A DNA stretch of 64,000 nucleotides from Bacteroidales bacterium (GTDB lineage: Bacteria; Bacteroidota; Bacteroidia; Bacteroidales; UBA932), in the NCBI GenBank assembly GCA_017627955.1, contig JAGAFU010000038.1, positions 1-64,000 on the forward strand, in the 5' to 3' direction. Every line of letters begins with the position of its first letter. The stretch's first letter is position 1. Below are positions 1 to 64,000 of the stretch, one piece after another. The notes under the pieces were generated by a model. The model was not told where the DNA came from. It worked only from the letters and a program-made list of their open reading frames with translations, and searched no databases. A program made the translations under genes and the position numbers.

Positions 1-114
1 AGACAAACAATACTGAAAAAAGAAGTTAAACGAGGACGACCGAGGAAAAATCCTGCAACCGTATGAAACAGGGAAATAACTTTGCGAAAAAACTGCCATC
101 AGCATGTTGCAAAT

Positions 115-500
115 AACACCTTTCGGGCCCGCTTGAGCCCATCCCGGCCTGTTTCGGCCCGATTTGGCCTGATTCGGGCCACTCTTTGCTCATCCCTGTC
201 TGTTCCGGCCCGTTTCTGCTTCTTTCGGGCCCGCTTATGGCCATCCCTGTCCGTTCCGGCCCATCTCTGCCCGTCTCTGCCCATCCCTGTCCGTTCCGGC
301 CCATCTCTGCCCGTCTCTGCCCATCCCTGTCCGTTCCGGCCCATCTCTGTCCCTTTCGGTCCTGTCTCAGCCCCGTCTCTGCCCATCCCTGTCTGCTCCG
401 GCCCATCTCTGCCCCTTTCGGTCCTGTCTCGGCCCCGTCTCTGCCCATCCCTGTCTGCTCCGGCCCATTTCGGCCTCTTTCGGGCCCGTTTCTGCCGTTT
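115..500. repeat. Pyrimidine-rich low-complexity tandem repeat
   Basis: The + strand is built from blocks of about 10 bases such as CCCATCCCTG, TCCGTTCCGG, CCCATCTCTG and CCCGTCTCTG. A 40-nt unit is repeated exactly at 241-280 and 281-320. A 62-nt unit is repeated with two or so changes at 339-400 and 401-462. Stop codons are rare, so long open frames exist on both strands, but they overlap each other and are repetitive in every frame. I read this as non-coding. The strand is strongly pyrimidine-biased. No gene is seen in 1-765. Confidence 0.85.
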
Positions 501-616
501 CCCGGGCAAGATCTAATTTTAGGTAGGGGGACCTTGCCGGGGGGATGTGTTTCTGGGGGGCGTGCGGGACCGATAGGGCCGGTAAGGTCCCAGCCCTCTT
601 TTTCGGCCTTGCCAGG

Positions 617-724
617 AGATTCTTCGCTTCGCTCAGAATGACAGTGCTTCGCTCAGAATGACAGTGGTGCGCCAGAGTGACAGTGCCGCGCTAAGAATGG
701 CAGCGCCGCGATCAGAGTGACAAT
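617..724. repeat. Dispersed repeat with degenerate 20-nt tandem copies
   Basis: A copy of the dispersed element that begins AGATTCTTCGCTTCGCTCAG and continues AATGACAGTG lies at 617-646. It is followed by about four degenerate 19-20 nt repeats of its 3' half (646-724) that end in GAATGACAGT, GAGTGACAGT, GAATGGCAGC and GAGTGACAAT. Other copies occur near 2890, 6354, 52311 and 55824. It lies between the low-complexity tract and the 3' end of the minus-strand glycosidase. Confidence 0.8.
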
Positions 725-765
725 GGTAACCCGGAAACAGTGGTGTCCCTGGATGGCGGAGTGGC

Positions 766-2820
766 CTACAGTTTGACCGAAAGGGTGGCGCCGGGGCTGA
801 GCTTGTAGGTCTTGACGGTGCCGGTGAGGTGGTTGGTCAGGCGGAGTTCGAGGCGTTCGGTTAGCTTTTTGGCTGCGCTGTTGCCGGAAACTGCGCCCAC
901 AGCCGAACCGGCGCCGCCAACCCTGCTGACTTCCAGGTCGAAGTCGCTGCCGAAGGCACGGATGTGCCTCAGTGCCATTTGGTTCCAGCCGTCAGCCAGG
1001 CGGGGAGTCACCGTGAAGGAGCGGAACCCGGTCGGGCGTATTCCGAACATTCCTTCGGTGATCACCCGGCAGTAAAGTCCGCTCTCGGCGGAAAGATGCC
1101 TCTGCGATCCCTCCGGCCAAGCCTCGATTGGATAAGGAATATGGTCACCCAGCAACCTGCGCCCTGAATAGTAATGCAGGAAATCTCCTGCGGTCTTGGT
1201 GTCGCCGGCGATGTACATACCACGTAGGGAATAAAGCGTCGAACGGTCCCAGAAAGTCTCGCTCCCTTGCTGGGTAAGGAGACCGTCCTTTGTCATCAAT
1301 TTGTCTGAAGTCAGAGCCGCGATCGTACCCTCCGCCCTGTCAAGCAGACCGACGATCAAAGGCATGCAGATCCAGGAGCGCAGCACGTCGTTGCCGTCGT
1401 AATAGCGGTAGGTGTGGAATCCCTGCACCTCGGCTCCGAAATAGCTCTCTATCGCCTTGGCCAGTTTGTCTGCTCTGGAATTGTAAAGCTTTGAGACAGA
1501 GGACTTGAGGCCGAGCTCTTTGGCGAGAAATGCGGCGGAACGAAGCCCGTCGTAATATAGTGTCGAGGTGCACAAGTTGGCGTCCCCGGCCGGGAATCGC
1601 CCCTCAAGCTCATCAGAGTCTGACAGTACGACCCCATCCGCGTTCAGCTTCCTGTGGCAATATTCAAGGCACCACTCGATCAGCGGCCAGAGCTTCTCAG
1701 CCTCTGACCTGTCGCCTTTCTCAAGGGCGTATCGGGAGGCCCCGTGCGCTATCATCGCCGCATCCCCACGGTCTCCCGCGCCATTCCAGATGTCAATGCC
1801 TTCAGCGATGATCGAACTCGGGATCGGCTCATATTCCGGATTCATGAACCGCGCGAAGTGCATGTAGGAATTGAGCGCCGAGTCATCGCCCTTCCAGTAA
1901 CCAAGGAATGGGAAGAAGGGGTTGACGTACTCCGCCTGGTCGTTGGCCCAGATAGCGGCATAGTATGACTCGCCGCCCGGGCCGTGCATATATCCTCCGG
2001 CGGTCTTGAATATGCTCTCGGATGCCCGGATCTTCGCGAAACGGAACTCCCTGTCTATCACATCGTCAGGTGTGTCGAGGACGAGATTCCCGTCCACTGT
2101 GGCGAGGTATTCGAGACGGGCTTTGAGCTCGGCTTCGAGGTCCGGTTCAATCTTGCTCTCACCAACGCGGTAGGCCTGGAAACAAGCCCCGAACCGTGCC
2201 CGGTTTCCCGCGGCCAACTTGAAGGTGCCGCTCCCCAGGATGTCTCCCCGGATGATGTACGAACCGGTCACACCTTTCTCGGCGGGAGTGGTAAACACCT
2301 GCGAGAAGGAAGGAATGTAAACCGTGATGTCTTTATCGGTAATATTCTCAATCTCATATACTTCCCCCATCAAAGGCTTGTCGGTTGAAGGGAATATCTT
2401 CCTGCTCAGCCGTACTGAAGGCTGGGGCACAACCCCGGGCCTTGTCCTGCTCGCCACGAACAGGCTTGAGACTTCCAAGTATCCGTCCAGCATTACCTTC
2501 TCGACCTTCTCGGAAGTCAACGAATATCCGTTGACGCTAACCATCGACGGGATGTCCACCCCCATCCGGTGCATAAGGCTCGCATGGGTGTTGTTCGGCA
2601 CCGTGCGGAGCATCGGGAACACCAGGGAACGCTCGCTGTGGAACGAAAGATCGGATCCCACTCCCCAGCGAAGGACGAACGACATCTGCTCTCCGCTCAT
2701 CTCAATATGGTCATTATAAGGCAGTTTGTCCTCGGACGGCGTGAGGATTATCCCGTTGCCGGAAGGGGAGAGCGTCCAAAGTGCCAGCGATTGCAGCAGG
2801 GTGGCTATCAAGAGTTTCAT
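766..2820 (-). CDS. Six-hairpin glycosidase family protein (exported)
   Basis: A 684-residue protein with a hydrophobic N-terminal segment (about residues 3-17) that fits a signal peptide. Residues about 30-230 look like an N-terminal beta-sandwich. Residues about 255-600 resemble the (alpha/alpha)6 toroid of six-hairpin glycosidases; acidic clusters such as GAGDRGD and SDELEGRF and the late motif ITEGMFGIRP are typical of this superfamily. The C-terminus looks like a beta-sandwich. The substrate cannot be read from the sequence; GH78-, GH63- or GH95-like relatives are all possible. It is divergent from the GH2 beta-galactosidase and has a TAAATTTG box 25 nt upstream of its ATG. It probably acts on glycans in the periplasm. 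Confidence 0.75.
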   Translation of the reverse strand: MKLLIATLLQSLALWTLSPSGNGIILTPSEDKLPYNDHIEMSGEQMSFVLRWGVGSDLSFHSERSLVFPMLRTVPNNTHASLMHRMGVDIPSMVSVNGYSLTSEKVEKVMLDGYLEVSSLFVASRTRPGVVPQPSVRLSRKIFPSTDKPLMGEVYEIENITDKDITVYIPSFSQVFTTPAEKGVTGSYIIRGDILGSGTFKLAAGNRARFGACFQAYRVGESKIEPDLEAELKARLEYLATVDGNLVLDTPDDVIDREFRFAKIRASESIFKTAGGYMHGPGGESYYAAIWANDQAEYVNPFFPFLGYWKGDDSALNSYMHFARFMNPEYEPIPSSIIAEGIDIWNGAGDRGDAAMIAHGASRYALEKGDRSEAEKLWPLIEWCLEYCHRKLNADGVVLSDSDELEGRFPAGDANLCTSTLYYDGLRSAAFLAKELGLKSSVSKLYNSRADKLAKAIESYFGAEVQGFHTYRYYDGNDVLRSWICMPLIVGLLDRAEGTIAALTSDKLMTKDGLLTQQGSETFWDRSTLYSLRGMYIAGDTKTAGDFLHYYSGRRLLGDHIPYPIEAWPEGSQRHLSAESGLYCRVITEGMFGIRPTGFRSFTVTPRLADGWNQMALRHIRAFGSDFDLEVSRVGGAGSAVGAVSGNSAAKKLTERLELRLTNHLTGTVKTYKLSPGATLSVKL

Positions 2821-2845
2821 GTGCGTTAAAATTATGTGATTGATC

Positions 2846-2853
2846 CAAATTTA
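2846..2853 (-). promoter_or_regulatory. Bacteroidota -7 promoter box for the glycosidase
   Basis: On the minus strand this reads TAAATTTG, a perfect match to TAnnTTTG, 25 nt before the ATG at 2820. No clear -33 TTTG was identified. Confidence 0.5.
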
Positions 2854-2889
2854 ATAAAATTGTTCTTCTTTTTGGTTAAATTTGGGAAA

Positions 2890-3050
2890 TAGATTCTTCG
2901 CTTCGCTCAGAATGACAGTAAAGAAGCGAATGACAGTAAAGAAGCGAATGACAGTAAAGAAGCGAATGACAGTAAAGAAGCGTATGACACCAAAGAAGCG
3001 AATGACAGTAAAGAAGCGTATGACGCGTAAGAGAGTATGACACTAAAGAC
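2890..3050. repeat. Dispersed repeat expanded into an 18-bp tandem array
   Basis: Starts with the dispersed element (AGATTCTTCGCTTCGCTCAG, 2891-2910). Its tail AATGACAG then becomes an 18-bp unit, AATGACAGTAAAGAAGCG. Units begin at 2911, 2929, 2947, 2965, 2983 (two or three changes) and 3001, and degenerate copies run to about 3050. The array has no spacers, so it is not a CRISPR. It fills most of the divergent region between the glycosidase and lacZ. Confidence 0.9.
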
Positions 3051-3088
3051 AAATAACTGAAACGAGAATAAAAACAGCCATCAAAACA

Positions 3089-6000
3089 ATGAGAAGAATA
3101 GCCATCATTATTGCCGCTATGGCGGTAGTTTTGCCGGGAAACGCCCAGAAGAAATCCACGATGGAGCCCTGGCAGGATCCCAACGTGTTAGAGGAGAATC
3201 GCTTGCCGATGCGAGCGACATTCACGACAGACCAGCAGGAGACACTTTCGTTGAATGGAATCTGGAAATTCAAATTCAACGAGACCATAGAAGGCCGGAC
3301 AAAAGGCTTCGAGGCGCTGAATTATAATGATAATTCATGGGCCACCATGCCCGTTCCAGGGATGTGGGAACTCAACGGCTATGGCGATCCCCTCTATGTC
3401 AATATAGGTTACGCTTGGCGCGGTCATTACCAGAACAATCCTCCTTATCCGCCGACGGAGCATAACTATGTCGGGCAGTATCGCCGCACTTTCAATCTGG
3501 ATCCCTCCTGGATCGGGAAAAGAGTTTGCCTTAACATAGGATCCGCGACTTCCAATGTCCGCGTCTGGATCAACGGTAAGATGGTCGGTTACAGCGAGGA
3601 CAGCAAACTGGAAGCCCGTTTCGACCTGACCAAGTTTGTCCATGCCGGGACAAATGTCATCGCCCTGGAGATATTCCGCTGGTGCGACGGAACTTACCTT
3701 GAGGACCAGGATTTCTGGAGATTCTCCGGCATCGCCAGGGGAGTGTACCTCTATACAAGAGAGAATGAGAGGATTGAGGACATCAATATCCTTGCGGGGA
3801 TGGATGGCGCTTTCACAATCAAGTCCGAGGTGACCAAGGGTGTCAAAAGGCTTGAATACGAGATTCTTGACAAGGCTGGCAATCAGGTTGCGAGTGGCCA
3901 GGCCACACCTTCCAAACTTAGGGTTGAGGCTACTGGCCAAGTCTCTGATCCCGCCCTATGGAGCGCTGAGACTCCGAATCTCTATACACTCAAGGTTTCC
4001 GCATACGGAAAGAAAGGCCTGGCCGAAAGCGCCTCGGTTGATTTCGGCTTCAGGACCGTCGAGATCAAGAACGCCCAGCTACTTGTGAACGGCAAGCCTG
4101 TTCTGATCAAGGGTGTCGACCGTCACGAGCTTAACGAGAATAAAGGCTATGTCCTCTCGGAAGCTGACATGATAAGAGATATCCGTGTCATGAAGGAGTT
4201 GAATATCAATGCGGTCCGCACCAGCCATTATCCTAATGACCCCTTGTGGTATACCCTCTGTGACCGTTACGGGATCTATGTCGTTGACGAGGGCAACATC
4301 GAGTCTCACGGCATGGGTTATGGCGACGCGACGCTGGCCAAGAGAGAGGATTTCAAGGCCGCTCACCTGGCCCGCGACAGCAGGATGGTCATGAGAGATT
4401 TCAACCATCCCAGCGTCATCATCTGGAGCCTCGGAAATGAGGCGGGCGACGGCGACAATTTCGTGGCCAGCTACGACTGGATCAAGGCTCATGACCCTTC
4501 CCGGCCAGTGCAATATGAGAGGGCTCTGACGGACAGGAATTCAGACATCACTTGCCCGATGTACGCTTCTCCGGATTGGTGCGTGAAGTATTGCGAGAGC
4601 AATCCCACGAGACCGCTGATCCAATGCGAGTATGCCCACGCTATGGGAAACTCCATGGGTAACTTCAAGGAATATTGGGACATTATCAGAAAGTATCCCA
4701 ACTACCAGGGCGGCTTTATTTGGGACTTCGTGGACCAGGCTATAATCTGGCCGTCGAAGGTCCCCGGCAATGACCACATTTTCGCCTTTGGAGGTGATTT
4801 CAATGAATATGATGCCTCTGACGGCTCTTTCAACTGCAACGGCGTGATCGCCGCCGACAGGACCTATCACCCTCATTCCTACGAGGTTCGCTACCAGTAC
4901 CGGAATATACTGTCATCCTTGAGCGGTGGTTCGGCTCCGCTCACCAACCTTGAGAGGCCGGTGAAGATTTCCATCCACAACGAGAACTTCTTCAAGGATC
5001 TCTCCCAGTACAGGCTCCAGTGGACTGTTATGGCGGAAGGCGAGAGTGTCGCTACCGGTGTGGTTGAGAATCTCTCGGTCGCTCCTGGCGAGACTGCTTC
5101 GGTCAGTCTCGGCCTGCCCGAGATCAACGCTCCTGGGAAAGACATATTCCTGAACCTGTCATACATTCTCAAAGAGAAGGATGGCCTCCTGCCCGCTGGC
5201 TTCGAGGTGGCTTATGACCAACTTACCCTTCAGAAGGGGACAGGTGTCCCTTTTGAGCCTGGATCAGCCGCTGTTCCTGGTGTGTCAGTTAAGGCTGACA
5301 AGGATGGATACGCATTCTCCGGTAAGTTCTCATTCGCCGGTGTAGGCTCCGACCGTGTCGCTGAGTGGCAAGCCGCGTTTGATCCGAAGACCGGCTTCCT
5401 GACCAGCTATAAAGTCAATGGCAGGGAGATGCTTTCCGAACCTTTGACTCCTGAGTTCTCAAGGGCTCCGGTTGAGAATGACATGGGTGCCAGACTTCAC
5501 AATCACATGGGTCTCTGGCGTTATCTTAGACTCACCCTTGATAAGATGGATGTCTCCAAATCTGGCGAAGGCTGGCTGGTTAATGCCGCCTACAAACCTG
5601 TCAAGGATACTGTGGCGATCAGGCTCACGTATCTCATCCGTCCGGATGGGTCTATCGATGGACATGAGATCATGGAAGATACTCCCGGCCTTGAGTCTAT
5701 GCCCGACTTGTTCCGCTTCGGAATGAAGATGACCATGCCTGGGAAATACTCCACTGTTGATTTCTATGGCAAAGGCCCTTGGGAAAACTATTCCGACAGG
5801 AATTCTTCGGCTATTGTCGGGCATTATACCCAGAGCGTCAATGAGCAGTACCATTATGGTTATGTCCGGCCCCAGGAGTCCGGAACCCACACCGGGATGA
5901 AGTGGCTGAGGATTCTTGATTCCAATGGTGACGGTCTCGAGATTTCCGCTCCGAAGGAGTTCTCCGCCTCCGCGCTCCCGTTCCCTATCAACATGCTTGA

Positions 6001-6253
6001 CTGCATGGAGAATGGCACTCCGAGCAGGGCCAATAAGTCGAACACTCAGGCGGGAGAACCTCGTCACTCATTGGATCTCAAGGGCTTCGCTCATGAGAAT
6101 GACAGGGAGAACGGACAGACTTATGTCAATTTCGACCTTGTGCAGATGGGTGTCGGCGGAATCGACTCGTGGGGCAGATGGCCGCTGGAGCAGTACCGCA
6201 TCCACGCCGCTCCTCGCGACTTCCACTTCATCCTCCGCCCCGTCATGAACTGA
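3089..6253 (+). CDS. lacZ: Beta-galactosidase, GH2 family (LacZ type)
   Basis: A 1054-residue exported GH2 enzyme that hydrolyses terminal beta-galactosides. The N-terminus (MRRIAIIIAAMAVVLPGNAQ) is a signal peptide. Then follow the jelly-roll sugar-binding domain (about 35-215), an Ig-like domain, and the TIM barrel (about 330-620). The acid/base Glu451 lies in WSLGNEAGDG and the nucleophile Glu514 in CEYAHAMGNS, the two signature sites of LacZ-type GH2. The C-terminal beta-sandwich (Bgal small chain) is complete. The length matches E. coli LacZ (about 1020) plus a signal peptide. It converges on glyA with a strong hairpin between them. No TAnnTTTG box was seen directly upstream, where the 18-bp repeat array ends. 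Confidence 0.95.
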   Translation: MRRIAIIIAAMAVVLPGNAQKKSTMEPWQDPNVLEENRLPMRATFTTDQQETLSLNGIWKFKFNETIEGRTKGFEALNYNDNSWATMPVPGMWELNGYGDPLYVNIGYAWRGHYQNNPPYPPTEHNYVGQYRRTFNLDPSWIGKRVCLNIGSATSNVRVWINGKMVGYSEDSKLEARFDLTKFVHAGTNVIALEIFRWCDGTYLEDQDFWRFSGIARGVYLYTRENERIEDINILAGMDGAFTIKSEVTKGVKRLEYEILDKAGNQVASGQATPSKLRVEATGQVSDPALWSAETPNLYTLKVSAYGKKGLAESASVDFGFRTVEIKNAQLLVNGKPVLIKGVDRHELNENKGYVLSEADMIRDIRVMKELNINAVRTSHYPNDPLWYTLCDRYGIYVVDEGNIESHGMGYGDATLAKREDFKAAHLARDSRMVMRDFNHPSVIIWSLGNEAGDGDNFVASYDWIKAHDPSRPVQYERALTDRNSDITCPMYASPDWCVKYCESNPTRPLIQCEYAHAMGNSMGNFKEYWDIIRKYPNYQGGFIWDFVDQAIIWPSKVPGNDHIFAFGGDFNEYDASDGSFNCNGVIAADRTYHPHSYEVRYQYRNILSSLSGGSAPLTNLERPVKISIHNENFFKDLSQYRLQWTVMAEGESVATGVVENLSVAPGETASVSLGLPEINAPGKDIFLNLSYILKEKDGLLPAGFEVAYDQLTLQKGTGVPFEPGSAAVPGVSVKADKDGYAFSGKFSFAGVGSDRVAEWQAAFDPKTGFLTSYKVNGREMLSEPLTPEFSRAPVENDMGARLHNHMGLWRYLRLTLDKMDVSKSGEGWLVNAAYKPVKDTVAIRLTYLIRPDGSIDGHEIMEDTPGLESMPDLFRFGMKMTMPGKYSTVDFYGKGPWENYSDRNSSAIVGHYTQSVNEQYHYGYVRPQESGTHTGMKWLRILDSNGDGLEISAPKEFSASALPFPINMLDCMENGTPSRANKSNTQAGEPRHSLDLKGFAHENDRENGQTYVNFDLVQMGVGGIDSWGRWPLEQYRIHAAPRDFHFILRPVMN

Positions 6254-6290
6254 CACCTCCGGGGGAAATACATCCCCCCGGGGGGGCTGT

Positions 6291-6306
6291 CCATCCCCGG
6301 GGATGG
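6291..6306. other. 16-bp perfect palindrome after lacZ
   Basis: CCATCCCCGGGGATGG is a perfect palindrome. It lies in a run of C and G tracts just after the lacZ stop and next to the terminator hairpin. It may add to 3'-end structure. Confidence 0.5.
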
Positions 6307-6309
6307 TTA

Positions 6310-6350
6310 AAAAGAGATTCTTCGGCATGACCTGCCGAAGAATCTCTTTT
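6310..6350. terminator. Bidirectional terminator hairpin, lacZ/glyA
   Basis: An 18-bp perfect stem: 6310-6327 AAAAGAGATTCTTCGGCA pairs with 6333-6350 around the 5-nt loop TGACC. It has A-runs on one side and T-runs on the other, so it can work for both convergent genes. The stem sequence AGATTCTTCG is also the start of the dispersed element. Confidence 0.85.
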
Positions 6351-6353
6351 ACC

Positions 6354-6380
6354 TGTCATTCTGAACGAAGTGAAGAATCT
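6354..6380 (-). repeat. Inverted copy of the dispersed repeat
   Basis: Reads TGTCATTCTGAACGAAGTGA and then AGAATCT on the + strand, so on the minus strand it is AGATTCTTCACTTCGTTCAG followed by AATGACA. This is a diverged copy of the repeat at 617 and 2891. It directly follows the hairpin at 6310-6350. Confidence 0.75.
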
Positions 6381-6404
6381 TTTTGACCAGACTCTTAGTT
6401 GTTG

Positions 6405-7733
6405 TTAGTAGCGGTTGAGGGGACGGCCGGCGGTCATGTAATGGACCTTCTGACGGACAGAGGCGAGAACGGCCTCGTACTCGGCCTTGCCCTCCTCGGT
6501 GACACCATTCACCACATCGGCATACTTCGCCACCGCGTTAAGCACCGTATCGATCAACTCGACGATGTCGACCATGTCCTTCTCGACAAAGCCTCGTGAG
6601 GTGATCGCCGGGGTACCGATCCTGACGCCTGAAGTCTTGAACGGGCTGCGGGAATCGAACGGAACCATGTTCTTGTTCAAGGTGATCTCCGCCTTCTCAA
6701 GCTCTTTCTCGGCCATCCTGCCGGTGACCTCCGGGAATTTGGTGCGAAGGTCTATGAGCATAAGGTGGTTGTCTGTGCCGCCTGAGACGACTTTATAGCC
6801 TTTGGCGACGAACTCCCCGGCCATCTTCTTGGCGTTGGCCATGACCTGCTTCTGGTACTCCACGAATTCCGGCTGCATCGCCTCGTAGAAAGCCACGGCC
6901 TTCGCGGCGATCACATGCTCCAGAGGTCCGCCCTGGACTCCGGGGAATACGCTGGAATTCAGGATAGCGCTCATCTTCTTCACCTCACCCTTCGGGGTAG
7001 TCAATCCCCAAGGATTGTCGAAGTCCTTGCCCATCAAGATGATACCGCCACGGGGACCGCGCAGGGTCTTGTGGGTGGTGGAAGTGACGATGTGGGCATA
7101 TTCAACAGGATTCTTCAAAAGACCGGCGGCAATAAGGCCGGCGGTGTGTGCCATGTCGATCCAAAGCAGGGCTCCGACCTTGTCGGCTATCGCGCGCATC
7201 CTCTCATAGTCCCATTCGCGGGAATAGGCTGAGGCACCGCCGATGATGAGCTTCGGCTTGCATTCGAGGGCCGTCTGCTCCATCTTGTCGTAATCGATCG
7301 TCCCGGTTTCCTCATTAAGCCCGTAAGGAACGGCATGGTAAAGGATTCCGGAGGCGTTGACGGGGGATCCGTGCGTGAGGTGACCGCCTTGAGAGAGGTC
7401 AAGCCCCATGAATGTGTCGCCAGGCTTGAGGCAGGCCATGATTACGGCCATGTTGGCCTGGGCACCGGAGTGGGGCTGGACATTGGCGTACTCGGCGTTG
7501 TATATCTTCTTGAGACGCTCAATGGCCAGATTCTCAATCTGGTCGACAACCTGGCACCCGCCATAGTACCTTTTGCCGGGATAGCCTTCGGCGTATTTGT
7601 TTGTGCAGATCGAGCCCATCGCCTCGAGGACGTAGTCGCTCACGTAGTTCTCCGACGCAATCAATTCAAGTCCGGAAGATTGCCTTTCCTTCTCGTTTCT
7701 TATCAGATCGAAAACCTGAAGATCCTGTTTCAT
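6405..7733 (-). CDS. glyA: Serine hydroxymethyltransferase
   Basis: 442 residues. A cytoplasmic PLP enzyme that converts serine and tetrahydrofolate to glycine and methylene-THF, the main one-carbon source. The PLP lysine is Lys222 in [13 protein letters not shown]. The N-terminal [10 protein letters not shown] and [14 protein letters not shown] motifs are standard. The length is normal (about 420-430). The ATG at 7733 has a TATATTTG box 37 nt upstream on the same strand. It is divergent from the RNA methyltransferase and convergent with lacZ. Confidence 0.97.
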
Positions 7734-7770
7734 ATAAGTTGAGTTAGATGTTCCCGTGTTATTAGGTTAG

Positions 7771-7778
7771 CAAATATA
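7771..7778 (-). promoter_or_regulatory. -7 promoter box for glyA
   Basis: The minus strand reads TATATTTG (TAnnTTTG), 37 nt before the glyA ATG. Confidence 0.5.
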
Positions 7779-7799
7779 CGATTAAAATCTCATTTTCGC

Positions 7800-7807
7800 T
7801 ATATTCG
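7800..7807 (+). promoter_or_regulatory. -7-like box TATATTCG for the SpoU methyltransferase
   Basis: TATATTCG followed by CGG; one base differs from TAnnTTTG. It lies 30 nt before the ATG at 7838. The same TAnnTTCGCG form recurs upstream of several other genes in this window. Confidence 0.4.
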
Positions 7808-7837
7808 CGGAGCATATTCTTGGTATTATTTGGTATT

Positions 7838-8437
7838 ATGACGAGGGACAGGAAACTGCTGAATATTGAGCTGGGGCGCATGACTCCCGAAGAGTACGGG
7901 AAGTCCGCCGGAACAGGCATTGTGGTCGTGCTGGACAACATCCGGAGCGCTCATAACGTCGGGTCAGCGTTCCGTTCGTCAGACTCTTTCAAGGTGGACA
8001 AGATCTGGCTATGCGGGATTTGCGCCACGCCCCCTTCGGCGGAGATCCGCAAATCAGCTCTCGGCGCCGAGGAGAGTGTGCCGTGGGAATACGCCCAAAA
8101 CACCCTTGATGTGGTCTCCAGGCTTCATGAGGAGGGATACACCGTGGTCAGCGTTGAGCAGACGGTGGGATCCGTCAGTTTGGATAAATTCAAGCCGGAA
8201 ACCGCCCCTTCTGCAAGCTCAGGGACCGCAAAGTACGCTTTGATATTCGGAAACGAGGTGGACGGTGTGAGCCAGGAAGTCGTTGACGCTTCGGACATGT
8301 CGCTGGAGATCCCTCAGTTCGGGACGAAACACTCCCTGAACGTCTCAGTCGCGGTCGGAGTTGTCCTGTGGCACTTCACGAATGCCAGGCTTACTTCTCA
8401 AGCCAATCCAGAAAATCATCGCCGCGAGAACGGCTGA
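7838..8437 (+). CDS. TrmH/SpoU-family RNA 2'-O-methyltransferase
   Basis: 199 residues from the ATG at 7838. An upstream in-frame TTG at 7820 is less likely, because the ATG begins the conserved part. SPOUT fold motifs are present: NIRSAHNVGSAFRSSD near the N-terminus (motif 1), IFGNEVDGVS (motif 2) and IPQFGTKHSLNVSVAVGVVLW (motif 3, the knotted SAM site). It uses SAM to methylate a ribose in tRNA or rRNA; which position is unknown. The gene's end overlaps the 3' end of the convergent LytTR regulator by 47 nt. Confidence 0.85.
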   Translation: MTRDRKLLNIELGRMTPEEYGKSAGTGIVVVLDNIRSAHNVGSAFRSSDSFKVDKIWLCGICATPPSAEIRKSALGAEESVPWEYAQNTLDVVSRLHEEGYTVVSVEQTVGSVSLDKFKPETAPSASSGTAKYALIFGNEVDGVSQEVVDASDMSLEIPQFGTKHSLNVSVAVGVVLWHFTNARLTSQANPENHRRENG

Positions 8438-9170
8438 CGGTAAGGTCGGGCTCAGGACCGGAATTCCTTGAAGGGGTCACTTTCGGAACTATCTTGAGTC
8501 TCCCGCCAAGAAGCTTGGTGACGGACTCGACGGCATCTTTCGAGATGATGCAACTCCTTGATATCCTGAAAAAACACTCCGGATCTAGTCCGGTGATTAT
8601 GTTGTCCATCGTGCTGTCGACGATGTAGACGGTGCCGTCCTTGGTGACGGCGTGGTTGTTTTTGTCTTCCGAGTAAAAGAACGCGACGTCGTAGGTTTTG
8701 ACAGGCACGATCATGTCGTTGATGTGGACCAGGAAGCGTTCCTTGTATTCTTTTCCGTGCCTGGTCTTGTCCAGGGCGGCGAGGATCCTCTCAACATCCG
8801 TCCCTTCGCGTCCGGAGGCATGTCGGCAGCGCTCCACAGCCCTTTCAAGAGCGGCATGGTCTATCGGTTTGAGAAGGTAGTCGACACTTCCGGCCTCGAA
8901 AGCCTTGATGGCGTAGTTGTCGTAGGCGGTAGTCATCACGACGTTAGCCTTCACTTCTACCTGCCGGAATATCTCAAAGCATTCTCCGTCAGATAGTTCC
9001 ACGTCCATAAATATGGCGTCGACAGCTTCCTGACTGGCCTTTAGCCACGCGACCGAGTCGCTGACGGAACCAAGCTCGGCGACAACCTCGATGTCGGGGA
9101 AATTATTCTCCAACAGCTTCTCAAGGCTCCTGCGGGCCATGATCTCGTCTTCTATAATCAATACTCTCAT
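8391..9170 (-). CDS. LytTR-family response regulator
   Basis: 259 residues. The N-terminal receiver domain (about 1-120) has the acidic pair ED at 7-8, the phospho-acceptor Asp56 in IFMDVEL and the conserved Lys in YLLKPID. The C-terminal LytTR DNA-binding domain (about 150-255) contains FLVHINDMIVPVKTYDVAFF and the RSCIISKDAV region. Its ATG overlaps the kinase stop by 4 nt (ATGA), so the two are translated together. Its 3' end overlaps the convergent methyltransferase gene by 47 nt. It may control the divergent starch operon, but that is inference from position. Confidence 0.92.
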   Translation of the reverse strand: MRVLIIEDEIMARRSLEKLLENNFPDIEVVAELGSVSDSVAWLKASQEAVDAIFMDVELSDGECFEIFRQVEVKANVVMTTAYDNYAIKAFEAGSVDYLLKPIDHAALERAVERCRHASGREGTDVERILAALDKTRHGKEYKERFLVHINDMIVPVKTYDVAFFYSEDKNNHAVTKDGTVYIVDSTMDNIITGLDPECFFRISRSCIISKDAVESVTKLLGGRLKIVPKVTPSRNSGPEPDLTVSRSRGDDFLDWLEK

Positions 9171-10360
9171 AGCAGAGGTAGTTTGACAGTGTAGTGATCC
9201 TCCCCGGAGGATATTTCTATCCCTCGGTCGGAACGCGCTTTGTATTGTTCCCTGATGTAATTGAGGCCGAGCCCGCTGGATTGTGAGGGGGTCAACCTCG
9301 GGATAATATTGTTCGTGACCGTAAGTGTCTGGCCATCAGAAGAGATTGACACCACCAGAGGCTTGTCGGGACTGACGGCGTTGTGTTTTGTGGCATTCTC
9401 CACCAACAGCTGGACAGAACAGGGGATGACGGATTTCCTCAGGTCCTCTTCCGGGATTGACGCTTCCACGCTGAACCCCTCTTGGAAGCGCACTTTGAGG
9501 AGGTCGCTGTACATCTCGACGTATGTCATCTCATCCCGGAGAGACACTGTGCTCTCATTCTCGTTCTTGAGCATGTACCGGTACAGTCCGGCCAATTTGT
9601 GAATAAAGGTGCTCGCTTCCTTGTCCTTGCCGTCCAGCACCAGGGCGTCAAGAATATTCAAGGAATTGAAAAGGAAGTGCGGGTTGACTTGCTGCTTGAG
9701 GTTGAGGTACTGGAACTTGGCCAGATCCGCCCTGTTCTTCTCCCTTTCAGCCTCTCTTCGGGCGGAGCGGGCATATTCGATCATGTAGATGACCGAGTAG
9801 ATCAGGATGGCGGACATGATGGCGACCGACCCGAGGAGAAACTCCCCGTTGAATATCGTAGACCGGAACAACCGGATCAGGAACCTAAGCGCGAGCACGA
9901 TGGCGATGGCTATCACGAGCCATGTTATCTCCATCGGGGTAGCTTTGTGATCGGAACTGGAACGGGATGAGTACTGCTTGAGGAAGAATATGAGTGCCCA
10001 TCCGATTGTCTCGGTCGTGATGAAGGTCGCGATGGCGGGGGACAGCAACGGGTGGCTTATGAATATGTTCACGAAGGCGGCGATGCCTTTTCCCATGAGG
10101 TAACCGACAATATTTGCTATGATGATGACGACGGCGCTGAACTCCACGCTTTGCCTGTGCCGGAGGCAAAGGAGGACTATCATGAAAATGGTCAGTGAGG
10201 TGAGTACCAGATCGTCACCGATTCCTCCGACTCGGCAAAGGACAGCTCCGGCGACGTGCAGGAGCGCGAAGCCGTGAATGATAAGCGAAGATCCTTGACC
10301 TCTGGACATAATCATTATGAGCCTTTTCCCGCAAGTTAGTGAAAAAACCTCGCAATTCAT
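9167..10360 (-). CDS. Sensor histidine kinase, LytS/YehU type
   Basis: 397 residues from the ATG at 10360; later Met codons (about residues 16-18) are alternatives. Several membrane segments lie between about residues 25 and 195. The His_kinase domain follows, with the phospho-acceptor His228 in QQVNPHFLFNSLN, then a HATPase domain with LLVENATKHN (N-box) and GLGLNYIREQY. It phosphorylates the regulator it overlaps. No extracellular sugar-sensing domain is visible, so the signal is unknown; the membrane part may itself be the sensor. It is divergent from the sugar transporter at 10480 with 119 bp between. Confidence 0.9.
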   Translation of the reverse strand: MNCEVFSLTCGKRLIMIMSRGQGSSLIIHGFALLHVAGAVLCRVGGIGDDLVLTSLTIFMIVLLCLRHRQSVEFSAVVIIIANIVGYLMGKGIAAFVNIFISHPLLSPAIATFITTETIGWALIFFLKQYSSRSSSDHKATPMEITWLVIAIAIVLALRFLIRLFRSTIFNGEFLLGSVAIMSAILIYSVIYMIEYARSARREAEREKNRADLAKFQYLNLKQQVNPHFLFNSLNILDALVLDGKDKEASTFIHKLAGLYRYMLKNENESTVSLRDEMTYVEMYSDLLKVRFQEGFSVEASIPEEDLRKSVIPCSVQLLVENATKHNAVSPDKPLVVSISSDGQTLTVTNNIIPRLTPSQSSGLGLNYIREQYKARSDRGIEISSGEDHYTVKLPLL

Positions 10361-10435
10361 CCACGAATCCTTTCAATTCGTCGTATTTTCCCGACCATTC
10401 ATCTTTTTTATTAATATATTATAAGTCTTTTGAAC

Positions 10436-10443
10436 TAAATTTG
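10436..10443 (+). promoter_or_regulatory. -7 promoter box for the Sus-like operon
   Basis: TAAATTTG, a perfect TAnnTTTG, 36 nt upstream of the ATG at 10480. The DNA just before it is AT-rich. It is a likely start for the transporter-susCD-GH13 transcript. Confidence 0.5.
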
Positions 10444-10479
10444 GCGGAAAATTGACACTGAACGAATAATCAAATCGAT

Positions 10480-11820
10480 ATGTCCAACAAAAGAGAATTG
10501 TCTTTCTGGGATATGTGGAACCTGAGTTTCGGGTTCTTCGGCGTGCAGATAGCGTACGCCCTCCAGAGCGCCAATATCAGCCGCATTTTCGCGACCCTGG
10601 GAGCCGACCCTCACCAGCTGAGTTTCTTCTGGATACTTCCCCCTTTGATGGGAATGATCGTCCAGCCCCTGATCGGGAAATATTCCGACAGGACCTGGTG
10701 CAAGATGGGGCGCAGGAAGCCCTACCTGCTCGTCGGGGCCATCGTGGCCGTGCTGGTCATGTTATTCCTTCCGAATGCCGGTAGCCTGAGTTTCTCCTCA
10801 AGGCTGATCCTTGGGCTCAACGGAGCCATGTGGTTCGGGCTTTTCTCCCTGATATTCCTCGACACTTCGATCAATGTCGCCATGCAGCCGTTCAAGATGA
10901 TGGTCGGCGACATGGTCACCGAGAAACAGAAGGCCCAGGCCTACTCGATCCAGTCCCTGCTGTGCAACGCCGGCAGCCTCGTGGGCTATCTTTTCCCGAT
11001 CTTCTTCACCTGGATCGGTATCGCGAACATCGCTCCGAAGGGGCAGATCCCTCCGTCGGTGATCTGGAGCTTCTACTGCGGAGCCGCGATCCTGATCATC
11101 TGTGTCATGTACACCTTCCTGAAGGTCAAGGAGATGGATCCGAAGGAATATGCTGAGTTCCATGGGATTGACCCTGCCAAAGCATCTGACGATACGGCAA
11201 ACAAGGAAGGACTGTTTAAGCTCCTTCTCCACGCTCCCAGGACCTTCTGGACCGTAGGCCTCGTGCAGTTCTTCTGCTGGGCCGCCTTCATGTACATGTG
11301 GACATATTCCAATGGCACCATCGCCGCCAACTGCTGGAACGCTACTGACACCGCCTCAGAAGGCTACCAGGCCGCAGGCAACTGGGTCGGAGTCGTTTTC
11401 GCTATCCAGGCCGTCGGTTCAATCCTCTGGGCCATCGTGATCCCCAAATTCAAGTCGCTGAAGCTCGCCTACGTCGTGAGCCTGCTTTTGGGAGCGGTCG
11501 GGTTTGTGTCCGTGGCCTTTGTCCACAACCAGTACGTCCTCTTCCTGTCGTACTTCCTGATCGGAGCGGCCTGGGCAGCCATGCTCGCTCTCCCGTTCAC
11601 CCTTCTTACGAACTCCCTCCATGGCGAGCACATGGGAAGCTATCTGGGCTTGTTCAACTGCACAATCTGCCTGCCGCAGATCGTGGCGGCTGCCCTTGGC
11701 GGTGTGGTCCTGAAGCTCTGCGGCGGAGTTCAGGCGAACATGATGATCATCGCCGGAGTCCTTCTGACCCTGGGTGCCATCAGCGTCAGGTTTGTCTCAG
11801 AGAAGAAGGTAAATAGTTGA
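10480..11820 (+). CDS. MFS sugar transporter (maltose/SLC45-like)
   Basis: 446 residues with about 12 membrane segments. The N-terminal FWDMWNLSFGFFGVQIAYAL and the loop GKYSDRTWCKMGRRKPYLL are typical of the MFS branch that holds SLC45 and bacterial maltose/GPH-like transporters, which use an ion gradient. It is the first gene of the Sus-like operon, 5 nt ahead of SusC, so it most likely moves maltose or maltodextrin across the inner membrane after periplasmic hydrolysis. The exact substrate is inferred from context. Confidence 0.88.
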   Translation: MSNKRELSFWDMWNLSFGFFGVQIAYALQSANISRIFATLGADPHQLSFFWILPPLMGMIVQPLIGKYSDRTWCKMGRRKPYLLVGAIVAVLVMLFLPNAGSLSFSSRLILGLNGAMWFGLFSLIFLDTSINVAMQPFKMMVGDMVTEKQKAQAYSIQSLLCNAGSLVGYLFPIFFTWIGIANIAPKGQIPPSVIWSFYCGAAILIICVMYTFLKVKEMDPKEYAEFHGIDPAKASDDTANKEGLFKLLLHAPRTFWTVGLVQFFCWAAFMYMWTYSNGTIAANCWNATDTASEGYQAAGNWVGVVFAIQAVGSILWAIVIPKFKSLKLAYVVSLLLGAVGFVSVAFVHNQYVLFLSYFLIGAAWAAMLALPFTLLTNSLHGEHMGSYLGLFNCTICLPQIVAAALGGVVLKLCGGVQANMMIIAGVLLTLGAISVRFVSEKKVNS

Positions 11821-11825
11821 CTTAT

Positions 11826-14825
11826 ATGACTATACACAACAATACACACAAAGTAATGAAAAGGATTATGACTGCCGTGGCGGTGATGCTGCTATGCCTC
11901 ACCGGCACAACCGTATTCGCCCAGGGCGGATACCAGGTCAAGGGAGTCGTGGTCGATGCCTTGGGACCGGTTATCGGAGCCACTGTCATGGAGCAGGGCA
12001 CGACGAACGGAACCTCCACAGGTCTCGACGGTGACTTCCTCCTGAATGTCAGTGGTCCAGACGCTACAGTTGTCATCAGCTGCATCGGCTACGCTACCCA
12101 GACATTCAAGGCTTCAGAGGTCCCTGCCAAGGTCACCCTCGCTGAGGATGGAGAATTCCTCGACGAGGTCGTGGTCATCGGTTACGGTACCGTGAAAAAG
12201 AGTGACATGACCGGATCGGTCTCGACCGTGAAGGCTGATGAGATCAACAAGGGTGTCATCACGACCCCGGCCGACCTCCTTAGGGGTAAGAGCGCTGGTG
12301 TCGTTGTGACCCAGGGCAGCGGTATGCCTGGTTCAGGCGCCACTATCCGTATTCGTGGTGGCTCCTCCATCAACGCCTCCAACGACCCTCTGATCGTTAT
12401 CGACGGCCTGCCTGTCTCCAATGACGGAATCGCCGGTATGTCCGACCCTCTGTCTTCCATCAACCCCGAGGACATCGAGAGCTTCTCAGTCCTGAAGGAC
12501 GCCTCCGCGACCGCCATCTACGGATCCAGGGCTTCCAATGGAGTTATCGTGATCACCACCAAGAAGGGTTCCAAGACCGCTTCCAAACTGCCCAATGTGG
12601 CCGTGGATTTCACGACTTCCATCAACACGATCGCCAAGTACAATGACCTGCTCGATGCTGACGGGATCCGCTCCCTCATCAGGGATTTCTATGGTCCTAA
12701 CTCCGCCGCCGAGGCAGCTCTCGGCTCAGCCAACACTGACTGGCAGAAAGAGATCTACCACAACGCCCAGACCTACGACGGCAACATCAGCCTGAACGGC
12801 AAGATCGGGACCTTCCTTCCTTACCGCGTCTCCGGTGGCTACACCAGCCAGAACGGTACCCTGAAGGGATCCAAGATGGACCGCGGAACCCTGTCCCTGA
12901 ACCTTTCCCCGTCTTTCTTCGAGAACCATCTCACTGTCAACCTGAACGGAAAGGGAACATACGCCAAGAACTTCTATGCGAACCAGGAGGCCATCGGTGC
13001 GGCCAATCACTATGACCCCACCAAGCCGGTTTATGACAGCAACGGTCTTAACGGATACACCACCTGGTACGACGCGGCCGGTAACGTCAACACTATGGCG
13101 ACGATGAACCCTGTGGGCCTGCTTGACGCCTTGACTGACAAGGCTGACTCCAAGCGCTTCATCGGCAACGCTCAGTTCGACTACAAGATCCATGGCTTCG
13201 AGGATTTGAGGCTCAACCTTAACCTTGGTATTGACTGGGCATCATCAGATGGAATAACTGAGAGGGCCAAGGGCTCTGAGAGGTCTATCCATGATACTTC
13301 AGAGGCCGGCGGTGGTCATCATGTGGATTACGACTACACCCGTCGCAACACCACCCTTGAGTTCTATGCCGACTACAACAAGACCTTTGCGAAGAAGCAC
13401 AATGTGGATTTGATGGCCGGATATTCCTGGCAGCATTTCTGGAGCAACAACCATAGCTACAAGTACAGGCTGGCTGACAATCTCGAGATGGCCAATACCG
13501 AAGGCAAAGGTGAGCTCTACCTGATTTCCTTCTTCGGCCGCGCCAATTACGGTTTCGCCGACAGGTATCTGTTGACCGCCACTCTCCGCGCTGACGGAAC
13601 CTCACGTTTCCAGAACCACAAATGGGGTATATTCCCGTCCGTGGCCTTCGCGTGGAATATCAAAAACGAGCCTTTCATGAAGGGCGTTGAGAAACTTTCG
13701 ACCGCTAAGCTTCGTCTTAGCTGGGGTGAGACTGGCCAGCAGGAGGTTGGAGGCTACTACGACACCTTCGCCCAGTTCCTCTCCATCAACACTCCCGGCT
13801 CCTACTATTTCGTGAACGGAAGTAACTATTCCGCTCCTATCGTCGCCCTTGGTTACAGCGCCGATCTCAGGTGGGAGACCACCACGACTTACAACGCCGG
13901 TATCGATCTTGGTTTCTGGAACGACCGCCTGCGCCTGAGCGCCGATGTGTATCAGAGGGACACCCGCGACATCCTCAACTGGATACCTGTGCCTGGCCTC
14001 TCCAACTTGACGAACTATCTCAATACCAACATCGGAACGATGACCAACAAGGGATTCGAGATCGATCTGAACGGTATCCTTATCGAGACCAAGGACATGA
14101 GCTGGACAGCCGGAGTGAACATGGCTTACAATAATAACAAGGTCACCAAACTGACGGCTTCCGACGAGAATGCCGCTGGTATAGAGAAAGGTGGAATAGC
14201 CGGAGGTACCGGCAACAACGTCCAGTTGATCCAGGTTGGTTACCCGATGCTCTCTTACTATCTCTACCAGCAGGTTTATGACTCCGAGGGCAACCCTATC
14301 AACGGAGTATATGTGGACCGCAACAATGACGGCCAGATCACCGCTGATGACAAGTTTCTGACCCACAAGCCGGATGCTGACTACACCTTCGGTTTCAACA
14401 CCAATTTCACTTGGAAGAACTGGACCGCGGCCCTCTCTGGCCACGCCTCCATCGGTAACTGGGTGTACAACAACGTCGCCTCTGACACGGAGATGCTGGC
14501 CGACCTCTGGACCAACCAGTTCGTCAGCAACAGGGTCTCCTCGGCTCCCAAGTCGATGTTCACCCAGGCCCAGTACCTGTCTGACTACTATCTCCATGAC
14601 GCTTCCTTCCTGAAGCTTGACAACTTCACACTCGGATACACCTTCCCGAAGCTGTTCAAGATCAACGCTGACAGGAACGCGTCCCTCAATATCTTTGGAA
14701 CCGTGCAGAACATTTGCACCTTCACGAAGTACTCCGGCATCGACCCTGAGGTTTACGGCGGAATCGACGGAACTGTCTATCCCCGTCCGAGAACCTATGT
14801 CTGTGGTCTGAAACTCAACTTCTAA
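11826..14825 (+). CDS. susC: SusC-like TonB-dependent starch oligosaccharide transporter
   Basis: About 999 residues. The start could be the ATG at 11826 or the one at 11856; the second gives MKRIMTAVAVMLLCLTGTTV, a clean signal peptide. After cleavage come a carboxypeptidase-like domain (about 35-110, ending EVVVIGYGTVKKSDMTG), the TonB plug (TPADLLRGKSAGVVV, IRIRGGSSINASNDPL) and the 22-strand barrel to a C-terminal Phe (GLKLNF). It forms the outer-membrane channel capped by SusD and imports glucan oligomers with TonB energy. It is the second gene of the operon. Confidence 0.96.
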   Translation: MTIHNNTHKVMKRIMTAVAVMLLCLTGTTVFAQGGYQVKGVVVDALGPVIGATVMEQGTTNGTSTGLDGDFLLNVSGPDATVVISCIGYATQTFKASEVPAKVTLAEDGEFLDEVVVIGYGTVKKSDMTGSVSTVKADEINKGVITTPADLLRGKSAGVVVTQGSGMPGSGATIRIRGGSSINASNDPLIVIDGLPVSNDGIAGMSDPLSSINPEDIESFSVLKDASATAIYGSRASNGVIVITTKKGSKTASKLPNVAVDFTTSINTIAKYNDLLDADGIRSLIRDFYGPNSAAEAALGSANTDWQKEIYHNAQTYDGNISLNGKIGTFLPYRVSGGYTSQNGTLKGSKMDRGTLSLNLSPSFFENHLTVNLNGKGTYAKNFYANQEAIGAANHYDPTKPVYDSNGLNGYTTWYDAAGNVNTMATMNPVGLLDALTDKADSKRFIGNAQFDYKIHGFEDLRLNLNLGIDWASSDGITERAKGSERSIHDTSEAGGGHHVDYDYTRRNTTLEFYADYNKTFAKKHNVDLMAGYSWQHFWSNNHSYKYRLADNLEMANTEGKGELYLISFFGRANYGFADRYLLTATLRADGTSRFQNHKWGIFPSVAFAWNIKNEPFMKGVEKLSTAKLRLSWGETGQQEVGGYYDTFAQFLSINTPGSYYFVNGSNYSAPIVALGYSADLRWETTTTYNAGIDLGFWNDRLRLSADVYQRDTRDILNWIPVPGLSNLTNYLNTNIGTMTNKGFEIDLNGILIETKDMSWTAGVNMAYNNNKVTKLTASDENAAGIEKGGIAGGTGNNVQLIQVGYPMLSYYLYQQVYDSEGNPINGVYVDRNNDGQITADDKFLTHKPDADYTFGFNTNFTWKNWTAALSGHASIGNWVYNNVASDTEMLADLWTNQFVSNRVSSAPKSMFTQAQYLSDYYLHDASFLKLDNFTLGYTFPKLFKINADRNASLNIFGTVQNICTFTKYSGIDPEVYGGIDGTVYPRPRTYVCGLKLNF

Positions 14826-14838
14826 AATGGGCAGGAAT

Positions 14839-16566
14839 ATGAAAAAGATAACTTATATCCTTGGAATTATCGCGGCTGCGGCCGCAATGGTTTCCTGCGT
14901 CGGTGACCTCGATGTTACCCCGATTGATCCTAACGCCAACACTGCTGATAAGGTGTTGACCAGCCAGCAGGCCATGGATTCCTATATCGCCGGTGTCTAT
15001 CTCGGCTTCGCCACTTCAGGCTACTACGGCCCTGGCGGAGATCCTTCGATTTCCGGCCTTGATGGCGGAGCGTCACAGTACATCCGTGGTCTTTACCACC
15101 ATAGCGAGCTCACTACCGATGAGAGCGTCTGCGGTTGGAACGACCAGACCATCAAGAACTTCCACTATATGAACTGGACAACTGACGACACCTTCATCTA
15201 TGCGTTTTATTCCCGTATTTTCATGCAGGTAGCCGCGGCCAACGAGTTCATCCGTGAGGCGAAGAAACTTGAAGGCTATGACACTGCCCGTTACATTGAC
15301 GAGGCTCGTGTCCTCAGGGCGATAGCATATTTCCACGCCATTGACAACTTCGGCAATGTCCCGTTCGCTGACGAGAACGCTGTTGTGGGTGTCAATCCCG
15401 AGCAGATTTCCCGCGCTGACCTCTTCAACTGGCTTGAGACTGAGCTCAAGGACATTATCGCTAATGGTAAACTTCCTGAAAGGGGAAGTGTCGAATATGG
15501 CCATGCCGGAATGGGCGCCGCCAAGTTCCTCCTCGCCAAGCTCTATCTCGGCGCTGAGGTTTACACAGGTACAGCGCGCTGGAACGATTGCGCCGCTGTC
15601 CTGAGTGACCTTATGGATGACGGATATTCACTTCACACCACCTCCGCCGGCAATTACAGCCCCTATCAGGAGCTGTTCCTCGCCGACAATGACAGGTGCA
15701 CGGACGAGATCATCTTCGCCATTCAGCAGGACGGTCTCTATACCCAGAGCTATGGCGCTACCAATTACCTTGTGTTCGCTTCTACCGGTGGTACCATGAA
15801 TGTCAATCACCTTGGTATCTCTTCCGGTTGGGGAGGAATCCGCACCACCCCTGAGTTTGTGGATAAGTTCACGGCTGGCGACGCTCGTTATCTCCTTTAT
15901 GACACCGCCAAGTCCACCGCTGATGTTGACGCTATGCCCGAGACTCCTGAGCAGAGAGGTGACTCCGAGGAGAAGATAGCCCAGCTTAAGAAGGATGGCA
16001 AGTACGAGGACGAGTGCAAGTCCCTGCGCGAGGCGAAGGATGCCGCCCGCAAGGACAATATCCAGGAGAAGAGCATCGAGGACATCGGAAACTTCAAGTA
16101 CGGCTACGGCTTCCAGAAGTTCCGCAATGTCACTAGTGCAGGTGAGATTCCCAACCGGGTTTATGATCCTGATAATGACACTTGGAACAACCCTGGTTTC
16201 GTCAACACAGACTTCCCGATGATGCGCTACGCTGACGTCCTCCTGATGGCGGCCGAGTGCCAGGCTAGGGGAGCTTCCATCGACGGACTCTCAGCCTTCA
16301 ACCAGGTCCGCGCGAGGGCTGGCGTTCCCGCCGTGTCTTCCCTTAATCTTGACGAGATCCTTGACGAGAGAGGCCGTGAGCTCTACCAGGAGTGCTGGCG
16401 TCGCAGCGACCTTATCCGTTTCGGCAAGTTCACTTCCGGCTACAACTGGCAGTGGAAGGGTGAGACTAAGGATGGTAAGGATGTTGAGGCCTACAGGACT
16501 CTGTTTCCGATTCCGGACAGCGACCGCATGGCCAACTCCAACCTTCAGCAGAACTCCGGTTATTAA
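14839..16566 (+). CDS. susD: SusD-like starch-binding lipoprotein
   Basis: About 575 residues. I chose the ATG at 14839, which gives MKKITYILGIIAAAAAMVSC with the lipobox Cys at residue 20; an in-frame ATG at 14827 adds four residues. The SusD/RagB fold is seen in the helical TPR-like N-terminal half (ARVLRAIAYFHAIDNFGNVP) and the C-terminal RYADVLLMAAECQARG and DEILDERGRELYQECWRRSDL motifs, hallmarks of the family. It is surface-anchored, binds the glucan and closes the SusC barrel. It lies directly after susC. Confidence 0.95.
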   Translation: MKKITYILGIIAAAAAMVSCVGDLDVTPIDPNANTADKVLTSQQAMDSYIAGVYLGFATSGYYGPGGDPSISGLDGGASQYIRGLYHHSELTTDESVCGWNDQTIKNFHYMNWTTDDTFIYAFYSRIFMQVAAANEFIREAKKLEGYDTARYIDEARVLRAIAYFHAIDNFGNVPFADENAVVGVNPEQISRADLFNWLETELKDIIANGKLPERGSVEYGHAGMGAAKFLLAKLYLGAEVYTGTARWNDCAAVLSDLMDDGYSLHTTSAGNYSPYQELFLADNDRCTDEIIFAIQQDGLYTQSYGATNYLVFASTGGTMNVNHLGISSGWGGIRTTPEFVDKFTAGDARYLLYDTAKSTADVDAMPETPEQRGDSEEKIAQLKKDGKYEDECKSLREAKDAARKDNIQEKSIEDIGNFKYGYGFQKFRNVTSAGEIPNRVYDPDNDTWNNPGFVNTDFPMMRYADVLLMAAECQARGASIDGLSAFNQVRARAGVPAVSSLNLDEILDERGRELYQECWRRSDLIRFGKFTSGYNWQWKGETKDGKDVEAYRTLFPIPDSDRMANSNLQQNSGY

Positions 16567-16572
16567 TAGGAC

Positions 16573-19500
16573 ATGACAATGAAAAAGTTATTATCAATAC
16601 TTTCGGTAGGCCTGCTCGCCCTTGTGACCTTTTCCTGCGTGAGGGAAGAGATGGTCACCTTCGATGAGACGAAGGCCACCGCTCCCGTCGTCGGGAGCTA
16701 TGAGCTCGGTGAGAAAGCACTCACCGTGGCTTTCACTCCGGGAGCGTTCAATGCGGGTTTCAACCAGAAGATGCCCGTGAACCATTCCCTGATCCTTGCC
16801 TCTGTTGACGGCAAGGCTGTGAACAAGGCAGTGACCGCCACTGTCAAGGAAAGCGAGATCTCAGCATCCATCGCCAATCTCGCCAAGATGCTTGTGTCTC
16901 TCGGCTATGCCGAAGGCTCTGTGGTGTCGCTTGACATGTTCATCCGCGCTTCAATGCAGTCGCCCAGCCTTGACAATGGCCGCAACGGTCATGTTGATTC
17001 CCAGGGACATATCACCCTGAGCGGTTTCGAGGTTGTTATTCCTGTCGTCCAGGGCAATCCTTGGGTCGAGTTCACCGAGAAGAGCCCTCTAGGACTCATC
17101 GGATCCATCGCCAGCACCGGCAACGGTTGGAACGCTGACGAACCTATGTTCATGACTCAGGACGGGACAAAGCATGTGGCCAAGAATATCAAGCTCGCTA
17201 CAGGTGACGCTTTCAAGATCCGCACTGCCGGTTCTTGGGACAATATCGACCTGGGTGGTCCCGGCGATGTGAAGCCATATGTCATCGAGGTAGGATCTGC
17301 CTTTGAAGCCACAGCCAAGGGACAGGATATGTCTGTACCTGCTGATGGAAACTATGATATACTCTATGATTCCAATGACGGAACCATCACAATCTCTGAA
17401 GCTTACCAGACCTATCCCGGTTACGACCAGAAGAGTGATTGGGGTATTACCGGTTCTGTCGCCAGCCGCGGTCTCAACTGGGACAAGGATATTTCCATGA
17501 TCACAGACGGCGAGTGGCATGTCGCTGAGGGCGTTGAGCTTACAACTGAGGACGCCTTCAAGTTCCGTACTCCCGGCACATGGAATGAGGGTGATTTCGG
17601 TGGCCCTGGTGATGAGAAATACATCGCCGCTATCGACGAGGAGATCTCCGGTGTAGAGAAGGGCAAGGACATCGCTGTCGCTGAGGCCGGTGTCTATGAC
17701 ATCCTCTTCAACCCGACCGCTGGCCTGTTCAAGATCACTCCGACCCTCGGTGGCTTCAGCCCGCTCGTGGGTGAGGGTGGCGGTTCTGACACTCCTGAAG
17801 ATGACAAACCCAAGGTCTGGTCGGTGATCGGACACGTCGGCGAGACCAATTGGGACACCGATTTCGACATGACCAACACTGAAGGTGACATCTGGGTTCT
17901 CAGAAACCAGGCTTTTGCCGCAGGTGATGAGTTCAAGATCCGCCACGACCACGATTGGGGCGGTGATCTGGGTGGTCCTGAGGAGAACGCGCAAAGCACG
18001 ATCGATCCTGCCAATGTCTACGGAGTCTATGCTCCCGAACTTGGTACAGCCTTCGAGGCCGGATCCAAGAATATCCGGATCGCAGAGGCTGGCAACTATG
18101 ACATCACCTTCGACTATGCCGCCAAGACCATCAAGGTTGATGCGCATGTCGCCGCATATTCCCTTATTGGAACTATCAATGGCGACTCCTGGACCAAGGA
18201 TGTTGTCATGACAGAGTCTGACGGAATCTGGACCAGTCCGGTCGTGAATATCACTGGAGGCTTCAAGATCCGCTATGACTTCTCCTGGGCTGATGAGAAC
18301 ACTTATGGAATTGAGTCAGGAGCGACTGTCGAGGTTGGCAAGCCCATCACTCTTGTCCAGCCTGGTTCTGATATCACCCTCCCTGAGGCAGGTGACTACA
18401 AGGTAACGTTCAATCCTGAGACCAAGGAGGCGACTGTGATCTCTGTCGCTTATCCGGAGCAGCTTTATATGATTGGCGCCGAGTTCGGCAGTTGGGATTG
18501 GAATTCTTCCGATGTTGTCGAGATGACGCCTGTGCTTCATCATCCCGATTGGGGCGCTGATGCTGAGGGACAGTTCTGGACAGTCCGCTATTTCACTGCT
18601 GGTCAGGGCTTCAAGTTCAATTCAAAGCGTGAATGGGGCGGAGACTTCTGGGGACTTACCACCAACGAGGGCTTCACCGAGAAAGACAATAACTGCGTTG
18701 TCGCCGAGAGTGGCCTGTACATGGTCCATGTCGATTTCAAGCGTGAGATCGTCCATGTTGAGCCCGCCAGAATCTATGGTATAGGTGATTGCTTCGGTGC
18801 TTGGGACGAAGGCATGGAAGCCGCGCTCTACACCAATGATGGAAAGACCGCCAAACTCACCGTTCCTGCTGAAGGTAAGATGCGTATCTATGCGGCCTCT
18901 TCGATCTCCACATCACCTTGGTGGACCCGCGAGTTCGATTTTGCCGACGGCCAGATCATCTATCGCGGCACTGGTGACGAGAGGCCTGGAGCCCCTGTCC
19001 TCAAGGGTCAGGAGATCACTCTTAACTTCAACGCCGGCACAGCCGGCACCGAAGGTGAGGGTGAGGCTTCCGAGCTTCCCGAGGCGATGTACATGATCGG
19101 TGAGGACTTCGGTTCCTGGAACTGGGATTCTGAGAGCGTTGTCGAGATGATCCCTGTCAACGGCAAGGCCGGACAGTTCTGGGCAATCAGGTACATCGAG
19201 GCCAAGCAGACTGATGATACCGGGGACCATAACGGTTTCAAGTTCTGCGCCCAGAAGGCATGGAGCGGCGACTTCACGAACCTGGGCGAAGATACCGGTT
19301 ACACTGTCTCCGGAGGCAATTGCTTCGTTGAGGAAAGTGGTGTCTATATGATCTATGTCAACACCGACGCGAAGAAGATCACCATCGAAAAGGCCAAGGT
19401 TTATGGCATCGGTGGTTGCTTCGGCGGTTGGGACGAGGCGATGGAGGGCGCTCTGTTCGCCGAGAAGGACGGGAAACTTACCGTGACCGTCCCGACGGCT

Positions 19501-19683
19501 GGGGAGATCCGCATGTATGCCGCTTCATCTGCGGCCACCTCTGACTGGTGGACTCGCGAGTTCGTCTTCTTCGACGGCAAGATCGCCTATCGTGGCAACG
19601 GTGGAGATCAGGACAGAGTCACTGTTGAGGCTGGCAAGACCGTCACCCTTGACTTCAATGCCGGCACGGCCGTGATTGAATAA
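16573..19683 (+). CDS. Giant SusE/SusF-like starch-binding lipoprotein, eight modules
   Basis: 1036 residues, against about 390-490 for SusE and SusF. The lipobox is in LLALVTFSC; the ATG at 16579 is an alternative start. An N-terminal SusE-type domain (about 25-160) is followed by eight starch-binding-like modules starting near residues 174, 290, 416, 529, 631, 734, 839 and 943. Modules 1-4 share IGS/IGH..W and FKIR/FKFR..W..D.GGP motifs. Modules 5-6 and 7-8 are a duplicated pair (YMIGxxFGSWxW; YGIGxCFGxWDExMExAL) about 625 bp apart. Aromatic residues in these motifs would stack on glucose rings. It is anchored on the cell surface and would tether starch next to SusD. Confidence 0.9.
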   Translation: MTMKKLLSILSVGLLALVTFSCVREEMVTFDETKATAPVVGSYELGEKALTVAFTPGAFNAGFNQKMPVNHSLILASVDGKAVNKAVTATVKESEISASIANLAKMLVSLGYAEGSVVSLDMFIRASMQSPSLDNGRNGHVDSQGHITLSGFEVVIPVVQGNPWVEFTEKSPLGLIGSIASTGNGWNADEPMFMTQDGTKHVAKNIKLATGDAFKIRTAGSWDNIDLGGPGDVKPYVIEVGSAFEATAKGQDMSVPADGNYDILYDSNDGTITISEAYQTYPGYDQKSDWGITGSVASRGLNWDKDISMITDGEWHVAEGVELTTEDAFKFRTPGTWNEGDFGGPGDEKYIAAIDEEISGVEKGKDIAVAEAGVYDILFNPTAGLFKITPTLGGFSPLVGEGGGSDTPEDDKPKVWSVIGHVGETNWDTDFDMTNTEGDIWVLRNQAFAAGDEFKIRHDHDWGGDLGGPEENAQSTIDPANVYGVYAPELGTAFEAGSKNIRIAEAGNYDITFDYAAKTIKVDAHVAAYSLIGTINGDSWTKDVVMTESDGIWTSPVVNITGGFKIRYDFSWADENTYGIESGATVEVGKPITLVQPGSDITLPEAGDYKVTFNPETKEATVISVAYPEQLYMIGAEFGSWDWNSSDVVEMTPVLHHPDWGADAEGQFWTVRYFTAGQGFKFNSKREWGGDFWGLTTNEGFTEKDNNCVVAESGLYMVHVDFKREIVHVEPARIYGIGDCFGAWDEGMEAALYTNDGKTAKLTVPAEGKMRIYAASSISTSPWWTREFDFADGQIIYRGTGDERPGAPVLKGQEITLNFNAGTAGTEGEGEASELPEAMYMIGEDFGSWNWDSESVVEMIPVNGKAGQFWAIRYIEAKQTDDTGDHNGFKFCAQKAWSGDFTNLGEDTGYTVSGGNCFVEESGVYMIYVNTDAKKITIEKAKVYGIGGCFGGWDEAMEGALFAEKDGKLTVTVPTAGEIRMYAASSAATSDWWTREFVFFDGKIAYRGNGGDQDRVTVEAGKTVTLDFNAGTAVIE

Positions 19684-19695
19684 CCCTTTTTACGG

Positions 19696-19721
19696 GCCGG
19701 AGCCCCTGACCGGGCTCCGGC
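19696..19721 (+). other. Intra-operon hairpin between SusE/F-like gene and amylase
   Basis: A 10-bp stem, GCCGGAGCCC paired with GGGCTCCGGC, around the loop CTGACC. There is no following T-run, so it is more likely an mRNA-stabilising or attenuating hairpin that sets the level of the amylase than a full terminator. Confidence 0.6.
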
Positions 19722-19741
19722 TTGCCAATTATACTGAAACC

Positions 19742-22018
19742 ATGAAGAAAGCCATATTCCCTTTGGCTTGTGTGCTCGCTGTAGCCCTGCAAGCCTTCTC
19801 GTGCAAGGAAAAAGAGCCGGAGATCGTCCAGCAGACCCTGACGGTCTCGCCGTCGAGTCTGTCTTTTGAGCCGGAAGACGCCTCGGCCAAATTGCTTAAC
19901 GTCTCCTCCAACTCAACTTGGGGCGTGGCCCCCTCGGCGGACTGGATCATCGTGGACAAAGGCTCCGGCGACGGAAGCGGCTCAATCACTGTGAGGGTTT
20001 CCGCCAACACCGGAGAGGACCGCACGGGGACTATCATCATAAAGGGGATGAACTCGGCTAATGTGAAAGCCGCCGCGGATGTGACCGTGCAGGTCAACCA
20101 GAGGGGTAAGAAAATAGTAGAGGTGGTTCCCGCCCCGGCTAAATTTGATGGAAATAAAAGGGCTTCAACCACTTATCAGCTCCTGATATATTCATTTGCC
20201 GACAGCGACGGCGACGGGATAGGGGACTTCAAGGGTATCCAGTCCAAGCTCGATTACCTTGACGCGTTGGGCGTTACGGCTCTGTGGCTCTCGCCGGCCC
20301 ATCCCACTTCCTCGTATCATGGTTACGATGTGGATGACTATTCGACAGTCAACCCTAAATTCGGGACCGAGGAGGACTTCAAGAATCTCATCGACGCTGC
20401 CCATGCCAAAGGAATAAAGATCTACATGGACTACGTCCTGAACCATTCCGGGGCCAACAACGCCTGGTTCAAGAGCGTCAAGGCCGATCCTTCCGGGAGC
20501 GAGTACAGGGACTATTATGTGCTTTCAAAGAGCCCGGACGCTGATGTGGCAGCGAAGGCGATTGACAATTACGCCGGAGCGTCCTCGCCTGGAATGGGGG
20601 CCTGGCATTCCCTTGGTGACGGTAAGATAGGTTATAAAGGCCGTCTCCATTTCAAGGTGGATTGGTCCAAAGCGACTAAGACAGTCACTGTCACTGAGAC
20701 GAATGAAGCTGCCCAGCCCTCCAACGCTTCCGCGACCAGGTGGCTTTACATCGGAAGTGTAGGAAATGTCGGACTTTACGAGACTTCCACCAATATATTC
20801 GAGATAACCCTCAATGTGGACACTTCCTGGGGCTTCCTTGTGAGGACATCCAAGGATGATTCCTGGCCCGCCGGGACAAAGTATGGGGCCAAGGCCGGTA
20901 AGAACGTCATAACCTTCGGCGAGCCTCTTGAGCTGGACAACTCCACCGCTGCCGACATCACATTCGGGCAGACGACATATTATTTCGCCAGTTTCGACGC
21001 TTCGATGCCGGATCTGAATTATGGGCCGTATGAGAACGCGTCCGAGTCTCCGCTCTTCAAGGAGATCACCGCCACCGCGGACAAGTGGATCAAGGATTTC
21101 GGTGTGGACGGATTCCGTCTTGACGCCGTGGTCTGGGTCTATCAGGCGGTGATAAAGGCCAACCAGAGCTTCCTCTCCCAGTGGTATGACCACTGCAACG
21201 CCACCTACAAGGCAGCCGGACACTCCGACGACATATTCATGGTGGGGGAGGCCTGGTACGGGAACCATTCTTCCGACGAGCAATATTACTACAAGGGGCT
21301 TCCGTCCAATTTTGAGTTCGATTATTTCGGTCTCGTGAACGCTACTATGGGCGGCAACGCGACAGGTTATGTCAAGGCGGTTGAGACGTATATAAATGAC
21401 CATAAGGCTCAAAGGAGCGACGCGATCACCTCAATATTCCTGACCAACCATGACCAGGACCGCGCGGCGGAGGCTTTCGGGAGAAGTCTCGCCAAGGAGA
21501 AACAGGCCGCGGCCCTGCTCCTGACCACTCCGGGCAAGCCTTTCATCTACCAGGGTGAGGAGCTTGGCTACTGGGGCACCAAGGCTGGTGGTGATGAATA
21601 TGTCCGGACTCCGATCCTCTGGGACAAGGCTGGAAAGGACTGTGCCAAGAAGGGTGTGAACAACAAGGTGGATGCTTCCATGCTGACTTCCTCGATTTCT
21701 GTCGAGGCTCAAGAAGCGAACAGCGCCTCTTTGCTGAACACTTATAAGACATTCTCCCAGCTCAGAAACACTTATCCCGCTCTCGCGGATGGCAAGATCA
21801 CGAACGCTAACCTTTCCGGTGCCGCAATCGCCTCGTGGTACATGACTTCCTCTGACGGCCAGAAGCTTCTGGTTATCCACAATGTGGCTGGTGCGGAGAG
21901 GACTACCACGGTCTCCGACGACATGTCCAAGCCCATAGCCCTGCTTGGCACAGCTTCCTACGAAGGTGCCAACCTGACCCTCGGGGCCAACTCTTCCGTC
22001 ATTTTCCAATTGAAATGA
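19742..22018 (+). CDS. susG: BACON-GH13 alpha-amylase lipoprotein, SusG-like
   Basis: 758 residues from the ATG at 19742 (lipobox Cys21 in LQAFSC). A BACON domain (about 32-122) precedes the GH13 barrel. GH13 region I is in IKIYMDYVLNHSG, the nucleophile Asp in GVDGFRLDAVVW, the acid/base Glu in FMVGEAWYGN and region IV in IFLTNHDQDR. About 110-120 residues with SATRWLYIGSVGN and GLYETSTNIF interrupt domain B, the same place where SusG carries CBM58, so this is probably a CBM58-type insert. It cuts starch at the cell surface. SusG itself (692 residues) has no BACON domain. A GC hairpin lies just upstream and a repeat-bearing hairpin just downstream. Confidence 0.92.
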   Translation: MKKAIFPLACVLAVALQAFSCKEKEPEIVQQTLTVSPSSLSFEPEDASAKLLNVSSNSTWGVAPSADWIIVDKGSGDGSGSITVRVSANTGEDRTGTIIIKGMNSANVKAAADVTVQVNQRGKKIVEVVPAPAKFDGNKRASTTYQLLIYSFADSDGDGIGDFKGIQSKLDYLDALGVTALWLSPAHPTSSYHGYDVDDYSTVNPKFGTEEDFKNLIDAAHAKGIKIYMDYVLNHSGANNAWFKSVKADPSGSEYRDYYVLSKSPDADVAAKAIDNYAGASSPGMGAWHSLGDGKIGYKGRLHFKVDWSKATKTVTVTETNEAAQPSNASATRWLYIGSVGNVGLYETSTNIFEITLNVDTSWGFLVRTSKDDSWPAGTKYGAKAGKNVITFGEPLELDNSTAADITFGQTTYYFASFDASMPDLNYGPYENASESPLFKEITATADKWIKDFGVDGFRLDAVVWVYQAVIKANQSFLSQWYDHCNATYKAAGHSDDIFMVGEAWYGNHSSDEQYYYKGLPSNFEFDYFGLVNATMGGNATGYVKAVETYINDHKAQRSDAITSIFLTNHDQDRAAEAFGRSLAKEKQAAALLLTTPGKPFIYQGEELGYWGTKAGGDEYVRTPILWDKAGKDCAKKGVNNKVDASMLTSSISVEAQEANSASLLNTYKTFSQLRNTYPALADGKITNANLSGAAIASWYMTSSDGQKLLVIHNVAGAERTTTVSDDMSKPIALLGTASYEGANLTLGANSSVIFQLK

Positions 22019-22038
22019 TGGGATTATGATATTATCGC

Positions 22039-22173
22039 AAGAGGCATGGACACTTCGTCGCCCGGACCCATGCCACCCTCGGCACTGTAAGAGGGGGGAC
22101 CGGAGCGGAGCGAAGCGACGCGAGCGGTGGGGCCGCGAAGCGGCGGTCCGGGGATGAAGTGTCCTGCCTCTGG
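22039..22173. repeat. Long hairpin with inserted repeat core, copy 1
   Basis: Outer arms 22040-22068 and 22145-22173 are near-complementary (both read AGAGGCA, GGACACTTC and CCGGACC, with two one-base bulges and one mismatch). Between them lies a core of about 75 nt that is an inverted copy of the core at 25280-25354 (about 90 percent alike). The core contains GAGGGGGGACCGGAGCG and GAGCGGTGGGGCCGCGAAG. It sits just after the SusG-like stop and may be a terminator whose loop took up a mobile repeat. Confidence 0.8.
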
Positions 22174-22203
22174 AGTATTGGAATAATTGAATATTAACAT
22201 GAT

Positions 22204-25200
22204 ATGAAAAGAATAGTATTGTTATTGGCGATAATCGCCGCGGCGGTGGCTTGTGGCGATAAAGGAAAGAAGGCCACGGTCGAGACAGGTGACTGGACCG
22301 AGGATGCCGTAATCTATGAGCTGAACATCCGTCAAGCCACGGCGGAAGGCACTCTGGCGGCCGCGGAGGCTAAACTGCCGGAACTTAAGGAACTTGGCGC
22401 TGATGTCGTGTGGCTTATGCCGCTCTATCCGATCGGTGTCGAGGGCCGCAAAGGCACTCTTGGCTCGTATTACGCCATCAAGGACTACTGCGATGTGAAC
22501 CCGGAGTTCGGTACGCTCGCGGACTTCGATCATTTCTTGGAAGCCGCACATAACCAGGGACTTAAGGTTATCATCGACTGGGTAGCCAACCACACTTCCC
22601 CGGACCATCCGTGGGTCACTGGAAAGGATCCTTCATGGTACGTTCGCGATGCCGAAGGGAAAACTATTGTGGAATATGACTGGACGGACATCGCCAAACT
22701 CAACTACGCCAACAAGGACATGCGTTCCGAGATGGAAAAGTGCATGCGCTTCTGGCTTGACCGTGGGATCGACGGCTTCCGCTGCGATGTGGCCTTCCAG
22801 GTGCCCCAGGACTTCTGGGCTGACGTCTTCACCAAGTTCAGGAATGAATATTCCAGGAGGCTGTTCTTCCTTGCGGAAGGGGAGGAACCATGGCTCCACG
22901 AGGCCGGGTTTGACTGCACCTACGCATGGAGACTCCACCACCTTCTGAATGACATTGCCCAGGGCAAGGCGAATGCCAACAGCCTTGTGAAATATGTCGA
23001 GTGGAACGCCCAGGAATACGGATCTGTAGGTCAGGTCGCGGAGCGGAGCGCAGGCGCCCACCGCCTGATGTTCATCACAAACCATGATGAGAATTCCTGG
23101 AACGGGACTGAGTTCGAGAGGATGGGAGACGCGTGGAAGGCGATGGCGGTCCTGTGCTGGACCCTGCCGAATTCCCAGCCGCTCATCTACACCGGTCAGG
23201 AAGTCGGTTATAATCACCGCTTTGAGTTCTTTGAGAAGGACCCGATGCCAGACTGGCACCACAATGCCGCCACTGACTTCTATGCTGGTTTGAACGCCCT
23301 GCGGCACGCTCATCCGGCTTTATGGAGCGACAATTCGGAATTCCAGGTCCTTGCGGCGACCGATTCCAGCATCTGCTTCAAGAGGAGCGCGGAAGGAGAT
23401 GAGGTGACTGTCAATGTGCTCCTGAAGGCCCCTTGGACCTGGTCTGTCGAGACTGCTGACTCCAAGGTCGCGAGGGTTGAGCCTCCGTGCTGGTGGACCG
23501 GTATGAAGACCGATCTGCAGCTCATGGTTTATGGGAAGGACATCTCCCAATGGGATGTCTCCATCGCCGGGAACGGATTGAAAGTCACTGATATTCATAA
23601 GGCGGACAGCCCTAATTATCTTTTTGTCGATGTGGCGGTCAGCCCTTCCGCGAAGCCCGGGACTTACGATCTTGTCTTCACAAAGGGCGACGAGTCTTTC
23701 AAAAAGCCCTATGTCATTGGCGAGAGGGAGCCGGGTTCCGCCGAAAGGACCAGTTTCACGACCTCCGACTTCATCTATCTCATCAATCCGGACCGTTTCG
23801 CCAATGCCGATCCTGGCAATGACAACACCGACGACACCTTTGAGACCGCCAACCGTAAGGAGCCTTTCGGCCGCCATGGCGGTGATCTTCAGGGAATTAT
23901 CGACCATCTTGACTATATCGCCGATCTCGGGGCGACGGCCATCTGGTGCACTCCGCTCCTTATGGACAACCAGCACTGGGAGTCCTATCACGGCTACGCT
24001 TGCGGTGACTATTATAGGATCGATCCCCGTTTCGGCAGCAACGCCCAGTACAAGGAATATGTCGCCAAAGCCCACGAGAAAGGCCTAAAGGTCATAATGG
24101 ACATCGTCACCAACCACTGCGGCACCGACCACTGGTGGATGAGCGACCTTCCTTTCAAGGATTGGGTCCACCAATTCCCGGAATATACCAACACCAACTA
24201 TATATTCCCGTCGGCAATGGACCCGAACGCCTCGGAGTACGACAGGAATCTTCTTGTGAGCGGCTGGTTCGTCCCGATGATGCCCGACATGAATCTGGAT
24301 AACCCCTTTATGCTGAAATATTTCCAGCAGTGGGCAATCTGGTGGACGGAATATTCCGGCCAGGATGGCCTCCGTGTGGACACCTATCCCTACAACGAAA
24401 AGGTCCCGATGAGTAAGTGGTGCGAGGCGGTTCTCAATGAGTATCCGAACCTGAATATCGTAGGGGAGTGCTGGGACTCCAACTTCGACCAGCTTGCTTA
24501 CTGGCAGGGCGGAAACGCCAATGCTGACGGCTTCGACTCCCACCTTCCTTCCATCATGGATTTCCCTCTCCAGGAGGCTATCAACGCCGCTTTGGCAGAG
24601 GTCAATCCCGGTTGGAACCAGGGAATGTTCAGAGTCTATCACGCTCTTGCCCATGACGCCACTTACCACGATCTTTCCAAGATGATGATATTCCTGTCGA
24701 ACCACGACCATTACCGCATCGCTGATGCCTGGAAGCTGGACCCTGATAAGATGAAGATCGGTTATACGCTTCTCGCGACGGTTCGTGGCATTCCGCAGCT
24801 GTTCTATGGCGATGAGATGATGTTCGCCACCGGAAAGGATTACAAGAGCGACGGCGAGCTGCGCATGGACTTCCCGGGCGGCTGGGCCGGAGATCCGGTT
24901 GATTTGTTCTCCGCTGAGGGTAGAACCGGAGTTGAGGCTGAGCTTCACGATTATGTCAAGACGCTCTTCCAGTGGCGTAAAGGTAAGGATGTGATCCACA
25001 ACGGCAAGACTGTCCATTTCATGTCGAGGGACAACACTTACGCTTTCTTCAGGTACAACGACACTGACAAGGTGTTTGTGTACGTCAATAATTCTCCAGA
25101 GGAGAAGGCCATCCCCTGGTCGCATTACGCTGAGATCGCCTCTGGCCTCGGCGCTGGCACCAATGTCCTGACTGGCGAGAAGGTCACCATCACTGACTCC

Positions 25201-25242
25201 ACTCTCGTCCCGCCCTGCACAGCGCTGGTCGTCGAATACTGA
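22204..25242 (+). CDS. Tandem GH13 fusion: alpha-amylase plus SusA-like neopullulanase
   Basis: 1012 residues with lipobox Cys17 (AAAVACGDKG). The first GH13 barrel (about 30-390) has VIIDWVANHT, GIDGFRCDVAF (nucleophile Asp), LAEGEEPWL (acid/base Glu) and FITNHDENSW. A beta-sandwich linker (about 415-510) like the N-domain of neopullulanases leads to a second complete barrel (about 515-930) with VIMDIVTNHCG, QDGLRVDTYPY, IVGECWDS and IFLSNHDHYR, followed by a C-terminal beta domain. Both catalytic triads are intact. SusA is a periplasmic neopullulanase of about 617 residues; here it is fused behind another amylase. It would degrade imported maltodextrins to small sugars. It is the last gene of the operon. 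Confidence 0.92.
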   Translation: MKRIVLLLAIIAAAVACGDKGKKATVETGDWTEDAVIYELNIRQATAEGTLAAAEAKLPELKELGADVVWLMPLYPIGVEGRKGTLGSYYAIKDYCDVNPEFGTLADFDHFLEAAHNQGLKVIIDWVANHTSPDHPWVTGKDPSWYVRDAEGKTIVEYDWTDIAKLNYANKDMRSEMEKCMRFWLDRGIDGFRCDVAFQVPQDFWADVFTKFRNEYSRRLFFLAEGEEPWLHEAGFDCTYAWRLHHLLNDIAQGKANANSLVKYVEWNAQEYGSVGQVAERSAGAHRLMFITNHDENSWNGTEFERMGDAWKAMAVLCWTLPNSQPLIYTGQEVGYNHRFEFFEKDPMPDWHHNAATDFYAGLNALRHAHPALWSDNSEFQVLAATDSSICFKRSAEGDEVTVNVLLKAPWTWSVETADSKVARVEPPCWWTGMKTDLQLMVYGKDISQWDVSIAGNGLKVTDIHKADSPNYLFVDVAVSPSAKPGTYDLVFTKGDESFKKPYVIGEREPGSAERTSFTTSDFIYLINPDRFANADPGNDNTDDTFETANRKEPFGRHGGDLQGIIDHLDYIADLGATAIWCTPLLMDNQHWESYHGYACGDYYRIDPRFGSNAQYKEYVAKAHEKGLKVIMDIVTNHCGTDHWWMSDLPFKDWVHQFPEYTNTNYIFPSAMDPNASEYDRNLLVSGWFVPMMPDMNLDNPFMLKYFQQWAIWWTEYSGQDGLRVDTYPYNEKVPMSKWCEAVLNEYPNLNIVGECWDSNFDQLAYWQGGNANADGFDSHLPSIMDFPLQEAINAALAEVNPGWNQGMFRVYHALAHDATYHDLSKMMIFLSNHDHYRIADAWKLDPDKMKIGYTLLATVRGIPQLFYGDEMMFATGKDYKSDGELRMDFPGGWAGDPVDLFSAEGRTGVEAELHDYVKTLFQWRKGKDVIHNGKTVHFMSRDNTYAFFRYNDTDKVFVYVNNSPEEKAIPWSHYAEIASGLGAGTNVLTGEKVTITDSTLVPPCTALVVEY

Positions 25243-25250
25243 CATCAATA

Positions 25251-25383
25251 GCTGAAGGAGCCTGTCACCACCGAGAACCGCCGCTTCGCGGCCCCACCGC
25301 TCGCGTCGCAAGCGACGCTCCGGTCCCCCCTCTTAACGTGCCGAGGGTGGCAGTGGTTCCTGGTGGTGACAGGCTCCTTCAGC
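25251..25383. repeat. Long hairpin with inserted repeat core, copy 2
   Basis: Arms 25251-25279 and 25355-25383 are nearly perfect complements (the left arm begins GCTGAAGGAGCCTGTCACCA). The loop is a core of about 75 nt in reverse orientation to copy 1. The arms share no sequence with those of copy 1. The left arm begins 9 nt after the stop of the double GH13 gene. Confidence 0.85.
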
Positions 25384-25758
25384 CCAACTCTCACTTTGTG
25401 CCAACTCTTACTTCGTGCGGCCGATGAGGTGGAATTGTTGCCGCCAAACTGGCGCACGAGGAATACCTCAGGCCTACGGTCTGGATGGCATTCGAGTGCA
25501 CCATACCCCGATATTGGGCAACGGAGCACAGTGATGTTCCAGTAAATGCGACAGAGTGCATGTTGGAGTGCGCCAGATTGGCGGTTACGGGAAAAGAAAT
25601 GAAGGCATTAAGCCCGCCTTGATTTCGTAATATGCTGTATATCAGTTGGTGGGGCTCCACCCTTTGATTATCAAGCAGTTCAAATAATGCTCTCTCTGGA
25701 TTTAAGAAGCACATTTCGGGAAACTGATGATTATCAGATATATAATGATTACGGTTGC
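25384..25758. other. Convergent spacer with short repeats, no gene
   Basis: About 375 bp without a credible gene; a 107-codon minus-strand frame has no family features. It holds a 17-bp tandem direct repeat (CCAACTCTCACTTTGTG at 25384 and CCAACTCTTACTTCGTG at 25401) and a 17-bp inverted repeat with one mismatch (CCGCCAAACTGGCGCAC at 25441 and GTGCGCCAGATTGGCGG at 25568). It may be the remains of a mobile sequence. Confidence 0.6.
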
Positions 25759-28581
25759 CTACAGAAAGTCAATAATGTGTCTTTTGTAGTATTCTCGCGT
25801 CATGAAGCCATCGCAGCCGGTTTTGTCGGCTTTGAAGTTGGTGCAGCCCAGGAAAGGTTCCACTTTGCCTTCCTTAACAATTAGGTAGCCATCCTGGCAT
25901 TTGTCACATTTGAGGATGGACATGTCGCCACCACGTAGGTCGTTGGTCATGAAGTCGCAGATTTCGGGTTCGTTGGAGCAGATCCAGAGTTTGAGGCCGA
26001 TGTGAGGCTTGTAACGGAGCTGCAGGGGATAGCCACAACAGGGGCATCGCTTGATATTGTCGAGGTTGTCGGCGGACTGGTCGTTGAGCTGCCCATCTAT
26101 GGTGACTAGCGGGTAGTCTCGGAGGAGTTCGGTGACGAACTGTGAGGGGTGCTGCTCCGGGGTGATGATGTACACGCGGTTTTTGGTGCGTGTAAGGGCA
26201 ACGTAGAAGAGGCGGCGCTCTTCGGCGTAGTCGATACTGTGGTCGCCTTTGACGACGTATTTGAGGACGGGGTCTTCCTGGATCTGGGACGGGAATCCGT
26301 AGAGTTCGTTGCGGGCGTTGATGATGATGACATTGTCGTAGCCGAGCCCTTTGGCGCGGTGGACGGTCATAAACTCAATCTTAACGCCAGGGAAGCGGTG
26401 GGAGCGGACGCTTCCATCGTCAGGGTTATATTGGAAGTCGGCGGACTTGCCGAGGTTGAAGGCGTCAAATCCGTAGCGGCCAAGGAGGAGGATGGAGGAT
26501 TTTGGATTTTCGGAGAGGATCTTCTCCATTGCCGCCTCAACGGTCTTGCCGATGAGGAAGTAGCGGCCTCCCTTGCCCTCATACTTCTTGCGGTCTACTT
26601 CTTCCGTATAAGTCTGGATAACGATGGGGTTGGTGATGTGTTTCGGTGAAACCAGGGCCTTCTTGAGCTGGGATTCATTTTGCTGGATGAAGCCACCGGC
26701 GATGTCGATGACCTCCTGGGCATTACGGTAGGTCTTGGTTATTTTGAGTTCCTCGCCATACCCCATTGCTTTCTTGAACTTTGTGAAGAGTTCGATGCGG
26801 GCGCCGGCGTAGGCGTAGATGGATTGCCAGTCGTCACCCACGGCGATAATCTTGGCGTCACAGACCTCGCTGAGAGCCTTTGTAAGGTCGAAACGCTGCC
26901 GCGAGATGTCCTGGTACTCATCCACAATGATGTACTTGAAATCGAGCTTTACACCGGAATTCTTCTGCTCTCGGAGGATACGGGCGCTTTCATTGATCAT
27001 ATCCTCGAAATCCACGGCATGCTGCTGCTTTAGTCGCTTGGTGTACTCCAGGTAGCACTGCTGGCAGACATCCAGGAAGAGTTTGGTGCGTTCGTTGGTG
27101 GACTTGCTTTCCCACTCGTAGAACTGCTCGGTGGTGAAGCCATTGGTCTTGAAGTTCTGGATGAAAGTGCAGACCAGTTTGACTAGCTTCAAGATGTACT
27201 TATTCTCCTCGGTGGAGACAATCTTGTCAAAGACTTCCTTAGAGGATCGTGGTTCCAGGATGAAACCATGAGCACGAAGCTCTTCCTCCAGATGGACCAG
27301 AAGTGGCCGGCCGTCGTTGTAGGAAGAGAATGTGTAGATAAGCTCGGTACCGTGCTGGCGATGCAGTAGGACTTTGTCATTGATGGCCGCCTTGTATCGC
27401 TTCAGTTGCTCTGCTGTGTATCGGTTGTTCCGGCCGTCCTGGGTGATTCCGAAGTGCTCGATATAGGCAATGTGGTCGCCCTGTGTGATGGTGAAGTCTG
27501 GCGTGTACGGCTTGTGTGCGCGGATGATATTGTATTTGTACGGCTTCTCGTAAGCGTAGTCAATCTTGTTGAGATACAGGAAGTTTGCAATCTTCACTTC
27601 CTGCGCTGAGCGAAGCGCCTCGTGAGCAATTGAAATGCGGTTGCCCGTGCGTTTGTTGATGATTTCCTCCGTGTACTCGCTCATATTCCCCTTGAGCGTG
27701 GTGAAGTCCGCCTTGGAGATGTAGTTGAAGAAGGAATTGAGGTCATCGCCCTCATAAGGAGCGTCAAAATAACTGCCGAAGAAGAGGATCAGTTTGTCCA
27801 CAAGTTCAGGCTGCTCCAGAATATTGCTCTTGAGATAATTGTTGACGATATTGAAGAGGAAGCCCCCGTCCCGGATATTCTTTCCGGCTGGATCTTGCTT
27901 TCGGAGGATGGCGTAGCCGGTGCTGTGGAAGGTAGTAACCGGACATTTAATCCTGAGCGCCTTATTGATCTTGTCCCGCAGTTCGCCCACAGCCTTGTTG
28001 GTGAACGAAATCACCAGGATATTCTCCGGATCGATATGCTGACGCTCCACTAGGTAGCGGACCTTAGCCGCCACGGTTGTAGTCTTTCCGGCACCCGCAC
28101 CAGCGATAACAAGAGTGTAGTCCTCATCTGAAAGCACAACTCGCCGCTGCTCTTCATCCAGACTGATGACAGGGTCAACCGACTTCAGGATATTATCTAA
28201 ATAGTCCTTTTCTGACTCCAGATGCCGTTGGATGTACATCAGATTGTGCTGCCTTATAAGATCCGAACCAATTTCAAGGTTGGCTAAATCCTCATAGTTT
28301 TGTACAAACGTCTCCACCTCTTCCGCTGGAATACCATTGGAAGAACAGTAATAGTCAAGCGTTTTAGCTACTTTCTGATTCAAAAAGAACCTATACAAAT
28401 CAGTATAATCCTTCACTAATAGCCTGTAGTCACTCCTGGCCAGGAACTTGTCTGACATAAGGAGGAGGTTTAATGCTTGGGTGAAAGATGCAAGGCTCTG
28501 GTATTCCGGAGTCAAAGTTCCGGAGAGACAAAGCTCTTCGTTTAATGGCTTACGAGTGAATAACTTGCGAAAGAATGACAA
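25759..28581 (-). CDS. UvrD-family DNA helicase with C-terminal zinc ribbons
   Basis: 940 residues. SF1 motifs are all present: Walker A GAGAGKTT (161-168), ISFTNKAV, the DEYQD box in IIVDEYQDISR, VGDDWQSIYAYAGA, KTYRNAQEV, MTVHRAKGLGYDNV and VALTRTKNRVYI. An insert at about 325-420 contains YTPDFTI and AYIEHFG, which resembles the PD-(D/E)xK nuclease core seen in helicase IV-like proteins, though the usual Lys is His. The C-terminus (about 850-935) carries Cys clusters (CPCCG, CDKCQDG, GCTNF) like topoisomerase-type zinc ribbons. It is probably a DNA repair or recombination helicase; a defence role cannot be excluded. The DNA is somewhat AT-richer than its neighbours. Confidence 0.85.
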   Translation of the reverse strand: MSFFRKLFTRKPLNEELCLSGTLTPEYQSLASFTQALNLLLMSDKFLARSDYRLLVKDYTDLYRFFLNQKVAKTLDYYCSSNGIPAEEVETFVQNYEDLANLEIGSDLIRQHNLMYIQRHLESEKDYLDNILKSVDPVISLDEEQRRVVLSDEDYTLVIAGAGAGKTTTVAAKVRYLVERQHIDPENILVISFTNKAVGELRDKINKALRIKCPVTTFHSTGYAILRKQDPAGKNIRDGGFLFNIVNNYLKSNILEQPELVDKLILFFGSYFDAPYEGDDLNSFFNYISKADFTTLKGNMSEYTEEIINKRTGNRISIAHEALRSAQEVKIANFLYLNKIDYAYEKPYKYNIIRAHKPYTPDFTITQGDHIAYIEHFGITQDGRNNRYTAEQLKRYKAAINDKVLLHRQHGTELIYTFSSYNDGRPLLVHLEEELRAHGFILEPRSSKEVFDKIVSTEENKYILKLVKLVCTFIQNFKTNGFTTEQFYEWESKSTNERTKLFLDVCQQCYLEYTKRLKQQHAVDFEDMINESARILREQKNSGVKLDFKYIIVDEYQDISRQRFDLTKALSEVCDAKIIAVGDDWQSIYAYAGARIELFTKFKKAMGYGEELKITKTYRNAQEVIDIAGGFIQQNESQLKKALVSPKHITNPIVIQTYTEEVDRKKYEGKGGRYFLIGKTVEAAMEKILSENPKSSILLLGRYGFDAFNLGKSADFQYNPDDGSVRSHRFPGVKIEFMTVHRAKGLGYDNVIIINARNELYGFPSQIQEDPVLKYVVKGDHSIDYAEERRLFYVALTRTKNRVYIITPEQHPSQFVTELLRDYPLVTIDGQLNDQSADNLDNIKRCPCCGYPLQLRYKPHIGLKLWICSNEPEICDFMTNDLRGGDMSILKCDKCQDGYLIVKEGKVEPFLGCTNFKADKTGCDGFMTREYYKRHIIDFL

Positions 28582-28606
28582 CTGCTAAACTGTTATAAGT
28601 ATGTGA

Positions 28607-29590
28607 TTACTTCGTTCTGCCGATGAGACGGTCGGCGAAGCGGCGGAGGCGCTCGTAGCGGACGCCTTTGCAGATCTTGGCGGCGGCCTCCAGAGCCTTG
28701 GCGTTCAGCTCCAGAATAGTCGTCTGGGCATCCTCGGCGACTCCGAGCTCGGAATATATCTCCTTGACAGCGGCTATTTTGGCGACTTTCTCCTGGTCTG
28801 TCCTGGCAGGCATTGACATGGCTTTTGTGAGCCTTTCAGCCTGCTCCGTTGAGGCTTTCTCATACGCCCGGATCGTCAGCCAGCTCTTCTTGGAGTTTAC
28901 TATGTCCCCGCCGATAGGCTTACCGAAGACTTTCTCGTCGCCGAACGCGTCGAGATAGTCGTCAGCGACCTGGAAAGCCAGGCCCAGATTGAATCCGTAG
29001 CCGTAAAGTGTGTCGCAGTCACGCTTCGGAGCGCCCCCGATCAAAGCGCCCATCTTCGCGGCGCAGGCGATCAGGACACCGGTCTTGAGCCCGATCATGT
29101 TCATGTATTCCTCCATGGTCACATCGTCCCTGCACTCGAACTCCATGTCGTACTGCTGGCCCTCGCAGACCTGCGCGGCTGTCCTTGAAAACAGCGTCAG
29201 GACCTCTCCCTGGACCTTTCTGGGAGCCTTCATGATCCTGGAATAGCTGTCAATGCACATCACGTCACCGGAGAGGATCGCCGTGTCGGGAGACCATTTC
29301 TTCCAGACCGTGTCAACGCCTCTGCGGAGAGGCGAGCGATCCATGATGTCGTCATGGATGAGCGTGAAACTGTGGAACACCTCAAGTCCTGCGGCCGGCT
29401 CGAGAATCCCGGCTCCGATCCTGTCTTTGTAAAGGGAATATGTTGTGAGACAGAGCCTTGGTCTCAGCCGTTTGCCTCCTATCTCTATCATGTATCTCAA
29501 TGGATCGTAAAGCCCGGAGGGCTCGCTGGTGAAAGCGATATTCTCAAACAGTGACCTGATGGCCTCGTCGATAGTGTTCTGCCTTATCAT
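28607..29590 (-). CDS. Polyprenyl (isoprenyl) diphosphate synthase
   Basis: 327 residues, the usual length for trans-isoprenyl synthases. GGKRLRP is at 38-44. The first Asp-rich motif DDIMD (80-84, in LIHDDIMDRS) and the second, DDYLD (in FQVADDYLDAFGD), bind magnesium-diphosphate. It extends allylic diphosphates with IPP to make farnesyl- or geranylgeranyl-type chains for quinones or undecaprenyl carriers; chain length is not readable here. It lies 25 nt after the helicase's start on the same strand and is divergent from the MFS gene. Confidence 0.92.
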   Translation of the reverse strand: MIRQNTIDEAIRSLFENIAFTSEPSGLYDPLRYMIEIGGKRLRPRLCLTTYSLYKDRIGAGILEPAAGLEVFHSFTLIHDDIMDRSPLRRGVDTVWKKWSPDTAILSGDVMCIDSYSRIMKAPRKVQGEVLTLFSRTAAQVCEGQQYDMEFECRDDVTMEEYMNMIGLKTGVLIACAAKMGALIGGAPKRDCDTLYGYGFNLGLAFQVADDYLDAFGDEKVFGKPIGGDIVNSKKSWLTIRAYEKASTEQAERLTKAMSMPARTDQEKVAKIAAVKEIYSELGVAEDAQTTILELNAKALEAAAKICKGVRYERLRRFADRLIGRTK

Positions 29591-29655
29591 AATGTGGAAT
29601 TGGTGTAAATAACCCGTTATTTCGCGTAAAGTTAGTCAAAAACCCCGGAATTAGC

Positions 29656-29663
29656 TATTTTTG
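29656..29663 (+). promoter_or_regulatory. -7 promoter box for the OPA-type transporter
   Basis: TATTTTTG (TAnnTTTG), with TTAG 20 nt upstream (29632-29635) in the -33 position. The ATG follows after 7 nt, so the mRNA is probably leaderless or nearly so. Confidence 0.55.
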
Positions 29664-29670
29664 CAGCCTG

Positions 29671-31026
29671 ATGAGCCTATATTCATATTTCAGGATCTCA
29701 AAGCCTTCCACCGTGAAGGTCCCGTCGGAGGCGGTGCCCGGAGAGTACCGCCGCCTGAGGAACCGCACTTTCTGGGGCGTGACAGCGGCCTACGCACTTT
29801 ATTACGTCTGCAGGATGGCGATGGCTGTGGTCAAGCAGCCACTCATTGACGGGAATATCCTGAGCGCCGCGCAGTTGGGAATTATCGGCTCGGCTTTCTA
29901 TTTCGTCTATGCCGCGGGCAAGTTCGCCAACGGTTTCATAGCAGATTATTGCAATATCCGCCGTTTCATGGCGACGGGACTACTCATCTCGACCGTGGTG
30001 AACCTTCTCATGGGTGTCCTCGGCCTCGCGCATGGCTGGTGGGGATTCTCCTCGGCCCTGTTGTTCATAGTCTTCGCCGTTGTCTGGGGGATCAACGGGT
30101 ATTGCCAATCAATGGGGGCACCTCCGGGAGTGATTAGCCTTTCCAGGTGGTTCCCGCTCAACCGCAGGGGGACTTTCTACAGCATCCTCAGCGCCACCCC
30201 TTATCTCGGGAAATCCATCTCGGTCTTCGCCCTCGGTCTCGTGGTGGCCTGGATCGGTTGGGAATATGGCTTCATATTCTCCGCCATAGCGGGTGTCATC
30301 GGATCTGTCATTATCCTGGTTTTTGTCTCGGATACGCCTGAAAGCAAGGGACTTCCATCGGTTCAGGAATTGTCTGGTGAAGAAGTCCTGAAGACAGATA
30401 CCCTTCCCACCAAAGAGCTTCAGAAAATGGTGGTCCGCCATCCGGGAATCTGGATAATCGCCCTTTCCAGCGCCTTTGTTTATATTACCCAACACGCCGT
30501 CAGCGAGTGGGGAGTCCTGTTCCTCCAGAAAGGAAAGGAATATTCCCTTGTCTCGGCGACCGAGATAATCGCTTTCTCAGAGGCTTTCGGAATAGCCGGT
30601 ACCGTCCTGGCGGGATGGCTCTCGGACCGTGTCTTCAAGGGTAACCGTCTCATCCCGGTCCTTTTGTCCGGAATCGTCTGCCTGCTGTCGTTGGGAGCTT
30701 TCCTTTTCAGCAAGGGAAATTATGTCTTGAATATCGTGTATGTCGCTGTTTTCAGCCTGTCCATAGGTGTCGTCTATTGCACAGTGGCCGGCCTGATGGC
30801 TCTGGACATCGTTCCCCGTAAGGCCACCGGCTCAGCACTCGGCATGGTGGGACTGGCTAGCTACGGGGCCGCCGGCATCCAGAATGTCGTCAGCGGTTTC
30901 ATGATCGGTGCGGGGGGAGAATTCAATTTCCTCCCCGTCTCAATGTTCTGGATGGCAGCCTGCCTGCTGTCATTCCTTATTCCCGTGTTGACATGGCGAC
31001 TTCTTAAAATCCAATCAATCAGATAG
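29671..31026 (+). CDS. MFS transporter, organophosphate:phosphate antiporter type (GlpT/UhpT-like)
   Basis: 451 residues with about 12 membrane segments. The N-terminal RTFWGVTAAYALYYVCRMAM and GKFANGFIADYCNIRRFMATG motifs and the QSMGAPPGVISLSRWF segment match the OPA family, which exchanges sugar phosphates or glycerol-3-phosphate for phosphate. Which substrate is used is not clear; a UhpC-like sensor role is possible but no partner kinase is nearby. The next gene (DUF486) begins 4 nt later, so they form an operon. Confidence 0.88.
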   Translation: MSLYSYFRISKPSTVKVPSEAVPGEYRRLRNRTFWGVTAAYALYYVCRMAMAVVKQPLIDGNILSAAQLGIIGSAFYFVYAAGKFANGFIADYCNIRRFMATGLLISTVVNLLMGVLGLAHGWWGFSSALLFIVFAVVWGINGYCQSMGAPPGVISLSRWFPLNRRGTFYSILSATPYLGKSISVFALGLVVAWIGWEYGFIFSAIAGVIGSVIILVFVSDTPESKGLPSVQELSGEEVLKTDTLPTKELQKMVVRHPGIWIIALSSAFVYITQHAVSEWGVLFLQKGKEYSLVSATEIIAFSEAFGIAGTVLAGWLSDRVFKGNRLIPVLLSGIVCLLSLGAFLFSKGNYVLNIVYVAVFSLSIGVVYCTVAGLMALDIVPRKATGSALGMVGLASYGAAGIQNVVSGFMIGAGGEFNFLPVSMFWMAACLLSFLIPVLTWRLLKIQSIR

Positions 31027-31030
31027 TAAG

Positions 31031-31399
31031 ATGCGTGGTTTTTGGACTGTCCTGATGCTTGTTTTCTCAAATGTCTTCATGACATTCGCATGGTACGGAC
31101 ACTTGAAACTGAGTGAGATGAAGATTTCCACCGGGTGGCCTCTGATCCTGGTCATCCTTTTCTCGTGGGGAATCGCGTTTTTCGAGTACTGCCTGACCGT
31201 TCCAGCCAACCGAATAGGTTTCCAAGCCAATGGCGGCCCGTTCAATCTTCTCCAGCTGAAAGTCATCCAGGAAGTCGTCTCGCTCACGATCTTCACCATC
31301 ATCGTAATGTTCTTCTTCAAGGGGCAGACGATCCAATGGAACCACATCGCTGCCTTTGTCTGCCTGGTCCTCGCGGTGTTTTTCGTGTTCCTCAAGTAG
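31031..31399 (+). CDS. DMT-superfamily membrane protein (DUF486)
   Basis: 122 residues with four membrane segments, like small multidrug-type transporters. The segments SNVFMTFAWYGHLK and SWGIAFFEYCLTVPANRIGF are typical of the DUF486 family, whose role is unknown. It lies 4 nt after the OPA transporter and is probably co-transcribed. Confidence 0.88.
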   Translation: MRGFWTVLMLVFSNVFMTFAWYGHLKLSEMKISTGWPLILVILFSWGIAFFEYCLTVPANRIGFQANGGPFNLLQLKVIQEVVSLTIFTIIVMFFFKGQTIQWNHIAAFVCLVLAVFFVFLK

Positions 31400-31418
31400 G
31401 TTTTTCCAAATTAATGCC

Positions 31419-31426
31419 TATATTTG
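31419..31426 (+). promoter_or_regulatory. -7 promoter box for the orphan 180-residue gene
   Basis: TATATTTG (TAnnTTTG), 27 nt before the ATG at 31454. A T-rich stretch lies upstream. Confidence 0.5.
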
Positions 31427-31453
31427 GGAAACACTTGATACACAGTTTATACC

Positions 31454-31996
31454 ATGGGACTATTCAAAGACCTTCTTAAAGGCGTAGCCGGTGACCTAAT
31501 GAGCAAGGTCCAGCAGGCTGCCTCCGCCGCTATGGCCGGCACCACATCCGATTCATCCCAGCCGCATTCTGGAGGAAGGGGGACTTTTGTCGCTCCGGCC
31601 GCTGACGCCCCTGTCAGGAGCGCGGCTGAAAGCGCGGGCTATTTCTCCGGAATCCTGGCCTCACGTTTCCCTCAGTACACTGTCCGTCGCAATGTGCCCG
31701 TCACCGAACTCGCCGGGAATGTCACGGATTCTTTCCAGCTTTACTCGACCCGTCCCACGCAGGCTTACAAGGCGGAGTGGGGAGAGCCTTATACCTTTGT
31801 GCTATCGGAAGGTGGCGTCCCGAAAGGGATTGTCATGCTTGGCTCCGGGCACAGTCATGACGCTAATGTCAAATACCTGATCTCCAGGATGTACGCCAAG
31901 AAGCTCGGGCTTCCGTACATCAATTTCTATACGCAGATGCCCAACGAAGAGGAATATGTCGTCGGTCGCATCCGCAAGTTCATGGGAGGCTTCTGA
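31454..31996 (+). CDS. Conserved-looking protein of unknown function
   Basis: 180 residues; I do not recognise the family. The N-terminus (MGLFKDLLKGVAGDLMSKVQ) is an amphipathic helix, followed by a low-complexity Ala/Ser/Gly linker (about 20-55). The C-terminal domain (about 60-180) is compact and ends with YLISRMYAKKLGLPYINFYT and EEYVVGRIRKFMGG; its centre has GIVMLGSGHSHDANV. There is no signal peptide or membrane segment, so it is likely cytoplasmic. It has its own -7 box and ends 156 nt before the reverse transcriptase start. Any link to that gene is only positional. Confidence 0.7.
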   Translation: MGLFKDLLKGVAGDLMSKVQQAASAAMAGTTSDSSQPHSGGRGTFVAPAADAPVRSAAESAGYFSGILASRFPQYTVRRNVPVTELAGNVTDSFQLYSTRPTQAYKAEWGEPYTFVLSEGGVPKGIVMLGSGHSHDANVKYLISRMYAKKLGLPYINFYTQMPNEEEYVVGRIRKFMGGF

Positions 31997-32152
31997 TTCA
32001 GGGAGAAGGGGATGCGTCCCGGGGGGGCGCACCCGCGGAGGATGAGGCATCGCCTTCTTTGGTTTATGGCGTCGCGGGTCGTCGGGTGATGTACCATCTT
32101 GTGATCAGCAATTTTGCTGATTCAAAATCATTCCCCTTTTCCCTTTTATCGG
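31997..32152 (+). other. Structured leader before the reverse transcriptase
   Basis: 156 bp without a gene. It has GC-rich blocks near 32010-32040 (TCCCGGGGGGGCGC) and a hairpin at 32104-32121 (ATCAGCAA, TT, TTGCTGAT) followed by a pyrimidine-rich stretch up to the start codon. It could be a terminator for the upstream gene or a leader RNA of the RT gene. I could not fold it into a retron-type msr/msd. Confidence 0.45.
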
Positions 32153-33415
32153 ATGGAAAGCATAATGAGTCAGATCATGAGTCAGGAGGTCTGGGACGGC
32201 TTCCTGGCCCATCGTCTGCGTAAAGGCCGCTTCACGTGGCGATCTTTCGTCGCCGCTGACGATTTTGTCGATTCGGAGACATATCACCCGGTAGTCCGCC
32301 GTCTTTCCAAGGGGAAGGGAATTGGCATCCCCTTCAAGACAGTCATTAACAAGATGGGGAGCGGGAAAAAAAGAGTCGTCTATCATTTCGGCAACCAGGA
32401 GATGGCGGTCCTCAAACTCATTTCCCATCTTCTTTATCGCTATGACAACCTGTTCGCTTCAAACTGCTACGCTTTTCGCAGGGGTAAAAGGGCTTCGGAC
32501 ACCATCTTCCGGCTGAAAAGGGAGATCGGGGGCCGGAAACTGTGGGCATATAAAGTGGACATCCACGACTATTTCAACTCCATTTCCATCCCTATCCTTC
32601 TGCCCATCCTTTCCCGGATATTCATAGACGACCCGAGGTTATATTCCTTTTTCGAGAAACTGCTGTCTGATGACCGCGCCTATTCCGGCGAAAAACTGGT
32701 CCGGGAAAAAAGGGGAGTGATGGCCGGGACCCCTACCGCGCCCTTCCTCGCCAACGTCTATCTGATGGAAGTCGACCATCATTTTGAGAATGAGGGAGTT
32801 ATCTATGCGAGATATTCGGATGATATCCTGATACTGGCTGACACCGAGGAGGAGCTGACGGCCAGAAAGAACGAGCTGTTGGACTTTTTCAAGCAATACC
32901 ACCTTGAGGTCAATCCGTCGAAAGAACATGTTTACGCACCTGGGGAAGCTATTGATTTCCTGGGGTTTAGTATGGATGGAACAGAGGTCGGCGTCTCAAA
33001 GTCGACACTAATGAAAATGAAGGGAAAGATCCGCCGCAAGGCCCGTTCCCTCCACCGGTGGGTTTCGAAGGCCGACAAGGATCCTATGTTAGCCATGAAG
33101 GCCATGGTCAACAGTTTCAACAGGAAGTTCTTTGAGGAAGGTGACCCTGACACCCTTTCATGGTCCCGGTGGTTCTTCCCGGTCATAAACTCAACGGAAG
33201 GACTCGAGGAGATCGACCATTATCTTCAGGACAACATCCGCTTCCTATCTACCGGGAAGCATAATAAAGCCAACTACCGAGTCCGGTACGAGGACATCAA
33301 GGCTCTCGGCTACCGCAGCCTTGTCAACGAGTATCACAAGTTTCGCCAAAATAGAGTATATTCGCGCCCGGTTTTTTCAGACAGGGATGATACGTTTGAT
33401 AATATTAGATTTTGA
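32153..33415 (+). CDS. Stand-alone reverse transcriptase (unclassified)
   Basis: 420 residues from the ATG at 32153; ATGs at 32165 and 32177 are alternatives. RT palm motifs: KVDIHDYFNS (134-143, first catalytic Asp), GTPTAPFLANVYL (192-204), YARYSDDILIL (YSDD at 221-224) and IDFLGFSMDG. A helical thumb-like region follows (LHRWVSKADKD..., YLQDNIRFLSTGKHNKANYR). There is no maturase-type HNH endonuclease, integrase or nearby intron RNA domain V, so it is not an obvious group II intron. The block-4 Gln-Gly of intron RTs is Ala-Gly here. The end overlaps the HAD gene by 29 nt. Its role is unknown; retron, DGR, defence (DRT/UG) or housekeeping lineages are options. Confidence 0.88.
   Translation: MESIMSQIMSQEVWDGFLAHRLRKGRFTWRSFVAADDFVDSETYHPVVRRLSKGKGIGIPFKTVINKMGSGKKRVVYHFGNQEMAVLKLISHLLYRYDNLFASNCYAFRRGKRASDTIFRLKREIGGRKLWAYKVDIHDYFNSISIPILLPILSRIFIDDPRLYSFFEKLLSDDRAYSGEKLVREKRGVMAGTPTAPFLANVYLMEVDHHFENEGVIYARYSDDILILADTEEELTARKNELLDFFKQYHLEVNPSKEHVYAPGEAIDFLGFSMDGTEVGVSKSTLMKMKGKIRRKARSLHRWVSKADKDPMLAMKAMVNSFNRKFFEEGDPDTLSWSRWFFPVINSTEGLEEIDHYLQDNIRFLSTGKHNKANYRVRYEDIKALGYRSLVNEYHKFRQNRVYSRPVFSDRDDTFDNIRF
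33357..33364 (+). promoter_or_regulatory. -7-like box TATATTCG inside the RT 3' end
   Basis: TATATTCG followed by CGC, 22 nt before the HAD ATG at 33387. It suggests the HAD-EamA pair has its own promoter inside the reverse transcriptase gene. Confidence 0.4.
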
Positions 33416-34049
33416 CGGCACTCTGGGCGACACCAGGGCCAACATTGTCCTGACAATGCGCCAGACGATGGAGAAGATGGGGTATCCGGTCGCCAGCGAG
33501 GAAACTATCGCCGCGACCATAGGCCTTCCTCTTGAAGAAGGTTTCCGCCAGCTTCTCCCGGGAATCACCGAGGATGAGGTCCTCGGCTGTGCCGCCACTT
33601 ACAGGCATTTATTCGAGGTTAACCGTAAAAACCTGGTCCCCAAGCTGTTCCCTGGGGTAAAGGAGACTCTGGAGACCCTTGTCCAGAAAGGATATGTCCT
33701 GACAGTCGCGTCTTCAAGGCACTATGCCTCACTGAGCGGTTTTCTTACCGATATGGGAATATCCGGTTTTGTCTCTTATGTGCTTGGCGCTGATGGAGTC
33801 ACGAATGCCAAGCCCCATCCCGAGCCTGTGTTGAAGACCTTGTCTGCCCTTGGATTCTCTCCGGAGGAGGCGATCGTGGTTGGTGACATGCCGGTTGATA
33901 TCCTTATGGGTAAAGGAGCCGGAGCGAAAACATGCGGGGTGACTTACGGAAACTCCTGCAGGAAGGACCTACTGGCCGCTGGAGCCGATGTTGTGATCGA
34001 TGACTTCCATGCCCTTCCCGGGGCGCTCCAAGAAATCAGCGCCGAATGA
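33387..34049 (+). CDS. HAD-family phosphatase, phosphoglycolate phosphatase-like
   Basis: 220 residues from the ATG at 33387, which starts exactly at the HAD core. Motif I is LDFDGTLGD with Asp8 and Asp10; the cap domain follows. Motif II is LTVASSRH, motif III the Lys in NAKPHPEP and motif IV VGDMPVDILMGKGAG. It is a soluble magnesium-dependent phosphatase for small phosphates; Gph or a PpaX-like role is likely but unproven. It overlaps the RT stop by 29 nt and the EamA start by 4 nt (ATGA). Confidence 0.9.
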   Translation: MIRLIILDFDGTLGDTRANIVLTMRQTMEKMGYPVASEETIAATIGLPLEEGFRQLLPGITEDEVLGCAATYRHLFEVNRKNLVPKLFPGVKETLETLVQKGYVLTVASSRHYASLSGFLTDMGISGFVSYVLGADGVTNAKPHPEPVLKTLSALGFSPEEAIVVGDMPVDILMGKGAGAKTCGVTYGNSCRKDLLAAGADVVIDDFHALPGALQEISAE

Positions 34050-34957
34050 AAAGACACTCTCCAGACAAGATTGGCGGCCATCTCGCCATCGCCGGAGCCT
34101 ACACGATATTCGGGCTCAACATAGTCTTTTGCAAGGATATAGCCAATGCCCAGGCAGTCTCTCCGATAGTCCTTTTCACCCTTAGGGCGATCGGCGCCTC
34201 GCTGCTCTTCTGGCTGATTTCCTTATTCTTGCCAGCCGAGAAAGTCGACAGGGCGGATTTCCCGAAGATATTCCTGGCCTCATGCGTCGGTCTTTTCATC
34301 CCGCAATTCACATTCCTTAAGGCGATCACGATGTCGACTTCGATCGACACGGCCATCCTGAGCACGCTGGGACCTATCTTCACGATGTTTTTCGCTTTCT
34401 TTTTCCTTGGCGAGCCGATCACCGGTAAGAAAGCGGGCGGTGTGGCTCTCAGTTTCGCGGGTGTCATATTCCTGATATTCAATTCAGTCCATCAGGGAGG
34501 CGCGTCCAGCACCTCTCCATTCGGGATCATCCTGCTGCTCGTCAACAGCCTCAGCTTCGCCTTGTATCTCGGGGCGTTCCGTCCCTTGATCTCCAAGTAC
34601 AATGTGGTCACCTTCATGAAGTGGATGTTCATCTTCTCCCTGCTGGTGTCGCTTCCTTTCTCTTTCAGAGGCCTGCTGACCACTGATTATGCCGCGATCC
34701 CGGTTGATGTGCGCTGGGAAATAGGTTACCTGATTGTCTTCGCCACTTTTGTCGCATATTTCCTTATCCCTTTGGGACAGAAGCGTTTGAGGCCTACTCT
34801 TGTGAGTATGTACACCTATCTTCAGCCCATAATAGCGGCGGTCGTCAGCATCGTCTCCGGCCTGGATGTCATCACTTGGCAGAAAGCCCTCGCCACTGTC
34901 CTGATTGTGGGTGGAGTTATCCTGGTCAGTCGCAGCCGTGCGGCAAAGGAAGGTTAG
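34046..34957 (+). CDS. EamA/DMT-family transporter
   Basis: 303 residues with about ten membrane segments in two EamA repeats. Typical pieces are AIAGAYTIFGLNIVFCKDIA, TSIDTAILSTLGPIFTMFFA and RLRPTLVSMYTYLQPIIAAV. It likely exports a small metabolite or amino acid. It begins by ATGA overlap with the HAD gene, so the two are co-translated. Confidence 0.9.
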   Translation: MKRHSPDKIGGHLAIAGAYTIFGLNIVFCKDIANAQAVSPIVLFTLRAIGASLLFWLISLFLPAEKVDRADFPKIFLASCVGLFIPQFTFLKAITMSTSIDTAILSTLGPIFTMFFAFFFLGEPITGKKAGGVALSFAGVIFLIFNSVHQGGASSTSPFGIILLLVNSLSFALYLGAFRPLISKYNVVTFMKWMFIFSLLVSLPFSFRGLLTTDYAAIPVDVRWEIGYLIVFATFVAYFLIPLGQKRLRPTLVSMYTYLQPIIAAVVSIVSGLDVITWQKALATVLIVGGVILVSRSRAAKEG

Positions 34958-34975
34958 AGTTTCGCCGATATTCGC

Positions 34976-34983
34976 TATCTTCG
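34976..34983 (+). promoter_or_regulatory. -7-like box TATCTTCG for GH92
   Basis: TATCTTCG followed by CG; the ATG at 34990 comes 6 nt later. A leaderless transcript is likely if this is the -7 box. Confidence 0.45.
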
Positions 34984-34989
34984 CGTATC

Positions 34990-37320
34990 ATGAGGTATTT
35001 TCAGGTAATCCCGGCCATACTTCTGGCCTTCTCAGTCGTGTCTTGTGGGGGTAAATTTAAGTCTCCGGTTGAATATGTCAATCCCTTCATCGGCGCCAGT
35101 ACCAACACTGATGTCGCTGGAGTCGCCCATGGTCTTGGAAAGACTTTCCCAGGTGCCACCACCCCTTTCGGAATGGTACAGGTGAGTCCTAACACAGTGA
35201 CCGGAGGAGACAATGGCCCCGGTTACAGCTATGAGATGAAGACCATCGAAGGTTTCGCCATGACGCAGATGAGCGGTATCGGCTGGTACGGGGATCTCGG
35301 AAATTTCCTCGTGATGCCTACCACAGGACCCTTGAAGAAGATCTCCGGAAAGGAGGACGGGAGCCTTGAAGGGTGGCGCTCTTTTTATGACAAGGCCACC
35401 GAGACGGCTTCTCCTGGCTACTATTCGGTCAATCTGACAAACTATGACATCAAGGTCGAGTGTTCCGCCACGCCCCGTTGCGGGATCCTGCGTTTCACTT
35501 GGCCGGAGAGTTCCCAATCCAGGATCCAGGTAGACCTTGCCCGCAGGGTGGGCGGTACTTCCGAAGAGCAATTTGTCGAGATCGTCGGAGACAGGACCAT
35601 CGAGGGATGGATGCGATGCACTCCCGAGACTGGCGGCTGGGGTAATGGCTCCGGTCAGGCCTTATATACTGTGTATTTCCATGCGGAATTTGACAAACCA
35701 TTGAAAGACAGCGGTTTCTGGAGCGCTGATATTCCTGATGACTGGCCCCGGAAGAACTGGGACGTGACGAGCAGGGAGTATCTGGAGCGTGTCGCCCAGG
35801 CTCCTGTCATCAAGGATGCCCAGAAGATCCAGGGAAAGCACCTCGGATTCTTCACCGAGTTCCCGACCGAGGCCGGAGAGAGCACAACCCTTAAGGTAGG
35901 CATCTCTTTCGTCGATGTCGAAGGCGCAAGGAAAAACTTCGAGGCTGAGATAGAGGGGAAGGATTTTGACCAGGTCCATCGTCAGGCGGTCGACTCCTGG
36001 AACCGGGAGTTGTCCAAGATCTCTGTCTTGGGCGGCACAGAGGCCGACAAAGTGGTGTTTTACACGGCCTTGTACCACACCATGATCGACCCGAGGCTTT
36101 TAGCCGATGTCGATGGAAGGTACTACGGTGGGGACCATAAGACACACAGCTCCAGGGGAAAGTTCGACAAGAGGACCATATTCAGTGGATGGGACGTGTT
36201 CCGTAGCCAGATGCCTCTTCAGACCCTGATCAATCCCAAGGTCGTGGATGACATGGTGTCTTCTCTCGTGACGCTGGCCGAAGAAAGCGGAAAGGAATAT
36301 CTTGAGCGTTGGGAGCTGCTCAACGCTTATTCGGGGTGCATGCTCGGCAATCCGGCCGCCTCTGTCGCGGCTGACGCTTTTGTCAAGGGTATCAGGGGCT
36401 TTGACGCCTCCAAGGCGTTGAAGTACGCGATCAACTCGTCAGCCTGGTTCGGTAATTACCCTTTGGGATGGAATTCGAACGGATCGTCCATCTCGGAGAC
36501 TCTCGAGCACGCGTATTCCGACTGGTGCATCGCCGTGCTGGCTGAGGGAATAGGTGACAAGGCTACCGCCGAAGAGTATTATTCCCGCTCGCAAGCCTAC
36601 AGGAACGTGTTTGACCCCGAAGTCGGCTGGTTCAGGCCCAGGAACGCTGACGGCACATGGTGGGAGTGGCCCAAGGAGGGAAGGCTAAAGGATGACTTTG
36701 GATGCGTTGAGAGCAACCCTTACCAGCAGGGCTGGTTCGTGCCGCATGATGTGGATGGGATGGTTGAGCTGATGGGAGGCCGGGAAAAAGTTCTCGCGGA
36801 TCTGGAAAGTTTCTTCGATAACGCGCCGGACAACCTCATGTGGAACAGTTATTACAACCATGCCAATGAGCCGGTCCACCATATTCCCTTCCTGTTCAAT
36901 GCCTTGGGACAGCCGTGGGAGACTCAGCGGTGGACAAGGTTCATCTGTTCCCACGCGTATTCAGATGATCCGATGACCGGCCTCGTGGGCAACGATGACG
37001 TTGGACAGATGTCAGCCTGGTATGTCCTGGCCGCTTCTGGAATACATCCCCTCTGCCCCGGGGACGGAAAGATGCAGCTTACAAGTCCGGTCTTCGAGGA
37101 GATCGCGATCCGGACAGATCCAGCTTACGCTTCCGGGAAGCCATTCTTTATCAAGGCAGTGAATAACTCTCCGGAGAATATCTACATCCAGTCGGCCACC
37201 CTTAATGGGAAGCCTTTGGAAAAACCGTTCCTGGAGTTCAAGGATATAGCCTCCGGCGGCACTCTGCGCCTTCAGATGGGACCGGAGCCGAACAAGAATC
37301 TTTTTGGAAATGATCGCTAA
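34990..37320 (+). CDS. GH92 alpha-1,2-mannosidase-like lipoprotein
   Basis: 776 residues from the ATG at 34990, with lipobox Cys19 (AFSVVSCGG). GH92 marks are the N-terminal YVNPFIGAST and TFPGATTPFGMVQVSPNT, FAMTQMSGIGWYGDLGN, the barrel part TIFSGWDVFRSQMPLQTLIN, and the C-terminal GNDDVGQMSAWYVLAASGIHP that holds catalytic acids. It cuts alpha-mannose from N-glycan-type glycans and depends on calcium. It is exported, periplasmic or surface-bound. Its last 11 nt overlap the UvrA-like gene. Confidence 0.94.
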   Translation: MRYFQVIPAILLAFSVVSCGGKFKSPVEYVNPFIGASTNTDVAGVAHGLGKTFPGATTPFGMVQVSPNTVTGGDNGPGYSYEMKTIEGFAMTQMSGIGWYGDLGNFLVMPTTGPLKKISGKEDGSLEGWRSFYDKATETASPGYYSVNLTNYDIKVECSATPRCGILRFTWPESSQSRIQVDLARRVGGTSEEQFVEIVGDRTIEGWMRCTPETGGWGNGSGQALYTVYFHAEFDKPLKDSGFWSADIPDDWPRKNWDVTSREYLERVAQAPVIKDAQKIQGKHLGFFTEFPTEAGESTTLKVGISFVDVEGARKNFEAEIEGKDFDQVHRQAVDSWNRELSKISVLGGTEADKVVFYTALYHTMIDPRLLADVDGRYYGGDHKTHSSRGKFDKRTIFSGWDVFRSQMPLQTLINPKVVDDMVSSLVTLAEESGKEYLERWELLNAYSGCMLGNPAASVAADAFVKGIRGFDASKALKYAINSSAWFGNYPLGWNSNGSSISETLEHAYSDWCIAVLAEGIGDKATAEEYYSRSQAYRNVFDPEVGWFRPRNADGTWWEWPKEGRLKDDFGCVESNPYQQGWFVPHDVDGMVELMGGREKVLADLESFFDNAPDNLMWNSYYNHANEPVHHIPFLFNALGQPWETQRWTRFICSHAYSDDPMTGLVGNDDVGQMSAWYVLAASGIHPLCPGDGKMQLTSPVFEEIAIRTDPAYASGKPFFIKAVNNSPENIYIQSATLNGKPLEKPFLEFKDIASGGTLRLQMGPEPNKNLFGNDR

Positions 37321-39853
37321 GCCAGATAAGATAGAAGTCAGGGGAGCGAGAGCCCATAATCTCAAGAATATAGATGTCGACATCCCGCTCGGAAAGATAG
37401 TGGGGATCGCCGGAGTCTCCGGCTCAGGGAAATCATCCCTCGCTTTGGGAGTCCTTTATGCTGAAGGGTCCCGGCGTTATCTTGAGTCCCTTTCCACATA
37501 TACCCGCAGGCGGATGACACAAGCCTCAAGGGCCATGGTCGATGAGGTCCGTTATGTCCCGGCAGCTCTGGCCCTTCATCAGAGGCCAGGAGTCCCGGGA
37601 ATCCGCAGTACCTTCGGCACGATGTCAGAACTGCTTAACAGCCTGAGGCTTATGTTCTCTCGCCTGGCAAGCCATCGCTGTCCCAACGGGCATTATATGG
37701 AGCCTACTCTGGATGTGGCGGCTGAGCGTCCGTTGCGTTGCCCGGTCTGCGGGGAGACTTTTTACGCTCCAGGGGCTGAGCAGCTCGCGTTCAACAGCGA
37801 GGGCGCTTGCCGGAGGTGTGGAGGTACTGGAATAGTCCGCACCGTCGACGAGTCTACCCTTGTTCCCGACGAGACATTGACAATCGACCAAGGTGCGGTC
37901 GCGCCTTGGGGATCATTGATGTGGTCTCTTATGAAAGACATAGCCCGTGAGATGGGTGTCCGTACAGATGTGCCATTCAAGGACTTGACCCCGGAAGAGA
38001 AAGAAATCGTCTATCACGGGCCGGCTGAGAAGAGGCACATTCTTTACCGCAACGAGAAGACCAACAACTTCGCGGAGATGGACTTCACGTACTACAACGC
38101 TGTCTATTCGGTAGAGAACGCCTTGTCGAAAGTGAAGGATGAGACCGGGATGAAACGTGTCGAGAAATTCCTCAAGGAGGAGCCTTGCCCGGATTGCTGT
38201 GGCACAAGGCTTTCCGATGAAGCCCGGGCTCCTTTGCTCAGGGGTATAAACCTCGCCCAGGCCTGTGAGATGACCCTTTCCGAACTGATCGAATGGGTGG
38301 CAGGGGTTCCCGCGTCGTTGCCTGAGCCAATGCGCCCGATGGCCGAGAGGATTTGTGAGTCTTTCGCTGACACTGCCAGGAGGCTTGTCGATCTCGGGCT
38401 GTCGTATCTGTCTCTTGACAGGGCGGCCTCGACCCTTTCTACGGGGGAGAGACAGCGGGTGCAGCTCGCGAGGTCGGTCCGTAACCGGACGACAGGCGTA
38501 CTGTATGTCCTTGACGAGCCTTCAATAGGTCTGCATCCGTCTAATATTGAGGGTCTTACAGGAGTGATGGACGATCTTGTGGCCGACGGGAACACAGTTG
38601 TCCTTGTCGATCACGACACCCAGGTCCTGGCCCATTCCGATTGGATTATTGAGCTCGGACCTGAAGCTGGGGCGAAAGGAGGGCAGGTGATTGCCCAGGG
38701 CACAGTCGAAGGCCTGGAGAATAATCCTTCGTCCCGGATCGGTGCTTTCCTGAAAGATACGGCGGGAGCCTCTCCCAGAAGGCCGGACCTGTTCAGTCTC
38801 GGAAGGATCAAGATGACAACTGGCGCTATCCACACGGTCCAGCCTTTGTCGGTGGAATTCCCTAAAGGAAGACTTTCGGTTGTGACCGGAGTCTCGGGTT
38901 CCGGAAAGACGACGTTGATCCTGGAGAGCCTGATTCCTGGCATGAAGGCCTCGATCGAGGGGCGGAGGCTTCCTTCGAATGTGCTTTCAATCGAGGCGGA
39001 AGGCATCCGTCAGGTCAAACTCATCGACGCCACTCCCATCGGAATAAATGTGCGCTCTACAGTCGCGACCTACGCCAATATTCACGATGAGTTGAGAAAG
39101 GTTTTCGCTCGGGTAGAGGCCGCGAAGGCTGGTGGTTGGAAGGCGGGAGATTTCTCCTACAACACAGGCCGCTTGCGTTGCCCTGTCTGTGATGGAACTG
39201 GAAGCATAAACCTTGATGTCCAATTCCTTCCGGATGTTGACATCCCTTGTCCGGATTGCCGCGGATCCAGGTATTCAAGGCAAGCTTTCGAGATAACCCG
39301 CGCCGAGGGACATTCGCTTCCCGATCTGATGGCGATGAGTGTCGACGAGGCGTTGGAGGCATGTTCAGACCTTTCCCTGATCCGTAGCCGTCTTCAAGTC
39401 CTTCACGATCTTGGTTTGGGGTATCTTACTCTTGGTGAAGCTACGCCAAGCCTCTCAGGTGGTGAGGCGCAGAGACTCAAATTGGCGAGCGAGATGGGCC
39501 GTGGGCAGGGAGACTCCCTGTTTGTCTTTGATGAGCCCACGATCGGTCTGCATCCGCTGGACGTGAAGACTCTCATGGAGGTGTTCCGTCACCTGATCGG
39601 GAACGGGGCCACTGTGGTAGTGATCGAGCACGATCTGGATGTCATCCGTAACGCTGACTATGTGGTTGACATGGGCCCTGGTGGCGGATTGGAAGGCGGA
39701 CGGATCGTCGCCAGCGGCGCTCCAGCCGAAATCGCCGGTCGTCCCGAAAGCCTTACCGGGAAGGATCTATACCCTAACAACAATCCAGTGCGGACCAAAA
39801 CGCTCGTAGGCGGCCCGGTCAAGAGACTCCCGGTCGTCCGGATGGGCGATTGA
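37310..39853 (+). CDS. UvrA-like ABC ATPase (short, class III-type)
   Basis: 847 residues from the ATG at 37310, about 100 shorter than UvrA. Two ABC ATPase cores: Walker A GVSGSGKSS (35-43) and GVSGSGKTT (about 525), signatures LSTGERQRVQLA and LSGGEAQRLKLA, Walker B VLDEPSIGLHP and VFDEPTIGLHP. Zinc-type Cys pairs are kept (CPVCGETF, CRRCGGTG, CPVCDGTG, CPDCRGSR). Short UvrA paralogs of this kind (DrrC-like) are linked to resistance to DNA-binding drugs; whether this one acts in repair is unknown. Its 3' end overlaps the convergent CoA-transferase by 87 nt. Confidence 0.85.
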   Translation: MIAKPDKIEVRGARAHNLKNIDVDIPLGKIVGIAGVSGSGKSSLALGVLYAEGSRRYLESLSTYTRRRMTQASRAMVDEVRYVPAALALHQRPGVPGIRSTFGTMSELLNSLRLMFSRLASHRCPNGHYMEPTLDVAAERPLRCPVCGETFYAPGAEQLAFNSEGACRRCGGTGIVRTVDESTLVPDETLTIDQGAVAPWGSLMWSLMKDIAREMGVRTDVPFKDLTPEEKEIVYHGPAEKRHILYRNEKTNNFAEMDFTYYNAVYSVENALSKVKDETGMKRVEKFLKEEPCPDCCGTRLSDEARAPLLRGINLAQACEMTLSELIEWVAGVPASLPEPMRPMAERICESFADTARRLVDLGLSYLSLDRAASTLSTGERQRVQLARSVRNRTTGVLYVLDEPSIGLHPSNIEGLTGVMDDLVADGNTVVLVDHDTQVLAHSDWIIELGPEAGAKGGQVIAQGTVEGLENNPSSRIGAFLKDTAGASPRRPDLFSLGRIKMTTGAIHTVQPLSVEFPKGRLSVVTGVSGSGKTTLILESLIPGMKASIEGRRLPSNVLSIEAEGIRQVKLIDATPIGINVRSTVATYANIHDELRKVFARVEAAKAGGWKAGDFSYNTGRLRCPVCDGTGSINLDVQFLPDVDIPCPDCRGSRYSRQAFEITRAEGHSLPDLMAMSVDEALEACSDLSLIRSRLQVLHDLGLGYLTLGEATPSLSGGEAQRLKLASEMGRGQGDSLFVFDEPTIGLHPLDVKTLMEVFRHLIGNGATVVVIEHDLDVIRNADYVVDMGPGGGLEGGRIVASGAPAEIAGRPESLTGKDLYPNNNPVRTKTLVGGPVKRLPVVRMGD

Positions 39854-41068
39854 GATAAGGAGCTTCGCGCGTTCCTGGAGCGATTTGCCCCGAAGATCCA
39901 CGGAGCCATATTCAGTGACAACCCATTGGACATCAGCCCTTGGGGTGACCACACCAGCGCCCGGATGGAGCGTCGGTACGATCTTGGACATTCCCTTGTT
40001 GGTCCTTGAGGCCAGGGCGATCATGGAAACTCCTCCCTCGCTCATCGCCGCTCCCCTGACGAAATCAAGCTGACCTCCGGTCCCGGAGAATATCCTTGTT
40101 CCGATCGAGTCCGCGCAGACCTGGCCCGTGAGATCAATCTCTGTCGCCGAATTGATGGAAGTCACCTTGGGGTTGCGGGAGATTGTCCATGGATCGTTGA
40201 CATAGCCTATCTCCCTCATCAACACGTCCGGATTATGGTCGATAAATGAATATACTTTATTGGAGCCGAGAAGGAAGGATGCCACGATCTTTCCCTGGTC
40301 AATCTTCTTGTTTCGCCCGGTGATTATGCCTCTATTAATAAGTCCAAGGACTCCGTCGGCGAACATCTCGGTGTGTATTCCCAAATCCTTATGGTCTCCC
40401 AGCTGTGCGGCGAGAGCGTTAGGAAGACTGCCGATTCCCATCTGGAGGCATGCTCCGTCGGTCACGAGCTCGGCGCAGTTTTTTCCGATAAGTATGTCTA
40501 TGTCAGTTGGTTCTGTGTATTCTTTCGTAAAGAGGGGAGTGTCGTCGCTGACCAGATAGTCAAAACTGTCAATGGAGATGAGGTCTCCGAAAGCGAAAGG
40601 CACATTCGGATTGACCACGGCGATTCTTACCCTTGCCGTCTCGATGGCGGCGGGGGAGCAGTCGACAGAAGTGCCGAGCGAGACCATGCCGTTCTCGTCG
40701 GGCAGGGACACTTGTACGAAAGCGGCTCCCAGCTTGATCGCTCCACTGCGGTAAAGCCTCTGCGTGTCAAATAGATGGACCGGGAGATAGTCGGCATAGC
40801 CGGCATTCACGTTCGCGCGGACGTTGGGCCCTACGAAGAAGCCTTGCTCGAAGAATATTCCTGAATATTCAGGATCGGAATATGGAGCCGCTCCTTCAGT
40901 GTGAAAGTGGTGGAAATGAAGATCTTCCACCTCTCCGGCCTCGGCCCTGCGGACCAAGGCGTCAATCAAGATGTGCGGCACGCTCGCCACACTTCCGAGG
41001 TGGATGTGATCACCCGACCTTACGGCCGAAACCGCCTCATCCGCTGATACGTAATGAATCTCTTTCAT
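39767..41068 (-). CDS. Acetyl-CoA hydrolase/CoA-transferase family protein
   Basis: 433 residues. A family I-type CoA-transferase with the catalytic Glu234 in GIHTEMFADG, plus MGIGSLPNALAAQL and the C-terminal GGQLDFVRGA and VTPRADVQWVVTEYG motifs. Such enzymes (4-hydroxybutyrate, butyryl- or succinyl-CoA:acetate transferases) move CoA between acyl groups and acetate in fermentation. Substrates cannot be told apart here. It overlaps the convergent UvrA-like gene by 87 nt, which is long for two real genes; both show clean family motifs, so I accept both. It is divergent from mazG. Confidence 0.9.
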   Translation of the reverse strand: MKEIHYVSADEAVSAVRSGDHIHLGSVASVPHILIDALVRRAEAGEVEDLHFHHFHTEGAAPYSDPEYSGIFFEQGFFVGPNVRANVNAGYADYLPVHLFDTQRLYRSGAIKLGAAFVQVSLPDENGMVSLGTSVDCSPAAIETARVRIAVVNPNVPFAFGDLISIDSFDYLVSDDTPLFTKEYTEPTDIDILIGKNCAELVTDGACLQMGIGSLPNALAAQLGDHKDLGIHTEMFADGVLGLINRGIITGRNKKIDQGKIVASFLLGSNKVYSFIDHNPDVLMREIGYVNDPWTISRNPKVTSINSATEIDLTGQVCADSIGTRIFSGTGGQLDFVRGAAMSEGGVSMIALASRTNKGMSKIVPTLHPGAGVVTPRADVQWVVTEYGSVDLRGKSLQERAKLLISIAHPDDRESLDRAAYERFGPHWIVVRV

Positions 41069-41118
41069 TTATCTCCTTTGCCAGTTCGTTCAATCCTACA
41101 AATATAATTAAAAATTCC

Positions 41119-41126
41119 TACCTTCG
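41119..41126 (+). promoter_or_regulatory. -7-like box TACCTTCG for mazG
   Basis: TACCTTCG followed by CG; ATG at 41131 comes 4 nt later, suggesting a leaderless mRNA. Confidence 0.4.
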
Positions 41127-41130
41127 CGTC

Positions 41131-41949
41131 ATGTTGAACAAAGAGAAGAAACTGGAAGCGTTTGAGCGTGCTTTGGATGTGATGGACAAGCTGCGCTCTG
41201 ATTGTCCGTGGAATCATGCGCAGACCATTGACACCCTGCGCCCTATGACGATCGAAGAGGTTTATGAGCTTAGCGATGCGGTCCTGAAGAAAGATGAGAC
41301 AGCTCTTGAGAAAGAGCTGGGGGATGTATTCCTCCATATCATTTTTTACGCCAAGATAGCCGAGGAAGAGGGACGCTACGACATCGCTGATGTGATGAAC
41401 AAGCTCTGCGAGAAGATGATCTACCGTCATCCTCATGTCTTTTCGACAACCAAAGTCGCTGATGCCGAGGAAGTTTCCACCAATTGGGAAATGCTCAAGG
41501 CAAAGGAGAAAGGTGGCAACAAGAGAATACTCTCGGGGATTCCGGATTCTCTTCCACCGATCCTCAAGGCATATTCAATGCAGGACAAGGCAAGGGGAGT
41601 CGGTTTCGATTGGGAAGAGAAGAGCCAGGTCTGGGACAAGGTCAAGGAGGAGCAAGGAGAGCTTCAGGCGGAGTTCGAGGCCATGGATGCGGCGGTCTCT
41701 GAGGATGACAAAAAAGCCGCTTATGAGCGTGCGGAGGAAGAACTCGGTGATTTCATGTTCGCCACGGTCAATGCCGCCCGGCTCTACGGGATTGATCCTG
41801 ACACGGCCCTCAACAAGGCCTGTGACAAGTTCCGGAGACGTTTCACCTACCTGGAGGAGCACACGATCCGTCAGGGACGTGACCTCCATGACATGACTCT
41901 CGCCGAAATGGATGAGATCTGGGATGAAGGAAAGGCGAAAGGTTTGTAA
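41131..41949 (+). CDS. mazG: Nucleoside triphosphate pyrophosphohydrolase MazG
   Basis: 272 residues from the ATG at 41131; an in-frame upstream extension lacks support. Two MazG domains: LRSDCPWNHAQTIDTLRPMT with EEVYELSDAV and EKELGDVFLHIIFYAKIAEE in the first, and ERAEEELGDFMFATVNAARL in the second. The EExxE/ExxD acidic sites bind magnesium. It hydrolyses NTPs and damaged nucleotides to NMP and pyrophosphate in the cytoplasm. It starts a run of five same-strand genes (mazG to queF). Confidence 0.95.
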   Translation: MLNKEKKLEAFERALDVMDKLRSDCPWNHAQTIDTLRPMTIEEVYELSDAVLKKDETALEKELGDVFLHIIFYAKIAEEEGRYDIADVMNKLCEKMIYRHPHVFSTTKVADAEEVSTNWEMLKAKEKGGNKRILSGIPDSLPPILKAYSMQDKARGVGFDWEEKSQVWDKVKEEQGELQAEFEAMDAAVSEDDKKAAYERAEEELGDFMFATVNAARLYGIDPDTALNKACDKFRRRFTYLEEHTIRQGRDLHDMTLAEMDEIWDEGKAKGL

Positions 41950-41974
41950 AAGTGGCGGATAGTTTATAAATTCG
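41943..41974 (+). promoter_or_regulatory. Promoter TTTG-N20-TAAATTCG
   Basis: -33 TTTG (41943-41946), a 20-nt spacer and a -7-like TAAATTCG (41967-41974) followed by CG. The ATG at 41979 is 4 nt further, so the mRNA may be leaderless. The -33 box overlaps the last codons of mazG. Confidence 0.55.
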
Positions 41975-41978
41975 CGGA

Positions 41979-43097
41979 ATGCCACAGTATAAAGTAGTTG
42001 AGGTTTTGGGTAAAAGGGACTTGAAGAAGTTTATCAAGTTCCCTGATCAGTTGTATAAAGACTGTCCCCAGTATGTCCCGGCTCTCCATTCTGACCAGGT
42101 TAAGTCCCTGACGAAGGTTTCCACCCTGTCATATTGCAGACACAAGATGTGGATGGTCCTTGACGGGGACAAGGTGGTCGGCAGGATCTGTGGGATGATC
42201 AACCCGCGGTATAACGCGCTATACGATAAGAAGAGAGCGCGCTTCGGTTGGTTCGACACGATCAACGACCTCGAGGTCGCCAGACTGCTGATTGAGACCG
42301 CTGAGGCTTGGGCTAAGGAGAACGGTATGACCGAGATCCATGGTCCGCTCTATTACAACACCCTTGGAAAGCAGGGAATGCTCATTGAGGGATTCCAGAA
42401 TATTCCTCCTTTCAACTGCATTTATAATTACCCGTATTATGTGGATTTCATGAACGCTCTCGGCTTCGTGAAGGAGTGCGACTGGGTCCAGTACAAAGTT
42501 CCGGCGGACCAGCCTCCGCTGGACAAGATAGTCCGGATAGCGAACCTCCTGAAAGAGAGGTATAACCTTCATGAGGGCAGCTTGAACAAATTGAAGAAGG
42601 ACAAGGCGATGGTCCGCTACTTCTTCGATGTGTACAACGAGAGTTTCGCCAAGTCTGTCTATAATTTCATTCCTTTCACCAAAGAGGAGATCGAGGAGGA
42701 GGCTTCGGAAGTCCTGCGTTTTGTCACTGACAAGACAAGCAGCATAATATTTGATGAGAACGAGGAACTGGTGGGCTTCGGAATAACCTTCCCGAGCATT
42801 TCCAAGGCACTGCAAAAGGCTAAGGGTCACCTGTTTCCGTTCGGTTGGATCCATCTCCTGAGGGCGATCCGCAAGAACGACACGGTTGATCTGATGATCA
42901 ATGGGGCTGTGCCGAAATGGCAGAACACGGGAGTCTCGTCGATCTATCATTGCACGATGTCGGCGAAGTACCGCGCGTCGGGGACGAAGTGGGCCATCAC
43001 CAACCCCCAGATCGAGTCCAACAGCGCCGCCAATGTGTGGGGGAAATATGATAGCGAGCTTTTCATGAGGCGCCGGTGCTTCGTGAAGGAACTTTAA
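41979..43097 (+). CDS. GNAT-like N-acetyltransferase family protein
   Basis: 372 residues, cytoplasmic. The N-terminal part has an acyl-CoA N-acyltransferase look (KMWMVLDGDKVVGRICGMIN; RLLIETAEAWAKENGMTEIH; ALGFVKECDWVQYKVP). The C-terminal half repeats the theme (VPKWQNTGVSSIYHCTMSAK; WAITNPQIESNSAANVWGKY). Proteins of this size are common in Bacteroidota and lack a known substrate. It lies 9 nt before prfA. Confidence 0.75.
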   Translation: MPQYKVVEVLGKRDLKKFIKFPDQLYKDCPQYVPALHSDQVKSLTKVSTLSYCRHKMWMVLDGDKVVGRICGMINPRYNALYDKKRARFGWFDTINDLEVARLLIETAEAWAKENGMTEIHGPLYYNTLGKQGMLIEGFQNIPPFNCIYNYPYYVDFMNALGFVKECDWVQYKVPADQPPLDKIVRIANLLKERYNLHEGSLNKLKKDKAMVRYFFDVYNESFAKSVYNFIPFTKEEIEEEASEVLRFVTDKTSSIIFDENEELVGFGITFPSISKALQKAKGHLFPFGWIHLLRAIRKNDTVDLMINGAVPKWQNTGVSSIYHCTMSAKYRASGTKWAITNPQIESNSAANVWGKYDSELFMRRRCFVKEL

Positions 43098-43106
43098 GGA
43101 AGGAAT

Positions 43107-44198
43107 ATGGCAGAGAACACTCTGATAGACAAGATCCTGGCTCTCCAGGATAAATACAACTCACTGCAGGTCCAGCTTTCGGATCCCGCGGTGATAGCTG
43201 ACATGAAGAAATATGTCCAGCTCAACAAGGACTACAAGCAGCTTGAGCCGATCGTGAAGACCGGTCTTGACTATAAGAGAAAGGTTGAGGAACTGGCTGA
43301 CGCGAAGGATATCCTGATCAATGAGAAGGATGAGGACCTTCGTGAGATGGCTAAAGCGGAAGTGGCTGAGATTGAGCCTCTTCTTCCCCAGCTTGAAGAG
43401 CAGATCAAGATTTTGCTCATCCCCGCGGACCCCGATGACGCCAAAAACGCGATTGTTGAGATTCGTGGCGGCACAGGTGGTGATGAGGCCGCGATTTTTG
43501 CCGGGGACCTTTTCAGGATGTATTCCAAATTCGCCGAGAAGAAGGGCTGGAAACTCGAGGTCAATGACTCTACTCCAGGCACTTCCGGCGGTTTCAAGAT
43601 GATCGTTTTCAAGCTCTCCTCCAATGATGAGGGTGTCTATGGGATCATGAAATACGAGTCCGGTGTCCACCGTGTGCAGCGTGTCCCCCAGACTGAGACC
43701 CAGGGTAGGATTCAAACCTCGGCCGCTTCAGTGGCGGTGTTCCCTGAGGCCGGTGAGTTCGACGTGGACCTCAAATGGGAAGATATTCGCCTGGATCTGT
43801 TCTGTGCCTCAGGCCCCGGCGGCCAGGGTGTCAACACGACTTATTCGGCCGTCCGCCTGACCCACCTCCCGACAGGTCTCGTGGTCCAGTGCCAGGAGGA
43901 GCGTTCCCAGCTTAAGAACAAGGACAGGGCTTTTGAGGAACTCAGGACCCGTCTTTACAATCTCGAACATCAGAAATATCTCGACGAGATCGGCGCCAAG
44001 CGCAAGACCATGGTCTCCACCGGTGACCGTTCCGCCAAGATCCGTACTTATAATTATCCCCAAGGCCGTGTCACCGACCACAGGATCAACTGGTCTATGT
44101 ACAACCTTCCCGTCTTTATGGACGGGGACATTCAGGAGTGCATCAACCAGCTTCAGATCGCCGAGAACGCCGAAAGGCTGAAGGAGGCTGGAGACTAA
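43107..44198 (+). CDS. prfA: Peptide chain release factor 1
   Basis: 363 residues. Ends translation at UAA and UAG codons. The GGQ motif that triggers peptide release is in SGPGGQGVNTTYSAVRLTH, and the RF1-type recognition region follows YESGVHRVQRVPQTETQGRI. The C-terminal RTYNYPQGRVTDHRINWSMY is typical of RF1. Length is normal. It begins 9 nt after the GNAT-like gene and precedes the preQ1-type leader. Confidence 0.97.
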   Translation: MAENTLIDKILALQDKYNSLQVQLSDPAVIADMKKYVQLNKDYKQLEPIVKTGLDYKRKVEELADAKDILINEKDEDLREMAKAEVAEIEPLLPQLEEQIKILLIPADPDDAKNAIVEIRGGTGGDEAAIFAGDLFRMYSKFAEKKGWKLEVNDSTPGTSGGFKMIVFKLSSNDEGVYGIMKYESGVHRVQRVPQTETQGRIQTSAASVAVFPEAGEFDVDLKWEDIRLDLFCASGPGGQGVNTTYSAVRLTHLPTGLVVQCQEERSQLKNKDRAFEELRTRLYNLEHQKYLDEIGAKRKTMVSTGDRSAKIRTYNYPQGRVTDHRINWSMYNLPVFMDGDIQECINQLQIAENAERLKEAGD

Positions 44199-44207
44199 CC
44201 GAAGGGC

Positions 44208-44237
44208 AGTGTACTAGGAAACCACTTAAAAAACTAG
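44208..44237 (+). promoter_or_regulatory. Candidate preQ1-I riboswitch
   Basis: AGTG (44208-44211) can pair with CACT (44223-44226) as P1. The loop TACTAGGAAAC carries CTAG, which can pair with CTAG at 44234-44237 as P2, and the A-rich linker TAAAAAA (44227-44233) fits the pseudoknot tail of preQ1-I switches (consensus ...TAAAAAACTA). It ends 2 nt before the ATG of a queuosine-precursor transporter that is followed by queF. Binding of preQ1 would lock the A-rich stretch before the start codon and reduce translation. P1 is short, and the specificity base was not verified. Confidence 0.6.
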
Positions 44238-44239
44238 AA

Positions 44240-44920
44240 ATGCGTAAAACAAATTTTTCGCCAGCCTTTGTGCTGATGGCCGTGCTGTTCACGGTGTGTC
44301 TTATCACGTCTAATCTCTTTGCCGCGAAGATTTTCACTATCGGAAAGATAGCCTTGCCTTGCGCGGTGCTGATATTCCCGGTGTCATATATCTTAAATGA
44401 TTGTTTCACTGAGGTTTGGGGATATCGGAAAGCCCGTCTGGTGATTTGGATCGGGTTCGCCATGAATCTTTTTGTGGCGCTTATGGCGATGGTTGCCGTG
44501 GCTCTTCCGGCGGCTCCTTTCTGGACAGGAGGAGAGCATTTCGACTTCGTCTTCAAGATGGCCCCGAGGGTGCTGCTGGCTTCTCTGCTCGCGTTCCTCG
44601 CCGGCTCCACTTTCAACGCGTACGTGTTGAGCAAGATGAAGGTGGCCCAGGGCGGTAAGGGTTTCTCCATGAGGGCGATAGTCTCATCCCTCGCCGGAGA
44701 ATGCCTCGATTCCCTGATATTCATGCCGATCGCCTTCTGGGGAACACCGTTGAAGGATTTGGGCTGGATGATGCTTTGCCAGGTCTCTTTCAAGGTCATC
44801 TATGAGATTCTCATTCTCCCTGTCACCTCTTCTGTTGTCAAGAAACTCAAAGCGGTTGAGGGAGAGGACGCTTACGACACGGGTGTCAGCTATAACCCAT
44901 TTAAGATAACAGACATTTAA
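44240..44920 (+). CDS. yhhQ: Queuosine precursor transporter (YhhQ/VUT family)
   Basis: 226 residues from the ATG at 44240, with about six membrane segments. [40 protein letters not shown] and [16 protein letters not shown] are typical of the COG1738 transporters that take up preQ0/preQ1. It is the first gene after the candidate preQ1 riboswitch and precedes queF by 4 nt. Together they form a queuosine supply unit. Confidence 0.9.
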
Positions 44921-44924
44921 TTAT

Positions 44925-45383
44925 ATGGAAGACAGGAAGAAAGAAGGTCTGTCGGCCCTTGGTCACGAGACCCGTTACAAGATGGATTACGCTCCGGAAG
45001 TGCTGGAGACTTTTGAGAATATGCATCCCGGCAGGGATTACTGGGTCAGGTTCAACTGCCCGGAGTTCACGACACTTTGCCCGATTACCGGGCAGCCGGA
45101 TTTCGCCGAGATCCGGATCAGCTATATTCCCGACATCAGGATGGTGGAGAGCAAGAGCCTGAAGCTCTACCTCTTCAGTTTCCGCAACCATGGCGGTTTC
45201 CATGAGGATTGCGTCAATATCATCCTCAATGACCTGGTCAAGTTGATGGATCCCAAGTACATCGAAGTTCTCGGACTGTTCACTCCCCGAGGTGGCATAT
45301 CAATCCATCCCTATGCCAATTACGGGCGTCCGGGAACTGACTATGAGGCACTCGCCAAGCAGCGTTTCGCCACTCACGAGTGA
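44925..45383 (+). CDS. queF: NADPH-dependent 7-cyano-7-deazaguanine reductase
   Basis: 152 residues, the one-domain type. It reduces preQ0 to preQ1, a step in queuosine synthesis for tRNA wobble position 34. The catalytic Cys52 is in [14 protein letters not shown]; the Glu and His in [20 protein letters not shown] bind substrate. It follows yhhQ after 4 nt and shares its likely riboswitch. A short palindrome TGACAAATTGTCA overlaps its stop codon (45381-45393). Confidence 0.95.
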
Positions 45384-45404
45384 CAAATTGTCAGCCTTCC
45401 GCTC

Positions 45405-45420
45405 TTGGCACAACATTCGT
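45405..45420 (+). promoter_or_regulatory. Possible sigma54-like -24/-12 element before dnaK
   Basis: TTGGCAC followed by AACAT and TCGT resembles TGGCAC-N5-TTGC, but the -12 part fits only partly. It lies 46 nt before the dnaK ATG. Weak evidence. Confidence 0.22.
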
Positions 45421-45466
45421 TATTCTTTTTCCGACTTTTTGAAAACAATAAAAGGAGAAAAAGAAT

Positions 45467-47347
45467 ATGGGAAAAATCATCGGAATCGACCTTGGAACCA
45501 CCAATTCGTGCGTTTCGGTCATGGAAGGCAACCAGCCTACCGTCATAATCAACAACGAGGGTGAGAGGACAACCCCTTCCGTCGTGGCTTTCACCGACGG
45601 CGGAGAGCGCAAGATCGGTAACCCGGCCAAGCGTCAGGCTATCACCAACCCCCAGAACACGGTCTTCTCCATCAAGAGATTCATGGGAGAGACTTACGAC
45701 CAGGTGACCAAAGAGGTCGGCAGGGTGCCTTATAAAGTTGTCAAAGGCGACAACAACACTCCCCGTGTGGACATCAACGGCAAGCTTTACTCGCCGCAGG
45801 AGATCTCCGCGATGATTCTTCAGAAGATGAAGAAGACCGCTGAGGACTATCTCCGTCAGGATGTCACCGAGGCTGTCATCACTGTCCCGGCTTACTTCTC
45901 TGACTCACAGCGTCAGGCTACCAAGGAGGCAGGTAAGATCGCCGGTCTGGATGTCAAGAGGATCATCAATGAGCCTACCGCCGCCGCATTGGCATACGGC
46001 CTTGACAAGAAGAACAAGGACATGAAGGTCGCTGTCTATGACCTTGGTGGCGGTACTTTCGATATCTCCATCCTTGAATTGGGTGGCGGTGTGTTCGAGG
46101 TCAAGTCCACCAATGGTGACACCCACCTCGGTGGTGATGACTTTGATCAGGAGATCATCAACTGGCTTGCCGACGAGTTCGCCGCCGAGAATGGCGGGAT
46201 CGACCTCAAGAAGGATCCTATGGCTCTCCAGAGGCTTAAAGAGGCCGCTGAGAAGGCTAAGATCGAGCTCTCCAACCAGACCTCGACAGAGATCAACCTT
46301 CCTTACATCATGCCCGTCGACGGTATTCCCAAGCATCTTGTGAAGACCCTCACCAGGGCCAAGTTCGAGCAGATCTGCGACAGCCTCTTCCAGAGGTCCA
46401 TCGAGCCTTGCCGCATCGCTCTTCGTGACGCTGGCCTGCAGGCTTCCGATATTGACGAGGTCCTTCTCGTGGGTGGCTCCACCCGTATTCCGAAGGTCCA
46501 GCAGCTTGTCAAGGACTTCTTCGACAAGGAACCTAACAAGAGCGTCAATCCTGACGAGGTCGTGGCTATCGGCGCCTCCATCCAGGGTGGTGTTCTCGCC
46601 GGTGATGTGAAGGATGTCCTTCTTCTTGATGTCACTCCGCTTTCACTCGGTATCGAGACCCTCGGTGGTGTCATGACAAAGCTTATCGACGCCAACACGA
46701 CTATTCCTACCCACAAGAGCCAGGTGTTCTCGACGGCCGCTGACAACCAGCCTTCAGTTGAGATCCATGTGCTTCAGGGTGAGCGTCCTATGGCGAAAGA
46801 CAACAAGGAGCTCGGTCTCTTCCATCTGGATGGCATCGCTCCCGCTCCTAGGGGAATCCCTCAGATCGAGGTGACCTTCGACATCGACGCCAACGGTATC
46901 CTCAATGTGTCCGCGAAGGACAAGGCTACCGGCAAGGAGCAGAACATCAGGATCGAGGCTTCTTCTGGCCTGTCAGACTCTGAGATCCAGAGGATGAGGG
47001 ATGAGGCTAAGGCCAACGAGGCCGCCGACCAGGCCGCCAAGGAGAGGGTTGACAAGATCAACAACGCCGACGCTCTCTGCTTCCAGGCCGAGAAGTTCCT
47101 CAAGGAGAATGGTGACAAGGTCCCTGCTGACGTTAAGTCCGAGGTCGAGACAAATGTCGCCTCCCTTAAGGAGGCCGTGAAGAGCCAGAATCTCGCTGAC
47201 ATCGACAGGTATTCCGAGGCCCTCAATAAGGCATTCGAGAAGATGTACCAGGCTGGCCAGGCAGCCGGTCAGAATCCTTACGGCCCTCAGGGTGGCCCAC
47301 AAGGCCCTCAGCCCGGCCCTCAGGATCAGGGACCTGACGAGCAGTAA
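45467..47347 (+). CDS. dnaK: Molecular chaperone DnaK
   Basis: 626 residues. Hsp70: folds nascent and damaged proteins with DnaJ and GrpE. The ATPase domain (1-385) shows [46 protein letters not shown] and [14 protein letters not shown]; the substrate domain follows. The C-terminal tail is Gly/Pro/Gln-rich and ends in DEQ. Length is normal. No dnaJ or grpE is next to it. A strong terminator lies 22 nt downstream. Confidence 0.98.
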
Positions 47348-47368
47348 TATTTGACATGTCAATTAATT

Positions 47369-47406
47369 AGTCTCCGGAGATGTCTTGACATCCGGAGACT
47401 TTTTTT
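47369..47406 (+). terminator. Rho-independent terminator after dnaK
   Basis: A 10-bp perfect stem, AGTCTCCGGA with TCCGGAGACT, a 12-nt loop, then TTTTTT. Confidence 0.9.
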
Positions 47407-47407
47407 A

Positions 47408-47415
47408 TATATTTG
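47408..47415 (+). promoter_or_regulatory. -7 promoter box for the Ig-like lipoprotein
   Basis: TATATTTG directly after the dnaK terminator T-run. A CTTG lies 20 nt upstream (in the terminator loop) and could serve as -33. The ATG at 47438 is 22 nt further. Confidence 0.5.
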
Positions 47416-47437
47416 TGAAAACTGCATATTGAGACCT

Positions 47438-49909
47438 ATGTTGACTATTAAGAGAGTATTCAGTGCGTTAGCTTTATCAATGTTCCTGATGAGCGGCTGC
47501 GGCGGGCCTGAGCCAGAGCCTGTGCAAAAGCCAACCCCGACAACACCTGCCAAGATCTCGGTTAGCGGAGTATCATTGAATAAATCTTCCATTACTCTGG
47601 TGGAGGGGGCCAATGAGTCTCTAGTAGCCACTGTGTCACCTTCTAACGCGACCGATAAAGAGGTCACATGGTCTTCGTCCGAATCGTCAGTCGCATCGGT
47701 CGACAGCAAAGGAACAGTTACTGCTGTCAAAGCTGGCACCACCACTATCACAGTCAAGACAAATGATGGTGGAAAGACGGCTTCCTGTTCGGTCACCGTT
47801 GAAGCCAAAGTTATTCCTGTCGCTAGTGTCTCGATAGATCAAAACTCATTGGAACTAATTGAAGGAGAGGAAGCTACCTTGGCGAGTACAGTAGAGCCGG
47901 GAGACGCTACCAATAAGACGGTCGCTTGGAGTAGCTCAGATCCTACCGTTGCCACTGTGGAGGACGGCAAAGTGGTTGCGGTTGCCCCAGGAACCGCCAC
48001 CATAACGGTCACTACCGAAGACGGTGAGAAGACCGACTCATGCGAGGTGACTATAAAGTCTAAGGTGATACATCTTGAGAGATTGAAAATGGATTGTGAG
48101 TCTCTCACCCTCAGGGCTCATTGGTCGGAACCCATCGTGGTGAGTTTCTTCCCGGACAACGCTGAAGATCAAACTGTGACTTGGATCTCGACAGACGAGT
48201 CCGTGGCATGGCCCAAGCCTAGACCTGATCAGCCGTATGTCTGTAATGTGCAGGCAGTCAGTCCAGGGGAGGCATCCATAATAGCGGTATCCAATGACGG
48301 CGGCAAGACCGCTCAATGTAACGTGACAGTAACACCGATACCTCTTGAGAGGGTGTCTATATCTTTGTCCTCGATGCTTGTGTATGTCGGTCAGGAGATA
48401 CAGTGGGATGTTTATTACGCTCCTGATGAAGCCACTAACAAGAACGTGACCTGGAAGGTAGCTGATCCGTCGATAGCCAGCGTGGACCAGAATGGCGTGA
48501 TCAAAGGTTTATCCCCGGGGAATACCAAGGTCTCTATCGTGTCGGAGGACGGAGGCTTTACCAGTGAGCATGAGCTATGGGTACGGGAAGCCACGGTCAA
48601 GGTCACTTCCATCGAGCTTGACAAAACAACCTTGTCAATGACTTCGGGAACGGATGAGACTCTCACGGCGATTCTGAACCCTTCTGACGCCACCAATAAG
48701 GATGTCATCTGGTTTTCCTCTGACCTCAATGTGGCCTGGGTGTCAAAAGATGGCATCGTTAGCGCCAAGAATCCGGGAACTTGCACTGTAACAGCTATAT
48801 CCGTTGATGGACGCTTTGAATCCACCTGTGTAGTTACGGTAGGAGCCTCCCCATCCAGCAAGGTGTCAGGTGTAAGAATGAGTAATTCGGAGATCGCTTT
48901 GAATGTCGGGGGGGGCGCGACTTTGTATGCCACTGTTTCTCCTTCGACCGCTACCAACAAGGGATTGACTTGGACTTCTTCCGATCCTTCCGTCGCCAAA
49001 GTGGATAATTACGGAAATGTTACCGCGGTCAAGGTTGGAAGCGCTGTTATCACGGTTAAGACCGCCGATGGCGGCTACACTGATAAGTGTACAGTGAAGG
49101 TGCAGACTCAAGTGGTTCATGCCCAGAAAGTCACGCTTGACAGGACTTCGGTCACTCTTAACGTGAAGTCACAGTTGCGGTTGAGAGCGACGATATCACC
49201 CTCCGGAGTGACTAATCCTAATTTGATCTGGGAGTCAGATAACACATCGGTCGCAAGGGTTGATGACAGTGGTGTTGTGACTGCTGTCGGTCCCGGTCAA
49301 ACGAGAATCATCGTGTACTCTGTTGACAACGGCGCCGCGGCCATCTGTGTCGTCGCGGTCAGGAAATTTGTCGACAGTATTTCGATTAGCGGGCCTAAAT
49401 CGGTGTCGGTATTCTCCTCCATCCATTTGGAGGCGTCCGTTTCTCCTGCAAACGCAAGTAATCGTAATGTTAGCTGGTCATCATCAAACACCGCGATTGC
49501 CACTGTCGATCAATCTGGTAATGTCAAAGGAATAAAGGAAGGCGAGGTTACTATTTCCGTAGCCTCCAAGGATGGCAGTGGGGCCATTGCTACAATCCAG
49601 GTGACCGTAACGAGCGCCGCAACCACATATCTTATGCTCGCGGATTCGGGAGCCGAGGTGGTTAATCGCATGGAAATGATTGTCGGCGAGTATCTTTCTT
49701 TCGGAGTTGTCCCATATCCAAGGGAGCATAAACCAGAGGTTACTTGGACCTGCTCGAACGATGACATCATTGAGATAAGGGACTATATGGACAAACAGTA
49801 CATAAGATTGTTGTACGCGAAGAAAGCAGGCACCTGCACTATAACTCTGAAAGCCCAGGATTCAGGTGGAGTGACTAGAACATTTACGGTAGTGGTCAAG
49901 CAGCAGTGA
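47438..49909 (+). CDS. Surface lipoprotein with about nine BIG2-type Ig-like domains
   Basis: 823 residues from the ATG at 47438, with a lipobox Cys in FLMSGCGG. A short Pro/Glu-rich linker (PEPEPVQKPTPTTP) is followed by Ig-like repeats of about 85 residues. Each carries the VTWSSSdxxVAxVDxxGxVTAVxxGxxTITV pattern in varied form. Eight are clear and the ninth (LMLADSGAEVV to the end) is divergent. BIG2 domains serve in adhesion or as spacers for glycan-binding. No catalytic domain is present. It is probably surface-exposed. It lies between dnaK and murB as a single gene. Confidence 0.88.
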   Translation: MLTIKRVFSALALSMFLMSGCGGPEPEPVQKPTPTTPAKISVSGVSLNKSSITLVEGANESLVATVSPSNATDKEVTWSSSESSVASVDSKGTVTAVKAGTTTITVKTNDGGKTASCSVTVEAKVIPVASVSIDQNSLELIEGEEATLASTVEPGDATNKTVAWSSSDPTVATVEDGKVVAVAPGTATITVTTEDGEKTDSCEVTIKSKVIHLERLKMDCESLTLRAHWSEPIVVSFFPDNAEDQTVTWISTDESVAWPKPRPDQPYVCNVQAVSPGEASIIAVSNDGGKTAQCNVTVTPIPLERVSISLSSMLVYVGQEIQWDVYYAPDEATNKNVTWKVADPSIASVDQNGVIKGLSPGNTKVSIVSEDGGFTSEHELWVREATVKVTSIELDKTTLSMTSGTDETLTAILNPSDATNKDVIWFSSDLNVAWVSKDGIVSAKNPGTCTVTAISVDGRFESTCVVTVGASPSSKVSGVRMSNSEIALNVGGGATLYATVSPSTATNKGLTWTSSDPSVAKVDNYGNVTAVKVGSAVITVKTADGGYTDKCTVKVQTQVVHAQKVTLDRTSVTLNVKSQLRLRATISPSGVTNPNLIWESDNTSVARVDDSGVVTAVGPGQTRIIVYSVDNGAAAICVVAVRKFVDSISISGPKSVSVFSSIHLEASVSPANASNRNVSWSSSNTAIATVDQSGNVKGIKEGEVTISVASKDGSGAIATIQVTVTSAATTYLMLADSGAEVVNRMEMIVGEYLSFGVVPYPREHKPEVTWTCSNDDIIEIRDYMDKQYIRLLYAKKAGTCTITLKAQDSGGVTRTFTVVVKQQ

Positions 49910-49941
49910 TGCCAGGATGCCAATATTCCCAAGATTTTATG

Positions 49942-49949
49942 TAAATTTG
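49942..49949 (+). promoter_or_regulatory. -7 promoter box for murB
   Basis: TAAATTTG, with the ATG at 49954 only 4 nt downstream, which suggests a leaderless murB-murA mRNA. Confidence 0.5.
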
Positions 49950-49953
49950 GAAT

Positions 49954-50985
49954 ATGAAGATATCATGGGACATAGATCTGGGTGGCATGAACACTTTCAG
50001 GATGAGGGTGAAGTGCCGCTGTCTGGTTGAATATGATAATGTTGAGGAGCTTCGGGACGCTTTGTCGGATCCGTCGCTGCCGAGGCCGTTTTTCCCGATT
50101 GGCGGAGGAAGCAATCTGCTGTTTACCAAGGACTTCCCGGGAACAGTGTTCCACGGGACAATCAAAGGAATCAAGAAGCTGGACTCTGACAGGGTCTATG
50201 CCGGAGCTGGTGTCGTCTGGGACGATTTCTGCGCCTGGTGCGCTGATAATGACCTCTGGGGGCCGGAGAACCTGTCGTATATCCCCGGAGAGGTAGGGGC
50301 ATCCGCTGTCCAGAACATCGGAGCCTACGGAAGGGAAGTCTGCGAGTTGATCTCGTCCGTGGAGTGCGTGGACACCCGTGACGCGACCATCATCAGCATC
50401 CCTGCCGCTGATTGCCGCTACGCCTACCGGGACTCGATATTCAAGAAGGAATGGAAAGGCAGGTATATTGTCACCGGTGTCATCTTCAAGGTTTCGGAGA
50501 CTCCCGATCCGGTCCTGGATTACGGGCATGTCCGGGAGGCTGTTATTGAGCGTTTCGGGGCCGGAGCCCTGGAAAAGTTGACTCCAGCGATGGTCAGGGA
50601 GACTGTCACCGCCATCCGCAAGACAAAGCTCCCCGACGTGGCCGACCTCGGCAGCGCCGGCAGCTTCTTCCGTAATCCTTATGTCAGCAAGGAAGTCTTT
50701 GAAAGCATTAGGAATATAGCTGAAACTGAGGCCCTTGGCCCCGTGCCGCATTTCGAGGTAGGGGAGGGGCTGGTCAAAGTCCCCGCCGCATGGCTCATCG
50801 ACAAATGCGGCTGGAAGGGAAGGTCAAATGGAGGCGCCGCTGTCTATGAGAAGCAGCCTCTTGTTATAGTCAACCGCAGCGGGGATGCCTCTCCGGAAAA
50901 TGTCGTGGTTCTAGCCGCGCGGGTACAGGCTTCAGTGAAAGAGAAGTTCGGGGCAAATCTCGAACGGGAAGTTGAATATGTCTAA
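49954..50985 (+). CDS. murB: UDP-N-acetylenolpyruvoylglucosamine reductase
   Basis: 343 residues. An FAD enzyme that reduces enolpyruvyl-UDP-GlcNAc to UDP-MurNAc in peptidoglycan synthesis. FAD motifs PIGGGSNLLFTKDFPG and IPGEVGASAVQNIGAYGREV are clear, and the catalytic Ser is in GSAGSFFRNP. It is of the type I (E. coli-like) length. It is followed 11 nt later by murA, the preceding step of the same pathway. Confidence 0.96.
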   Translation: MKISWDIDLGGMNTFRMRVKCRCLVEYDNVEELRDALSDPSLPRPFFPIGGGSNLLFTKDFPGTVFHGTIKGIKKLDSDRVYAGAGVVWDDFCAWCADNDLWGPENLSYIPGEVGASAVQNIGAYGREVCELISSVECVDTRDATIISIPAADCRYAYRDSIFKKEWKGRYIVTGVIFKVSETPDPVLDYGHVREAVIERFGAGALEKLTPAMVRETVTAIRKTKLPDVADLGSAGSFFRNPYVSKEVFESIRNIAETEALGPVPHFEVGEGLVKVPAAWLIDKCGWKGRSNGGAAVYEKQPLVIVNRSGDASPENVVVLAARVQASVKEKFGANLEREVEYV

Positions 50986-50996
50986 AACCAATAACC

Positions 50997-52313
50997 ATGA
51001 GTTCATTCGTAATCGAAGGTGGTCATAAATTGAGCGGGACCATCGTCCCCCAGGGAGCCAAGAACGAAGCGCTGGAAGTCATTAGCGCCGTCCTGCTTAC
51101 AACAGAGGAGATCCAGATGTCCAATGTGCCGGAAATCCTTGACGTTAAGAACCTTATCTCGCTTCTCCAGATGATGGGAGTCGAGGTCGCGCGTAAAGCT
51201 GAAGGGGAATATTCCTTCAAGGCGGAGAAACTGAATGTGGATTTCATCGAGAGCGCGGAGTTCGTCAGGATGTGCTCCACTTTGAGAGGTTCAGTGATGG
51301 TGGCAGGACCGCTCCTGGCCCGTCTGGGACACGTCTGGTTCCCGAAACCTGGTGGTGACAAGATCGGCCGCAGGAGGGTGGATACCCATATCTCCGGGCT
51401 CATGGGACTCGGTGCTGACCTTTCTTACGACACCGAAAAACGGGCATATAAATTGAGCCTTCCCGAGGGGAAACACTTGACTGGCAAGTATATGCTCCTC
51501 GATGAGGCTTCCGTGACGGGTACCGCCAATATCCTTATGGCGGCCTGCCTCGCGGAAGGCAAGACCGTGATCTACAACGCCGCCTGCGAGCCATATATCC
51601 AGCAACTTTCAAAGATGCTCTCCGCAATGGGGGCGAAGATTGACGGAATAGGTTCCAATCTCTTGACTATAACCGGGGTGTCAAGCCTCCACAGCGCTTC
51701 GCACAAGATTCTTCCCGACATGATCGAGGTCGGCAGTTTCATCGGTATGGCGGCGCTTTGCCAGAGTTCGATAACCATCAAAGACACCTCATACACGAAT
51801 CTTGGCATTATTCCCGAAAGTTTCCGCCGCCTGGGCGTCAAACTGGAGCAGAGGGGAGATGACATCTTTGTCCCGGAGCAGGAAAGCTACATTATCGATT
51901 CTTTCTTGGACGGATCCATCATGACCATTGCCGATGCCCCATGGCCTGGCCTTACGCCCGACCTCCTGAGCGTTATCCTGGTTGTCGCCACGCAGTGCCG
52001 GGGAAGTGTCCTGATCCATCAGAAGATGTTCGAGAGCAGGTTGTTCTTCGTTGACCGCCTGATCGACATGGGAGCCCAGATCATCCTTTGCGACCCTCAC
52101 AGGGCAGTCGTGATCGGTCATGACCATAAGTTCCAGCTCCGGAGCGGCAAGATGCTTTCTCCTGACATCAGGGCCGGTATCGCTTTGCTGCTTGCGGCCA
52201 TGAGTGCCAAGGGCACGAGTGAGATTGGGAATATCGAGCAGATTGACCGAGGTTACCAGGACATCGAGAATCGTCTCAATTCTCTCGGGGCGCGTATTGT
52301 CCGAAAGGGGTAG
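50997..52313 (+). CDS. murA: UDP-N-acetylglucosamine 1-carboxyvinyltransferase, Cys-to-Asp type
   Basis: 438 residues. It transfers enolpyruvate from PEP to UDP-GlcNAc, the first committed step of peptidoglycan. Motifs: QGAKNEALEVISAVLLT near the N-terminus; EASVTGTANILMAACLA; SNPxx-type loop replaced by PDLLSVILVVATQ. The active-site loop reads PKPGGDKIGRRRVDTHISG, with Asp121 where E. coli has Cys115. That substitution is known to give fosfomycin insensitivity. It converges on copA with a hairpin between. Confidence 0.95.
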   Translation: MSSFVIEGGHKLSGTIVPQGAKNEALEVISAVLLTTEEIQMSNVPEILDVKNLISLLQMMGVEVARKAEGEYSFKAEKLNVDFIESAEFVRMCSTLRGSVMVAGPLLARLGHVWFPKPGGDKIGRRRVDTHISGLMGLGADLSYDTEKRAYKLSLPEGKHLTGKYMLLDEASVTGTANILMAACLAEGKTVIYNAACEPYIQQLSKMLSAMGAKIDGIGSNLLTITGVSSLHSASHKILPDMIEVGSFIGMAALCQSSITIKDTSYTNLGIIPESFRRLGVKLEQRGDDIFVPEQESYIIDSFLDGSIMTIADAPWPGLTPDLLSVILVVATQCRGSVLIHQKMFESRLFFVDRLIDMGAQIILCDPHRAVVIGHDHKFQLRSGKMLSPDIRAGIALLLAAMSAKGTSEIGNIEQIDRGYQDIENRLNSLGARIVRKG

Positions 52314-52340
52314 ATTCTTCGCTTCGCTCAGAATGACAGA
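52311..52340 (+). repeat. Copy of the dispersed repeat after murA
   Basis: TAGATTCTTCGCTTCGCTCA followed by GAATGACAGA. It overlaps the murA stop codon (TAG at 52311-52313) and runs into the terminator hairpin. Confidence 0.8.
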
Positions 52341-52341
52341 T

Positions 52342-52383
52342 GCTGAAGCGGGAGGAGGCCAATGGCAGACCTCCCGCTTCAGC
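52342..52383. terminator. Convergent terminator hairpin, murA/copA
   Basis: A 14-bp perfect stem, GCTGAAGCGGGAGG (52342-52355) with CCTCCCGCTTCAGC (52370-52383), around a 14-nt loop. It overlaps the last codon and stop of copA. No long T-run, but the position between convergent genes fits termination. Confidence 0.75.
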
Positions 52384-54256
52384 TAAGTCTTTTCAGCCGG
52401 AGGGAGTTGGTGACAACGCAGACAGAGCTGAGTGCCATGCAGGCGGCAGCGATCATCGGGTTCAGGAGGAATCCGTTGATGGGGTACAGGATGCCGGCCG
52501 CGATTGGAACAGCGAGAATATTATAGAAGAAAGCCCAGAACAGGTTCTCCTTGATTATCTTCGAGGTCTTCCTGGACATCTTGATGAGTTCCGGCACCGA
52601 CCGGAGGTCCGAGTTCACGACCGTCACCATCGACACGTTCATGGCGATGTCAGTCCCGTTGCCCATGGCGACGCTAAGGTCCGCCAATGCGAGGGCCGGG
52701 CTGTCATTGATCCCGTCTCCAACCATCGCGACCTTTTTCCCCTGGGACTGCAACTCTTTGATATGCTCATGCTTGCTGTCTGGAAGGACGCCAGATATGA
52801 CATTGTCTATGCCAACCTTGGCGGCCACTTTCCCAGCCCTCTCAGGATTGTCCCCGGAAAGCATATAGACTTGCAACCCCATCTTGTTAAGCTCCGCTAC
52901 CGCCTCAGCAGAGGTCTCCTTCACCTCGTCCTCGAACTCCATGTCGGCGGAAGGCACGACATCGGGCGAGAGTTCCTTAGTGATGGTCCCGGTCTTGTCG
53001 AAAACGACCGTGTCGATGTCTTTGGCGACCTGGAGGGAATCGGCGTCCTTAATTAATATTCCTTTGCGGGCGCAGCTGCCGATCCCGGCCGTGAGCGCCG
53101 TAGGGGTGGCCAGACCGAGAGAACAAGGGCAGGCTATGACGAGGACAGTCACCATCGACAGGAGACCCATCGTCAAACCGTCCGAAGGGGCGAGGAATAT
53201 CCAGCACAGGAGTGTGAGGATGGATATTCCGATAATCACAGGCACGAATACCGAGGCCACCTTGTCGACGGTCTGCTGGATCCGGGCCTTGCTTCCCTGG
53301 GCGTCCCTGACCATCTTGATGATAGATGACAGCATCGTGTCTTTCCCGACTTTCTCTGCCCTCATCATGAAGCTTCCTCGTTGGTTCAAGGTCCCGGTAA
53401 ATACTTTGGAACCAGCGGTTTTGTGGTTCGCCACAGGCTCTCCGGTCAGCATACTCTCGTCCACAAACGACTCACCTTCAATCACTTCTCCGTCGGCTGG
53501 AATCCTCTCACCAGGGTTGACCGTGTAGGTCTCTCCCGGAGAAAGCTTTACCGTCTTGGGCTGAAGTCCGGCCAGCCCTCGAATAGCCGATCCCGTACTG
53601 CTTTTAGCCTTTTCCTCAAGGTATCTTCCGATCAGGATGAACGCCACGATCATCGTGGACGACTCGAAATAGAGGTGCGGTTCCAGGCCTCGGCTCGTCC
53701 AGACTTTCGGGAAGAGGAGATTGAAAACGCTGAAAAAGTATGATATCAGGATGGACAGGGCCACAAGGGTGTCCATGCTGGAACTTCCGTGCCTGGCTTG
53801 TTTCCATGCGGTAGAGATGAAGCGTCTCCCGCACCAGAACACGACCGGGGTGGCGAGCGCCCAAAGGACGTAGCCTTTACCCGGGAAGTCGTTGAATCCC
53901 ATGCCCAGCAGCATCACCAAAAGAGCCAGCACCAGGGCGAGAATCATGTCTCGGCGCAGGGCTCTCAGAAAGTCTTCCTGATACCGCTGGGCTTCCGATT
54001 CCGCTTCGTCGTCAGCGTCTTCGGAATCGTCACCCTCGACCACGATAAGGTCGTAACCGGCATCCTGGACAGCCTTCTTGATGTCAGCTGCCGTGACCGT
54101 CTTGGGGTCGTAATCTACCTGGGCGGAATTTGACGCCAGGGAAACGTTGCACTCGCTGACGCCGTTGAGATTCTTTATCGTTCCTTGCACTCTTGCCACG
54201 CATGCCGCGCAGCCCATTCCCGTCACCGGAAAATTCCTCCTAACTGTTTTTGCCAT
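52379..54256 (-). CDS. copA: Copper-type P1B ATPase lacking its nucleotide-binding domain
   Basis: 625 residues; intact one-HMA copper pumps are about 740. An N-terminal HMA domain (CAAC, Cys16 and Cys19) is followed by membrane segments, the A-domain (DESMLTGEP), the CPC metal motif (ACPCSLGLATPTAL), DKTGT with phospho-Asp420, the GDN motif (Asp469), GDGIND (Asp514) and the last two helices. Only 49 residues lie between Asp420 and Asp469, and 94 between Asp420 and Asp514 (about 190 in well-studied CopA). The whole N-domain with its HP motif is gone, in frame. The pump may be inactive or use a different way to bind ATP. It lies 13 nt after nadD in a gmk-nadD-copA run. Confidence 0.9.
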   Translation of the reverse strand: MAKTVRRNFPVTGMGCAACVARVQGTIKNLNGVSECNVSLASNSAQVDYDPKTVTAADIKKAVQDAGYDLIVVEGDDSEDADDEAESEAQRYQEDFLRALRRDMILALVLALLVMLLGMGFNDFPGKGYVLWALATPVVFWCGRRFISTAWKQARHGSSSMDTLVALSILISYFFSVFNLLFPKVWTSRGLEPHLYFESSTMIVAFILIGRYLEEKAKSSTGSAIRGLAGLQPKTVKLSPGETYTVNPGERIPADGEVIEGESFVDESMLTGEPVANHKTAGSKVFTGTLNQRGSFMMRAEKVGKDTMLSSIIKMVRDAQGSKARIQQTVDKVASVFVPVIIGISILTLLCWIFLAPSDGLTMGLLSMVTVLVIACPCSLGLATPTALTAGIGSCARKGILIKDADSLQVAKDIDTVVFDKTGTITKELSPDVVPSADMEFEDEVKETSAEAVAELNKMGLQVYMLSGDNPERAGKVAAKVGIDNVISGVLPDSKHEHIKELQSQGKKVAMVGDGINDSPALALADLSVAMGNGTDIAMNVSMVTVVNSDLRSVPELIKMSRKTSKIIKENLFWAFFYNILAVPIAAGILYPINGFLLNPMIAAACMALSSVCVVTNSLRLKRLS

Positions 54257-54269
54257 AATCTCTTGAATA

Positions 54270-54908
54270 TTACATCATCCACTCCGACATATCCCTTCCT
54301 GCCGCAATTCCCTCGCGGATCTCCGTTGAGGAGATGTCGACTATCGGAGCGTTCAATATCTTAATGTTGTAGGTGTCCCTCAAGGTCTCCTCAAGGTTTC
54401 TGCGCCCCTCCTCGGCATATTCGTTTGAGTCAAGGACATAGGGGGCCGGGAGATGACGGCACTCTTCTATGAGCTTGTCCTTGATTGCGACCAGATCGTA
54501 TCCCTTCCTGGGATAAACCGCGACCCCGTAGTCGGCCAATATCCTCTGAAAGTCCCTCCAGCGGTGTATGTTCTCCAGATTGTCAGCACCTACGACGAGC
54601 GTGAAATCATTCTCCGGCTCTCTTTGCCTTAAAGTGTCAAGGGTCTTGATCGTGTATTGGGGTGGCGGCATGTTGATTTCCACATCATCAACCCATACAT
54701 GGAGCTCGGGATAACGTTTGACGGCTTCAATGGCGGCCTTGTACCGGTCGAGTGCCGTTTCAGCTTTTATCGTTGTCTTGATAGGATTCTTCGGGGACAC
54801 GACCAGGTAGACCCAATCGTATTCCTCTTCCTTTGTGAGGTACTCCATGATGGCCTTGTGACCTATGTGAAGAGGGTTGAATGACCCAGAGTACACCGCT
54901 ATTCTCAT
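54270..54908 (-). CDS. nadD: Nicotinate-nucleotide adenylyltransferase
   Basis: 212 residues. It makes NaAD from nicotinate mononucleotide and ATP in NAD synthesis. The N-terminal YSGSFNPLHIGHKAIMEYL has the nucleotidyl-transferase (T/H)xGH signature; later DISSTEIREGIAAG matches the ISxTxxR motif. Its start overlaps the gmk stop by one base. Next gene is copA. Confidence 0.95.
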   Translation of the reverse strand: MRIAVYSGSFNPLHIGHKAIMEYLTKEEEYDWVYLVVSPKNPIKTTIKAETALDRYKAAIEAVKRYPELHVWVDDVEINMPPPQYTIKTLDTLRQREPENDFTLVVGADNLENIHRWRDFQRILADYGVAVYPRKGYDLVAIKDKLIEECRHLPAPYVLDSNEYAEEGRRNLEETLRDTYNIKILNAPIVDISSTEIREGIAAGRDMSEWMM

Positions 54909-55504
54909 CAGATGAAAGTTGAGTAGTTAAGCCTGCCGTCGTCAAGAAAGTCCTCGACCATCTTCTCTGACTCCGCGTAAGCGGTCTTGAGGTCATCGTT
55001 CACCAGGATGTAGTCGAATTGTGGAGCGTAGGTCATCTCTTCTTCCGCCTTGGCTACCCTTTCTTCAATAGCCTCGGGGGAGTCTGTGCCTCTTTTTATC
55101 AGCCGGTCCCTGAGAACCTCCACTGAAGGGGCCTTTATGAATATCGCTAACGCTTTGTCCCCGAAGTACTTCTTCAGGTTGACACCGCCCTTCACGTCGA
55201 CATCGAAAATAATCGTGTGACCAGCCCCCCAGATTCTTTCGCACTCGGATTTGAGAGTCCCGTAGAAACGCCCCTCGTACACTTCCTCGAATTCCACGAA
55301 CTTGTCTTGGCGGATCATCTCCCTGAACTCGTCCGGAGACAGGAAATAGTACTCGCGACCGTCCTTCTCCTCGCCTCTTGGAGGCCTGGATGTGGCCGAA
55401 ACCGAGAACTCCATCGACTCCGGATAAAGGCCAAGAATGTGGTTGACGATCGTGCTTTTTCCGGATCCGGACGGTGCCGAGAAAATCAAAACTCTGTTAT
55501 CCAT
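54908..55504 (-). CDS. gmk: Guanylate kinase
   Basis: 198 residues. It converts GMP to GDP. The P-loop SAPSGSGKSTIVNHIL is at the N-terminus, followed by the GMP-binding SATSRPPRGEEKDGREYYFL. Length is standard. It heads the gmk-nadD-copA run and is divergent from the small protein at 55584. Confidence 0.96.
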   Translation of the reverse strand: MDNRVLIFSAPSGSGKSTIVNHILGLYPESMEFSVSATSRPPRGEEKDGREYYFLSPDEFREMIRQDKFVEFEEVYEGRFYGTLKSECERIWGAGHTIIFDVDVKGGVNLKKYFGDKALAIFIKAPSVEVLRDRLIKRGTDSPEAIEERVAKAEEEMTYAPQFDYILVNDDLKTAYAESEKMVEDFLDDGRLNYSTFI

Positions 55505-55537
55505 GAGGTTAAATGTGTAAATTCATGTAAAAATAAC

Positions 55538-55545
55538 TATTTTTG
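55538..55545 (+). promoter_or_regulatory. -7 promoter box for the 77-residue gene
   Basis: TATTTTTG (TAnnTTTG), 38 nt before the TTG start at 55584. Confidence 0.5.
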
Positions 55546-55583
55546 TGATAACCAGTATTAGTCCGTCTTAAACATATTCAGTT

Positions 55584-55817
55584 TTGGCAAGAAAAAAGAA
55601 GAAGTCAAAGGGTGTCGATCCGGACATTTTCCAAAAGAGCAGGGAGGCGCTAAAGCGTCGCCACAGACAAGTTATCTATCTGAACGATAGTGAGATGGCT
55701 GCGGTGAAAGAGTACTGTGACCGTTTCGGGATTAAGGGCCGCTCGGCTATTTTCAGGGAGGCGACGATGGAGATGGTGCTGTCCCAGCTCTCCGACAGCC
55801 ATCCGACCCTCTTTTAA
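55584..55817 (+). CDS. Small basic ribbon-helix-helix-like protein
   Basis: 77 residues starting at TTG (no ATG is available upstream in frame). The N-terminus is strongly basic (ARKKKKSKG), then a conserved-looking block HRQVIYLNDSEMAAVKEYCD and a helix ending in SHPTLF. The VIYLND-helix layout is like a ribbon-helix-helix DNA-binding fold. Similar small proteins occur in Bacteroidales, so it is probably a conserved regulator or nucleoid protein of unknown target. It is divergent from gmk. Confidence 0.7.
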   Translation: MARKKKKSKGVDPDIFQKSREALKRRHRQVIYLNDSEMAAVKEYCDRFGIKGRSAIFREATMEMVLSQLSDSHPTLF

Positions 55818-55823
55818 TGTCTT

Positions 55824-55912
55824 TAGATTCTTCGCTTCGCTCAGAATGACATTAACGCCATCCTGAGGCGGCTTTTTTGTCATCCTGAGGCGGCTTGCCG
55901 CCGAAGGATCTA
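55824..55912. repeat. Two dispersed repeat types in tandem
   Basis: First TAGATTCTTCGCTTCGCTCA followed by GAATGACAT (55824-55852). Then two starts of a second element, CATCCTGAGGCGGCTT (near 55859 and 55881), the second with the hairpin GGCTTGCCGCC and ending GAAGGATCT. The block sits between the small protein's stop and the 3' end of the metallopeptidase. Confidence 0.75.
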
Positions 55913-56590
55913 CCGGCGGTTCGCCATTGATATGTAATAAAGCAGCGTCGCGAGCGATCCGATCGCCGCTACCACATAAGTGAGCGCGGCCCACTTGAGG
56001 GCATCTATAGCCATCGGTTTCGTCTCGTAGTTCGTGATCCCGGCGCTCTCCAGCCAGGCCACGGCCCTGCTGCTGGCGTTAATCTCAACAGGAAGGGTGA
56101 CGAAACTGAACAGCGTTGTCATGGCGAACAGGGCAATTCCCAACCAGAGCAGGGTGGGAGTGATCTCAACCATTAGAACACCAGCCAGAAGAACCCATTG
56201 AACCCACTTGCTGGAGAAGCTTACCACAGGCACGAGAGCGGTACGCAACTTTAGAGGCGCGTAGCCCTTGGCATGCTGCAAGACGTGGCCGCATTCATGA
56301 GCGGCTACCGCGGCGGCCGCGATGTTTCTTTGGTCATAGACGGACTCGCTGAGATTGACGGTCTTCGTCTGGGGATTGTAGTGGTCGGTGAGTTTTCCAG
56401 GAACGCACGTGACCTGGACGTCCGTTATTCCGTTGTCCGCCAGCATTTTCCTCGCCACTTCGGCTCCTGTCATGCCGTTGGAGGTGGGGACTTGTGAATA
56501 TTCCTCAAACCTGCTGTTGAGCCTCGCTTGCACGATGTAGCTCAATACCATCACAAGGCCTGTGATCAGCCAAATCATACCGTAACTCAT
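55910..56590 (-). CDS. Membrane zinc metallopeptidase (YugP-like)
   Basis: 226 residues. A N-terminal helix and two or three more membrane segments flank the zinc site AAHECGHVLQHAKGY (HExxH). The family (zinc-dependent neutral membrane protease 2) has no well-known substrate. It is divergent from alr and has its own TATATTTG box upstream. Confidence 0.9.
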   Translation of the reverse strand: MSYGMIWLITGLVMVLSYIVQARLNSRFEEYSQVPTSNGMTGAEVARKMLADNGITDVQVTCVPGKLTDHYNPQTKTVNLSESVYDQRNIAAAAVAAHECGHVLQHAKGYAPLKLRTALVPVVSFSSKWVQWVLLAGVLMVEITPTLLWLGIALFAMTTLFSFVTLPVEINASSRAVAWLESAGITNYETKPMAIDALKWAALTYVVAAIGSLATLLYYISMANRR

Positions 56591-56612
56591 ATTCTTTTCT
56601 TTTAGTCCTTTC

Positions 56613-56620
56613 CAAATATA
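56613..56620 (-). promoter_or_regulatory. -7 promoter box for the metallopeptidase
   Basis: Minus strand TATATTTG, 22 nt before the ATG at 56590. Confidence 0.5.
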
Positions 56621-56653
56621 ACCATTTTCGTACCATTTTTAGAGGAAAAGAAG

Positions 56654-56661
56654 TAAATTTG
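56654..56661 (+). promoter_or_regulatory. -7 promoter box for alr
   Basis: TAAATTTG, 21 nt before the alr ATG at 56683. The pair with 56613-56620 makes a compact divergent promoter region. Confidence 0.5.
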
Positions 56662-56682
56662 TAAGATTTATCGGATAGAGGC

Positions 56683-57798
56683 ATGTCAAACAGCGCGACA
56701 GATTTCTCGAGATTGGAGCTTAATCTCGCGAATTGCCTTGACAACTACAGGTACTTCCGTTCGAAGCTTGAACGCTCGACCAAGATGCTTGTCCTTGTCA
56801 AAGCGAACGCGTACGGTCATGGTGCTGTGGAATTTGCCTTGATGATGCAAAATGCCGGAGCCGACTATCTCGCGGTGGCACTTCCGGTTGAAGGCATCGA
56901 GCTCCGCCAGTCCGGTATCAGCCTTCCGATTCTCGTGCTTACCGCCGGTACTGATTTCTTCGAGGAAATAATCGACAACCATCTCGAACCAGGAATTCCC
57001 AACATGTACACCCTCAAGGCTTTGGTGGCGGTTCTCCAGTCCAGGGGAATAGAGGGTTTCCCGATTCACATCAAGCTGGACACCGGGATGCACAGGCTCG
57101 GTTTCATGACGAGCGAACTGCCTGAGCTTATGGATTATCTCGAGGAGTGCCGCGAGGTCAAGGTCAAGTCAATATATTCCCATCTCTGCGTGGCTGAAGA
57201 TCCCCAGATGGATTCGTTGACTCTGGCCCAGGCACGGCTATTTGAACGGAATGCCGCCCTGATAGAGGACACGATAGGCTATCACCCTATCTATCATCTT
57301 CTTAATTCAGCGGGAATCGAGCGTTTCCCCCAATTCCAGCACGATATGGTCCGTCTGGGTGTTGGAATATATGGGATCAGTTCTTTGCCGGATGTCCGTC
57401 TCAAGCCGGTGGCTTCCTTGAAGGTCAAGATTCTTCAAATCAAGGACTTGAAGCCTGAAGACGGGGCTATAGGATACGGTCAGTACGGCCATATCGCTCC
57501 GGCCGGGACACGCATCGCCACGATACCGGTGGGATATGCGGATGGAATTGACAGGCATCTGGGCAGGGGAAGGGCGAGTTTCAGCCTGAACGGCCACAGG
57601 GTGCCGACCATCGGGAATATATGTATGGATATGTGCATGGTCGATGTGACCGGGGTCGATTGCGCGGTAGGGGACACCGTGACTATATTCGGTGAGGATC
57701 CTACTGTCACCGAACTTGCTGATATTCTTGGCACAATCCCTTATGAGATAATGACTTCCGTTCCGAGAAGGATCGAGAGGGTCATTGTCCGCCGTTAG
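56683..57798 (+). CDS. alr: Alanine racemase
   Basis: 371 residues. It interconverts L- and D-alanine with PLP for peptidoglycan. The PLP lysine lies in VLVKANAYGHGA; IHIKLDTGMHRLGF and the catalytic Tyr in PVGYADGIDR are present. Length is normal; it is not fused to MurF as in some Bacteroidota. It overlaps the convergent DJ-1-like gene by 4 nt. Confidence 0.96.
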   Translation: MSNSATDFSRLELNLANCLDNYRYFRSKLERSTKMLVLVKANAYGHGAVEFALMMQNAGADYLAVALPVEGIELRQSGISLPILVLTAGTDFFEEIIDNHLEPGIPNMYTLKALVAVLQSRGIEGFPIHIKLDTGMHRLGFMTSELPELMDYLEECREVKVKSIYSHLCVAEDPQMDSLTLAQARLFERNAALIEDTIGYHPIYHLLNSAGIERFPQFQHDMVRLGVGIYGISSLPDVRLKPVASLKVKILQIKDLKPEDGAIGYGQYGHIAPAGTRIATIPVGYADGIDRHLGRGRASFSLNGHRVPTIGNICMDMCMVDVTGVDCAVGDTVTIFGEDPTVTELADILGTIPYEIMTSVPRRIERVIVRR

Positions 57799-58367
57799 AC
57801 AAGCATGCCGCCTTCGACTTGGTCGGCGATTTCTTCTCCCTTAAGTTTTTTTACGATCTCAAGAGCGAAGCGCACCGCGCATCCGGGGCCTCTTCCTGTG
57901 ATAAGGTTCCCGTCTGTCACAGCGGGTTCACCGGTGTATTCGCCGCCCTTGGCCATAGGTGCCTCCTCGAAACCATCGTAGCAGGTGAAACATTTCCCTT
58001 CGAGAGTCGGAAGTTGGGAGACCACCAGTCCCGGTGCGGCGCATATCGCGGCGACCACGCCTCCGTCCTCATAATGGCGGATCATCTGTCCCATGAGCTC
58101 GCTGTCCTTGGCGAGATTCTTGGTCCCGGGCATTCCACCAGGGAAAATCATGACATCTTCCGAGCCGGATCCGGGGATCTGGCATCCGTCGAACTCGTCA
58201 CGGTTCCAGTCAGCGACCACCGGAATCCCGTGGGCGCCTTTCACGGTCCTGTCGTGGGTGATAGATACTGTCTTGACTTCTATCCCGGCTCTTCTGAGAA
58301 CATCCACTGTGGCAAGGGCCTCTATCTCCTCGAAGCCCTCAGCGAGAAATAGGTGTATTCCTTTCAT
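57795..58367 (-). CDS. DJ-1/PfpI family protein
   Basis: 190 residues, glutamine-amidotransferase-like fold. The N-terminal FLAEGFEEIEALATVDVLRR and the nucleophile elbow AAICAAPGLVV with the conserved Cys are typical. Relatives act as glyoxalases, deglycases or chaperones; the exact activity is unknown. It is cytoplasmic. Confidence 0.92.
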   Translation of the reverse strand: MKGIHLFLAEGFEEIEALATVDVLRRAGIEVKTVSITHDRTVKGAHGIPVVADWNRDEFDGCQIPGSGSEDVMIFPGGMPGTKNLAKDSELMGQMIRHYEDGGVVAAICAAPGLVVSQLPTLEGKCFTCYDGFEEAPMAKGGEYTGEPAVTDGNLITGRGPGCAVRFALEIVKKLKGEEIADQVEGGMLV

Positions 58368-58386
58368 TGCGCTTGTTGTCTTTAGA

Positions 58387-58418
58387 TTTGCTAATTTAGT
58401 AAAATTACGATAAATTCG
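58387..58418 (+). promoter_or_regulatory. Promoter TTTG-N20-TAAATTCG for tRNA-Gln
   Basis: -33 TTTG (58387-58390), 20-nt spacer, -7-like TAAATTCG (58411-58418) followed by CG. The tRNA begins 10 nt later, the distance expected for a start site. Confidence 0.6.
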
Positions 58419-58428
58419 CGAATCGAAT

Positions 58429-58499
58429 TGAGGTATGGTGTAATGGTAGCACTAGGGATTTTGGTTCCCTCAGTAGAGGTTCGAACCCTCTTACCTCAA
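58429..58499 (+). tRNA. tRNA-Gln (anticodon UUG)
   Basis: The acceptor TGAGGTA pairs with TACCTCA (58492-58498), with discriminator A at 58499. The anticodon stem AGGGA/TCCCT encloses the loop TTTTGGT, giving anticodon TTG. The T-arm is GAGGTTCGAACCCTC. No encoded CCA. It is followed by an acyltransferase gene on the same strand. Confidence 0.95.
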
Positions 58500-58522
58500 C
58501 TTTCCCACATTATTATTCAGCC

Positions 58523-59635
58523 ATGGAACCTGGCAAGCGACTTCTGTCCCTGGACACGTTGAGAGGATTTGACATGATTTTCATCATGGGCTTCGCCTCC
58601 ATAATCAGCCTTATTTGTTGCCTTTTCCCGGGAGGGGATTCCTGTTGGCTCGAGACCCAGATGCATCATGCCTCATGGGACGGGCTTCGTCACCATGACA
58701 CGATATTCCCTTTGTTCCTTTTCATAGCGGGAATATCGTATCCCTTCTCTTACGCCAAGCAGCTTTCCAAAGGGGCTTCGCGCGGAAGCGTCTATGCGAA
58801 GATATTCCGGAGAGGCATCGTGCTCTTCCTTATCGGATTGGTTTACAATGGCTTCTTCCGGCTTGATTTTGCCAATTTGAGGTTTTACAGTGTCCTTGCC
58901 AGGATCGGTTTCGCATGGATGTTCGCCGCCTTGTTGTTCATCAATTTCAAGCCCAAAGCCAGGGTAGTCATCGCCGTCTGCCTGCTTGTCGGCTACTGGC
59001 TCCTTCTAAGGTTTGTCCCGGCCCCTGATGCTCCGGCCGGTGCCGGACCTTTATCGATGGAAGGCAACCTTGTCGGTTATATTGACAGAACCCTTATCCC
59101 CAACCATATCTATTTCCAAGGAAAATTCGATCCGGAGGGGCTGTTGAGCCTTATTCCTGCCATCGTGACGGCCATGCTTGGGATGTTCACGGGGGAGTTC
59201 GTCCGGATTGACGATAGCAAGATTTCCGGTGGGAGAAAGTCATTGTACATGGCCCTTGCCGCCGTTGCCATGCTGGTTGTCGGGCTCATATGGAGCCTTG
59301 ATTTCCCGATCAACAAGATGCTGTGGTCCAGCACCTTCGTGCTTGTGGTCGGGGCATATTCGCTTGGCCTTTTCGCCTTGTTCTATTATTTGATCGACGT
59401 GAAGGGGTGGAAGGGTTGGACGAAGTTCTTCGAGGTCGTGGGGCTCAACTCGATCACCATCTACATGGCCCAGCGGATTATTCCTTTCAGGAACGTCAGC
59501 GACTTTTTCCTCAGCGGCCTCGCCGGCCTTTGCCCGGAACCTGTCGGAAAGCTCATCCTCGCCATAGGCTACTTCACCGTCTCATGGCTCTTCCTCTGGT
59601 TCCTCTACAAGAAGAAGGTTTTCCTGAAAGTGTAG
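58523..59635 (+). CDS. Membrane acyltransferase, HGSNAT-like (DUF5009)
   Basis: 370 residues with about ten membrane segments. The start LSLDTLRGFDMIFIMGFA and HHDTIFPLFLFIAGISYPFS are the signature of the HGSNAT/YeiB-like family, in which a His carries acetyl groups across the membrane to a sugar. The likely role is acetylation of a surface or periplasmic glycan, but the substrate is unknown. It lies 23 nt after tRNA-Gln and before a nitroreductase. Confidence 0.85.
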   Translation: MEPGKRLLSLDTLRGFDMIFIMGFASIISLICCLFPGGDSCWLETQMHHASWDGLRHHDTIFPLFLFIAGISYPFSYAKQLSKGASRGSVYAKIFRRGIVLFLIGLVYNGFFRLDFANLRFYSVLARIGFAWMFAALLFINFKPKARVVIAVCLLVGYWLLLRFVPAPDAPAGAGPLSMEGNLVGYIDRTLIPNHIYFQGKFDPEGLLSLIPAIVTAMLGMFTGEFVRIDDSKISGGRKSLYMALAAVAMLVVGLIWSLDFPINKMLWSSTFVLVVGAYSLGLFALFYYLIDVKGWKGWTKFFEVVGLNSITIYMAQRIIPFRNVSDFFLSGLAGLCPEPVGKLILAIGYFTVSWLFLWFLYKKKVFLKV

Positions 59636-59656
59636 AATAATAAAACCAAGTATCAT

Positions 59657-60349
59657 ATGACACTGCTTGAAGCCATCGAGTCGCGCCACTCCGTGCGCAG
59701 ATATAAAGACGATCCTATCCCCGAGGATATTCTGACGAAGTTGCGGGAAAGGATTCGTGAAATCAACCAGGAAGCTGGCCTTAACATCCAGCTGGTGACC
59801 GGCGAGCCCAAGGCATTCAGCGGTCTGATAGCTTACGGTTCATTTTCCGGCGTGAAGAACTACCTCGTGATGGCCGGAAAGAAGAACGGAGATCTGGACG
59901 AGAAGATCGGCTATTATGGCGAGCAACTCGTCCTGCTGGCACAGACTCTCGGTCTGAACTCCTGCTGGGCGGGACTCAGCTACAGCAAGATTCCCGGGAC
60001 ATATCAGTTGGCGGAAGGGGAGAAGATCGGCTGCTACATCTCCCTGGGATATGGAACGACGCAAGGAAGCGGCCATAAGGTGAAGAGTATCAAAGATGTA
60101 AGCAACGCCAGTGACCTTACGCCGGAATGGTTCAACAAAGGCGTCGAAGCTGCTCTCCTCGCCCCTACTGCCGTCAACCAGCAGAAGTTCTTTCTGGAAT
60201 ATTTAGGAAACCGTGACAACGGCAGCCTCCCCAAAGTTGCCGCCAAGCCCCTCTTCTCCATGATCGGCTACAGCAAAATCGACCTCGGCATCGTCAAGTA
60301 CCACTTCGAGATCGGTGCCGGGAAGGAGAATTTCGAGTGGGATCTATAG
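59657..60349 (+). CDS. Nitroreductase family protein
   Basis: 230 residues. The N-terminal LEAIESRHSVRRYKDDPIPE binds FMN; LVLLAQTLGLNSCWAG and AALLAPTAVNQQKF complete the fold. It reduces nitro or quinone compounds with NAD(P)H; the natural substrate is unknown. It lies 21 nt after the acyltransferase. Confidence 0.9.
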   Translation: MTLLEAIESRHSVRRYKDDPIPEDILTKLRERIREINQEAGLNIQLVTGEPKAFSGLIAYGSFSGVKNYLVMAGKKNGDLDEKIGYYGEQLVLLAQTLGLNSCWAGLSYSKIPGTYQLAEGEKIGCYISLGYGTTQGSGHKVKSIKDVSNASDLTPEWFNKGVEAALLAPTAVNQQKFFLEYLGNRDNGSLPKVAAKPLFSMIGYSKIDLGIVKYHFEIGAGKENFEWDL

Positions 60350-60382
60350 GATAATAGATAAGGATTTATATTTTCTTTGCAC

Positions 60383-60568
60383 ATGCATCAAGAGCGCTCT
60401 TATGAGGAGCCGCCAACCGAGCAGCCAGAAGCCACGGTGGCAAAGCGATGTGGATTGTTCAACATCAAAATAAGTATGGCACTATGGAAAAGCATCGCTT
60501 GTACAGGGCAATAGTTACCTTGCCCGGTATAGATAACAAAAAAGCACCGGGAAAACCGGTGCTTTTTT
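60383..60568 (+). ncRNA. Candidate small RNA
   Basis: About 185 nt without a gene. Upstream is TTTCTTTG (60373-60380), one base off TAnnTTTG. Within, AAGCGATG (60443-60450) can pair with CATCGCTT (60493-60500), and GGGCAA pairs with TTGCCC (60507-60524 region). It ends with a strong intrinsic terminator (60541-60568). A free-standing transcript is likely; its family is not known to me. Confidence 0.45.
60541..60568 (+). terminator. Rho-independent terminator
   Basis: Stem AAAGCACCGG with CCGGTGCTTT, loop GAAAA, and T6 at the end. Confidence 0.9.
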
Positions 60569-60572
60569 CGAG

Positions 60573-60618
60573 TGAGGACTGGCAGATTTGAACTGCCGAC
60601 CTCTTGCCTGTCAAGCAA
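60573..60618 (-). other. tRNA 3'-half fragment, likely attachment site
   Basis: On the minus strand: an anticodon stem-loop (TTGC, TTGACAG, GCAA), a variable region, a perfect T-arm (GGCAG, TTCAAAT, CTGCC), then AGTCCTC and A as the acceptor 3' strand. No 5' half (acceptor 5' strand or D-arm) exists at higher coordinates. Anticodon read by position is GAC. Tyrosine integrases often duplicate such a 3' half, and conjugative-element genes follow. The integrase and the intact tRNA would lie outside this window. Confidence 0.65.
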
Positions 60619-60775
60619 ATTGTGTCGCTATTATATATAAACCAGTTTATCTAAATAAACAAATTCGTTTTATAGGTAAATATATTCGTTGTGTAAGCTT
60701 AATTATTTTATACACGTTTACTTAATTCATGTACCGCCGTTTTTCTTTTGCTATTATAAAAAAATTGGAAATCCT
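60619..60775. other. AT-rich junction, no gene
   Basis: About 157 bp of AT-rich DNA between the tRNA fragment and the 3' end of the regulator. It contains AAATTCGTTT (60661) and TATATTCGTT (60680) and resembles the end of an integrated element. No gene is seen. Confidence 0.5.
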
Positions 60776-61369
60776 TTAATCGGCCGCCTCTTCTTTCGGC
60801 TTTATTATGAATTGCAGTCGGAGGTTGAAGGCGTCCTTGATCTTGTTAAGGTATGAGATGTAGATGTCGTCGGTTTTCATCCAGCCGATGACCGCCCCGT
60901 GAGTAGAGCCTATGCTCTCGGTAAGCTCCTTCTGGGTGATTCTCCTGCGCCGCATCATGTCCTTCAGGAACCGGAGGCGGACGATCCTGTCAGGGTTGTC
61001 CTCGGCGTTACCCTTGTTCTTGTTCGCCGGCATGATCACCGAGTAGGAGTCTCCCGCCTTTATCTCTATGGTGTCCTCCTTCCGCTCCAGCTCGTCCAGC
61101 CTCACCTCTAGGGAGTATCCGAAGGCGTCAAGCACCTCCTCGGCCTTGGAAAGCTTCATGTCGTCGTTCCTGAGCAGGTGGCCCAGTCCCACGGATGTCT
61201 TGCCGGTCGCTTTCTCGTAGTCTTTGAGTGTGAGGTTCATCTCACTCATGAGCTCGACCAGGAACCTCAGGTTTTGCGCCGGGTAGTCCCTTTTCTTGTA
61301 ATGCTTTCGTTGCGCTTTCTCGGTCGTCTCAGTCGCCGCGGGAAGCTGCTCCCCGAAATTCTTTTTCAT
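60776..61369 (-). CDS. Double-HTH (XRE-like) regulator of the integrative element
   Basis: 197 residues from the ATG at 61369; an upstream TTG at 61399 is less likely. Two similar helix-turn-helix units: about 31-92 (LRFLVELMSEMNLTLKDYEK, GKTSVGLGHLLRNDDMKLSK) and about 125-190 (RLRFLKDMMRRRRITQKELT, IGSTHGAVIGWMKTDDIYIS). Each ends in a strand-like segment. The doubled layout suggests a single chain that binds DNA like a dimer. It is probably the element's repressor or regulator. It is divergent from the primase gene. Confidence 0.75.
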   Translation of the reverse strand: MKKNFGEQLPAATETTEKAQRKHYKKRDYPAQNLRFLVELMSEMNLTLKDYEKATGKTSVGLGHLLRNDDMKLSKAEEVLDAFGYSLEVRLDELERKEDTIEIKAGDSYSVIMPANKNKGNAEDNPDRIVRLRFLKDMMRRRRITQKELTESIGSTHGAVIGWMKTDDIYISYLNKIKDAFNLRLQFIIKPKEEAAD

Positions 61370-61624
61370 AAAAATTTCGTCGATTGTTGCATAATACAAA
61401 CGAAATTCTTTTCTTTGTAACGAAACGGTACTTTAAGCGAACGAATTTGTTTGCTACGCATGTCTTATAGTTATGTAATGGCAAACTTAATAAAACGAGT
61501 CGAGAAATGCAAGTGCCGTTTTGACGGCCGGGACGGACCGGCGATGTGACGTATAGCAGGTTTATTGACTTCCCAGTCCTAATCGTTTAACAGGTTTCAG
61601 CCGACGCGGCTGGCAGGTGACAAG
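61370..61624. promoter_or_regulatory. Divergent control region of the element
   Basis: 255 bp with repeated CGAAA/TTTCGTT motifs (near 61399, 61421), a near-palindrome GCGAACGAATTTGTTTGC (61437-61454) and a small hairpin CAGCCGACGCGGCTG (near 61598). These are candidate operators for the double-HTH protein. No gene is seen. Confidence 0.4.
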
Positions 61625-62623
61625 ATGAGTGCCTTAAAAAGTGACATGAAGGATTATTCCAGTTTGTTGGCCACCCCTGTGTCCGATGTCCTGGCCTATT
61701 TCGGCAAACGGACCGGTCACAGGGGTTATATGTATTACAGCCCTTTCAGGGATGAGCGCGAGCCTTCCATGCGCGTCACGGTCAACAGCGCTGACGGCTC
61801 TTGGGTATGGGCCGACTATGGCGGTTCGCCGACCGGCGGGCACCACGTCGACGGCGGCGGCGTCCTGGATATGGTGAGGCGCCTCTCCGGCGTTTCCGGT
61901 GACTCCGGGGCCGTCTCCGTGTTGCGTGAGATAGCCGCGGGGCGCGGATGTCCTGAAGTCCTGGATGTGTCCCCGCGCGGGAGGGAGACAGGGATAGTCA
62001 TCGACGATGTCTCCGGTGAGTTCACGAGCGGGCCAGTCCGGCGCTACGCGATCCGTGTCCGCCGCATCCCGGAGCCTCTTCTCAGGCGCTACTGCCGCCA
62101 GGTGCGGTATCATCCCAAGTCAAATCCGGCCAGGTCGTACACCGCCATCGGCTTCCTGAACAACGCCGGTGGCTGGGCGCTCCGCGGCAGCGGCTCCGGC
62201 GCCAAGCTTAACAGCGCCTGGGGTCTCACGACGCTCGGCCCTGACGGCTCCCTGAGGGCCGACGGCTCCGCCTCCTCCTCCAGGGGGCTGCTTTTCGAGG
62301 GTTTCATGGACTTCCTGTCATATCTGGCGTGGAGAGGTGTCTTGGAGCCTGGGGCCGACGTGTGTGTGCTGCACTCCGCGAGCAATGTGGTCCACGCGAG
62401 GGAGTGGGCGCTCTCCCACGGGGCGGTGCGCTCCTTCTTCGACAATGACCGGGCCGGCGACACGGCCACCGAGGCGCTCGCATCCTGGTGCGCTGAGGCA
62501 GGTCTTGACTTCAGGGACGGGCGCGGGGCTTACGCGTCCAGCAACGATCTCAACGAGGCATGGCAGGCCGAGGCCGCGTCCCGCTCCGAGCGTCCGGGCA
62601 AGGGCAGGGGGGCCGGGAGGTGA
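61625..62623 (+). CDS. Toprim/DnaG-like primase of a conjugative element
   Basis: 332 residues. The N-terminal part (YYSPFRDEREPSMRV, WVWADYGG, VLDMVRRLSG) is the degenerate CHC2-type region of mobile-element primases. The toprim core follows with the Glu in LLFEGFMDFLSYLAW and the Asp pair in SFFDNDRAGDTATEAL. It would prime DNA synthesis after transfer. The DNA is clearly GC-richer than the genes to the left (41 of 60 bases in the row starting at 61861). Confidence 0.85.
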   Translation: MSALKSDMKDYSSLLATPVSDVLAYFGKRTGHRGYMYYSPFRDEREPSMRVTVNSADGSWVWADYGGSPTGGHHVDGGGVLDMVRRLSGVSGDSGAVSVLREIAAGRGCPEVLDVSPRGRETGIVIDDVSGEFTSGPVRRYAIRVRRIPEPLLRRYCRQVRYHPKSNPARSYTAIGFLNNAGGWALRGSGSGAKLNSAWGLTTLGPDGSLRADGSASSSRGLLFEGFMDFLSYLAWRGVLEPGADVCVLHSASNVVHAREWALSHGAVRSFFDNDRAGDTATEALASWCAEAGLDFRDGRGAYASSNDLNEAWQAEAASRSERPGKGRGAGR

Positions 62624-62679
62624 GCCCTCGGTTACTGTTTGATACCAATAATCCATCAACCATTTTAAACCTTATTGTT

Positions 62680-63558
62680 ATGGCTAACGAGAATCAGAAC
62701 GAGCAGGCGCTGGACCCGAGGGTGGCAGAGCGCCTTGACAAGATTGACTGGGACGGTCTGCTGAGGATCACCGGCATCAGGCGAGAGCAGATCGAGGGCA
62801 ACCCGACCGTGGCGCGCCAGCTGGCTTACCAGCAGTACACCGACCTGGTGTACGGCAACACGGCCGACATCTCCGGCCAGTTCTCCCTCCGGGCCGTTCC
62901 CGGCAGGGAGCCGGACGAGGCGTGGAGGGTGAAGGCCTACACTATCGAGAGGGAGAAGACCGTGAACGACGACATCTTCCTCTACGGGTCCCCCATCACC
63001 TCCAAGAAGGCCAAGGAGGCCCTTTTCGAGAGGACATCCTGGGAGAACAGCGAGGGCAAGAGGGTTGTCGGCCGCGCCAACGCCAACGCCGGCAGGCCCA
63101 TAGCCATCGAGCGGGATGTTGACGGCGAGAGGAGGAAGGACTACTACCTGGTGTCCCTGCACGAGCCGACCAACCGTGTCATCGGCATCCCTGTCGACGC
63201 GGTGAGGCGCATGTTCTTCGACGAGAACGAGAGGGCCCGGGAGGTGTCCATCTACGGGGCCAGGCTGAGCGCCGAGCAGCTGGACGAGATCTGCAAGGGG
63301 AACCACGTCCTCGTGGACGGCTGCAGGAACAGCAAGGGGGAGGAGTTCTCCACCTTCGTGCAGTTCGACGTCGCCCGCCGCCAGCTCGTCCCAACCCATC
63401 CGGCAATCCTGAAGGAGGCTCAGAGGGTTGGTGTCGACCTCCTCGGCTCCCGCAAGGAGGCCCCGGCCCAGGAACCCGCCAGGACCAGGGAGAGGAAGGC
63501 CGGACAGGCTCCTGTCCCGCAGCCGGAAGGCAAACCGAGGATGCGCCACGGGCGCTGA
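62680..63558 (+). CDS. DUF3945-type conjugative element protein
   Basis: 292 residues from the ATG at 62680 (57 nt after the primase stop). Typical segments are VAERLDKIDWDGLLRITGIR and NPTVARQLAYQQYTDLVYG, then two repeats of a small beta-rich domain (DIFLYGSPITSKKAKEALFE; VSIYGARLSAEQLDEICKG). The C-terminus is charged and Pro-rich. It is a common cargo or mobilisation gene of Bacteroidales integrative elements with unknown activity. Confidence 0.8.
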   Translation: MANENQNEQALDPRVAERLDKIDWDGLLRITGIRREQIEGNPTVARQLAYQQYTDLVYGNTADISGQFSLRAVPGREPDEAWRVKAYTIEREKTVNDDIFLYGSPITSKKAKEALFERTSWENSEGKRVVGRANANAGRPIAIERDVDGERRKDYYLVSLHEPTNRVIGIPVDAVRRMFFDENERAREVSIYGARLSAEQLDEICKGNHVLVDGCRNSKGEEFSTFVQFDVARRQLVPTHPAILKEAQRVGVDLLGSRKEAPAQEPARTRERKAGQAPVPQPEGKPRMRHGR

Positions 63559-63596
63559 CCGTATCCCTCCATGGGCGTTAATTGCGGCGTCAGGTC

Positions 63597-64000
63597 ATGG
63601 AAAGGCAACCGACCCCATCCGAGCGTGTGGCGTCCAGGTACGCCGATCTCTTCGTTGATCTCTTCTCCCGCGTGGCGGCGGATCCGCGTGTGCCGTTCGT
63701 GGCGGCCTCCCCGTCTCCCCAGCAGGGCATGGACGGCGTCCCGTTCCGAGGAGCGAACGCCCTCGTCACATCCGTCGCGGCCGCCCGGGAGGGGTATCAC
63801 ATCCCCGTGTGGCTCACCATGGCGCGTAAGGACTCGCTGGGGCTCATGGTGCGCAAGGGTGAGCGCGGCGTGCCTATCACGCGTTACGATTTCTACTATG
63901 AGGACGTCGGCACCGGAAGGCGGGACCCGGCCATGACCGACGCCCTTTACTCGTCACTCACCGACGAGGAGAGGCGTGGCTGGGTGAGGCGGTGCCACAT
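63597..64000 (+). CDS. ArdC-like N-terminal domain protein (partial)
   Basis: The ATG at 63597 opens a frame that runs off the window's end (134 codons seen). The segment GVPFRGANALVTSVAAAREG with VWLTMARKDSLGLMVRKGER and GVPITRYDFYY matches the N-terminal ssDNA-binding domain of ArdC-type antirestriction proteins (DUF1738), found on the same class of elements. In the full protein a zincin-like domain usually follows. It lies 38 nt after the DUF3945 gene. Confidence 0.75.
   Translation, partial: MERQPTPSERVASRYADLFVDLFSRVAADPRVPFVAASPSPQQGMDGVPFRGANALVTSVAAAREGYHIPVWLTMARKDSLGLMVRKGERGVPITRYDFYYEDVGTGRRDPAMTDALYSSLTDEERRGWVRRCH

Follow-up and report, generated by a model that had tools for sequence, protein, structure and literature searches.

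A candidate class I preQ1 riboswitch next to the yhhQ start codon in Bacteroidales, and a probable copy inside a second transporter gene

Introduction

Class I preQ1 riboswitches are H-type pseudoknots built from two helices, P1 and P2. According to passages of a 2024 review (PMC11625349), their ligand pocket consists of C17, U6, A30 and a G5-C18 floor pair (Can numbering), U6 reads the ligand edge, and AC before the 3' strand of P1 (P1') is the mark of type II. The same passages name Bacteroidota among the type I phyla and describe type II, for which 521 sequences are cited, as similarly distributed. They also predict translational riboswitches without a Shine-Dalgarno sequence, the absence of which hampers searches.

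Here we analysed an element directly upstream of yhhQ and queF in a 64,000-nt stretch of a Bacteroidales contig (the window). The type II aptamers of B. subtilis and T. tengcongensis (class I, RF00522) share with it the H-type pseudoknot, AC before P1', U after P1, the G-C floor, an A-rich L3 and the control of queuosine genes. These known aptamers have a longer P1, whereas P1 in the window has only 4 bp and L3 about 7 nt; in addition, the window element is unmatched by RF00522 and adjoins the start codon of an mRNA that has no Shine-Dalgarno sequence. Type III, known from E. coli yhhQ, has the same target gene and the AC motif, and the E. coli representative is described in part of the literature as burying the ribosome-binding region. 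In the same descriptions type III is marked by UU following P1, by a small loop rich in pyrimidines and by a Shine-Dalgarno tail, AAGG, whereas the window has UA after P1 (UA, UG or UU in its relatives) and a CUAG tail that is no Shine-Dalgarno sequence, so that it falls outside type III. Type I has the class I fold and the yhhQ target in common with the window element. Its UC before P1', with two bound ligands in the descriptions consulted, sets it apart from the AC found here.

Results

A predicted 30-nt pseudoknot between prfA and yhhQ

The element lies within the 41-nt gap between prfA and yhhQ, and its letters run in the order AGTG, TA, CTAG, GAAA, C (44222), CACT, TAAAAAA, CTAG, AA and ATG (44240) (Table 1). 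An earlier sequence-only reading had described a 30-nt element with P1 (AGTG/CACT), P2 (CTAG/CTAG) and an A-rich tail that ends 2 nt before the ATG, and the sequence is exactly so. The gene identities that it gave, yhhQ and queF, were borne out by TIGRFAM-type models (TIGR00697, 102.5 bits; TIGR03139, 173 bits). The ATG of queF stands 4 nt past the yhhQ stop codon. C44222, which adjoins the 3' strand of P1, is the equivalent of the specificity base, A44221 and C44222 form the type II mark, and U44212 is the equivalent of U6 (PMC11625349, in the part concerned with the pocket).

Table 1. Positions of the candidate aptamer, its parts and the associated genes (window coordinates unless a locus is named)
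Feature	Position	Strand	Basis or remark
Candidate preQ1-I (type II-like) aptamer, 30 nt, H-type pseudoknot	44208..44237	+	Sequence, R1 match, covariation, gene-blind scan
P1 5' strand AGUG	44208..44211	+	G at 44211 is the pocket floor G
U after P1	44212	+	Column invariant in A1 alignment, 23 rows
P2 5' strand CUAG	44214..44217	+	Sequence, covariation
AC before P1 3' strand	44221..44222	+	Both invariant in A1, 23 rows
P1 3' strand CACU	44223..44226	+	Sequence, covariation
A-rich L3, UAAAAAA	44227..44233	+	Last four A invariant in A1, 23 rows
P2 3' strand CUAG, putative expression platform	44234..44237	+	2 nt upstream of the start codon
yhhQ, queuosine precursor transporter, 226 aa	44240..44920	+	TIGR00697, 102.5 bits
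queF, preQ1 synthase, 152 aa	44925..45383	+	TIGR03139, 173 bits
prfA (release factor 1), upstream gene	43107..44198	+	NF001859, 483.8 bits
Second TIGR00697 transporter with embedded candidate aptamer	L026:1477-2142	-	Window's own genus; TIGR00697, 121.3 bits

The element is conserved and covaries in relatives

A yhhQ search of 61 genomes, the window's own included, gave matches in 32. In all of the 23 best matches (L001-L023, 46-100% identity, window included) the element stands immediately upstream of the start codon. Five of seven weaker matches (L024-L030, at most 40% identity) lack it within 600 nt upstream; among these weaker matches, the leader of L029 ends at the contig end and the element of L026 lies inside an ORF. 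Three further weak matches were left out of the leader reading.

The 23 leaders were aligned with plain MAFFT (alignment A1). In its 23 rows the U after P1, the AC before P1', the inner P2 G-C pair and the last four A of L3 are invariant, and the G-C floor pair is present in 22; the exception, L015, was placed two columns off by MAFFT and was kept in, which lowered the pairing counts. The fixed bases are the very ones that the literature names as the class I pocket, and the window has counterparts of them all. Around these positions the helices change: P1 occurs as AGUG/CACU, CGUG/CACG, UGUG/CACG, GGUG/CACC, GGGAG/CUCCC, AGAG/CUCU and UGAG/CUCG, and P2 as CUAG/CUAG, CUUG/CAAG, ACAG/CUGC and a bulged form, the outer P2 pair being non-standard in the ACAG/CUGC subgroup (5 of 23 leaders). 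P1 and P2 together were paired in 88.4% of 207 cells in A1, compared with 74.0% after shuffling and 20-45% in slid controls. The covariation score was 0.367 against 0.119 for shuffled alignments, a value reached by none of 500 shuffles, while pairs changed on both sides and the number of further pair types did not rise above the shuffles in A1 (118 and 131 of 500 as high). The comparison of yhhQ-queF leaders that had been proposed as a check thus came out in favour of the element, with both helices covarying.

A strict structural scanner passed 22 of the 23 leaders, missing L015, and matched five times in 676 kb of shuffled sequence. The element is accordingly real rather than a chance arrangement of letters. 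The motif is short and has no Rfam match, as a coincidence would, and that explanation is nevertheless refuted by the conservation, the covariation, the gene-blind sites described below and the rarity of matches in shuffled sequence; we give it next to no weight. We also noted variants with a longer P1 and an L3 of 12-14 nt that contains TAATTAAAA (L009, L016 and L278).

The Rfam model does not detect this form

RF00522 gave no match in the window at its gathering cut-off, in the genome at E<=0.001, or in the 151 bases around the element at E<=10, so the Infernal search suggested by the sequence-only reading came back empty. At E<=10 the model likewise matched none of 17 loci that carry the element, the window's locus among them. 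Since it was equally blind to all of these, the miss in the window reflects the limit of the model more than a fault of the element. The gathering cut-off is the database definition of class I, and the element falls below it; we take this failure as a model limit, not as a structural criterion of the class.

In a phylum sample of 247 Bacteroidota genomes, few of them from this order, RF00522 matched in 19 at E<=0.1 and exceeded its cut-off in one (G167). The 18 sub-threshold matches were judged by eye to be chance. The match in G167 (L178) is a type I aptamer with UC before P1', just upstream of a yhhQ (L200); G167 belongs to another family of the taxonomic class.

Since RF00522 gave no match, we built our own search model, R1, from the 23 leaders, the window sequence included. 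R1 matched the window at 44206-44239 with 47 bits. With 150 of 692 candidates scored, no other match with E<=1 was found in the genome. In the phylum sample it matched 6 of 395 genomes, a figure that is no measure of prevalence, because only 17 candidates per genome were scored.

The DUF805 RNA (RF03081) was considered as the identity of the element and rejected, as it scored 12.2 bits against a cut-off of 51.1, although this was the best of the weak matches in the 151 bases around the element. It has a similar hairpin and A run, the source of the 12.2 bits, whereas its above-cut-off matches in relatives continue differently downstream (CGGGGCG...GAGTAGG), and we judged the likeness to be a chance resemblance.

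Two other RNAs were recorded elsewhere in the window. An RT-5 RNA (RF03026, 77.7 bits; 32027-32134, + strand) lies directly before ORF 32114-33415, which looks like a reverse transcriptase and whose listed TTG start it overlaps. A SAM-I/IV riboswitch (RF01725, 56.1 bits; 60380-60482, + strand) follows a nitroreductase-like ORF; past it no same-strand ORF of at least 150 aa occurs until 61625, with an opposite-strand ORF in between, and it is possibly an orphan switch.

A gene-blind scan leads to queuosine genes

We next ran the pattern GTGTNCTWGN{1,6}ACCACNNWAAAAACWAG on a collection of 84,980 species with no regard to genes. At least 119 stretches matched, and together with L051 and L052 from the R1 searches they form a set of 121 sites. 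In this pattern the outer P1 pair is unconstrained and P2 may take any of four combinations. Among the matches listed, the outer P1 pair was standard at all 121 sites (CG 80, AT 39, TG wobble 2) and P2 was cognate at all 121; the C, the U and the A run are written into the pattern, so that the set is no test of those bases. A quick tree of 117 YhhQ proteins, whose rows had passed a scanner that demands pairing, requires no fewer than 10 changes of the outer P1 pair, three changes each for a second P1 pair and for one P2 pair, and a single change each for two P2 pairs.

Among the matches listed, the next gene was yhhQ at 107 of the 121 sites and queC directly at 6; a queC match starting 68-134 nt further on was found at another 4 (L124, L127, L162 and L163), and the contig ended within 120 nt at the remaining 4. 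L127 has a short ORF between the aptamer and queC. Second copies of the aptamer stand before queC in G407, where a 120-residue piece matches QueC with 125.2 bits (whole-protein cut-off 150.3), and before queD in G454 (TIGR03367, 97.8 bits; cut-off 89.25). Every readable listed site thus precedes a queuosine gene, and this, with the covariation in the 23 leaders, supports the earlier identification of the element as preQ1-I.

A protein-binding site, or a leader that enhances translation without any ligand-binding RNA, might also be conserved here, as the element is A-rich and overlaps the initiation region. Such a site would hardly account for a covarying pseudoknot with invariant ligand-contact bases, or for queuosine genes at every readable gene-blind site listed, and we regard it as very improbable.

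By label, 111 of the at least 119 stretches are Bacteroidota (85 Bacteroidales, 10 Marinilabiliales, the rest placed less closely); the others include 6 Desulfovibrionales, 1 Fibrobacteres and 1 Patescibacteria, and the labels are often those of metagenome bins. The Desulfovibrionales-labelled contigs are L075, L134, L160, L166, L170 and L176 (five Mailhella, one Avidesulfovibrio). In the Mailhella contigs L075 and L134 the motif stands before yhhQ in an operon with queF-like frames, and a queC-like frame in one; the neighbouring frames look native and non-Bacteroidales by eye. It is possible that in Mailhella the switch was transferred along with the operon.

The element is restricted to certain lineages

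In an order sample of 148 genomes there were 72 TIGR00697 matches. We newly read 62 leaders; this number excludes L029, three partial matches and six leaders already counted in the 61-genome search, all six of which carry the element. The strict scanner passed 22 of the 62, three of them in the ORF-embedded form described below, and failed 40. By eye, 4 of the failures carry a UUCYAG variant and 2 a degenerate or weak form; the other 34 lack the element, longer or more distant family members being among them. In the phylum sample, the 600 nt upstream of the 30 top-scoring TIGR00697 matches likewise contain no type II element; the scanner is blind to type I, which leaves the copy of that type before L200 (G167) uncounted. 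Because leaders without it occur in both samples, the element is tied to certain lineages.

Position and context point to control at translation

Architecture, covariation, fixed bases and gene association were all observed in these sequences, and so was a close spacing to the start codon: among at least 119 sites, 8 of them unassigned, the distance from the aptamer to the start codon is 2-6 nt at 110 of the 111 assignable sites and 9 nt at the other. A spacing of 2-6 nt leaves no space for an intrinsic terminator, which makes control at translation the likeliest mode. Of 115 leaders, 87 have a TAnnTTTG box, which part of PMC7366714 describes as a promoter element, in the 100 nt upstream, compared with 423 of 8736 background stretches. 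With the box so close, a large share of the leader is often the aptamer itself. No such box was seen by eye in the window's own 41-nt gap after prfA.

Shine-Dalgarno-like GGAG, GAGG or AGGA precedes 6 of 45 long window ORFs, defined by a simple rule (13%, against 19% of random 17-mers). Sections of PMC6847099 and PMC9976891 report that Bacteroidetes do without Shine-Dalgarno sequences and that initiation is tuned by mRNA structure and by A at -3. On these grounds we infer that, with preQ1 bound, the pseudoknot shuts over the site of initiation and the 30S subunit is kept out. The sequence-only reading had proposed a translational off switch that hides an A-rich stretch before the start codon. 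The switch itself fits the 2-6 nt spacing and the lack of a Shine-Dalgarno sequence; the hiding of one stretch fits less well, since position -3 in the window is G, not A. We would say that the whole pseudoknot, rather than one hidden A-rich stretch, blocks the ribosome.

The same aptamer might instead act on transcription, through preQ1-dependent pausing or Rho-dependent termination, and the B. subtilis aptamer does work on transcription and pausing according to the part of PMC11625349 that treats it. The 2-6 nt gap is too small for an intrinsic terminator, and an element placed between prfA and yhhQ, in a gap where no TAnnTTTG box was seen by eye, is well situated to control one cistron at translation; transcriptional control is therefore unlikely.

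Under translational control, the pocket that holds preQ1 when it is abundant would be made up of C44222 and U44212, the A at the end of L3 and the G44211-C44223 floor pair. The P1 and P2 pseudoknot would then close, cover the mRNA from about -32 to -3 and deny the 30S subunit access to the yhhQ start codon, which would lower the output of transporter. QueF would probably also be reduced, because its ATG follows the yhhQ stop codon by 4 nt. When preQ1 is scarce, P2 would open, the A-rich tail would become single-stranded and translation would start.

The ligand is most probably preQ1

The window genome (92.6% complete) has a tgt match and no queC match, which fits a salvager that imports preQ0 or preQ1. 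This bears on whether the aptamer might bind preQ0 or another 7-deazapurine in place of preQ1. In the relevant part of PMC10622847, YhhQ is reported to import preQ0 in preference to preQ1 and the Tte type II aptamer to bind preQ0 with a KD of 35 nM, and a genome that has no queC match would import preQ0. On the other hand, the pocket positions here are those of preQ1 binders, and the same part of that source gives preQ0 binding by Tte as 17-fold weaker than preQ1 binding. We consider a ligand other than preQ1 distinctly unlikely. Taking preQ1 as the ligand, translation as the level of control and off as its direction, all of which we infer, the element is very likely a class I preQ1 riboswitch of the type II pattern that blocks translation of yhhQ when preQ1 is bound.

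A second transporter gene carries the motif within its coding region

The weaker match L026, from the window's own genus, encodes a second transporter that is 31% identical to the window YhhQ. Of 393 genomes of the order, 11 contain a relative of it that is 66-75% identical to L026, the next match having at most 44%, and L026 with L292-L302 makes a set of 12 genes. The AAGG-type motifs in these genes were considered as leaders and rejected, as their position proved to be within the ORF.

In all 12 genes a 30-nt aptamer-like segment occupies codons 3-12, starting at ORF nucleotide +7 after the ATG and one variable codon. It consists of AAGG/CCUU, UCGG/CCGA, AC and UAAAAAA and encodes KVSENPLKNR. 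The set follows the pattern AAGG-UW-UCGG-ANA-AC-CCUU-UNAAAAA-CCGR, the one exception being UUGG in L296, where pairing is kept by a U-G; other changes lie in loops or preserve pairing as G-U. No other ten-codon stretch of the 12 genes is as conserved as codons 3-12 (nucleotide identity 0.956, compared with 0.662 in the rest). Among columns with an invariant amino acid, a single codon is used in 5 of 7 within the aptamer and in 0 of 80 past codon 12. In L299 no other in-frame start was seen by eye in the 30 nt after the aptamer. Class-wide, the embedded pattern with up to 2 mismatches was found in 1 of 395 genomes (G505, of the same order) and in none outside the order.

Since the embedded P1 is invariant, covariation is weak here, and support comes from codon choice and the match to the aptamer. 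These suggest that the Bacteroidales class I preQ1 aptamer has probably also moved inside a gene, into codons 3-12 of this second transporter. A ligand-bound embedded aptamer would fold just past the start codon and would block initiation without a 5' UTR switch.

Discussion

Type II has been reported for Bacteroidota, and some of the sites found here may already be among the sequences of the 2014 and 2007 source papers; we therefore do not count the window copy as a new kind. Its kind is already reported, and the new part is the ORF-embedded aptamer in relatives. In the open-access literature, a search for preQ1 or queuosine with Bacteroidetes, Bacteroides or Bacteroidales returned no title about these sites, and the word preQ1 is absent from the main text of the B. 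thetaiotaomicron transcriptome map. Searches of the literature on coding-region riboswitches gave, among the matches listed, no preQ1 case of this kind, though a precedent may exist.

The 30-nt element makes the prediction of translational riboswitches without a Shine-Dalgarno sequence, as worded in passages of the 2024 review (PMC11625349), directly testable. Bacteroidales include major gut bacteria, and the candidate switch was missed by the Rfam model yet is present in at least 119 contigs by a simple pattern. The ORF-embedded copies offer a test of whether a ligand-bound pseudoknot just after the AUG can regulate initiation. If true, a coding riboswitch alongside start-codon-adjacent switches in many species that have no Shine-Dalgarno sequence would widen the known action of translational riboswitches.
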